Below the pieces are notes generated by a model. That model was not told the DNA's origin and searched no databases. It saw nothing but the letters and a program-made list of their open reading frames with translations. The translations under genes and the position numbers were made by a program. Of a stretch of 37,232 bases of DNA, positions 1 through 37,232 are shown one piece after another (within the stretch, counting starts at the first letter, position 1; every line of letters starts with the position of its first letter). This DNA comes from a virus, in IMG/VR virus record IMGVR_UViG_3300017770_000052, positions 1-37,232 of that record, one strand, 5' to 3'.

Positions 1-39
1 TCGGAAACGAAACTCAAAGATACCAGAAAGAAAGTATAA
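1..39 (+). CDS. Possible 3' end of an upstream gene (partial)
   Basis: In frame 1 the first 39 bases read SETKLKDTRKKV and then a TAA stop at 37-39, two bases before the PhoH-like start at 41. That spacing is what a tightly packed phage operon would show. Twelve codons are too few to identify a product, and the frame could be open by chance. The PhoH frame is also open to the window edge, so which frame is used here cannot be settled. Confidence 0.3.
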   Translation, partial: SETKLKDTRKKV

Positions 40-40
40 T

Positions 41-700
41 ATGGGAAAACGAAGAAAAACTCTTGCAGGAGTCAACTTTGAACTGCAAGAAATAGAACCT
101 TTAACACGTAACCAGCTAAAAGCATTTGAATCTAACAAACACCTTGTTCTGCATGGACTTGCAGGTACAGGTAAGACGTTTATATCCTCGTACCTAGCAT
201 ACGATGATATGGCAAAAGGAGCCTTTCAAAAGCTAGTAATTATACGAAGTGCTGTACCTACAAGAGACATTGGATTCTTACCCGGTACAGAGAAGGAGAA
301 AGCCTCTGTTTATGAAGAGCCTTATAAAGATATTGCTAATGATCTGTTCGGTAGAGGCGATGCCTACGAAATACTGAAACAGAAAAACTTAGTAGAGTTT
401 ATGACTACTTCATTTATACGAGGAATTACACTCAGAGATGCAGTTATTCTTATTGATGAGTGCCAAAATATGTCTTTTCATGAGCTAGATTCTATTATCA
501 CTCGTATGGGTGAGAACTGTAGAATTGTATTTTGTGGAGACTTTAGACAGGCAGATCTTAGGGCAAACGGCCTTAAAGACTTCTTCCAAGTTCTAAAACG
601 CATGGATTTGTTCACTTTTATCGAGTTTGAGGTAGAAGATATTGTCAGATCTGAATTCGTAAAATCATATATTATCGCAAAGAATGAACTAGACCTATGA
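41..700 (+). CDS. phoH: PhoH-like P-loop ATPase
   Basis: The 219-aa product has a Walker A motif GLAGTGKT at residues 39-46 and a Walker B motif VILIDECQN with D139-E140. It is followed by the conserved GDFRQADL stretch of PhoH proteins. The family is a single-domain ATPase related to the N-terminal core of superfamily 1 helicases. It is common in marine phages, but its role there is not established; links to RNA metabolism or phosphate stress are proposed. ATG 41 is chosen as start, with a weak purine-rich site (AGAAAGAAAG) about 8 bases upstream. The frame stays open upstream to the window edge, so a longer N-terminus is possible. The stop overlaps the next gene's ATG by 4 bases, which points to coupled translation. 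Confidence 0.88.
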   Translation: MGKRRKTLAGVNFELQEIEPLTRNQLKAFESNKHLVLHGLAGTGKTFISSYLAYDDMAKGAFQKLVIIRSAVPTRDIGFLPGTEKEKASVYEEPYKDIANDLFGRGDAYEILKQKNLVEFMTTSFIRGITLRDAVILIDECQNMSFHELDSIITRMGENCRIVFCGDFRQADLRANGLKDFFQVLKRMDLFTFIEFEVEDIVRSEFVKSYIIAKNELDL

Positions 701-1980
701 AAGCAGTCATAAGCCACAGAATATACATGGATTGTACCGAAGAAGTACAGGAGAGAATCGACAAAGAGCTCACCTATACTATTCCTACGCACAATCCTCT
801 TGATCCACCTGAGGTGATTAAGAATATGGGCATTATTCGTAATGGGTTAGTCTCATTACCAATAGGTCGTACGGATTTGATACCATCAAATTACGAAATA
901 GTCGATAGGCGTGTAAATAAGCCTGTAGACTTTCCTAAGTTTAAGTTTGACTTACGACCAAGCCAGCAAGCGGTTTATGACGAAATCGAAGATAATAGTA
1001 TAATTAACGCATGGGTCAGTTGGGGTAAGACATTTACAGGTTTAGCTATCGCTGGTAAACTTGGACAGAAAACACTTGTTGTTACTCACACTGTCCCTCT
1101 GCGTAATCAGTGGGCAAAAGAAGTAGAGAAAGTCTATGGATTTAAGCCAGGCATCATAGGCAGTGGTCAATTTGATCTTGATGCTCCTATCGTGATTGGG
1201 AATACTCAGACTTTATACCGAAATGTAGACAAGATTCGCAAAGAGTTTGGGACTGTTATACTAGATGAGATGCATCATGTTAGTAGTCCGACCTTTAGTA
1301 AAATTTTAGATACAAATTACTGTAGATATAAGATAGGTCTATCGGGTACTATAGAAAGAAAGGATGGAAAACACGTTGTATTCAGAGATTACTTTGGTAA
1401 TACTCTTTTCAAGCCACCTAAAGAAAACTATATGACCCCTACAGTACACATTGTACCGTCAGAAATACGATTCATGGATGGAGCTAGAATCCCCTGGGCT
1501 AACAGAGTCACAAAGCTAGCAAATGATGAAGAGTATAGACATACAATAGCAATGCTTGCGGCAGCCTACGCTGCAAAGGGGCATAAAGTCTTAGTAGTAA
1601 GTGATAGAGTGAGCTTTCTGAAGGCTTGTTCCGAGCTTACAGGAGACAAATCAATATGCGTTACTGGCGAAGTATCGCATGAAGATAGAGAAACACTCGT
1701 AGAAGAAATACTCTACGGGGATGCTAATGTTCTGTACGGGACACAGGCTATCTTCTCAGAGGGCATATCAGTAGACACACTTAGCTGTCTTATACTGGCA
1801 ACGCCCGTAAATAATGAACCACTACTGACACAGCTTTGTGGACGAGTGATTCGGAAAAAGGAAGGTAAAATCGACCCTGTTATTATAGATATACACCTGA
1901 AAGGAAATACGGCTCGAAAACAAGCCTCCAATCGTGTCGGGTTCTATATGAAGCAGGGTTGGAATATGAAGTACCTTTAA
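697..1980 (+). CDS. UvsW-like superfamily 2 DNA helicase
   Basis: The 427-aa product has superfamily 2 motifs in order: a Q-like motif LRPSQQAVYDE; a P-loop at residues 105-112 reading AWVSWGKT; motif Ia VTHTVPLRNQW; a DEAH-type box DEMHH at 190-194; motif III SGTIERKDG; and motif VI QLCGRVIRKKEG. This matches the T4 UvsW/RAD25-like group, which unwinds branched DNA and R-loops during phage recombination-dependent replication. The P-loop is unusual because the first glycine of GxxxxGKT is Ala105, though Lys111-Thr112 are kept. The ATG overlaps the phoH stop by 4 bases. The stop is followed directly by promoter P1. The superfamily assignment is firm; the exact UvsW role is inferred from the neighbouring recombination genes. 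Confidence 0.85.
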   Translation: MKAVISHRIYMDCTEEVQERIDKELTYTIPTHNPLDPPEVIKNMGIIRNGLVSLPIGRTDLIPSNYEIVDRRVNKPVDFPKFKFDLRPSQQAVYDEIEDNSIINAWVSWGKTFTGLAIAGKLGQKTLVVTHTVPLRNQWAKEVEKVYGFKPGIIGSGQFDLDAPIVIGNTQTLYRNVDKIRKEFGTVILDEMHHVSSPTFSKILDTNYCRYKIGLSGTIERKDGKHVVFRDYFGNTLFKPPKENYMTPTVHIVPSEIRFMDGARIPWANRVTKLANDEEYRHTIAMLAAAYAAKGHKVLVVSDRVSFLKACSELTGDKSICVTGEVSHEDRETLVEEILYGDANVLYGTQAIFSEGISVDTLSCLILATPVNNEPLLTQLCGRVIRKKEGKIDPVIIDIHLKGNTARKQASNRVGFYMKQGWNMKYL

Positions 1981-1991
1981 AAAAATAATTC

Positions 1992-2020
1992 TTGACAAAA
2001 TGGTAAAAAGGAAGTATAAT
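1992..2020 (+). promoter_or_regulatory. Sigma70-type promoter P1 (consensus -35 and -10)
   Basis: TTGACA at 1992-1997 and TATAAT at 2015-2020 are separated by exactly 17 bases, a perfect primary-sigma consensus. An A-tract lies upstream. The 19 bases AAAAAAATAATTCTTGACA ending at the -35 are identical to those of promoter P2 on the other strand. The expected transcription start (about 2026-2028) falls just inside the following ORF, so P1 would serve the ssDNA-binding and recombination genes better than the GTG start at 2022. Confidence 0.8.
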
Positions 2021-2021
2021 A

Positions 2022-2423
2022 GTGCTCTTATTTGATTGGAAGAAGGTTTTTGATACGGCGCAAGGAAATATTGCTACTTGTAACACGATAATGGAAATGC
2101 TCGTAAAGAGTCAAATCCCTCGTAACAAGTATGACCCTATCTATAAATATTCTCATAAAGACTTTACAGGCGACTGCTTTCTTCTTCATGGAGAAATGCT
2201 TCTTTACAATTCTTATAAGTACACACAAAAAGAACTTTGCATATACTACGCACTGGCTTCTCTTAGAAGTACAGCGGAGTATTTTGCAACGCACAAAACC
2301 ACACTAGATCCACTGCATTGTCCAGTGCCTCTAGAACAAATTAACGACAACAGGCTACTCATAGTATTACCGGACGAAATAACGTTCATCTATGAAGAAG
2401 TCCAACTGGAGACTATACACTAA
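2022..2423 (+). CDS. Unknown protein between helicase and ssDNA-binding protein
   Basis: The 133-aa product has no motif I can tie to a known activity. It starts LLFDWKKVFDTAQGN and has a Trp-Lys-Lys-rich start, a central aromatic segment (YDPIYKYSHKDFTGD) and an acidic C-terminus. No signal peptide or membrane segment is seen. The GTG at 2022 is preceded by AAGGAAG at 2008-2014, a fair ribosome-binding site 7 bases away, but this site lies within promoter P1. Transcripts starting at P1 would miss this GTG. The alternative is an internal ATG at 2091 or 2097 without a clear ribosome-binding site. The stop overlaps the next ATG by one base. It is probably a replication accessory protein by position only. 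Confidence 0.65.
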   Translation: MLLFDWKKVFDTAQGNIATCNTIMEMLVKSQIPRNKYDPIYKYSHKDFTGDCFLLHGEMLLYNSYKYTQKELCIYYALASLRSTAEYFATHKTTLDPLHCPVPLEQINDNRLLIVLPDEITFIYEEVQLETIH

Positions 2424-3049
2424 TGGCATTATCATTCAATAAGCAAACGGGCGGAGCCCAAAAATCCTCAATCTCAACTTTTCAGTATAAAGATGGTGAC
2501 AACAAGATGCGCGTAGTTGGCGACATTCTTGCACGCTATGTTTACTGGATTAATGGCGAGAACGGTAAAAACATTCCAATGGAGTGCCTATCTTTCGATA
2601 GAAACTCTGAGCGATTCAACAATGTCGAAAAAGACTGGGTTCGTGAGTACTATCCCGACCTAAAGTGTGGCTGGAGCTACGCTACTCAGTGCATCGACAA
2701 CGGTGAAGTTAAAGTAGTAAACCTCAAGAAGAAGCTGTGGGAGCAAATCATTACTGCTGCAGAAGATCTAGGCGACCCTACTGACCCTGACACTGGCTGG
2801 GACATTTGTTTCAAGCGAGTTAAGACTGGCCCTCTTCCTTACAACGTAGAGTATCAGTTGCAAGCACTAAAGTGCAAGCCTCGTGCTCTTACAGACGAAG
2901 AGCGTGAAGCTATTGCTGATCTAAAGTCTATGGATGACGTAATGACCCGTCCTACTCCTGACGCACAGAAAGAGTTGCTTGATCGAGTTCGTAACCACGG
3001 TGACGAGACTGATGATGAAGCTCTTGACGCGGAGTTCAATGTAGGATGA
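2423..3049 (+). CDS. gp32-like single-stranded DNA-binding protein
   Basis: The 208-aa product begins MALSFNKQTGG. It has an OB-fold-like central part with aromatic and basic residues, and the segment DPDTGWDICFKRVKTG that resembles the DP-TG-DI-F stretch of T4 gp32-type proteins. It ends in a strongly acidic tail (residues about 190-206, DETDDEALDAEF), the hallmark by which ssDNA-binding proteins contact partner replication proteins. It is shorter than T4 gp32 (about 300 aa). I see no clear Zn-binding cysteine cluster of the T4 type. It sits immediately upstream of the Mre11/Rad50-type pair and downstream of a UvsW-like helicase, as expected for recombination-dependent replication. It overlaps the next gene by 4 bases. 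Confidence 0.72.
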   Translation: MALSFNKQTGGAQKSSISTFQYKDGDNKMRVVGDILARYVYWINGENGKNIPMECLSFDRNSERFNNVEKDWVREYYPDLKCGWSYATQCIDNGEVKVVNLKKKLWEQIITAAEDLGDPTDPDTGWDICFKRVKTGPLPYNVEYQLQALKCKPRALTDEEREAIADLKSMDDVMTRPTPDAQKELLDRVRNHGDETDDEALDAEFNVG

Positions 3050-4005
3050 TTCTTTTTACGGCAGACTGGCACATCAAGCTGGGGCAGAAGAATGTCCCAG
3101 TAAAGTGGGCTACAAACCGTTATCAAATGTTCTTTGACCAGATCTATGAACTAGAAAAAGAATGTAATATGCACATAATCGGAGGCGATCTCTTTGATCG
3201 TCTTCCGAATATGGAAGAGTTGGAACTTTACTTCAGGTTTATTCGTGGAGTAAAGATTCCAACTATTATTTATGATGGAAACCATGAAGCTACTAAGAAG
3301 AATAAGACTTTCTTTACTCAGCTAAAGCAAGTAAGTAGGGATATTAATCCTCTTATTCATATTGTAGATGTGTCTTATGTAGACAATGACTTAGGTTTCA
3401 GTATCCTGCCTTACGCAGATTTGCATAAGAAAGGTAGTATAGATCATTTTGATACGAGCTGGCCTTTATTCACTCACGTTAGAGGAGAAATACCGCCACA
3501 CGTTAAACCCGAAGTCGAATTAGACCTGTTTGAAGACTTCCCTGTTGTATTTGCAGGCGACCTACACGCCCATAGCAACTGTCAACGCAATATTGTATAT
3601 CCTGGTAGTCCTATGACTACTTCCTTTCATAGAAGTAAAGTAAAAACAGGTTACTTGCTTATTAACGAACAGGACTGGAGTTGGATGTGGGAAGAGTTTA
3701 GATTACCACAGCTAATTCGTAAAACAGTTACAAGTAGTGAAGATATGACTCCTACTGATTTTGATCACACGATCTATGAAGTAGAAGGAGATATGCAAGA
3801 TCTAGCCGGAGTAAAGAACTCAGAATTGCTAGATAAAAAAGTAGTAAAACGTAAGTCAGAGGCATCTCTTATCATGGATAAAGATATGTCCGTGCAAGAA
3901 GAGCTAGTAGAGTATCTAACGTACATACTAGAAATTAACCCTGATAAAATACCAGACATCATAGGAACATACAATGATTACACTACAAACATTGAGATGG
4001 GATAA
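3046..4005 (+). CDS. SbcD/Mre11-type nuclease subunit (T4 gp47-like)
   Basis: The 319-aa metallophosphoesterase carries the expected metal-binding motifs: ADWH with D7 and H9, GGDLFD with D48 and D51, GNHE at residues 78-81, and GDLHAH with H174 and H176, followed by YPGSP. This is the Mre11/SbcD/gp47 nuclease that pairs with the Rad50-type ATPase encoded directly downstream. The pair resects double-strand ends for recombination and replication and degrades host DNA in related phages. Its gene overlaps that of its partner by 32 bases, which favours fixed stoichiometry. The C-terminal 80 or so residues are lysine-rich and acidic and probably form the partner-binding and capping region. Confidence 0.88.
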   Translation: MILFTADWHIKLGQKNVPVKWATNRYQMFFDQIYELEKECNMHIIGGDLFDRLPNMEELELYFRFIRGVKIPTIIYDGNHEATKKNKTFFTQLKQVSRDINPLIHIVDVSYVDNDLGFSILPYADLHKKGSIDHFDTSWPLFTHVRGEIPPHVKPEVELDLFEDFPVVFAGDLHAHSNCQRNIVYPGSPMTTSFHRSKVKTGYLLINEQDWSWMWEEFRLPQLIRKTVTSSEDMTPTDFDHTIYEVEGDMQDLAGVKNSELLDKKVVKRKSEASLIMDKDMSVQEELVEYLTYILEINPDKIPDIIGTYNDYTTNIEMG

Positions 4006-5764
4006 CTGCTTTAGTTATGGTTCTGGTAATGAGTTACAATTAGACGACAATACTGTTACACAAATCCTTGGTACTAACGGGATGGGGAAGTCCTCCATCC
4101 CGTTAATCATTGAGGAAGCACTGTATAACAAGAACTCTAAGGGTATCAAAAAAGCAGACATTCCTAATCGTTATGTGGATGATGGTTATAACATCTCTCT
4201 GTCTTTTACGAAAGATGAAGATAGTTATCAGATCACCGTTAATCGCAAAACAAATATAAAAGTCAAACTTGAAAAGAATGGTACAGATATCTCTAGCCAC
4301 ACAGCTACGAATACGTACAAGACTCTACAAGAGATTCTCGGAGTTGACTTTAAAACCTTTTCGCAGTTAGTATATCAAAATACTAATGCGAGTTTGCAGT
4401 TTTTAACTGCTACAGATGCAAACCGTAAGAAGTTTCTTATTGATCTTCTACACTTAGAAAAATACGTTGAGTTATTCGAAGTATTTAAGTCTGCATCTCG
4501 GGAAGTATCGAATACGTCTTCTACGATAGCAGGGAAACTTGCAACAGTAGAAAAATGGTTAGAAACAAATAAGTTGACCGATACATCCATACTACCCATG
4601 TTAGATTTAGAAATTGATACATCCAAAGACGAAGAGGCTTTACGTTATTGGATGACAGAGAAGGAAAATATCTCTGAAAAAAATAAAAAAATTCGAGAGA
4701 ATAATCAATATAAAACAATGCTCGACAGGATAGACATCGGTGCTATCTCTTCTAGTAAAGTTTCTTGGGAATCTTATGATGATTTACAAGAAGAGTTAGG
4801 GTCTTTGCAAGCAGTCGCTACGGGTGCTCAACGGACTCTGGACAGATTAGAGAAAATTTCTGATGAGTGTCCTACTTGTGGGCAATCTATTGATGTCTCT
4901 TCTGAAAAAGCAATGATTGAAGGCGAGCGCACAAAGCGTGATGAAGCTCATGGCAAAGCTATGAAGATTCGCCCTCTGATTCAAAAGATTAAAGCGAATA
5001 ATGCAATCTTTGAACAGAATCAAAAAGCGCAAAAAGAGTGGGAAGATTTATACCGCTCGTACGACAAGTCTCTGCCAACTAACATATTGGAAGAGTCTGA
5101 AGTGGATTCAAAAATTGCGGAGCTAAAGAGTACATTATCTGAAGCCCGAACCCAATTGGCAGAAAATGCAGCAGAGAACGAAAGACGAACAAGACTCAAC
5201 ACTCGTATTCAAGTAATACAAGAGCAGACAGCAGAGTTCGTTGAACAGCAAGAAGAGTACGATGGTAAACTCGCAGGAAACCAAAAGCTAGAGTCAGAAC
5301 TCGATATTCTGAAAAAGTCTTTTAGTACAAACGGTTTACTTGCGTACAAGATTGAAAACTTAGTTGGAGAACTCGAAGAGTTAGCAAATGAGTACTTGGC
5401 TGAACTCTCTGACGGTCGGTTTACACTAGAGTTTGTCGTATCAAACGATAAATTAAATGTACAAATTACTGATAATGGTAATGTAGTAGATATTCTAGCA
5501 CTTTCATCTGGCGAGTTGGCTAGAGTAAATACTGCTACTTTGATAGCTATTCGTAGATTGATGAGTAGTATATCAAAGTCTAAAATCAATGTGTTGTTCT
5601 TAGATGAAGTTATTAGTGTTCTTGATGATGCCGGAAAAGAACGTATAGTAGAAGTTCTACTGCGAGAAGATATGAATACTTATCTAGTTTCTCATGGTTG
5701 GTCACACCCACTCTTAGAGAAGATCGAAGTAGTCAAGGATGGAAACACTAGCGTATTGGAGTAA
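3974..5764 (+). CDS. SbcC/Rad50-type ATPase subunit (T4 gp46-like)
   Basis: The 596-aa SMC-like ATPase has Walker A GTNGMGKS at residues 33-40 and a Q-loop region near residues 135-140. A coiled coil is interrupted by a zinc hook CPTC at 299-302. The ABC signature LSSGE is at 510-514, Walker B LFLDE is around D544-E545, a D-loop VLDD follows, and an H-loop SHG lies near the end. It is short for a Rad50 but close to T4 gp46 (about 560 aa). With the preceding Mre11-type subunit it forms the end-processing complex. The start overlaps the gp47-like gene by 32 bases. The stop is followed 2 bases later by the ATG of a small ORF. Confidence 0.9.
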   Translation: MITLQTLRWDNCFSYGSGNELQLDDNTVTQILGTNGMGKSSIPLIIEEALYNKNSKGIKKADIPNRYVDDGYNISLSFTKDEDSYQITVNRKTNIKVKLEKNGTDISSHTATNTYKTLQEILGVDFKTFSQLVYQNTNASLQFLTATDANRKKFLIDLLHLEKYVELFEVFKSASREVSNTSSTIAGKLATVEKWLETNKLTDTSILPMLDLEIDTSKDEEALRYWMTEKENISEKNKKIRENNQYKTMLDRIDIGAISSSKVSWESYDDLQEELGSLQAVATGAQRTLDRLEKISDECPTCGQSIDVSSEKAMIEGERTKRDEAHGKAMKIRPLIQKIKANNAIFEQNQKAQKEWEDLYRSYDKSLPTNILEESEVDSKIAELKSTLSEARTQLAENAAENERRTRLNTRIQVIQEQTAEFVEQQEEYDGKLAGNQKLESELDILKKSFSTNGLLAYKIENLVGELEELANEYLAELSDGRFTLEFVVSNDKLNVQITDNGNVVDILALSSGELARVNTATLIAIRRLMSSISKSKINVLFLDEVISVLDDAGKERIVEVLLREDMNTYLVSHGWSHPLLEKIEVVKDGNTSVLE

Positions 5765-5766
5765 CA

Positions 5767-5937
5767 ATGAGCGCAGGCAGAAGAAGAATGTGGTGGGCAC
5801 AACAAAATCACTGGGGTCAGGAAGTATCAGAACCCAAGAAAGAAGAGGACGAAGATGGTAGATTCGAGAGCGAAGGGAGCGAGAGGCGAGTACCTGGTGA
5901 GGGACATGCTGAGGGAAGCGACCGGACTGAAATTTGA
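5767..5937 (+). CDS. Small charged protein of 56 aa, unknown
   Basis: An ATG at 5767 follows GGAG (5758-5761) by 5 bases, a good ribosome-binding site, and lies 2 bases after the preceding stop. The product starts MSAGRRRMWWAQQNHWGQE and continues with an acidic, Glu/Asp-rich then Gly/Arg-rich stretch, ending at TGA 5935-5937. The last 83 bases overlap the PDDEXK nuclease gene in another frame. Only the first 88 bases are unique, and they hold no other gene. The basic/Trp-rich head and acidic tail suggest a nucleic-acid or protein-binding peptide, but no family is recognised. It may instead be only a leader that couples translation to the nuclease. Confidence 0.5.
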   Translation: MSAGRRRMWWAQQNHWGQEVSEPKKEEDEDGRFESEGSERRVPGEGHAEGSDRTEI

Positions 5938-6301
5938 GAGAGTGCCTGCCTCTGGCGCTCTTGAGTACCTGAAAGGGGACTTATATGTCCCCAATCAGAG
6001 AAATCATTATTGTATAGAGGTAAAAAATTACAAAGATTCACCGCTGACTGATAAGATATTCACACAACCGAAAACAAATAACATTATCAGATGGTGGAAG
6101 AAGATTGTAATACAAGCAGCAGGTGGCGATCAAAAGCCCTTGTTATTCTTTAAATATGACCGATCTAAAGTATTTGTAGTAACAGAGAACAAACCAGAAA
6201 ACACTATAGAGTATTTGTATATTCGTTTTCTAAACTGTTATGTACTACTCGCTGATGATTGGTTGGAATCAGAAAAGACGGAGTTTATAGGTGGCTTTTA
6301 A
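5855..6301 (+). CDS. Hjc-like PDDEXK nuclease (putative Holliday junction resolvase)
   Basis: The 148-aa product has the layout of archaeal-type Hjc resolvases: KGARGE with E12, then D42 in LKGDLYVP, then E55-V-K57 in CIEVKNY. These are the four catalytic positions of the PDDEXK fold. The length also fits. The likely role is cutting branched recombination intermediates before packaging, complementing the UvsW-like helicase and gp46/47-like complex. The start ATG 5855 has GAGG a few bases upstream (AGAGGACGAAG). A restriction-type or VRR-type nuclease is the main alternative. It overlaps the next gene by 11 bases. Confidence 0.75.
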   Translation: MVDSRAKGARGEYLVRDMLREATGLKFERVPASGALEYLKGDLYVPNQRNHYCIEVKNYKDSPLTDKIFTQPKTNNIIRWWKKIVIQAAGGDQKPLLFFKYDRSKVFVVTENKPENTIEYLYIRFLNCYVLLADDWLESEKTEFIGGF

Positions 6302-7112
6302 TTTTAACGAACGTAACCAAGATGGTGTACTAGTAGTAGATGCACTAAACTTAGCTTTTCGGTGGAAACATCAAGGCAGAACAGATTTTCGTGAGCAGTA
6401 TGTAGAAACAGTAAAATCTCTAGCAACATCCTACAACTGTGGTAAAGTTATTATCACAGCAGACTGGGGGTCATCGAGTTATCGAAAAGAGATATTACCA
6501 GAGTACAAACAGAATCGAAAAGATAAGTATGCCGAACAAACTGAAGCAGAGAAGCAAGCATTTATTGACTTTTTTGAAGAGTACGAAGAAACATTAGAAT
6601 TACTATCAGAGAGCTTTGAAGTTCTTCGCTACAAAGGTGTAGAGGCAGATGATCTTGCTGCCCACCTCGTAAAGCGTAGAAAAGATTACGGATTAGAAAA
6701 TATCTGGTTAGTATCTAGTGACCGAGACTGGGACTTATTGATTCAGGACGGTGTAAGTAGATTTTCTTACGTTACTCGAAAAGAGGTAACAATAGATAAC
6801 TGGCATGAACACTATGAAGTTAAACCTGAGGAGTATATCTCTTTTAAGTGTCTAACAGGCGATAAAGGTGATAATGTTCCAGGTATTAACGGCATAGGGC
6901 CGAAAAGAGCACAACAGCTTATAGAACAGTATGGCGATGCCATGTCAATTTATGATTGTATACCTATTGATGGAAAATACAAGTACATACAAGAATTGAA
7001 TGAAAACGCAGAAGTACTTTTAAAGAACTACGAGTTGATGGATTTAGTAACATATTGCGATGACGCAATAGGCAAGGACAATGTGTCCAATATTGAGGAG
7101 AGAATGGTATAA
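6291..7112 (+). CDS. 5'-3' exonuclease / flap endonuclease (T5 D15 / T4 RNase H type)
   Basis: The 273-aa product is a PIN-like FEN nuclease. Acidic metal ligands are visible as D17 (VVDALN), E118-A-D120-D121 (GVEADD), D144 and D146 (SSDRDWD), and D191 and D194 (GDKGD). A basic arch region (YKQNRKDK) precedes them. The sequence GINGIGPKRAQQLIEQYG is the helix-hairpin-helix DNA-binding motif. The role is removal of RNA primers and 5' flaps in phage replication. No polymerase domain follows, so this is a stand-alone exonuclease. The start overlaps the nuclease gene by 11 bases, and the stop TAA shares one base with the ATG of the reductase gene. Confidence 0.87.
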   Translation: MAFNFNERNQDGVLVVDALNLAFRWKHQGRTDFREQYVETVKSLATSYNCGKVIITADWGSSSYRKEILPEYKQNRKDKYAEQTEAEKQAFIDFFEEYEETLELLSESFEVLRYKGVEADDLAAHLVKRRKDYGLENIWLVSSDRDWDLLIQDGVSRFSYVTRKEVTIDNWHEHYEVKPEEYISFKCLTGDKGDNVPGINGIGPKRAQQLIEQYGDAMSIYDCIPIDGKYKYIQELNENAEVLLKNYELMDLVTYCDDAIGKDNVSNIEERMV

Positions 7113-8992
7113 TGGATCAGTATCAAAGTTTTATTCATAAGAGTAGGTACGCCCGTTGGCTAGAGGAAGAAGGACGTCGTGAGACGTGGGAAGAAACATG
7201 CAGTCGTTATGTTGATTTCTTTAAAGAAAGAGAACAGTTAGACGATGAAAGCGGACAAGAGATCTGGGATGCCATTCATGCGCTAGAAGTTATGCCTTCT
7301 ATGCGTTGTATGATGACAGCAGGCGAAGCCTTGAAACGTGATAACGTAGCAGGTTTTAACTGTAGTTACTTACATATTGACCATCCACGAGCTTTTGACG
7401 AGCTAATGTATGTATTGATGTGTGGAACAGGTGTAGGTTTTAGTGTAGAGCGTAACTTCATCAATAAGCTACCAGAAGTAGCAGAAACATTCCACAAAAC
7501 AAACTCTACAATCGTAGTAAGTGATAGTAAGCTAGGATGGGCGAGTGCTTTCCGAGAGTTGATTGCTATGCTATACGCAGGTAAATTACCTCAGTGGGAC
7601 ATGAGCCGAGTACGTCCAGCCGGTGCTAGACTTAAGACTTTTGGTGGTCGAGCAAGTGGCCCAGAGCCTTTGCAAGATCTGTTCCGTTTCTGTGTGGAGA
7701 TATTCCAGAAAGCAAAAGGACGTAAACTCACAAGTATTGAGTGTCATGATGTCTGCTGTAAGATTGCTGATATTGTAGTAGTTGGTGGCGTTCGTAGATC
7801 TGCTCTGATTAGTTTGTCTAATCTGTCAGACCAACGTATGTCAAAAGCTAAGTCAGGTCAGTGGTGGGTAGATCAAGGACAGCGTCGTCTAGCAAATAAT
7901 TCTGTGGCATATACAGAGAAGCCTGACTTCGAAGCGTTCTTAACCGAGATGAAGAATCTATATGAGTCTAAATCTGGTGAGCGTGGATTGTTCAGTCGTG
8001 TAGCGGCACAGAAGATTGCAGCACGTAACGGACGTAGAGATCACGAACAGGATTTCGGTACTAATCCTTGTTCTGAGATTATTCTACGAAGCAACGAGTT
8101 TTGTAACTTGTCAGAAGTAGTTGTACGAGCAGACGACACGTTAGAAACATTAAAAGAAAAAGTACGCAAAGCAACAATCATTGGTACGCTACAGTCAACT
8201 CTTACAGACTTTAGGTATCTACGGGTGCGTTGGAAGCGTAACACTGAAGAAGAGGCATTGTTGGGCGTAAGTCTTACAGGTATCATGGACCACGAAATTC
8301 TTGGTAACCCTGACTCCGACATCCTAGCTCAGTGGCTAGAGGAAATGAGAGATGTTAGTATTGAAACAAATAAAGAATGGGCTGAGAAGCTTGGCGTTGC
8401 ACAGTCTGCAGCTATTACGTGTGTTAAGCCTAGCGGTACTGTTTCTCAGCTTGTTGACAGTGCTTCCGGCATACATCCTCGCTTTAGTAAGCATTACATC
8501 CGCCGAGTACGTTCGGACAAAAAAGATCCACTTGCACTCTATATGGAGCAAGCAGGATTCCCAATGGAACAAGATGTAATGTCTCCAACATCTGTAGTCT
8601 TTAGCTTTCCTGTAAAGTCTCCAGAAGCAAGTACTTGTGTAGCAGAAGTAGGTGCAATGCATCAGCTAAGATTATGGAAAGCTTATCAGAATCACTGGTG
8701 CGAACATAAGCCAAGTGTAACTGTGTACTACACTGATAGCGAGTATCTTCAAGTAGCACAATGGATTTGGGATAACTTTGATCTATGTTCTGGCATTAGT
8801 TTGCTTCCAACAAGTGATCACACTTATCAACAAGCTCCCTACGAAGATATTGACGAAGAAGAGTATAAAAAGCTAGTGGATGAAATGCCACAAAATGTAA
8901 ACTGGGAAGATTTGGCTCAGTTTGAGAAAGAAGATAACACAACTGGATCTCAAGAACTTGCCTGTGTTGGCGGTGCTTGTGAGATCGTATAA
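7112..8992 (+). CDS. nrdJ: Adenosylcobalamin-dependent (class II) ribonucleoside-triphosphate reductase
   Basis: The 626-aa monomeric class II reductase makes deoxyribonucleotides from ribonucleoside triphosphates with a B12 cofactor. The active-site cysteines are in place: C84 (FNCSYLH), and C320 in NPCSEI followed 11 residues later by C331. This is the spacing of the thiyl and redox cysteines in the Lactobacillus leichmannii enzyme. The C-terminal shuttle pair C618/C623 is in ACVGGACEIV at the very end. The phosphate-binding loop is KPSGTVSQL. No separate small subunit is needed. The ribosome-binding site GAGGAGAG lies 10 or so bases upstream of ATG 7112. The phage would depend on host cobalamin supply. 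No intron or intein interruption is seen. Confidence 0.92.
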   Translation: MDQYQSFIHKSRYARWLEEEGRRETWEETCSRYVDFFKEREQLDDESGQEIWDAIHALEVMPSMRCMMTAGEALKRDNVAGFNCSYLHIDHPRAFDELMYVLMCGTGVGFSVERNFINKLPEVAETFHKTNSTIVVSDSKLGWASAFRELIAMLYAGKLPQWDMSRVRPAGARLKTFGGRASGPEPLQDLFRFCVEIFQKAKGRKLTSIECHDVCCKIADIVVVGGVRRSALISLSNLSDQRMSKAKSGQWWVDQGQRRLANNSVAYTEKPDFEAFLTEMKNLYESKSGERGLFSRVAAQKIAARNGRRDHEQDFGTNPCSEIILRSNEFCNLSEVVVRADDTLETLKEKVRKATIIGTLQSTLTDFRYLRVRWKRNTEEEALLGVSLTGIMDHEILGNPDSDILAQWLEEMRDVSIETNKEWAEKLGVAQSAAITCVKPSGTVSQLVDSASGIHPRFSKHYIRRVRSDKKDPLALYMEQAGFPMEQDVMSPTSVVFSFPVKSPEASTCVAEVGAMHQLRLWKAYQNHWCEHKPSVTVYYTDSEYLQVAQWIWDNFDLCSGISLLPTSDHTYQQAPYEDIDEEEYKKLVDEMPQNVNWEDLAQFEKEDNTTGSQELACVGGACEIV

Positions 8993-9003
8993 GGAATAAA
9001 CAA

Positions 9004-9483
9004 ATGAGTGAACAGCAACAAGAACAAGACTTTCGCTTTTCAAGCGAGTTAAGTTATATGGGTATGCTCGACGATTTCGCAAAGAATAACGTAGAGCAAA
9101 ATAGTAGAGTAGAAAACTTTGGAAGCAATATATGGTTCCCAGATATTACAGGCTCTTTTCCTAACTTTGGTAATTCAGAGTTTAGTAGAGCAGCAGCTAA
9201 AGATGAGGCACTGTATGTTAATGAAGAAAGTCCTGAAGTACAGCTCTTTAATAGAGACGGTGTAACAGATATACGAGTAAACATAGATGAAGGAAATATT
9301 ATAACTGACCTTCCCTTTATAATCTGTAAGTACACTCTAGCTTTTGAAAACATTTGTACTCGCCAAAATACTAAACCTGGAGTTATTCAGTTTAATCTAG
9401 GAGTATTATGGGCTACTGAGGAACAAGTCGAAGAAATAGCAGATATGCTAGGAAAACAGATTAACTTTCCCATACATCCATAA
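9004..9483 (+). CDS. Unknown protein, last gene of the + operon
   Basis: The 159-aa product starts MSEQQQEQDFRFSSELSYMGM and has no recognised motif, signal peptide or membrane segment. It is acidic and contains an IWFPDITGSFPNFGN segment and a C-terminal part predicted to be alpha/beta (VIQFNLGVLWATEEQVEEIADML). The ribosome-binding site AAGGA lies 8 bases before ATG 9004. It follows the reductase gene by 11 bases and is followed immediately by an intrinsic terminator, so it is the distal gene of the replication operon. Position hints at nucleotide metabolism or replication, but nothing in the sequence proves it. Confidence 0.75.
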   Translation: MSEQQQEQDFRFSSELSYMGMLDDFAKNNVEQNSRVENFGSNIWFPDITGSFPNFGNSEFSRAAAKDEALYVNEESPEVQLFNRDGVTDIRVNIDEGNIITDLPFIICKYTLAFENICTRQNTKPGVIQFNLGVLWATEEQVEEIADMLGKQINFPIHP

Positions 9484-9489
9484 ACAACG

Positions 9490-9513
9490 AAGCCCCTTAA
9501 TCGGGGCTTTTTT
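9490..9513 (+). terminator. Intrinsic terminator at the convergence point
   Basis: AAGCCCC (9490-9496) pairs with GGGGCTT (9503-9509) across a 6-base loop TTAATC, followed by a T-run to 9513. It ends the + strand operon directly after the last stop. The stop codon of the converging - strand gene (9497-9499) lies in the loop. On the - strand the hairpin is followed by CGTTGTTTATGG, a poorer T-run, so bidirectional use is possible but less certain. Confidence 0.88.
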
Positions 9514-10210
9514 GTATGTCTGCAAACATCTGTCTTAACTTACCTACTCTCAATTTCGTAAGATTGCCAAGTCTTTCGACTACCTTTCTCTCTTTTTCAG
9601 GCAAATTATCCACATACGGTAACAGCCTATCAAAACAACATCCAAAAGTCTCTCTAACACTAGCATTCCCAGAATATAAGTGAGTAAGATAATTCAATAC
9701 AGGTGCATCATGACCTAGAGCGGCATAGGATAATATATCTCTACCACCCATACACGTACCTAGTGTAGGGTCGTCTCTATGGTTCATATATCTAGGCATA
9801 TAAAGAATTTTTTTACCCAATAGAAAGTTACTATCAGATGTAGGTACCTTTTTCCACTTATTAGGATTAATAATAAAAATAGACATATCTACAACCCCGT
9901 CATGTAAGCGACTCTTTATAAGATTATAGTTTGTTCTCCATTTAGGGTGATCAGAGAAAACAGCTTCCCTGCTCATAGCGAGGTGGTGTTTCTCTAGCTT
10001 TTCATCAGGAGGTAGGTCGCCTTCTTTTATGTTAAGAATTATTCCACCTGTTACAACCATAGTTAAGCCTTTGGCATGTTTAAAAGCTGTAGGCAGTCGA
10101 CCACCTTCTTCTAGGTCTACGACTTTATACTCTGCGTCTGGCATATTCTTTTTTATAGAATCTACGGTGAGAGAAGTGAAATTATTTTTGTTTAATACGA
10201 GATAGAACAT
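9497..10210 (-). CDS. Unknown protein; possible GT-A-like glycosyltransferase
   Basis: The 237-aa product is the terminal gene of the - strand block and overlaps the upstream GT-B-like gene by 29 bases, so the two are probably translated together. The N-terminus MFYLVLNKNNFTSLTVDSIK, followed by a strand-loop-strand pattern (VVDLEEGGRLPTAF, LTMVVTGGIIL), resembles the nucleotide-sugar fold of GT-A enzymes. No clear DxD metal motif is seen, so I leave the function open. Two adjacent cysteines (GCCFDRLL) and a basic C-terminus are present. A structural comparison would decide between a glycosyltransferase and a fibre accessory protein. Confidence 0.6.
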   Translation of the reverse strand: MFYLVLNKNNFTSLTVDSIKKNMPDAEYKVVDLEEGGRLPTAFKHAKGLTMVVTGGIILNIKEGDLPPDEKLEKHHLAMSREAVFSDHPKWRTNYNLIKSRLHDGVVDMSIFIINPNKWKKVPTSDSNFLLGKKILYMPRYMNHRDDPTLGTCMGGRDILSYAALGHDAPVLNYLTHLYSGNASVRETFGCCFDRLLPYVDNLPEKERKVVERLGNLTKLRVGKLRQMFADIQKSPD

Positions 10211-11060
10211 GGGGCGTTGATTTCCAAAAATTAAAAAAGTAGTCTATGCGTTCTTGCGGGTTGTCTATAAAATAGGGGACTAAACCTGAATACTTAGCAG
10301 ATAATAGTCTTTGAAGTTTTTCTATACTGGGAGTTTCATCTACCATTATTGCTCTATAAATAGATTTATACGTGGTGTAGGGAGAATCTGGTTTGTCAAA
10401 CAAATATAATGCCTTTCCTTTTGTAAGTGCTAAGATACCCATCTCGGAATTAGCGCAGCATCCCACAATATCTGCTTCTTCTAGTAGTCTATGACCAGAT
10501 AACTTCTTTGCTAGTACCTTGTCTCTTCCGAACTCAGACTTTAAGTATGCTACCATTCCAGGAGCGGTTAGTGGGTGGCACTTAAGTACTGCTCCCTGTG
10601 CTACAGCTCTTTTTGTCTTTTCAAAGTCCAGAACCTTGTCCAAGATATTAGTACCAGGAAGGAAAATAACAAATTTATGTTTTTTCTGTTTTCTTTTGCT
10701 AAGTTTATACTTATCCTGACTATTATTTTTTAATTCATTAAAAATAGCCATACCTTCCTTAGTAACAGGTTCTCTAGCAGCTAGTTCCATAGTGCGATGG
10801 CATTTTTCTACACAGGCAACCCTGAGCATTAAACACTTGGAAAATACATCAGTATATGTATAACCTAAAATATTTTCTTCGTCTATATCATACCATATAT
10901 CATACTCCAGAGGAGTAAACCAGTTACCGGTTTTAGGTAGTAGGTGTCTTAGCTTAGCAACTTCATCATTTTCATCTGAGCGCATTATATTCCCAGACTT
11001 GAAAAAGTGTGCCGCAGCATTTCCTAGCTCTTCGTTATCTGCTAGCTTTTTAAGGGGCAT
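10182..11060 (-). CDS. GT-B-like protein, capsule-polysaccharide-transferase type (tentative)
   Basis: The 292-aa product has in its second half the layout of capsule/CDP-glycerol-type GT-B transferases. A strand KFVIFLPGTN is followed by VLKCHPLTAP with H162-P163, then an ADIVGCCANSEMGILAL segment (N204-S205-E206), then KALYLFDKP. The His-Pro and the Asn-Ser-(S/E) loop before a helix are the usual donor-site landmarks. The N-terminal half is not recognised. It lies directly downstream of the 1512-aa Thr-rich protein and a 45-aa coiled-coil gene, and overlaps the latter by 11 bases. This suggests that it acts on, or with, that protein. Catalysis is inferred only. Confidence 0.6.
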   Translation of the reverse strand: MPLKKLADNEELGNAAAHFFKSGNIMRSDENDEVAKLRHLLPKTGNWFTPLEYDIWYDIDEENILGYTYTDVFSKCLMLRVACVEKCHRTMELAAREPVTKEGMAIFNELKNNSQDKYKLSKRKQKKHKFVIFLPGTNILDKVLDFEKTKRAVAQGAVLKCHPLTAPGMVAYLKSEFGRDKVLAKKLSGHRLLEEADIVGCCANSEMGILALTKGKALYLFDKPDSPYTTYKSIYRAIMVDETPSIEKLQRLLSAKYSGLVPYFIDNPQERIDYFFNFWKSTPHVLSRIKQK

Positions 11061-11187
11061 CTTGCAAAGCCTCTATGTCGGCTTCTAGGTCTTCCATGCG
11101 TTCTTCCATTTCTACGAAGTGCTCCATGACGATTTCTAATGTTGTTTCTAATTTATGATTTAATTCTTCAACGGTTATTCCGTCCAT
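11050..11187 (-). CDS. 45-aa coiled-coil protein
   Basis: The ATG at 11185-11187 opens a 45-codon frame ending at TAA 11050-11052. The product begins MDGITVEELNHKLETTLEIV, continues through HFVEMEERMEDLEADIEALQ and ends DAP. Leu, Ile, Val and Met recur with heptad spacing over residues 9-41, with acidic residues between, as in a short acidic coiled coil. It overlaps the end of the Thr-rich protein gene by 13 bases and the start of the GT-B-like gene by 11 bases, filling an otherwise empty gap exactly. It may be a trimerisation or chaperone peptide for the neighbouring fibre, by position only. No strong ribosome-binding site is seen, so translation is probably coupled. Confidence 0.72.
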   Translation of the reverse strand: MDGITVEELNHKLETTLEIVMEHFVEMEERMEDLEADIEALQDAP

Positions 11188-14100
11188 TGTGATCCATCCC
11201 AATATCGTGAGTTGTGTGCAGATGCAGAAGAAACTTCTGTTTCTACACCTGTGCTTGTGACACGCTCGTAAACAACTGTATTTGTTCCGAACGTAGTGGT
11301 TGTAGACCTCGAAGTACCTTTAGACGTATCGAACGTAGTGGTACGAGAGGTCGTGGTAGTTCTTGCAGTTCCATATATTGTAGAAAATGCAGTAGTCGTA
11401 CTTACAGTAGTTATGTTAGAAGTATTAAACACTGTAGTAAACGCTGTGGTACTACTTCTACTTGTAGTATCCGAAGTATCGAAAGTAGTAGTAGTTGACT
11501 TTTGCGTAGTAATATTTGTATTAAATACGGTTACAAATGCACTAGAAGTTGTTCTACTAGTAGAAGCCGTAGTATCAAAGGCAGTAGTAGTACTTTTAGT
11601 AGTTCCTCTGTTTGTAGCAGTATTAAATACAGAGGTAGTACTCCTAGAGGTGCCGTCAGATGTATCGAAAGTAGTAGTGTAAGCACTCGTTGTACTACGG
11701 CTGGTACCCCTACTGCTGTCAAATACAGTGGTAGTATCAAAGTTTGTAGTACGAGAAGTAGCTGTCGAATACGCGGTAGTAGTCGACTTAGTAGTAACAT
11801 TACTAGTATTGAATGTTGTTGTGTAAGCGCACCCTGTTTCGTTAGTAGTAATTCTGCTAGTTCCGAAAGTAGTAGTAGTACTTTTACTAGTACTAAATAC
11901 AGTTGTCGTTACAAAAGCGGTAGTAGTACTTTTACTTGTAATATTATTAGTTGCAAAAGTAGTAGTGTAAGCACTGGTAGTACTATGACTCGTTCCTCTA
12001 CTTGTTGCAAAGGTCGTGGTAAATGTACTAGTAGTGCTCTTGCTCGTGGCCGTATTAAATGCAGTCGTTGTGGCTTTACTAGTTATATTGCTCGTTCCAA
12101 AAGTCGTTGTAAATGCCGTAGTATATGTAGACACTGTAGACTTGCTAGTATTAAAAGTAGTTGTAAATGTTGTAGAAGTCGTCTTACTTGTTGCGGTCGC
12201 AAACGTAGTAGTAAAGGCAGTAGTTGTACTTTTACTAGTATTAAATGTAGTAGTGAATGACGTAGTGTACGCAGTAGTAGTGCTCAAAGTAGTATTTGTG
12301 TTAAAAGCACTAGTAGTCGCCCTACTTGTAGAAGTAAGGAAAGTCGTTGTAAAAGTAGTCGTAGTACTTTTACTAGTATTAAATATTGTGGAAAACGCAG
12401 TTGTATACGTAGTAGTCGTACTCTTACTTGTTGCCGTATTAAACGTTGTAGTAGTACTTCTGTTAGTCGCAAATGTAGTCGTAAACGTAGTAGTATATGT
12501 ACTAGTAGTACTACGACTAGTTGTTGTATTGAATGAGGTGGTTGTCCCTCTACTAGTACCCGTTGCTCGGTTCGTATTATAAACTGTGGTGGTGCTTTTT
12601 GAGGTCAAAAAAGCAGTTGTTGTATTAAACGCAGTAGTAGTTCCTCTGCTCGTACCTGTAGCAAAAGCAGTCGTGGTACTTCTACTAGTACCTGTTCCTC
12701 TACTTGTGGCAAAAGCAGTGGTAGTTCCTCTGCTCGTACCAGTACCCCGAGAAGTAGTGTAAGTAGTTGTTGTCCCTCTGCTAGTACCTGTTCCTCGATT
12801 CGTATTATAAACGGTAGTGGTTCCTCTACTAGTTCCTGTTCCGAAAGCGGTAGTTGTGCCAAAAGTAGTAGTACGGCTTGTAGCAGTGCCAAAAGACGTA
12901 GTAGTGCTATAGGCAGTAGTTGTTCCTCTGCTCGTACCTGTAACAAATGCAGTAGTTGTAGTATATGCAGTAGTCGTGCTCCGATTGGTACCAAAAGTAG
13001 TAGTTCGAGAGGTTTGCGTAGTACGGTTTGTAGCTGTGCCAAAAGAGGTGGTTGTAGTATATGCAGTAGTAGTACCTCTGCTAGTACCAAACGTAGTAGT
13101 TCTAGAGGTTTGCGTAGTACGACTAGTAGCTGTACCGAACGACGTAGTAGTACCAAACGTAGTAGTACGACTTGTAGCAGTAGATCTGGACTCTCCTGTA
13201 CTACGAGATTCTGCCGTACTACGGCTCGTGCCAAACGTAGTAGTTCTGCCCGTATTGAAACCAGTAACAGTTCCGAAATAGGTAGTCCAATAAGTAGTAT
13301 ATGAGGTAACCGTGTTTGTACCGGTATTAGAGTAAGTTCTCACAGAGAACGTAGTAGTTTGAGATGTAGTTTCCCAATACTGAGTAACACGATAAGTGCT
13401 ACGACTCTTGTAACCTCTACTATAGTAGTAAGTAACGTAAAAAGTATGTATATTCGTTTGAGCCAAAAATGTAGTTGTACGACTACTGCTACTGTCAACG
13501 ATAGTTTGGAACTCGGTAGCTGTATGCCTGCTAGTACCTCTGCTAGTTCCTAGTCCTGTTTGTGTAGTGCGACTAGTTCCCAGAGTAGTAGTACGGCTTG
13601 TGGCAAACGTAGTGCTAGTGCTGTACGCAGTAGTAGTACTATAGGCAGTAGTTGTTCCGAAAGTAGTAGTACGACTAGTGTTAGTCCCTCTCGAAGTAGT
13701 AGTGCCAAACGTAGTAGTAGTACCGAAAGTAGTTCCTCTGCTCGTAGCGAAACTAGTAGTAGTGCCTCTTGATTCACCTGTACCTCTCGAAGTAGTAGTA
13801 CCAAACGTAGTAGTAGTACCAAAAGTAGTTCCTCTGCTTGTATTGAAAGTGGTAGTGGTGCTTCTGGACTCTGCTGTACCTCTTGTGGTTGTTGTTCCGA
13901 AAGAAGTAGTTGTGCCTCTTGATTCTCCTGTAGACCTAGAAGTAGTTGTTGTGAAAGTAGTAGTACGACTAGTGTTGGTAGTTCTGCTAGTTGTCGTTGT
14001 GAAAGAGGTAGTCGTACCTTTACTGGTAGTAAAGGTAGTAGTTGTGCTAAAGGATGTGGTTGTACCTTTGCTTGTCAAAAAAGCAGTGCTAGTTGTGTAA

Positions 14101-15713
14101 GCAGTAGTAGTACCTCTTGAGGTTCCAAAAGTAGTAGTTGTACCAAACGCAGTTGTAGTAGCCTTGCTAGTAGTAGTATTAAAGGCTGTAGTTGTCCCTC
14201 TACTCGTACCAGTAGCCCTAGAAGTTGTAAAAGTAGTAGTTGTACCTTTACTAGTCGTAAATGTTGTAGTAGTATTAAAGGCTGTAGTTGTGCCTCTACT
14301 GGTACCTGTAGCAAAAGCAGTAGTAGTACTTTTATCTGTAATTCTATTAGTGCTTCTACTTGTTGCAAACGTGGTCGTTGTACCCCTTGTGGTAGCAGTA
14401 TTAAATACAGTAGTTGTACCTTTACTGGTTACACGAGAAGTTCCTCTACTTGTGTCATAGACAGAAGTAGTGCTCCTACTTGTACTCTTCGATGTATTTG
14501 TATTAAATACGGTAGTTGTACTACGAGTGGTTCCAGTTAAGAAAGTAGTTGTAGTACTTCTGCTAGTACCCCGACTTGTGCCTCGGCTAGTATTATAAAC
14601 TGTAGTTGTATCTTTGCTAGTGCCTCTTGAAGTCTGAGTATTAAATACACTCGTAGTATCTCTAGAAGTGCTTCTAGCTGTGTTAAAAGTAGTAGTGGTA
14701 GTTACATCTGTAGACCTACTAGTACCTCTAGAGGTATTATATGTAGTAGTATACGTGGTAGTAGTACTGCGGCTTGTTGCAGTATTAAAAGTGGTAGTAG
14801 TAGAAATAGTCGTAGTTCTACTAGTATTAAATGTGGTAGTATAATTGGTAGTGGTTGCTACAGTTGTGGCACGCGAAGTATTATACGTAGTTGTATAAGT
14901 AGTGGTAGTAGACCTACTAGTTCCTGTTCCAATACTTGTATTGAAAGTGGTAGTTGTACTTTTAGTAGTATCAAAATTAGTCGTATAAGTAGTAGTAGTG
15001 TTTACAATAGTAGTTTTACTAGTATTATACGTGGTAGTATAGTCTGTGACAGTCGACTTTGTAGTTGTGGTATTAAAAGTCGTAGTAAATACAGTATTAG
15101 TTGTAGCACTAGTAGCAAATGTGGTAGTAAATGCAGTTGTAGTCGCTTTCGTAGTACCTCTGCTAGTAGCAAAAGTAGTAGTAAATGCGGTAGTAGTTGC
15201 CTTACTTGTAGCTGTGTTAAAGGTAGTAGTATAGGCAGTTGTAGTAGCTTTACTTGTCCCAAACGTGGTATTAAACGTGGTAGTAGTACTTACTGTTGTA
15301 CCTCTGCTTGTGTCATACGTACTGACATAAGTAGTAGTTGTACTTTTTGAAGTTGCAAAAGTAGTGGTAAACGCAGTAGTAGTGCTTCTAGAAGTAGCGT
15401 TGGAAGTATCGTAATTAGTAGTGTAGGTACTAGTAGTACTACGAGAAGTTGTAGTATTTGTATCGAAAGAGGTAGTAGTACCAAAAGCAGTTGTTCTACT
15501 TGTTGCAAAAGTAGTAGTAAATGCGGTAGATGTGCTGGCAGAAGTTTGGGTGCTTCTAGAAGTATTATAAATAGCATTCCATACAGTGCTCAGACTTCCA
15601 TCTGTAACTTTCTGTACGACATAGTTTACAAACCGCAACGTTCCCGCTGCAGCTTTAACTACTATTTGCTCTGGTTCTTGTACTGCGGAACCATTCCAAA
15701 CCTTAATAGCCAT
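11175..15713 (-). CDS. Giant Thr/Ser-rich repeat protein, putative tail fibre or virion surface protein
   Basis: The 1512-aa product has a short N-terminal domain (residues 1-50, starting MAIKVWNGSAVQEPEQIVV) and about 1400 residues of low-complexity repeats such as TSRGTTTAFNT. It ends in a C-terminal cap finishing YWDGSQWTE. Roughly every second residue is Thr. Positions alternate strictly between a face of Thr, Phe/Tyr and Arg/Lys and a face of small residues (Ser, Gly, Ala, Thr, Asn), the pattern of an extended beta structure. An aromatic-rich island lies near residues 735-818. It has no Pro-rich or coiled-coil part and almost no Cys. It follows fibre accessory genes and precedes a GT-like gene. 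The start ATG has no ribosome-binding site and sits one base after the preceding stop (TAAGATG). Its function is not known; fibre is inferred. Confidence 0.8.
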   Translation of the reverse strand: MAIKVWNGSAVQEPEQIVVKAAAGTLRFVNYVVQKVTDGSLSTVWNAIYNTSRSTQTSASTSTAFTTTFATSRTTAFGTTTSFDTNTTTSRSTTSTYTTNYDTSNATSRSTTTAFTTTFATSKSTTTTYVSTYDTSRGTTVSTTTTFNTTFGTSKATTTAYTTTFNTATSKATTTAFTTTFATSRGTTKATTTAFTTTFATSATTNTVFTTTFNTTTTKSTVTDYTTTYNTSKTTIVNTTTTYTTNFDTTKSTTTTFNTSIGTGTSRSTTTTYTTTYNTSRATTVATTTNYTTTFNTSRTTTISTTTTFNTATSRSTTTTYTTTYNTSRGTSRSTDVTTTTTFNTARSTSRDTTSVFNTQTSRGTSKDTTTVYNTSRGTSRGTSRSTTTTFLTGTTRSTTTVFNTNTSKSTSRSTTSVYDTSRGTSRVTSKGTTTVFNTATTRGTTTTFATSRSTNRITDKSTTTAFATGTSRGTTTAFNTTTTFTTSKGTTTTFTTSRATGTSRGTTTAFNTTTSKATTTAFGTTTTFGTSRGTTTAYTTSTAFLTSKGTTTSFSTTTTFTTSKGTTTSFTTTTSRTTNTSRTTTFTTTTSRSTGESRGTTTSFGTTTTRGTAESRSTTTTFNTSRGTTFGTTTTFGTTTSRGTGESRGTTTSFATSRGTTFGTTTTFGTTTSRGTNTSRTTTFGTTTAYSTTTAYSTSTTFATSRTTTLGTSRTTQTGLGTSRGTSRHTATEFQTIVDSSSSRTTTFLAQTNIHTFYVTYYYSRGYKSRSTYRVTQYWETTSQTTTFSVRTYSNTGTNTVTSYTTYWTTYFGTVTGFNTGRTTTFGTSRSTAESRSTGESRSTATSRTTTFGTTTSFGTATSRTTQTSRTTTFGTSRGTTTAYTTTTSFGTATNRTTQTSRTTTFGTNRSTTTAYTTTTAFVTGTSRGTTTAYSTTTSFGTATSRTTTFGTTTAFGTGTSRGTTTVYNTNRGTGTSRGTTTTYTTSRGTGTSRGTTTAFATSRGTGTSRSTTTAFATGTSRGTTTAFNTTTAFLTSKSTTTVYNTNRATGTSRGTTTSFNTTTSRSTTSTYTTTFTTTFATNRSTTTTFNTATSKSTTTTYTTAFSTIFNTSKSTTTTFTTTFLTSTSRATTSAFNTNTTLSTTTAYTTSFTTTFNTSKSTTTAFTTTFATATSKTTSTTFTTTFNTSKSTVSTYTTAFTTTFGTSNITSKATTTAFNTATSKSTTSTFTTTFATSRGTSHSTTSAYTTTFATNNITSKSTTTAFVTTTVFSTSKSTTTTFGTSRITTNETGCAYTTTFNTSNVTTKSTTTAYSTATSRTTNFDTTTVFDSSRGTSRSTTSAYTTTFDTSDGTSRSTTSVFNTATNRGTTKSTTTAFDTTASTSRTTSSAFVTVFNTNITTQKSTTTTFDTSDTTSRSSTTAFTTVFNTSNITTVSTTTAFSTIYGTARTTTTSRTTTFDTSKGTSRSTTTTFGTNTVVYERVTSTGVETEVSSASAHNSRYWDGSQWTE
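11290..15590 (-). repeat. Degenerate Thr-rich coding repeat array
   Basis: This is the repetitive part of the 1512-aa protein. The main unit is about ten codons, T-S-[RK]-[GS]-T-T-T-x-[FY]-x, with 8-codon and shorter variants. Thr codons vary between ACT, ACA, ACG and ACC from copy to copy, so the repeat is far stricter in protein than in DNA. That implies selection on the amino-acid pattern rather than recent DNA duplication. Confidence 0.85.
13260..13510 (-). other. Aromatic-rich non-repeat island in the Thr-rich protein
   Basis: Residues about 735-818 break the array with stretches such as TFYVTYYYSRGYKSRSTYR and TQYWETTSQTTTF and then TSYTTYWTTYFGTV. Tyr and Trp are frequent here and Trp is otherwise confined to the two ends of the protein. 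It may be a folded domain, hinge or binding head in the middle of the fibre. Confidence 0.7.
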
Positions 15714-15714
15714 C

Positions 15715-15945
15715 TTAGACTACATACCAAACATAACCTACGGGCTTATCCGTTCCGTCCGATGCTTGAGGAGTGGTTCCTGTAATTTCAGAAGTTTTAT
15801 TCACCCAGACAATAGAGTTGGCTCCGTCTTTCATATACATACGACCATCCGCAGTATTGATAGCAACTTCACCTAATGCTAGTTGTGAGTGAGTAGGAAC
15901 AGCGCCCGCTGTAGACGAACGCTTTAGTTTAATCGTTTGTGCCAT
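15715..15945 (-). CDS. Short fibre N-terminal-domain protein (Mtd-N-like)
   Basis: The 76-aa product MAQTIKLKRSSTAGAVPTHS continues with LALGEVAINTADGRMYMKDG. This matches the small beta-rich module found at the N-terminus of many phage receptor-binding and fibre proteins (major tropism determinant N-terminal type: KR-x-PT-LA-GE-A-NT-DG-LY-KDG). Here the module is the whole gene. It shares its start MAQTI-x-x-KRS with the 403-aa fibre gene upstream, so the two are paralogous at the N-terminus. The ribosome-binding site GGAGAG lies 5-6 bases before the ATG. It precedes the Thr-rich gene by a single base. A role as adaptor or attachment module for the neighbouring fibre is an inference. Confidence 0.72.
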   Translation of the reverse strand: MAQTIKLKRSSTAGAVPTHSQLALGEVAINTADGRMYMKDGANSIVWVNKTSEITGTTPQASDGTDKPVGYVWYVV

Positions 15946-15992
15946 TTGGCTCTCCTATAATCTGCGTATGTACGCTAGAGATTCGGTTTTAT

Positions 15993-17204
15993 TTAGAATG
16001 ATCCGCCATCAATAGTTCCTGTATAAACAGAGTTGAAATTTGCGGCAGTTAATAGTACGGAAGTTGCACTTCCATCGCTTACAGTCCAGTTATCGTTTGT
16101 TTCATTCCAAAGAAGCGATACATTTGTCGCAGTTCCTCGTTCAACTTCGATACCAGCATTTGCAGAAGGAGTACCTGTCTCATCCTTGTTAAGTACCATG
16201 ATGTTATCACCAATGGCAACAGTAGTAGAATCAACAGTAGTTGTCGTACCTTCAACTGTAAGATTACCTGTAATTGTAGCATTACCAGCAACCGAGATAT
16301 TTGTAGAAGTAATGTCATCAGAAGTTAGAGTACCATCTACCGATACATTATTGAATGTTACGTTAGAGTTGGTAGCAACTGCCTGACCGATAGAGATTGC
16401 TCCGTTTGATACACCAACACCAGTACCCGCAGAGATATGTGCACGTACTTCACTAGCACTTGGGCCTGTATAAGTAATTACACCAGTAGAGTTATTGTAA
16501 GCTAAAGAACCGTCTCCGCCTGAATCTGTAACAGAGATTGCTCCTCGAGCATCGCTGTCTGCATACTGTGCGGCTGCAGTAAGGACTAGTTTGCCGTCAG
16601 CTCCGTCTGCAACAGTAATATTACCATGCCCAGCGTGCTTAAGAATAGTATCAACTCGAGTATCCACTCGAGCATTTGTAAAATAAAGATTGCTTGAACC
16701 TTCACTAATATTATCCGTACCTAGGGTTACTGCTCCGGTTGCACTGTTAACACTTGTTACAGCTGATGCCGCCTGAGAGAAAGAAAGAACACCTGTTGAT
16801 GAATTATAACTTAAATCACCACTTACACTAATAGCACCTCGTGCTCTAGCAGTTGTATGATAAAGGTTGGTTGAGCCTTCAGTTATATCATCGGTGTCGT
16901 GGTTACTAACATCACTAACTGTACCAGTTACATTACCTGTTAAAGCTGCTGTGATTGTACCTGCTGAGAAATTTCCTGAACCATCTCGTACTACAAGCTT
17001 ACCTGCAGTATTCGCACTTGCCGCACCATCAATGACGCCTGTGTAGTATTGACCACCAATAGCAACAGGACCTGTAGTGCCATCAGGATGTCCTATAAAT
17101 AGCTTATTACTATCCGACTTGCCTGAATAAGCTAGTTCACCTGCCGAAAGGCTTGAGGGAGTTGTAGTACTTGTACTACGTTTGATTTGAATTGTTTGAG
17201 CCAT
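15993..17204 (-). CDS. Tail fibre protein, beta-rich, with repeated DDITEGSTNLY motifs
   Basis: The 403-aa product starts MAQTIQIKRSTSTTTPSSLS, the same Mtd-N-like module as the 76-aa neighbour. The motif DITEGSTNLYHTTARAR recurs as NISEGSSNLYFTNARVD, a feature of marine phage tail fibres. Triple beta-helix-like repeats follow (NATITGNLTVEGTTTTVDS), then GDNIMVLNKDETGTPSANAG, and the protein ends TGTIDGGSF. The role is probably host recognition or a fibre shaft. The ribosome-binding site CGGAGA lies 8 bases before the ATG. The C-terminal ending resembles that of the 121-aa protein encoded upstream (TLDAGAF). Confidence 0.82.
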   Translation of the reverse strand: MAQTIQIKRSTSTTTPSSLSAGELAYSGKSDSNKLFIGHPDGTTGPVAIGGQYYTGVIDGAASANTAGKLVVRDGSGNFSAGTITAALTGNVTGTVSDVSNHDTDDITEGSTNLYHTTARARGAISVSGDLSYNSSTGVLSFSQAASAVTSVNSATGAVTLGTDNISEGSSNLYFTNARVDTRVDTILKHAGHGNITVADGADGKLVLTAAAQYADSDARGAISVTDSGGDGSLAYNNSTGVITYTGPSASEVRAHISAGTGVGVSNGAISIGQAVATNSNVTFNNVSVDGTLTSDDITSTNISVAGNATITGNLTVEGTTTTVDSTTVAIGDNIMVLNKDETGTPSANAGIEVERGTATNVSLLWNETNDNWTVSDGSATSVLLTAANFNSVYTGTIDGGSF

Positions 17205-17225
17205 TTAAAGTCTCCGGGATTAGCC

Positions 17226-17591
17226 TTAAAAGGCTCCTGCGTCAAGCGTGTCTGAATCATCGTCAGCTGAACCTACAATTATAGGTACCCACTGGAATAC
17301 TCCGCTGCTTGTTTCGCGATATATTTTATATTGATTGTCGTCCGTATCGTACCATGTGTCCCCTTCGTTGACTTGAGACCCTGTTGGTGTGTTTGCTTGT
17401 GAAAAATTTTGTCCTGCTAATTCTTCTAGAGCGTCCTGTACATTACTAGCGGATAAACCGGAAACTGAAGAAATACCCATAGCAGATGCAACGGTACTAG
17501 CAATAGCTATACCTGCTGCTGTAATAGTTGTTGTTTCCTCTGTAACTTCTACGCCATTTTGTACTGGTGTTGCCGTAATTGTAATCGCCAT
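17226..17591 (-). CDS. Small fibre/baseplate accessory protein
   Basis: The 121-aa product starts MAITITATPVQNGVEVTEET and has an alanine-rich middle (ITAAGIAIASTVASAMG). A segment SASNVQDALEELAGQ is of a type often found in phage fibres, and GDTWYDTDDNQYKIYRETS is a frequent tail fibre module. It ends TLDAGAF. The ATG overlaps the previous stop (TAATG), with AGGAGG 10 bases upstream. It is part of the P2 operon with the 112-aa protein before it and the fibre after it. It is structural by composition and position; its exact role is unknown. Confidence 0.72.
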   Translation of the reverse strand: MAITITATPVQNGVEVTEETTTITAAGIAIASTVASAMGISSVSGLSASNVQDALEELAGQNFSQANTPTGSQVNEGDTWYDTDDNQYKIYRETSSGVFQWVPIIVGSADDDSDTLDAGAF

Positions 17592-17929
17592 TATCGAGTA
17601 ACCTCCTGAGTCAAATCTACAGTACCTTGTATAATTCTTGTTACTGACGCATTATTAGCAGTGAAAATTTCTAAATCGTAAACATATGTTCCGGCTACTA
17701 GAGGAGTACTCACTGAATTTGCTAAGGATAGCGTTATTGTTCCATTGGAAGGATTGGCTATGTTACAAGTAAAATTAGCTGTAACAGAGGTAGCTGTCTT
17801 TGAAGTTCTCATTTGAGCACGCGCAGAGTAGCCTGTCAGGTCTTTAGCTGATCCATCTTCTTTGACTGTAAAGTTAATGGCAAAGTCGGAACCTTGGTCA
17901 ATAACTAGGTTGTAGCGGGCTGCACTCAT
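17591..17929 (-). CDS. Small virion protein with Ig/BppU-like domain
   Basis: The 112-aa product starts MSAARYNLVIDQGSDFAINF and continues TVKEDGSAKDLTGYSARAQM. That order (R-Y-LVI-QG-DF, then DLTGY-ARAQ-R) is the conserved start of phage baseplate upper-protein-like beta-sandwich domains common in marine phage tails. It ends DLTQEVTR. It is the first gene after promoter P2, and GGAGG lies 6 bases upstream of the ATG. It probably forms a baseplate or fibre adaptor; the family resemblance is moderate. Confidence 0.72.
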   Translation of the reverse strand: MSAARYNLVIDQGSDFAINFTVKEDGSAKDLTGYSARAQMRTSKTATSVTANFTCNIANPSNGTITLSLANSVSTPLVAGTYVYDLEIFTANNASVTRIIQGTVDLTQEVTR

Positions 17930-17949
17930 TTGATTTCCTCCATTACAGA

Positions 17950-17978
17950 ATTATAGCTAACTTGGGGTGTTATGTCAA
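17950..17978 (-). promoter_or_regulatory. Sigma70-type promoter P2 (consensus -35 and -10)
   Basis: On the - strand TTGACA (17973-17978) is followed after 17 bases by TATAAT (17950-17955), a perfect consensus with an upstream A7 tract. The 19 bases AAAAAAATAATTCTTGACA are identical to those of P1. The expected start is near 17943, giving a short leader with GGAGG at 17936-17940 before the ATG at 17929. It should drive the fibre accessory and Thr-rich protein genes down to 9497. Confidence 0.88.
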
Positions 17979-17998
17979 GAATTATTTTTTTGGTGGTA

Positions 17999-19009
17999 TT
18001 ATAGCAGTAATTGTTTAATACGAGCCAAAGTTGATGGGTAGTCGTAACATTGATACTTTGTACTATACCAAGCGGCCCATTCTCTGGCCTTTTTTCTGTT
18101 CCACCAACTTAAATCATTAACATACTCCGGCAATAGGTCTAGATGTCTTAAGTCTTTGGTTTCCCAGTGGTACTCAGGGAACCCGTACGAAATAATAGGT
18201 ACTTCGTGTAAAAAACACTCTATACCTGCTGTACTGTTTTCCAGTATAGCTACTTTTGTTTTAGGAAGCACATCATGCATACTGACTCCTGCTATAATTA
18301 CAGTATGTCCCTTGCTGATAAAGTTATCAACTTGAGGTAAATATAATGATTCCCAGTCTTTTATTTTTGATGTTTCTATTTTGAAAGTAGGATGTAGTTT
18401 AATTACAATAGGGTCTGATACAGTTTTTTCTAATTTATTTACTATACTAACTAGTTTATTGAAGTGACTGCCAAAAGACATCTGTGTAACTGTTTCATCC
18501 CCAGGCATTTGACCTAGTACTAAAATATGGTTTTCAGGAATATAAGGAGCTTTCTCGGTAAGCTTAATATCTTCCCTATCACTCCACTTGTTAAGTTTCT
18601 GAGATATTATATCTTTAACAGTGGTATTAAAAAATTCTTCCGTTTCTGTACCTTCATATGCAGGTTTTTCATATGCTATAGAGGAACAAGGTCCATATCC
18701 TTGAGTATCTATCGTAAAGTACTTATGTGTAGGGCCTGTAGGCTTTACAATTAAAGTTTTCCTACCTAGGTGTGCTTTATTTTCTTTTAACCAATTAATA
18801 GTAACATGATTATAAAGATAAACATCTTCGGAAGAGTCTACTATTTCTTCCGACACGTATTCGGGGGTGTCTGGAAGATCTATAAACTGACTCTTTCTAA
18901 CATCATACCCTAGTTCATCAAATGCTTTAATTATATCTAAATAAATTGTTGCCCAGTTATTCCTTAGCTTTCTAAAACGTGTTGCACATAGATTAACTTT
19001 CGGCATCAT
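17999..19009 (-). CDS. Capsule-polysaccharide-type GT-B glycosyltransferase
   Basis: The 336-aa product resembles the KpsC/KpsS capsule-synthesis family of GT-B transferases. The N-terminal half carries NLCATRFRKLRNNWATIYLD. The C-terminal half has VIKLHPTFK with H206-P207, VIIAGVSMHDVLPK, then AILENSTAGIECFLHEVPII with N258-S259 and E264. These mark the nucleotide-sugar (often CMP-Kdo) site in the family. It overlaps the oxygenase gene by 17 bases and shares its promoter P3, so the two probably work together. In bacteria such enzymes build surface polysaccharide. Here, between fibre genes, the target is more likely a virion protein, or else the host surface. Start choice: two ATGs in tandem; the first is given. 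Confidence 0.75.
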   Translation of the reverse strand: MMPKVNLCATRFRKLRNNWATIYLDIIKAFDELGYDVRKSQFIDLPDTPEYVSEEIVDSSEDVYLYNHVTINWLKENKAHLGRKTLIVKPTGPTHKYFTIDTQGYGPCSSIAYEKPAYEGTETEEFFNTTVKDIISQKLNKWSDREDIKLTEKAPYIPENHILVLGQMPGDETVTQMSFGSHFNKLVSIVNKLEKTVSDPIVIKLHPTFKIETSKIKDWESLYLPQVDNFISKGHTVIIAGVSMHDVLPKTKVAILENSTAGIECFLHEVPIISYGFPEYHWETKDLRHLDLLPEYVNDLSWWNRKKAREWAAWYSTKYQCYDYPSTLARIKQLLL

Positions 19010-19634
19010 TGTACCACCCAGAAATTGCTAATCTAGGGCGAGGAGCAAAAGAGGATACTTCACTTACAAAGTGTAACTTACCTGTTTCTCCTAGTTCTAA
19101 CAGTACTAAATCTCCCCAACCAGGAACATAACTAGTCCAAGTATCTCCATTTTCTATGTTTAGAATTCCTCCGTATTCAGGTTTCCAATCCCAAGAAAGA
19201 TTGAATATAAATGCAACACCTCTTTTCTCATCGGTGTGTCTACCCAAAAAGTCTCCAGGATAGTATGCGGAAGTGAACGTTTCGTATAAAACAGGATTTT
19301 CTAGGCTTGTATTTTTTCGTATAACATCTTTGAATTTTTCAGACTCTAGTACTTCTTTTTTAAAGGTGCACTCCCAACAGCCACAACCTTTGACATGATT
19401 AGTACTTCGACTAAATTTATAAGTAAAGTCATTAGAGTTAACACTGTTTGTAATATGATGAGAAGCTCCATACTCCTGCCTATACCCACCGATATTGTTA
19501 TTCATCATTATAGGTTTAGCAGTTTTATTATGCTTAATAGCCTTGCTCCACCAGTGAGCAGGAGTGCCATCAGCAGCACAAGCTAAATTCCACGATTCAT
19601 CATGTGAAAGATAGTTTTTTAATATTTTTATCAC
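18993..19634 (-). CDS. 2-oxoglutarate/Fe(II)-dependent oxygenase (prolyl-4-hydroxylase-like)
   Basis: The 213-aa product has the double-stranded beta-helix motif set: H133-T-D135 in GRHTDEKRG, the distal H188 in KLHFVSEV, and R201 and S205 in RPRLAISGWY for 2-oxoglutarate. YYPGDFLGRHTD and EYGGIL are typical of prolyl-hydroxylase-like enzymes. It has an unusual Cys cluster CGCWEC at residues 84-89. The start is GTG 19632-19634 with AAAGGTG just upstream. It sits directly after the gene for a collagen-like tip protein, under its own promoter P3, and overlaps the glycosyltransferase gene. Hydroxylation of a fibre residue is the natural hypothesis, but the substrate is not shown by the sequence. 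Confidence 0.85.
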   Translation of the reverse strand: MIKILKNYLSHDESWNLACAADGTPAHWWSKAIKHNKTAKPIMMNNNIGGYRQEYGASHHITNSVNSNDFTYKFSRSTNHVKGCGCWECTFKKEVLESEKFKDVIRKNTSLENPVLYETFTSAYYPGDFLGRHTDEKRGVAFIFNLSWDWKPEYGGILNIENGDTWTSYVPGWGDLVLLELGETGKLHFVSEVSSFAPRPRLAISGWYNDAES

Positions 19635-19663
19635 GAAAACACCTTTATTTAGTTTTTAAATTT

Positions 19664-19687
19664 AGGGGGTATTATAGCATACCCCCT
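19664..19687 (-). promoter_or_regulatory. 9-bp inverted repeat over the P3 -10 box (operator-like)
   Basis: AGGGGGTAT (19664-19672) and ATACCCCCT (19679-19687) form a perfect 9-bp dyad with a 6-base centre covering the -10 box and reaching the expected start site. It looks like a repressor or activator site. As a terminator for the upstream fibre gene it would lack a T-run (AAATTTAAA follows). Confidence 0.65.
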
Positions 19688-19699
19688 AGATTATGTCAA
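19671..19699 (-). promoter_or_regulatory. Sigma70-type promoter P3 (consensus -35 and -10)
   Basis: On the - strand TTGACA (19694-19699) and TATAAT (19671-19676) are 17 bases apart. It stands in the 75-base gap between the collagen-like tip gene and the GTG of the oxygenase gene, with an expected start near 19664. It gives the oxygenase/glycosyltransferase pair its own transcription start. Confidence 0.86.
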
Positions 19700-19709
19700 G
19701 ATTTAAATT

Positions 19710-22700
19710 TTACAGCTGACCGATTCTTACTCGTAGAGTACTTCCTTGATATACCTCGATTCTACCATTTATACCGTCCATCTTTATACTACCGCTGCTT
19801 CCTGGAGTACTTACTCTGGTATATTCAGTAAAACTAGTACCACTACCATTATATTTAAAGGCTCTATCACTTGCAACGTGCCAATATACATCTCCTGCCA
19901 ATATGGGACTTTTTACTGCTTCAATAGTTGACTTTTTGAGAGTATCAGATCTCGGAGTTCCGCCATTTTCTACGGTATCGAAGGCAATAGTAGCACCTGG
20001 TGCACCTGCAGGACCTGTTGGGCCTTGTACGCCTGTTCCACCAGTAGGACCTACTCCACCTCCGGGACCTGTTGGACCTAAAACACCTGTTGGACCTAAT
20101 GGACCTGTTGGACCTACTCCACCGCCTGGGCCTGTTGGACCTACTACACCTGTTGGACCGTTAGGACCTGTTGGACCTACTGCACCGCCTGGACCTGTTG
20201 GACCTACTGCACCGCCTGGACCTGTTGGGCCTTGGGGACCTGCTCCACCGCCTGGACCTGTTGGACCTGCTCCACCTGTGGGACCGTTAGGACCTGTTGG
20301 ACCTGCTGCACCGCCTGGACCTGTTGGACCTGCTGCACCGCCTGGACCTGTTGGACCTTGAGGACCTGCACCACCGCCTGGACCTGTTGGACCTGCACCA
20401 CCTGTTGGTCCTAGTGGACCTGTGGGACCTACTCCACCTCCGGGACCTGTTGGGCCTGCTGCACCTCCTGGACCTGTTGGACCTTGAGGACCTGCTCCAC
20501 CTCCAGGACCTGTTGGGCCTGCGCCACCTGTTGGACCATTCGGGCCTGTTGGACCTGCTGAACCTGTCGGACCTGCGGGACCTGCGCCACCTGTTGGACC
20601 TGCGGGACCTGCGCCACCTGTTGGACCTGCTGAACCTGTTGGACCGCCGGGGCCTGTTGGACCTGCGCCACCTGTTGGACCAGGAGTTGTTCCTGCTGGA
20701 CCTGTGGGACCTAAAACACCTGTTGGACCTACGCCACCTGTTGGACCTGCTGCTCCTGCGGGGCCTGTTGCACCCAATGGACCTGTTGGACCTGCGCCAC
20801 CTGTTGGACCTGCTGGACCTGCTCCACCTGTTGCACCTTGCGGACCGGTGGGACCTAATGCACCACCTGGACCTTGTGGGCCTGTGGGGCCTGCTGAACC
20901 TGCTCCACCTGTTGGGCCTGCTGGACCACCTGGACCGCCTGGACCTGTGGGACCTGCTGCTCCTGCGGGGCCTGTTGGACCTACTGCACCGCCCGGACCT
21001 CCTGGGCCTGTTGGACCTGCTCCGCCTACTGGGCCTGTTGGACCTACTGCACCACCTGGACCTCCTGGTCCTGTTGGACCTGCTCCACCTGCTGGACCTG
21101 TAGGACCTAATGCACCACCCGGTCCTTGCGGGCCTGTTACACCTGTTGAACCTGCGGGACCTGTTGGACCTGCAGCACCGCCCGGACCTTGTGGGCCTGT
21201 TACACCTGTTGCACCTGCTGGACCTGTTGGACCTGCCGGACCTCCTGGACCTTGTGGGCCTGTTACACCTGTTGGACCTGCGGGACCTGTTGGGCCTGGG
21301 GGACCTCCTGGACCTTGCGGACCTGTACCACCTGCCGGACCTGTACCACCTATAGGACCACTTGGACCAGCAGGAGAAACACTCAAAGTCTGTGTGCGTG
21401 CAAAAGTTAACTCGTTTCCTAAACTATCATTAACAACTATATTTATAACTACACTACCAGATGCTCCGTTTATAGCAGTTATAGGCCCTAAAGTGTAGAA
21501 ATCAGATCCTGTTGTTATACTGCCAAGAGTAACATTGCTAGGGGTTACGCTGGAAACCCTAAAAGAGGGTAAAGCGTAAGGAGTTGAATCATCGTAAGGT
21601 ATTTGTGTACCTGCGATATTAAGAGTAAGTGTAGTTCCTGTATTTGAAAAGTCTAAAGAGCCTCCAGAAGTAGCAATACTAACATTCTCATTAGTTAGAT
21701 TTATATTTATAGCATCTAACGCTCCATTAGAAGTTCCTTGTATCCCTGCTGTGGCACTGGAAGGCTCATACAGCGAGAATACCTGTCTGCTTGTTGCGTT
21801 TGAAGGAGAAACGTTTACTGCATATCTAATCCAGTAATAACGTGTAGTTGTTCCGTCCCCAATTACAGGGTCAGTGTATGTATTACCCTGAGAGGTACCT
21901 ATAAGATTGAGAGAGCTATGTCCTCTGTCATTTACTTCGGCTCTCCATATTTCGGTAGTATAGGTGGCAGGATTAAAAGCAGAAGAATTAACCCAGTTTA
22001 GTTCAACACCACCCCTGTCCGTAGTAGTAGCCGTAAGACTATTCGCAGTAGGTGAAGCAGGAACAGGAACCGGTGCAGTTATAGGCGCGGGTGCAGATAC
22101 AAACGTACCTTCTGAAACTTCAACAGTATCAATTAAATATGCACTATCTTCATGCTCTTCGGCAGTTACTTGAACTAAGCAATTTGCGTTAATACTTAAA
22201 TTAGTAATGCGGTAAATTTTATTCGTCCACCCAAAACGAGGATATGTTATACGAATAAGATCACCTGCTAGTAACAAAACACCTCTTGGAGCTAAGGTAA
22301 AGTTGACCTTTACAGACGCTCTAGATTCATCTAGATACTGTTTTGCATTCATTCTAGCGTTAAAATAGTTGGTAACATAAGGAGCTTTTACACTTCCTTT
22401 TTTAGGAACCATTCTATCTTCTTTCAGATATTTAGAGTTAAACATCATTACGCTACGACCTTCGAATCTGTTTTGAGGGTCGTTAATTCCTACATCTACT
22501 TGGTTGTAAGTACCTTTTTGTCCGGCATCTTGTACATCTATTTTTCCAATGATATCGCTTTCATTTATGTCTTCTATAGTATAGGTTTCGATTCCAACTG
22601 TAAATGTGGTAGGGCTTTCTGCTCCCTTTTTCAAAGCTAACGAATATTTACCCGCAGAGTATCTTAACATTCCATTAAAATGCCCTAACATACTATTAAT

Positions 22701-25700
22701 GTTGTTAAATATTGACTTAGAAGTATCAAGAGTAACATTTGTTTGATGACGAGTAACGTGTCTTTGGTTCTGCGACTCCCAGCCTAAGTATCTCCAATAT
22801 TTAACATCATCAGAGTCGTATAAACTATAGCCACTAGTGTACCCTGTAGAAGAGTATGTTTTGACAACAGGATCTCCTTCAAAGGTATGTCTATTGTGAT
22901 AAGTTGCGTCAGAGTTTCTGTTTATATCTACAGCCAGAGTGCTTGAGCCTGAACCGGAAACTTTAGTAATTGTTAAAGAAGTTTTAAAATTAGGACTACC
23001 CGAAGCTGCTGGCGTAGATACAGTACTTGCGCTACCACTATGCTCATAAAGTCTTCCATTATGGTAGTATAAATCTTCATCAGCAAATATCTTCCAATCT
23101 GCCCATCTTGTTACGATTTTGCCTAAAACATTTTCAAAAACGACACTACGTCTAGTATTGCCATCTATAGTAATAGGGCTTCCTACACTCTTTACTGTAC
23201 CTTGCCATGCCGTTCCATAAGAGGAAGATGACGTTGCATATTTATACACATCTCCTACAACAGGCTCGTTTGAGCCTACAAAAAGAGTTACATCAGAGTT
23301 AGTGTCACAAGCTCTTGCTGTTTGGAAAAAGCTATCTGCATCCAGATCTTGGTCTAAAGAAAGATTTCTTCCATACCTATCACTTTGCATATAGTCTAAG
23401 AGCTGCATTGCAGGGTTGTTGGTAACTCTTAAATCACCTCCCTTAGAACCTATAATACTATAAGTATCACCTTGCTTAGGCAAAAACTCAAAAGGAGAGT
23501 CTAGTAGTGCAACTCTATTACTACCTTGATAGTCTACTATGTTTCTTCGCTGAGTTCTTAATTCTCCTCCGGAAAGAGTCGTAGTGACTTCTATGTCCAT
23601 ACCGTTGTAGTAGTTATTAGTGGTTTCGGCAGTGCTAGCTAAAACTAAGGCTTTAGTAGGTACTACGTAGTCTCCTACTATTGTGGAAGCATTTACTTGA
23701 GTTTCACCAACATTTGAAAGAGTTCCGCTACTTACATTATCTGGAACAAACTGGTTCAAAAGAGAGCTAGAAAACTCCTCTGTTAAACTTTGTACAATAC
23801 TGAAAGGTCTATCCGTAGGGAACGCGGCAAGTGCAGTATGCGCATTGCTACTACTACTAATGGCAATATCAATACCGCCACCTGAGTTATTAGTTACTCC
23901 TGTAATTGCAGCTGCTAAAGTGGAGGGAAGGCTTGCTGTATGCTCCACAGCATCATAAGCGACCAGATGAAGATCGTTTGTTCCATCAGTTATGTAGAAC
24001 TTTTTAAAGCCTCCCATAGAGGGCATACTAGTAAATTGTATCCTAGACTCTTTTGACGCGGTGCTACCTACAGGGATAATTTGGTAAATATCTTTTACAG
24101 TTGTAGTTCCAATTGTAACATCAGCCTGACCTGTACCAGTCATATCTCCTTTAACAGTAACCGTTTGGCCTATCTGAAAATTGGTAATATCTTCGCCTGT
24201 TGCCGAAGGGTCTAACTCAAAAGAAAAATCGTAATTATAGCATTTTACAGCCTTACCTCGAACAACAAAATCAACACTGGGTATTGTAGTTTCTCCTTCC
24301 CCAATGGTGTATTCAATAACCATATAAGCCGTATCTAAGAGTCTATGGTTAGCTCCCCAATAAGGCTCTGAGCCTTGATAATATTCATTTCCTACCTTGA
24401 AGTTGTCAACATTGGATAAAAGCATGTCTGCTGCTTTCTGATCTCTTTTACCAGAAAAGAACTGACATTTCGCATCTATAGGAGTGGTAAACCCTATACC
24501 TTTTTCATGCGTAATACCGAAACCGTTGGCATCTCCTTGCAAGGCCGGAGTTGTAGTTCTTGTATCATTATAACTACTTCTAGCATAATATGCTTCATAG
24601 CCCGCTCCGGAGCTATAAGACCATGTATTCTGTGCTGCGCCTTGAGCTTGTGTAGTACCTCCGGTGTACAAGTTGCCTCCACTTGTTACAACGAGTCCTT
24701 TTAAGGTATCACCTCTATCCATTCTGCCTGCACATAAAACATCAATAGTGTTCTCTGCGGTTTGACTGCTTCTAGTGTCATTATCGTTTTTGTCTATACA
24801 AATAGAAGTCGTGTCATCAAAGTACATATCATAGATGCCTCCGATTTCTCCCTCACATATTGCATATGCAACAAAAACTTTACGAGAATTATTAGCCAAC
24901 GTATCTACAAAAACTGGAATACTGTCAATCTTATTAACACCATAGATAACAGGAAGATATTTTGCATCTAAGTTAAAACGTAAATCTGCCTCTCTGTCTA
25001 CTTCAATTTGATATTCGATCTGCTTGTACTTCTTCATGCCGATCCAATTTCTTTTCATTTTTAACTTAGTTCTAGTTTCTTTAATCTGATAAATAGCTAC
25101 TAAGTTAATAGCTTGTTCGCTATGTAAGAAACCCAAGTCTGATGCATATGCAGGTCTAATCGCAGCTAAAGGACTTGCTCTATTGTTTTCATCCAAAGCT
25201 CTGTGCGAACCGTCTGAAGTGATTCGTCCTTGTACTCGAGAAAAGTCTCCCCAGTGACTGGTGAGTGTCCATGTTATCATAGACTCTTTTGCAGGGTTTT
25301 CGCTAATCTTTCCCGAGGCGATGATACCTTTAAATATTAGATATGGCTCTCCTATAATAGAACCTATTGGATAAACTGTACCATCTATTATTTCTTCTTC
25401 TACTCGAAGATGTGCTTTATAGACAAATACGTCTCTGTTTAAATATTTTGCATACGTAGAGTCCGCACTAGAATCTCTTTCTGTGATTATGCCCTCAATC
25501 TCTGGACTAGAAAAAGTTAAGGTAAGAGATTGTCCCGAACCTTGTCCCATAGTAGTATTTTGAGGGGTTATGTTAGCTCTTGTATTATTAAGCTCGAAAC
25601 TCTCTATTCTTATACTTTTTCCATCATTTAATCCGCCCGAAATCGTTAATACGTCACCTTCTCGTAAACCTTCGTCAACTAAATCTTTAGTTCCTGTAAT

Positions 25701-26060
25701 GGTTCCCGAACTTACTGTATAAGTATCCGATACCGAAGTACTTAAAGCAGCGGCAGAAAGCTGTAAAGACATACTACTACTTTTAGCTTCAATAGTTTCT
25801 GTGATAGAGCCTACAGATCTAATTTTATTTGCTATGTAAGTTTGAGCCCCGTTAGCGACTCCCAAGGCTGTAGTAGAACCATCGTTAAAAACTATGTCAT
25901 GAGAGCCGTCGCTCAAGTACACATAATCTTCAGGTCGACGACCACTTTGGCCGGTAGCTGTTAGTAACGGCTTTTCAAACTTTATTAGGTGTGCATAAGT
26001 AAAAGGCTTTTCTGCAAGCAAAGAAGCCTTCGTGTCACTGTGTAAATTTCTAACGCCCAT
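19710..26060 (-). CDS. J-like central tail tip protein with collagen-like domain
   Basis: The 2116-aa product starts [20 protein letters not shown]. The middle has J/TipJ-type landmarks: [20 protein letters not shown] near residues 580-605, and [10 protein letters not shown] then [12 protein letters not shown] near 880-907. A fibronectin-III-like region lies at about 1335-1430. Residues 1565-2024 form a collagen-like domain of 153 Gly-X-Y triplets. The last 30 residues ([20 protein letters not shown]) are the beta-rich end common to phage tip proteins, and may trimerise the collagen. Lambda J is 1132 aa, so this is nearly twice as long. It forms the hub and central fibre that contacts the host receptor. 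The ATG overlaps the stop of the distal tail gene. Confidence 0.85.
20142..20519 (-). repeat. Three tandem 126-bp (14-triplet) repeats in the collagen domain
   Basis: Three copies of a 14-triplet unit [20 protein letters not shown](A/V) GPT GPG (GGV, GAA or GAV) GPT GP(L/N) GPT (GGA or GVV) stand in tandem, followed by a degenerate partial copy. Differences are conservative. Confidence 0.85.
20919..21296 (-). repeat. Six tandem 63-bp (7-triplet) repeats in the collagen domain
   Basis: Two sub-types, three copies each: GPT GPA Gx[10 protein letters not shown] GxA or GAL, then GPT GP(A/V) G(G/A)[13 protein letters not shown] or GPA. The total length (378 bp) equals that of the 126-bp array in the other half of the domain. 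Confidence 0.85.
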
Positions 26061-26806
26061 TACTGTACTTCCTCCAGATTGAGACTAAACTTGAATAAGT
26101 TATCTGTATTTAATGAATATTCTTGCACATCACCTTTCATAATTACTTTCATTAAAGGATTAAGAAAAACAAAGTCGTCCCCTGTAAATATCTTTTTAGA
26201 AAGTGGAGGAGTAAAATGTACGCGTACTTGAGATGTAGATGGCTGAGTAAGAGCACTGTGATAATCAGCGTTTGTCTCTACTCGAGTAACCATATAAGCT
26301 TTATTGTGGTTGGAATTAGTACTGTTAATATGAAACATATCTCCTGGACGAGGAGTGCCGTTTGAACTTGCTGTATAGCCTGAACTCTTCCCAATAAGTA
26401 CAGAAGTTGTTCCTGGCTCGGTTGTTGCAGCAACTTCTAAATGTCTGACAGTGCCTCCACTATTAAGAATCCAAGTATGGAAACTTGTACTTTTTGGAGT
26501 TGTGTATTGAGGCAAAGAAACATAAAAAGGATGTAACGGTCCGCCTCTCTGTAATAGAAAAGTATACAGAGGGTCAAAATCTTCGCGAGTCATAGGGTTA
26601 TACGTTATTTTCGCATCCCAATTATGATAGTTAATTCTACGAGCAATCAATCTGCCTGAGTTTGTTCTATCTCTCATAGTGGGTTGCTTCGAGGTTAGTG
26701 ATACAGAGGCAAAACCTGCTGAAGAGTTTCCTGCAACTTGACCCGCATCCCCAATAGTATTATTGGGGTCGGGTAGTATGTTTTGAAAATTTGTAAAAGA
26801 TGCCAT
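26060..26806 (-). CDS. Distal tail / minor tail protein
   Basis: The 248-aa product starts [20 protein letters not shown]. It contains [20 protein letters not shown], followed by a segment ending [13 protein letters not shown], of the kind seen in minor tail or distal-tail proteins that sit between tape measure and tip hub. It is mostly beta by composition and has no enzyme motif. Its ATG overlaps the tape-measure stop (TAATG), and its stop overlaps the tip gene's ATG. The order tape measure, distal tail, tip is the standard one in siphoviruses, and this supports the call more than sequence similarity does. Confidence 0.72.
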
Positions 26807-29800
26807 TAGTATCTACTCACTCCTTCTGTAGTTTTATTGTAAACGGTAGTATCTACTTCGTCCATAAAACTTTCTCCGTATGAATTTGCTGCGTCTCGAA
26901 TCATACTTATTATATTTCCTTTTTGTCCAATTAGTAGATCCTCTACACCCGTAGCGTCTACTGTGCTAATATTAAAACTTACGTTTCCTAGTCCGCCTGC
27001 ATTTTGTCCCGAAGATATGATTTCTCCAGGTACGTCAGGCATGAACAATTCAGGTCCTTGCTCTCCAACTACGTAGCCTCCGCCTGCTCTATGCTTATAT
27101 CCGCTAAATGCAGGTCTAAAGTTTCCTGCTCCTCCAGTACCTTCGGCCCCTCTCATATAGGCTAGTTCGCCCGAAGCGCTCTTACTTTTTGCAAGATCTA
27201 CCGTATTGTTTCGCTGACCAATGCTTATTTTTGAAGGCATCGCTCCGCCTGTCGAGCCTATAGAACCTCCGCCCTGGAACGAAGTGCCTGCGATCGTTGC
27301 TAACTGAGCTGCACCCATTGCTCCAATAAGAGCAACCTGTGCTAAAGCAAGAGGTGCTGTGATTAATGGATCTTTAATTCCCGACATAACGCCCATGATA
27401 CCAGCTGCTGTATTTGCAACAACTTGTCCCATTTGCATTTTCTTATTCGTTTCAAACTCTTTACGCTTCATTGCCTCTTTCTTCTTTTCCATCGCTTTAA
27501 TTTTTGCGAGTGAGGCGGATGATGTTCCATCACGTTTTTTCTCTGCGGCAATTTCTTTGTCAATTCCTGCTATTTTTGCTTTAGAAGATGCTGCTGCCAT
27601 TGCTCCTATTTGTGCAAAGGCTTGACTTGCCATTTGAGCGATTGCTGCACCTTTTTCCATACTATTTGTTGAAGTTGATAGCGTGTCGCTCATTTCTACA
27701 AAAGCACTGCCCATCGCAAAGGCTCCTTCGGTAACAGCTGCAACAAGTTCCCCTTCAGGGCCTAAAGATTTCAAATTATCTATCATAGGCTGAGTCATGT
27801 TTTGCATAGCTTCTAGCTTGCCTAACATATTCTCGCCTGCTTCGCCATCTAGCTTATTACCCTCGGCATCCGTCTTTTCTAAACCTTTGAAACCTCCACC
27901 TTCTCTAAAGTTGGTAAATCTTTCTAAAGTAGTGTCTCCCTCTGCTGAGGTAGCAAGTGTTTTATCTGCCCTACTATCTTGACCTGTAAGGAAGGAAGAG
28001 TTAGCCTGTAGGGTAGCACCGTCAGCTTTAGCTTTGTTTACTGCTTTAGCCGCGGTTGCTTGACCTTCTAAGGCTTCTCTTTGTTCTTTTAGTAGTGCAA
28101 GAATCTCTGTATTACCTTGATTTTGAATAGCAAGTATATCTACTTTTATCAGACTTAGTCTCATCTCTTGATCTACTATGGCATCGTTTAGTCTCTGCTC
28201 CTCTTTAATGAAGGCGAGTCTTTCTTTGTGTGCAGGTAGAGAGTTAATATATGCCTGTGCTCCTGAAACTTCAAACTTACCTGTCTTTTTGAGAGTCTCT
28301 AGAGAGTCGTTAAAAACTTTCGTAGCTTGCTTAAAGTCAAAAGCTTGCTTTAAGCTTTTTAACTCGTCTTTTAATGCTGCCAGTTTTGCTTTTCCGTTCT
28401 CCGTCTCATCAGCTGCTTCTGCAATTTTGTTTTTTAATTGTTCGAAAGGGTCTTTTCCATCGGCTACATTGGCAGCTACTTGCTCTACAGTAGTACCAAA
28501 TTCGTCTAAATTAATCTTGCCGTCCTTTACCTGTTGGTCTAGTAAAGTCATGAAATCAAACTCAGCACCTTCAGCGCTTCCTAAAATAGCTAATTCCTTA
28601 ACAGCTTCCGACACACCTTTTAAATTGTCTCCGAGGACAGTAAATTCGTTTGACTCTTTAGCTTTTGTAGCAAAAAGACGCAAAGCGGATGCTCCATCTT
28701 TTACGTTTTCCTCAAACTTATTTATAGCGTCTGAACCTCTTTGCATTTCTCTCGAGGTTTTTGCTACTTCACCTTGTACTCGTTTCATAACTACGGTTAA
28801 AGAAGCATTTGCCTCCTCTACAGTACCGGTGAGATCTACAGTTCTCATCTGAGCTGCTATGTACTCGTCGAAACTTGTACCTCCGAAAGATTTTTCAACT
28901 AAATCTGCAATACCTGCTTCATCTAACCCTTCTGCTATTTGTGCGAAACTGGCAGAAACCTCTGTTGAAAACGTATCCATTTTTGCTTTAACGCCCGAAA
29001 ATTCGACGTTTCTTGCATAGTCATCATTTACTAGACTTACTCCAGCTACAAATGCGTCTGAAACTCCGTCAGATACTGCTCCCGCTTTATCAGCGATGAA
29101 GTTACCCGCATCCTTTATGCCACTAACTACGGAGTCTCCGATTGCTGAGAAAAAGTTTCCAGCTGATTCCAGCTCATCTGATGCCCAGTTACCTAGATTT
29201 TGGAATACACCACCTTCAGAAGACTGTTCGGCAATTTCATTTGCAAGATTTCCTACTGATGCTGAGAATTCATCTAGTACACCGGCAGCAACGGATAATT
29301 CATTTGCATAAGACTGAATTTCGGCTCGAGTTTTAGCAGCAGCGGCGGCTTGAGCTACAAACTGATCTGTTAACTCTTTACCTTCCCTAATTCCTCTATC
29401 TAAGTTTATACGCAAATAAGAAGCTTCTAAACCTTCATTTGTTTCTGCCAATTGTTCTGTTTTATTCTTTAAATTTTCTGTGATCTCTGCCAACTGCTTT
29501 TCGGCTTTAGTAGGCTTGTTAAACGCGTTAAACAAAGCCTTCATTGCTTCTATCGCGAGTCCGGCTATAAAAATGATCTGACCGATGAAAGGAATAGCAT
29601 TTACAAGAGCTGCCCCGAAGAGTCGAGCACCTGCGCCTCCAAGCTTGAAGCCTCTCATTAAAGTAGTACCAAACTTAGCAAATCCTTTTTGTGAGGTTTT
29701 TAATTCGTCGTAGCCATTTTTAGTAGTATCTTTAAACTTTGTAAATTCTTGGGTAGCCGTTTTAAATCCTTGCCCAGCTCCCTGCCCTCTTATTTTATCG

Positions 29801-31161
29801 AGTGCCTGTCCTACACCTTCTTGTGCGCTTGCTTCTGAACCTAAAAAAGATGCTTTGGCCGAGCTGAGGCCTCCACCTTGCTGTGCTTTTTGAACATCTA
29901 AAATTTTCTGCTTTTGTGCTTCCAACTGAGCCATACGATCAGTATGTTCTTTGTCTAAAGTTTTACCATTCTTTTTTGCAAGAGTGGCAGTTCTTTTCAT
30001 TGTGGTATTAAGAGATGCAATGGCTTTGTCGAACTCTTTAGAGCTATCTTTGCCCTTCTTCAAAGAACTTTTTAATGCAGCTATAGCTTTGAACTCTTTG
30101 CCATCTGTTGTTGTTGCTATGCTAGGTCCTTTTGTGAATTCTCTTTTTGCTGTAACGGCCGTTTTTCTTGCACGCTTTGCTTCTTCATCTGCCATCACTT
30201 TGGTAGTTTTTGCAACGTGTAGTTGTTTCTCCGCCATTTGTTCTAAGGCGGGGAACATACTTGAAGCAAGAGTAGAGCCAAACAACACAAGAGTTCCTAA
30301 AAGAGCCGCTGTGTTGTTAGCTAGGAAACCTATCACTGGGGATAGTACAGTAGAAAATAAATTTAAAGCAGACTTTGCAAGTTTATCGAAATTAGCTGCT
30401 AACTTATCATAAGTATTTACAGGAACAGTATCTGCGATAGCTCCGAACTTTTTCTCGCCTTGCGTTAGTGCTTCATTTAAGAAGGCTTGTCGTCTTTGTG
30501 TTGCAGTCAAAGAGTTTGCAGATTTGCCAAGAGTATCTGCGTATTTTCTTGCGGCATCATCAATTTTTATGAAGATACCTAATTCATCAAGAATTTCTGG
30601 TTCGAGTTTCGCAGTACCTCTAACAAGTCTATCAAGAGCGTCAGGTAGATCTCTACCTAGAGCCGTTGCAGCTCCTCTAGCAACACCTGCTAAACCCTCT
30701 AATTCTGAAGTACTAAACCCTGCGGAAAAGCCTGTTGCGGCTGTTCGCATAGCTTGGTCGAAAGAAATAGCACCGTCAGTAATGCTTTGAATGCTAGCTG
30801 CCATCATTGTAGATGTGCGTCCTACTGCATTACCCAGGCGCTCAAAACCTTCTTCTAGATTCTTTAGCTGAGCTGCTCTTTGAAGTGCTCCGAAAGCAGC
30901 GGTAAGTGCGAATACGTTAGCGGCAAAAGTAGCATAAGCAGCAACAACACCACTAGAACCGCCCATTTCTGAACGCATCTTAGAGAATGCTTTAGTGCTA
31001 TTGGAAGTTGCACCTGCAACGCCTTTTTGTCCCTTGTTAAACTTACTTTGAGACTTTGTTGCTTTATCGGTAGCTGCGGCAGTTTTTTCAGCGTCTTTAC
31101 CGATAGCTGCAAGACTACCATCTTCCTTGATTTTATACGTAACTGTTATTGTATCTGCCAC
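26806..31161 (-). CDS. Tail tape measure protein
   Basis: The 1451-aa product is alanine-rich, with long helical and coiled-coil stretches. Hydrophobic segments lie at about residues 70-95, 280-310 and 520-545 (FIGQIIFIAGLAIEAMKALF), and a glycine-rich part follows near 1290-1350. The end carries GGGYVVGEQGPELFMPDVPG, the GG-VVGE-GPEL motif common near tape-measure C-termini. It sets tail length and is ejected with the DNA. With the usual 0.15 nm per residue, a tail of roughly 200 nm or more is expected. The start is GTG at 31159-31161, sharing a base with the upstream TAG; no strong ribosome-binding site is seen, so translation is probably coupled to the chaperone frame. It is the largest gene of the assembly block apart from the fibres. 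Confidence 0.92.
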   Translation of the reverse strand: MADTITVTYKIKEDGSLAAIGKDAEKTAAATDKATKSQSKFNKGQKGVAGATSNSTKAFSKMRSEMGGSSGVVAAYATFAANVFALTAAFGALQRAAQLKNLEEGFERLGNAVGRTSTMMAASIQSITDGAISFDQAMRTAATGFSAGFSTSELEGLAGVARGAATALGRDLPDALDRLVRGTAKLEPEILDELGIFIKIDDAARKYADTLGKSANSLTATQRRQAFLNEALTQGEKKFGAIADTVPVNTYDKLAANFDKLAKSALNLFSTVLSPVIGFLANNTAALLGTLVLFGSTLASSMFPALEQMAEKQLHVAKTTKVMADEEAKRARKTAVTAKREFTKGPSIATTTDGKEFKAIAALKSSLKKGKDSSKEFDKAIASLNTTMKRTATLAKKNGKTLDKEHTDRMAQLEAQKQKILDVQKAQQGGGLSSAKASFLGSEASAQEGVGQALDKIRGQGAGQGFKTATQEFTKFKDTTKNGYDELKTSQKGFAKFGTTLMRGFKLGGAGARLFGAALVNAIPFIGQIIFIAGLAIEAMKALFNAFNKPTKAEKQLAEITENLKNKTEQLAETNEGLEASYLRINLDRGIREGKELTDQFVAQAAAAAKTRAEIQSYANELSVAAGVLDEFSASVGNLANEIAEQSSEGGVFQNLGNWASDELESAGNFFSAIGDSVVSGIKDAGNFIADKAGAVSDGVSDAFVAGVSLVNDDYARNVEFSGVKAKMDTFSTEVSASFAQIAEGLDEAGIADLVEKSFGGTSFDEYIAAQMRTVDLTGTVEEANASLTVVMKRVQGEVAKTSREMQRGSDAINKFEENVKDGASALRLFATKAKESNEFTVLGDNLKGVSEAVKELAILGSAEGAEFDFMTLLDQQVKDGKINLDEFGTTVEQVAANVADGKDPFEQLKNKIAEAADETENGKAKLAALKDELKSLKQAFDFKQATKVFNDSLETLKKTGKFEVSGAQAYINSLPAHKERLAFIKEEQRLNDAIVDQEMRLSLIKVDILAIQNQGNTEILALLKEQREALEGQATAAKAVNKAKADGATLQANSSFLTGQDSRADKTLATSAEGDTTLERFTNFREGGGFKGLEKTDAEGNKLDGEAGENMLGKLEAMQNMTQPMIDNLKSLGPEGELVAAVTEGAFAMGSAFVEMSDTLSTSTNSMEKGAAIAQMASQAFAQIGAMAAASSKAKIAGIDKEIAAEKKRDGTSSASLAKIKAMEKKKEAMKRKEFETNKKMQMGQVVANTAAGIMGVMSGIKDPLITAPLALAQVALIGAMGAAQLATIAGTSFQGGGSIGSTGGAMPSKISIGQRNNTVDLAKSKSASGELAYMRGAEGTGGAGNFRPAFSGYKHRAGGGYVVGEQGPELFMPDVPGEIISSGQNAGGLGNVSFNISTVDATGVEDLLIGQKGNIISMIRDAANSYGESFMDEVDTTVYNKTTEGVSRY

Positions 31162-31565
31162 TAGTGTTTTCTCTTTAGCTTCTCCCTTTCTCTTTTTAGC
31201 TGCTCTTGAGATTGGTTAATAGCCCTCGACTCTAAGTAAGTTAGAATCTCTATAAACAATTCTGTATCGTCTATGCCATGATGCTCCATTAAATATGGTA
31301 GCAATGAATAATCTTTTCCTAGATAGCCTATATCAGCTACAATTTTATCTCCTAGCACAGCGAAAGTATTCATTGCTTGTACTACTATAGTAGGAAAATC
31401 CTCCCAGTCGGGAGGTATTTCGTCTTCTTTAGGTTCTTGACCTAACTGCTCACACATTGTAAAATAACGCTCTCGCGTCATTTTAGATTCACTATTTTTG
31501 AAGTACCTGTCCAGCCGGTTTAGTAGTTCCTCCTTTTCCTTTTGAACGAAAGTTGTCCAAATCAA
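31161..31565 (-). CDS. Tail assembly chaperone, second frame (gpT-like)
   Basis: The 134-aa frame overlaps the end of the first chaperone frame by 74 bases, in the +1 (or -2) phase. The product, read from TTG 31565, contains an acidic alpha-helical part (CEQLGQEPKEDEIPPDW) and a basic C-terminus (QEQLKREREKLKRKH). A TAG lies two codons before the TTG, so the frame cannot extend upstream. It could be made by ribosomal frameshift from the first frame (AAA-G at the two SKGKG lysines would allow +1 re-pairing to AAG). It could also start at the TTG itself, with GAGG 6 bases upstream. Position just before the tape measure is diagnostic of the G/GT chaperone pair. Confidence 0.78.
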   Translation of the reverse strand: MIWTTFVQKEKEELLNRLDRYFKNSESKMTRERYFTMCEQLGQEPKEDEIPPDWEDFPTIVVQAMNTFAVLGDKIVADIGYLGKDYSLLPYLMEHHGIDDTELFIEILTYLESRAINQSQEQLKREREKLKRKH

Positions 31566-31941
31566 AGGCTACCTCATTAAGCCATGTATCAAATTCTGCT
31601 GACGAAGATACTAGAGTTTCTGCGTTATCCTCGGAATAGTCTAGCTCTTTTGCAGGATCTTGTCCATCAATATCTACTAGTAATAATGTCTCCAGGTGAG
31701 CGAGAGACAATCCCTTCCAGTTTTTGATAACTGCTTTAGAGAACTCTGTAACAAACTTCTCTTCATCAATTTCTTCTACTGCTTGTCGAGTCTTACGATC
31801 GAACTTAGTAGTAGTACATTTTTTGCGTAAACCTGTTAGCTCTTTTCGGGAGAGGTTTGCTACCTCTACTTCAAAACCTTTAAGACCAGGAAAGTCAACC
31901 CAAACTGCTTTGGTATCGACCATTAATTTTTTTAAATCCAT
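31492..31941 (-). CDS. Tail assembly chaperone, first frame (gpG-like)
   Basis: The 149-aa product starts MDLKKLMVDTKAVWVDFPGL and has an acidic alpha/beta body. It ends NFRSKGKGGTTKPAGQVLQK. It lies between tail tube genes and the tape measure, the fixed place of the chaperone that coats the tape measure before tube polymerisation. The ribosome-binding site AAGGAA lies 7 bases before the ATG. The family is too diverse for sequence recognition alone, so the call depends on position, length and the overlapping second frame. Confidence 0.75.
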   Translation of the reverse strand: MDLKKLMVDTKAVWVDFPGLKGFEVEVANLSRKELTGLRKKCTTTKFDRKTRQAVEEIDEEKFVTEFSKAVIKNWKGLSLAHLETLLLVDIDGQDPAKELDYSEDNAETLVSSSAEFDTWLNEVAFDLDNFRSKGKGGTTKPAGQVLQK

Positions 31942-31974
31942 TGTTGTTCCTTATATGTTGTTAAGTTAAAAATA

Positions 31975-33462
31975 TTACCAAGTTAGTTTAATTACATCTC
32001 CTAAACTTGAGGGGTTAGCATTCATTTTCCAGTCATAAGATTGTGTAAACACATCACTAACAGTATTTCTATTTGTGAAGGTACAATCTGTTAGATTAAA
32101 TCTGAAACCTTGAGAAGAGCTTGCGCCTGCTTCTATGACTACAGGTACTCCTGTTTTCCACTGCTGAACATCACTATTGAAGTTACTAAGCACATACTGT
32201 CCAACGGAGCCAGATAAAATACGTTTTTCGAGAGTAAACTTAGAGGGGTACATTGAAGTAGCAGCATTTGTTACATTCAATGCATCATTGACGGTTTGAT
32301 AAGGAGTCCACTTTATATCATTTTGTAACTCAACAGAAACCTTATAAAGTCCTTCTGTAAAAGCTACGGAGTCTATGGTTGCCGACAGGTGCTCAACACG
32401 TTGAAATGTGCGACTGCCTGAACGAGAAACCCTGCCTACAGTAGGTAGTGCGACTCCTCTCGATAATCTAGATGCTTCTCCTGATATTGTCAATTTGAGA
32501 TTCTCTAATTTCTCAATTACGAATGTCCCATTTGTTGCAACACAGTTGTCTAGCCTATAGTTATCGTTTGGTAATTTTATATGTAAAGTAAAAGTATCTA
32601 AAGTATTTGTACCTGTTTTGTAGTTTACTAATAAACTAAAAACAGTGTCTAAGTCTGCTTGTGTTAAAGCAGGTATTGTAAACTCAAAATTAGCAGGATT
32701 CGCCTTTTTAATGTTTGAAGCTGCGTGCATTTTATGTTGTTCATGCAAAGTTTTTTGAGTATACGTTTTATCTGTAAATGTTTGACTAAAACTTATATCT
32801 TCCGAAACATCTAATCTTAAAGGGTAATTATTGTTACCTATAGTTTGATTAGTATAAATTCTTAAATCGGAACCTGCTTGTCCTGACCACGGTGTTCTGT
32901 GTGCAGCTATACTACCCTGTCCTGCGACTGCTAAGAAGCCTTCTAACCAGCCTCCCTCATTGCCGCCTGTCCACTGACTATAAGAACCATCACTACAAAT
33001 TTCGCTAATTACAAGTCGATTATCTATCCAAAGTTTAGCCGTTCCATTTGGAGGATCGAATTCCCACGCAACCGTATGCATTTTATCATCGAACTCTGGA
33101 ATATCTGCTATAGGAATTCTCTTATAAATTCTGTCATCATTAGTAAAATCTGTATTTAATGTTCCTGTACCCGTTCTGAGCATTAAGAATCTTGTACCAG
33201 AAATAAGAGTCTGACCAATCCAAGTACCGTATCCAGCTCCACCATGCTCAAAAATAACCTCATGATCATTCGAGAACGTAGAGGGTAAAACTACTTCTCC
33301 AGCAAATAGTGTTTTTACGTGCTCATTTGCTCCTGAAAAAGCTCCACTGTTACTTTTTGACGTATTCGGAGCCAGAGTTTCAGATACAGTCATGCCACTT
33401 TCAACAGGGTAAGTTGTTGAAAGATAAACTTCTGCCTGTTTTAAAAAATTATAAGTAGCCAT
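31975..33462 (-). CDS. Tail protein with LamG/concanavalin-like domain
   Basis: The 495-aa product has an N-terminal part (about residues 45-225) reminiscent of the LamG beta-sandwich: FAGEVVLPSTF, FEHGGAGYGTWIGQTL, HTVAWEFDPPNGTAKLWIDN and SDLRIYTNQTIG. A second part (about 225-495) resembles tail-tube-like beta proteins, with NLKLTISGEASRLSRG and FRFNLTDCTFTNRNTV. It lies between tail tube and chaperones, so it is probably a tail-surface or second tube-type protein. The LamG domain suggests carbohydrate binding. The ribosome-binding site CGGAGA lies 5 bases from the ATG. Promoter P4 and a terminator hairpin lie just upstream. Confidence 0.68.
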   Translation of the reverse strand: MATYNFLKQAEVYLSTTYPVESGMTVSETLAPNTSKSNSGAFSGANEHVKTLFAGEVVLPSTFSNDHEVIFEHGGAGYGTWIGQTLISGTRFLMLRTGTGTLNTDFTNDDRIYKRIPIADIPEFDDKMHTVAWEFDPPNGTAKLWIDNRLVISEICSDGSYSQWTGGNEGGWLEGFLAVAGQGSIAAHRTPWSGQAGSDLRIYTNQTIGNNNYPLRLDVSEDISFSQTFTDKTYTQKTLHEQHKMHAASNIKKANPANFEFTIPALTQADLDTVFSLLVNYKTGTNTLDTFTLHIKLPNDNYRLDNCVATNGTFVIEKLENLKLTISGEASRLSRGVALPTVGRVSRSGSRTFQRVEHLSATIDSVAFTEGLYKVSVELQNDIKWTPYQTVNDALNVTNAATSMYPSKFTLEKRILSGSVGQYVLSNFNSDVQQWKTGVPVVIEAGASSSQGFRFNLTDCTFTNRNTVSDVFTQSYDWKMNANPSSLGDVIKLTW

Positions 33463-33477
33463 TTTTCTCCGGATAAT

Positions 33478-33503
33478 AAAAGGGGCTCGAAAAAGAGCCC
33501 CTT
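33478..33503 (-). terminator. Terminator hairpin in the leader of the LamG-like gene
   Basis: On the - strand AAGGGGCTC (complement of 33495-33503) pairs with GAGCCCCTT (complement of 33480-33488) over a 6-base loop, followed by TTATTAT. The stem is 9 bp. It lies downstream of promoter P4 and upstream of the LamG-like gene, so it could end tail-tube transcripts and also attenuate P4. Confidence 0.75.
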
Positions 33504-33522
33504 CTAACTTTTTCTATTTCAT

Positions 33523-33551
33523 AGTATAGTCGAAATGACCTCCTATGTCAA
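33523..33551 (-). promoter_or_regulatory. Sigma70-type promoter P4
   Basis: On the - strand TTGACA (33546-33551) and TATACT (33523-33528) are separated by 17 bases, with AAAAAAAGTT upstream. The expected start is near 33516. It lies in the 114-base gap between tail tube and LamG-like genes and is followed after about 13 bases by the terminator hairpin. Confidence 0.8.
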
Positions 33552-33576
33552 GAACTTTTTTTACGTAGCTGTTGCC

Positions 33577-34869
33577 TTACACATCTCTACCGAAGTACTT
33601 AATAGTAACTTCGTCGGTCTTATCAATCGCGCTAGGTAATGCGTGGAACGCAGTTTCTAGAGAAATTACATCGTCAATAGAGTGAGAAGGTAGCTCAAGG
33701 TGACAGTCTAGCATAGTCATTTCAACTCTAGGCAAGTTCGGGGTAGTACCGCCAATGGCAAACACTAAACGATGATTGTTTGTAACTGTAGTGGTATCGC
33801 CAACTAAGTCTTCAAACAACTCTGCACTTGAATCAGTTTCGTTGTTTAAGTAGCAAGTGAAGCTACCTGATACTGAACGTGAACCCGTAACGTGGCCAAT
33901 AGGCTGATTAACTTGTCCGAGAGTTTCTGGAGTAAGGAAAGTAATGTTGTTAGTAATAGTGATGTTACCACCAGTTAATACTAAACCGTACTCAGATTCT
34001 AGAGCTGCTTTACCTGTGCCGGTACCTGAGGCAGTAGTAGAGTTTGCAACAAACTCAACGCCTATAGCACCCGAAGAGGCTCCAATAGCAGTCCAGTTAG
34101 TGTCTCCAACTTCTGTAATTTTGTAACGCTTACCAGATACAGGTTGGTTAGCTGCATTAATTAGTGCAGCAGTACCATACTTACCAGCAGTAAGAGTGGT
34201 TAGTCGATTACGAATAAAGTTGTTTGATGCATTAATACCTTCATAAACAGTAGCTGTAGGAACTGTAGTACCTTCATCACTAATAAGTGAACCCATTCCT
34301 GACCAGTTGATAGTAGCAATACCATCAATATCAAAGTCTGCGGCTGCTTCGTTTACAACACAATCGCTTATCTTATAAACTGTTTTGGTATCATTTGCTC
34401 CACCCATTGCAAAATAGATATTTGCAGTGCCTAAAGTACTTTTGTTAGATTGTCCAAAGTCAATATCGCCAGAAGTACCGCTATGTGAAATATAGGCAGT
34501 TCCGCCCGCTTGATCTTTAAACTCGTTACCTTGATAGTGTGCAGGACCTGCCATTAGTGCCCAAAGAACTTCTTCTACCCCGTGATGATCGCCATCCACT
34601 CCGGAAGCTGCTCCAGCTCCTGTACCTGTTGAGGTAAAAGGACGCATGTAAGTAGAGAAACTCCACTCTGCAGGTGCGAATGAGTCAGTAAACATTCGTC
34701 GTCCACGACGGCTTGAACCGCCTGTACCTGACATTTCGGACAGAGTTACCTCTGACGCGTTTGTTGCTTGTGAGAATGAAAATCCATCAAGAACAGGTAA
34801 CTCCCAAATTGAGGAACCTATCTCGATAAAGACTTTGGTATCTCTGCTAAAATATAATTGATCAGCCAT
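33577..34869 (-). CDS. Major tail tube protein
   Basis: The 430-aa product starts MADQLYFSRDTKVFIEIGSS and has the beta-rich pattern of siphovirus tube proteins: WELPVLDGFSFSQATNASEV near the start, QPIGHVTGSRSVSGSFTCYL, and near the end PNLPRVEMTMLDCHLELPSH and VTIKYFGRDV. Residues about 245-285 carry an extra module (YKITEVGDTNWTAIGASSGA ending GTGTG) that recurs in many phage structural proteins as a surface insertion. AGGAGA lies 7 bases from the ATG. It is flanked by tail terminator and chaperone genes as expected. No tail sheath gene precedes it. Confidence 0.85.
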   Translation of the reverse strand: MADQLYFSRDTKVFIEIGSSIWELPVLDGFSFSQATNASEVTLSEMSGTGGSSRRGRRMFTDSFAPAEWSFSTYMRPFTSTGTGAGAASGVDGDHHGVEEVLWALMAGPAHYQGNEFKDQAGGTAYISHSGTSGDIDFGQSNKSTLGTANIYFAMGGANDTKTVYKISDCVVNEAAADFDIDGIATINWSGMGSLISDEGTTVPTATVYEGINASNNFIRNRLTTLTAGKYGTAALINAANQPVSGKRYKITEVGDTNWTAIGASSGAIGVEFVANSTTASGTGTGKAALESEYGLVLTGGNITITNNITFLTPETLGQVNQPIGHVTGSRSVSGSFTCYLNNETDSSAELFEDLVGDTTTVTNNHRLVFAIGGTTPNLPRVEMTMLDCHLELPSHSIDDVISLETAFHALPSAIDKTDEVTIKYFGRDV

Positions 34870-34932
34870 AGTTAATCTCCTATGTTATCTTGAAAAGGCT
34901 AGGACGTGAACGTTTGCTCGTGCCTGCATTTT

Positions 34933-35385
34933 CTAGTATCGAACCTCTATAAGAATCTCACCGACTCCTAAAGGTTCAAGTACACCTTCGTCAGTATCTA
35001 CACTGACTATTGTGATTTGTTGTGTGTATTGAGTCGTTTGAGTACGATCTAAATACGGTAATCGAGAGTTATCCTCTAATACGGTTTCAACGTCTTCCAG
35101 TAGCTCATCCAAAGCTTCTACAGAATCTTCCGCTTGGACATAGCATCTTAGCGTAATAGAAAGGAATCTGTCTTTATAACCTCCGGCTTGGTACTCTCGT
35201 GTCTCCGAGCCAGCATTTAGGTGAATTGCAGGAAACTCCTCCACCTCATCCCAAAATTTTAGTCGAGGAGAAACATTTTCATTTACATCAGATAGAAATG
35301 CTCCTGCCCCGTTTATATTTTTTAACTGGTCGACAAGTGCATTAACAATACCTAGTCTTCGTGTCGTGAATGCTCTTGTTCCCAT
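34933..35385 (-). CDS. Tail terminator / minor tail protein (gpU-like)
   Basis: The 150-aa product starts MGTRAFTTRRLGIVNALVDQ and has the alpha/beta order of gpU-type proteins: an N-terminal helix, FPAIHLNAGSETREY, a strand LSITLRCYVQAED, the helix DSVEALDELLEDVETVLED, then strands ITIVSVDTDEG and GEILIEVRY. It caps the tail tube and joins it to the head. AGGAG lies 6 bases from the ATG, and the stop is 64 bases from the tail tube gene. Location between the gp10-like neck protein and the tube supports the call. Confidence 0.78.
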   Translation of the reverse strand: MGTRAFTTRRLGIVNALVDQLKNINGAGAFLSDVNENVSPRLKFWDEVEEFPAIHLNAGSETREYQAGGYKDRFLSITLRCYVQAEDSVEALDELLEDVETVLEDNSRLPYLDRTQTTQYTQQITIVSVDTDEGVLEPLGVGEILIEVRY

Positions 35386-36761
35386 TATACTCTCCTAGTA
35401 TAGAATCTTCCGATTGCGAACTGTGCCGCTAATTCTCGTATAGATCTGTCAATTAGTTCTCGAGGATCTCTATCCCCATTTGCCCAGGGTGAAGAACCTG
35501 CTCCATCTTCAAACACTTGATAAGGGTTCCTTTGATAAGTATATCCAATACTAGGAAATCCTTTAGGAGTTTTACTTACATCAGTCAACTGTACGCTAGA
35601 TGCAAATCTTCCTGTTCTATTCTCAAGTGCAGGGCTTCTCATATTTTTTCTAACGGTTGCAGGCAACTGCTTGTTCATCATCGCTATAATTTGAAGCATA
35701 CTAGGACCACTACTTTGGGCCTTTTTTCTTCTTCTATTTCTAGTCTTTGTTGCTACCGCCGCTGTTCCTACTAGTTTAGTTGTTTTATTGCCTATAGTAG
35801 GCTTTACTGTTTTTTTGGCAGGTTGCTTACTAGACTTTTTACTTTTTGTATTTTTCGCACTTACTGTAGCTCCTTTTACTTTTTTAAAAGGGTCCAATAC
35901 TGCTTTTCTTGTTTCCTTAATTTTCTTTGTTTTTAAGGAATCTGAGCCTTGTACGTTCTCTAGGTCTGCTTCTGCTAAATACTTCTTTATCTTTTTTCTT
36001 AAATCTTTACTACGCAAACCTTGTTTAGCGCCTCTTGATCTATTTGAACTTGACGACTCTATCTTTATAATAATAGTATCTAAGTCATCAATTTTTTGTA
36101 TTTCTAAATTAACCCCTAGAGCTTTGTTCATTGCATCTAGTACTTTCTTTCTTTCCGCTTCCGAGGCAGTCTCGCCTTTAGTATTCATAGAGGACATAAT
36201 AGAAGCAGTTTTAGTATCTAAGAATCTTTCAAATACTCCTGCATTTTTATCGTGTCCCGCATCAAAAAAGTGCATTATAGATGATTTTTCAGCACCTGAC
36301 TTAGTTTTTATAGTATCTAAGTCTTTATGATTTCTAAAGTAGTCTTGCATATCTGTAAAGTATTTATTCATTACCTGTCTATAGGCAAACTTTACTCTTG
36401 TGAACGCAGGATAAGGAAGAACCGCATCCAAGTGGGTAGGTACAGGAACATCCGTATGTGCATCAAAAACTACTGTAGTTTTACCTCCAGGTCTTTTTAG
36501 ACTATGTCCTGCTATACCTTCCAACTGACTGTGCAACTCTGCGGCTGCTATATCTACCAAACTTTTTATGTGTTCTTTATCTGCACTGTTTAAGGTCATA
36601 CCCTGACCCTTGCTTAACTGTATAAGAGTCTCATTTAGCAAAGTTCTTTTGTGAAATACAAAAGTATGAGGGGCTCTATTTAACTCCTTTCTATAATCAG
36701 AGTATCTACTTAATTCTGCATCTAAGCGTTCTATAAAAGTTGTTAGATTACTTTTTGCCAT
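35385..36761 (-). CDS. HK97 gp10-like neck protein with long basic linker
   Basis: The 458-aa product has a C-terminal part (about residues 355-458) with ALENRTGRFASSVQLTDV and QRNPYQVFEDGAGSSP, as in HK97-gp10-like neck proteins (normally about 150 aa). The N-terminal 250 residues are helical, with SADKEHIKSLVDIAAAELH and an FDAHTDVPVP segment not recognised. Between them residues about 250-345 are extremely Lys/Arg-rich (KSKKSSKQPAKKTVKPT, RNRRRKK), like a histone-H1-type tail. Its ATG shares a base with the connector gene's stop. The role is the head-tail interface. Confidence 0.72.
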   Translation of the reverse strand: MAKSNLTTFIERLDAELSRYSDYRKELNRAPHTFVFHKRTLLNETLIQLSKGQGMTLNSADKEHIKSLVDIAAAELHSQLEGIAGHSLKRPGGKTTVVFDAHTDVPVPTHLDAVLPYPAFTRVKFAYRQVMNKYFTDMQDYFRNHKDLDTIKTKSGAEKSSIMHFFDAGHDKNAGVFERFLDTKTASIMSSMNTKGETASEAERKKVLDAMNKALGVNLEIQKIDDLDTIIIKIESSSSNRSRGAKQGLRSKDLRKKIKKYLAEADLENVQGSDSLKTKKIKETRKAVLDPFKKVKGATVSAKNTKSKKSSKQPAKKTVKPTIGNKTTKLVGTAAVATKTRNRRRKKAQSSGPSMLQIIAMMNKQLPATVRKNMRSPALENRTGRFASSVQLTDVSKTPKGFPSIGYTYQRNPYQVFEDGAGSSPWANGDRDPRELIDRSIRELAAQFAIGRFYTRRV

Positions 36762-37232
36762 TAAAAGTTCTTATACAGGTCCAGAACACGCTTAATATGG
36801 TCAGGAAACGCTACGTTGTTTCTCTGACTTGAAGAAGCACTATTTTGGATGCTTGCACCTGCTATAGTCTGGCGAGCTTTGTGCTCGTCTTTCATATAGT
36901 AAGTAATCAAATCAATAACTGCTAATTGTAAGTCTGCGGGACACTCTGCGTATCCGGCTTTATAAGTAACTTTTACGCTTGCAGGGCCTGTAGGCCACAA
37001 CTTCTTTCCACCAGAAGTAGTTACTCTGTAAATACTGTCTGTACTTGAATCTACGTAGTACTCAGTAGCGGGAACAGTAGTATAGCTTGAAGAAAAATCA
37101 GTTCTCTCCTCTACAGATACTATTGACACTACTGGGGCTTCTGTTAATTGAACAAGATTAGTTCCCCAATTAACACTGAATTCTTCTATTTTATTAGTAG
37201 CGTAGAAATCTACTATGCTGTTTCCACAGTAA
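36761..37232 (-). CDS. Head-tail connector protein (gp6-like), N-terminus outside the window
   Basis: From the window edge the frame reads YCGNSIVDFYATNKIEEFSV, then NWGTNLVQLTEAPVVSIVSV, without a stop, and continues to TAA at 36761-36763. A GTG at 37127-37129 could be called as start, but the upstream residues have the usual connector character (hydrophobic strands, then L-EAPV-SI-SV). So the true start lies beyond position 37232. The visible part is 157 aa. The segment YKAGYAECPADLQLAVIDLI is the typical gp6-like helix start (GY-CP-DL-AI). It forms a ring under the portal, ahead of the neck and tail terminator proteins encoded next. Confidence 0.8.
   Translation of the reverse strand, partial: YCGNSIVDFYATNKIEEFSVNWGTNLVQLTEAPVVSIVSVEERTDFSSSYTTVPATEYYVDSSTDSIYRVTTSGGKKLWPTGPASVKVTYKAGYAECPADLQLAVIDLITYYMKDEHKARQTIAGASIQNSASSSQRNNVAFPDHIKRVLDLYKNF

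Follow-up and report, generated by a model that had tools for sequence, protein, structure and literature searches.

A putative fibre-modification cassette behind a collagen-like phage tail-tip gene, pairing a predicted prolyl-hydroxylase-type oxygenase with a predicted Kdo-transferase-type glycosyltransferase

Viral modification of collagen is known from mimivirus and chlorovirus. Mimivirus L230 and the animal PLOD/LH3 enzymes bring together a 2-oxoglutarate (2OG) oxygenase and a glycosyltransferase acting on collagen, which for L230 is the virus's own collagen-like protein. Among oxygenases of the prolyl-hydroxylase type, OGFOD1 and Tpa1 (prolyl 3-hydroxylases of ribosomal uS12), PPHD (the EF-Tu prolyl 4-hydroxylase) and PHD2 each modify individual prolines, in globular or HIF substrates. 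Virus-encoded enzymes of this type include the P4H of PBCV-1 and viral P4HA, counted as an auxiliary metabolic gene, and the use that viruses make of P4H has been termed 'cryptic' (PMC9301287). The Bacillus exosporium collagen BclA is rich in Gly-Pro-Thr (GPT) triplets and carries O-glycans, with modifying enzymes, among them an anthrax P4H, encoded in the same organism (PMC8968730). On the glycosyltransferase side, retaining Kdo transferases are defined by two motifs, QXXXD for the nucleophile and (K/R)XHP for CMP binding (PMC10148158, PMC12887879). In a search confined to the open literature, where absence is no proof, we found no report of collagen hydroxylation in phages; a linked phage cassette, a predicted Kdo-type glycosyltransferase and PLOD fusions next to phage fibres likewise appear undescribed there.

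The locus described here, from a marine phage, lies in a linear IMG/VR record of 37,232 bases, analysed over its whole length (hereafter the window), with the tail block on the minus strand. Its major tail protein and helicase are 28-44% identical to those of T5-like phages of Gram-negative hosts, and we therefore regard the phage as probably a distant T5-like siphophage with a probably Gram-negative host. Three consecutive minus-strand genes encode a J-like tail-tip protein of 2116 aa (19710..26060), a 2OG-Fe(II) oxygenase of 213 aa with a GTG start (18993..19634) and a GT-B glycosyltransferase (GT) of 336 aa (17999..19009), the latter two overlapping by 17 bases (18993-19009). Flanking the pair are two perfect sigma-70 promoters of the form TTGACA-17-TATAAT, both on the minus strand and both conserved in the related record L009: P3 (19671..19699), with a TG before the -10, and P2 (17950..17978), which precedes the next fibre-associated gene. 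Perfect TTGACA-N16-18-TATAAT sites number three in the window against 0.03 expected. An initial annotation, made from the sequence alone, had proposed these reading frames, the overlap and the consensus promoters, and all of them held up. A 9-bp perfect inverted repeat (AGGGGGTAT/ATACCCCCT; 19664..19687, minus strand), identical in L009, encloses the -10 of P3 and is a possible operator of this promoter. The downstream edge of the oxygenase-GT insert is marked by a gene resembling BppU_N and L-shaped-fibre-assembly proteins (17591..17929, minus strand; PF10651 6e-6, phrog_1084 1e-27, phrog_3304 5.6e-19).

Models of lambda-J-type central fibres (phrog_31 central tail fiber J, 1.8e-36; PF13550, 9.5e-8) recognise the tip protein, as does Pfam Collagen (PF01391, 1.6e-14), the collagen-like region lying towards the C-terminus (19998..21368, minus strand; about aa 1565-2021). 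Counting reproduced the previously given 153 Gly-X-Y triplets, 47 of them GPT, and a stricter parse yields 151 with one break at aa 1790. Proline occupies the X position in 103 of the 153 triplets and the Y position in 2, and the Y position carries Thr in 59 and Lys in none. The Y position is the classical P4H substrate position in collagen. Since the X-Pro-Gly arrangement required by collagen P4H is confined to 2/153 triplets, classical collagen P4H chemistry is unlikely and nearly excluded as the bulk reaction; hydroxylation at X is an alternative consistent with the triplets of the window. The locus resembles the BclA system in its GPT-rich collagen and in having modifying enzymes encoded by the same organism, but the enzymes and sugars differ, and BclA is neither part of a phage tail nor served by a linked two-gene cassette.

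The window also encodes a protein of 1512 aa (11175-15713, minus strand) built of low-complexity, TSRSTTTTFNT-like repeats with 43% Thr and 14% Ser, whose N-terminal 50 aa are conserved and whose relatives reach 1780 aa with 43% Thr; it is a candidate for another glycosylation substrate. Directly behind it stands a second GT-like gene (10182-11060, minus strand), weakly Capsule_synth-like, with a phrog_26179 match and a KCHP motif. By annotation of three regions, no Thr-rich gene is evident next to the relatives of this gene in Caulobacter, Vibrio and Stenotrophomonas phages. Opposite the collagen and Thr-rich genes, the plus strand has long reading frames (19903-21498 and 11214-14460, respectively), which the repeats in the coding sequence have most likely produced as artefacts.

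The oxygenase matches Pfam 2OG-FeII_Oxy_4 above the cut-off (PF13661, 2.3e-14). The metal and cosubstrate residues singled out initially (H133, D135, H188 and R201), that is, the HxD...H iron triad and the 2OG-binding Arg, are all invariant in a seven-sequence alignment, as is a C84-x-C86-x-x-C89 motif, and the family profile built from these seven members matches human OGFOD1 at 7e-15. Structure prediction likewise agreed with the earlier description as prolyl-hydroxylase-like: the AlphaFold model (pLDDT 92) adopts the double-stranded beta-helix fold of prolyl hydroxylases, and its top Foldseek matches, namely OGFOD1 (8e-8), Pseudomonas PPHD (1e-7), yeast Tpa1 and PHD2, are all prolyl hydroxylases, with moderate TM-scores of 0.45-0.6. 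The protein is thus predicted to be of the prolyl-hydroxylase type, within the OGFOD1/PPHD/PHD group. It shares the metal and 2OG residues of these enzymes, from which an N-terminal region peculiar to the phage family, containing the conserved CxCxxC, and the proposed repeat substrate set it apart. Its bacterial relatives are PPHD-like proteobacterial proteins, near which a collagen-like ORF was found in 0/24 loci. In INPHARED, 358 records match 2OG-Fe(II) oxygenase or 'prolyl hydroxylase'; tblastn of the window's oxygenase against this collection recovered one weak match. The specific HMM found no match in random GPT/GPQ collagen loci, so the window's oxygenase family is uncommon, and it is other 2OG clades that carry the wider theme.

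For the second enzyme, the capsule-type GT-B assignment was upheld and could be narrowed to the retaining-Kdo-transferase type by its motifs and a KpsC-like model. Its only Pfam match is Capsule_synth (PF05159, 2e-7, above the cut-off). In a 10-row alignment, Q167 and D171 of the QXXXD nucleophile motif, which is also present in L369, L373 and L370, are invariant, as are K204, H206 and P207 of the KXHP CMP-binding motif, and E119, the candidate general-base Glu in a YE/FE context, is found in most rows and is absent from L023 and L028. The best Foldseek match of the model (pLDDT 88) is E. coli KpsC (8fuw, 2e-9), followed by others that include WaaG, WbbB and KrkA, the structural match standing at about 14% identity. 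Because both Kdo-transferase motifs are present, the predicted donor is CMP-Kdo or similar, which a Gram-negative host supplies. Such a sugar would differ from the known BclA glycans. To our knowledge, KpsC-type acceptors are lipids and glycans rather than proteins, and we know of no precedent for protein-linked Kdo on a virion. With KpsC (GT107), WbbB (GT99) and KrkA (GT140), the window's GT has the GT-B fold, QXXXD and KXHP in common (PMC10148158, PMC12887879), whereas the acceptor proposed for it is a protein or protein-bound glycan. No match to it emerged from tblastn against INPHARED.

Among relatives of the pair, most of which are fragmentary records, the oxygenase gene lies right behind a collagen gene, or one gene off, in seven lineages: the window with L009, L012 (with its near-copies L011, L013 and L014), L018, L019, L369, L371 and L373. 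In L018, L019, L369, L371 and L373 it is the collagen tip itself that precedes the enzyme. The GT is also behind collagen in all seven lineages except L012, where its place is taken by a gene that weakly matches MptE/Maf-like and methyltransferase families, and L371; in L021 and L027 the collagen gene is followed by the GT alone, and in L023 the pair stands behind a non-collagen fibre gene of 2574 aa. The link to collagen, for which the initial annotation suggested a search, recurs for the oxygenase in these seven lineages; in several others the pair or the oxygenase sits beside ribonucleotide reductase (RNR) genes. In L361, L362, L363-L368, L370 and L022 the oxygenase is found at the end of the early block behind RNR genes (identified by Pfam in L022), and in L022 and L370 the GT and one further gene, a methyltransferase in L022, come after it. 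Relatives with the pair and neither a collagen-like nor a Thr-rich gene nearby had been named as grounds for abandoning the idea; G008 (L022) answers to this in part, having the pair beside RNR and no collagen gene in 34 kb, though a 21% Thr gene does occur in the nearby tail block. In G014, the GT is without an oxygenase partner and no collagen gene is present in 38 kb. The coupling of the pair to collagen is not exclusive, and G008, G014 and the RNR-linked copies are the main points against it. Methyltransferase genes also lie behind the GT in L022 and L025, and in L373 a gene judged by eye to be methyltransferase-like (9432-9998) separates the collagen tip from the oxygenase; these neighbours hint at glycan or protein methylation.

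An empty-site comparison comes from G011, a close relative of the window in the early block (helicase 72% identical). Its homologous tip has the same terminal motif and no collagen in the 672 aa covered, and a P2-type promoter and the phrog_1084 gene come immediately after it, from which we conclude that the insert site is empty. The oxygenase of G011 lies elsewhere, beside nrdAB, and its GT next to a DnaB-like helicase; it also has GPT-rich collagen, encoded in a separate fibre.

We also surveyed viral contigs that were drawn with the degenerate patterns (GPT)2 and (GPQ)2, without regard to the genes nearby. At positions +1 to +6, 2OG genes filled 25/587 gene slots downstream of collagen and 3/617 upstream, and counted per locus the nearest 2OG gene lay on the downstream side in 15 cases and on the upstream side in 1 (p = 5e-4), an asymmetry to which the fixed gene order within tail operons could contribute. 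Among these collagen-linked oxygenases, a single pair is >60% identical. PF13640 occurs in 19/100 collagen records and 0/27 random contigs, an enrichment that is merely suggestive because the small control set consists of shorter contigs. The collagen-neighbouring oxygenases belong to a clade that stands well apart from the family of the window, so that two distant clades occupy the same position; hhalign between the two was uninformative. Collagen loci with and without 2OG genes showed no significant difference in GPT fraction, Y-position Thr or Y-position Pro, so triplet make-up alone fails to predict the enzyme, except for Lys at Y with PLOD. The sampled contigs also include closely spaced 2OG genes, five in L287 and three in L296, and L329 (G056) has three in tandem, the two collagen genes of that record having an unusually high 25-32% Pro at Y, where classical P4H acts.

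The exception concerns true PLOD-like fusions, which occur in related phage cassettes. L081 encodes GT25, GT_PLOD and 2OG domains in one chain beside a collagen gene, L125 has a partial gene matching this fusion, again beside a collagen gene, and L131, L086, L139 and L188 gave PLOD HMM matches. Lys makes up 15-23% of Y positions in 5/6 PLOD loci, the exception being L188 with almost none; for the 171 other loci the median is 0 (p = 4e-4). The same combination is present in cultured phages, with PLOD domains identified by HMM: the Synechococcus phages S-PRM1, S-CAM9 and S-8S53 (L375, L376, L378) carry a row of fibre, small gene, 2OG, 2OG and PLOD fusion, and the Roseobacter phage CRP-6 (L377) a row of fibre, tail protein and PLOD fusion. 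In these fibres Lys accounts for 26-44% of Y positions, and the existing annotation of these genes is mostly hypothetical protein. Such a match of enzyme type to triplet type, PLOD with Lys-rich collagen, is what fibre modification predicts. The window itself differs from L230 and PLOD in that its enzymes are separate and have no GT25, GT_PLOD or lysyl hydroxylase Pfam match, its GT is of the Kdo-transferase type and Lys is absent from the Y positions of its collagen.

Taken together, we consider it fairly probable that the pair modifies the collagen-like fibre of the virion, because collagen adjacency recurs in independent lineages, the insert site is empty where the G011 tip lacks collagen, a second oxygenase clade occupies the same position and PLOD enzymes stand beside Lys-rich collagens. 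The fibre modification suggested by the initial annotation therefore survives as the best reading, weakened by the presence of the pair without collagen in G008, by the other RNR-linked and collagen-free copies and by the near-absence of Y-position Pro. The oxygenase and GT would form a self-contained cassette that has a promoter of its own and sits as an insert between the tip gene and the fibre gene after it. Gene order, families, catalytic motifs, folds, recurrence in relatives and the empty site are what the analysis shows; for the substrate residues, the sugar and the benefit, we infer the following. Once the tip is synthesised, the oxygenase would hydroxylate side chains of the collagen region, either ahead of trimerisation or in its course, the likeliest target being Pro at X of Gly-Pro-Thr/Ala/Gly/Gln triplets, and the GT would then add a Kdo-like acidic sugar, from host CMP-Kdo, to a fibre hydroxyl, either a Y-position Thr or, as the triplets also permit, the new hydroxyproline. 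Model peptides of Gly-Hyp-Thr and of Gly-Pro-Thr(galactosyl) are reported to form stable triple helices and plain Gly-Pro-Thr none, so that both enzymes would serve one purpose; the likely gain would be a more stable, hydrated and protease-resistant fibre. A broader proposal, which we put forward tentatively and regard as rather doubtful, is that tailed phages widely own collagen-maturation machinery, with clade-specific hydroxylases (OGFOD1-like, P4H-like and PLOD fusions) suited to whichever triplets the neighbouring collagen-like fibre has (X-Pro/Y-Thr or Y-Lys), together with exchangeable GTs, the window's fibre carrying X-position hydroxyproline and Kdo.

Some of the same observations allow other substrates. 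The pair might act on another virion protein, such as the tip outside its collagen region or the fibre with 43% Thr (11175-15713), with collagen adjacency merely reflecting the tail block. The presence of so Thr- and Ser-rich a product in the window, the L023 pair behind a non-collagen fibre and the collagen-free G008 speak for this; yet the Thr-rich gene has its own adjoining Capsule_synth-like gene, the enzyme follows the collagen tip itself in five relatives, and collagen and insert are jointly missing from the G011 site, which leaves this reading fairly unlikely. Alternatively, the host could be the target, the oxygenase hydroxylating EF-Tu or uS12 in the manner of PPHD, OGFOD1 and Tpa1 and the GT altering a host surface glycan. 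The closest characterised oxygenases do hydroxylate one proline of EF-Tu or uS12, not collagen, the nearest solved structures and the PPHD-like proteobacterial relatives without collagen nearby point the same way, KpsC-type GTs build capsule linkers, and some copies belong to the early block beside nrdAB. Against a host target stand the repeated position in the late tail operon right behind collagen genes and the occupation of that place by two distant oxygenase clades, and we judge it unlikely.

The RNR-linked sets of L022 and L370, with oxygenase, GT and a further gene, could also recall the phage TET/JBP dioxygenases that work with glycosyltransferases to make hypermodified DNA bases. Even with the Pfam threshold relaxed to E <= 1, however, only 2OG-FeII_Oxy_3/4 and no TET_JBP domain was matched, the fold is of the prolyl-hydroxylase type and the GT resembles Kdo transferases and not a DNA glucosyltransferase; DNA hypermodification was accordingly rejected as highly improbable. 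It is very unlikely, too, that the genes are chance neighbours, general auxiliary functions landing at a permissive site beside the tip, even though 2OG genes are abundant in marine phages and a cassette with its own promoter that is elsewhere or missing in relatives marks the tip-adjacent site as an insertion point. Random arrival would sit poorly with the downstream/upstream asymmetry of 2OG genes, with the missing insert at the collagen-free G011 tip and with the pairing of PLOD enzymes and Lys-rich collagens.

Where viral P4H and P4HA are known as prolyl-hydroxylase-type enzymes, the use proposed here for the window's oxygenase comes from gene linkage to collagen fibres, and it is this linkage that turns the cryptic use of viral 2OG oxygenases and prolyl hydroxylases into a testable proposal. 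If modification of the fibre by the pair is correct, the enzymes would offer a compact means of modifying recombinant bacterial collagen, and the hydroxylation and glycosylation of collagen, known in giant viruses and chloroviruses, would also be a phage trait.
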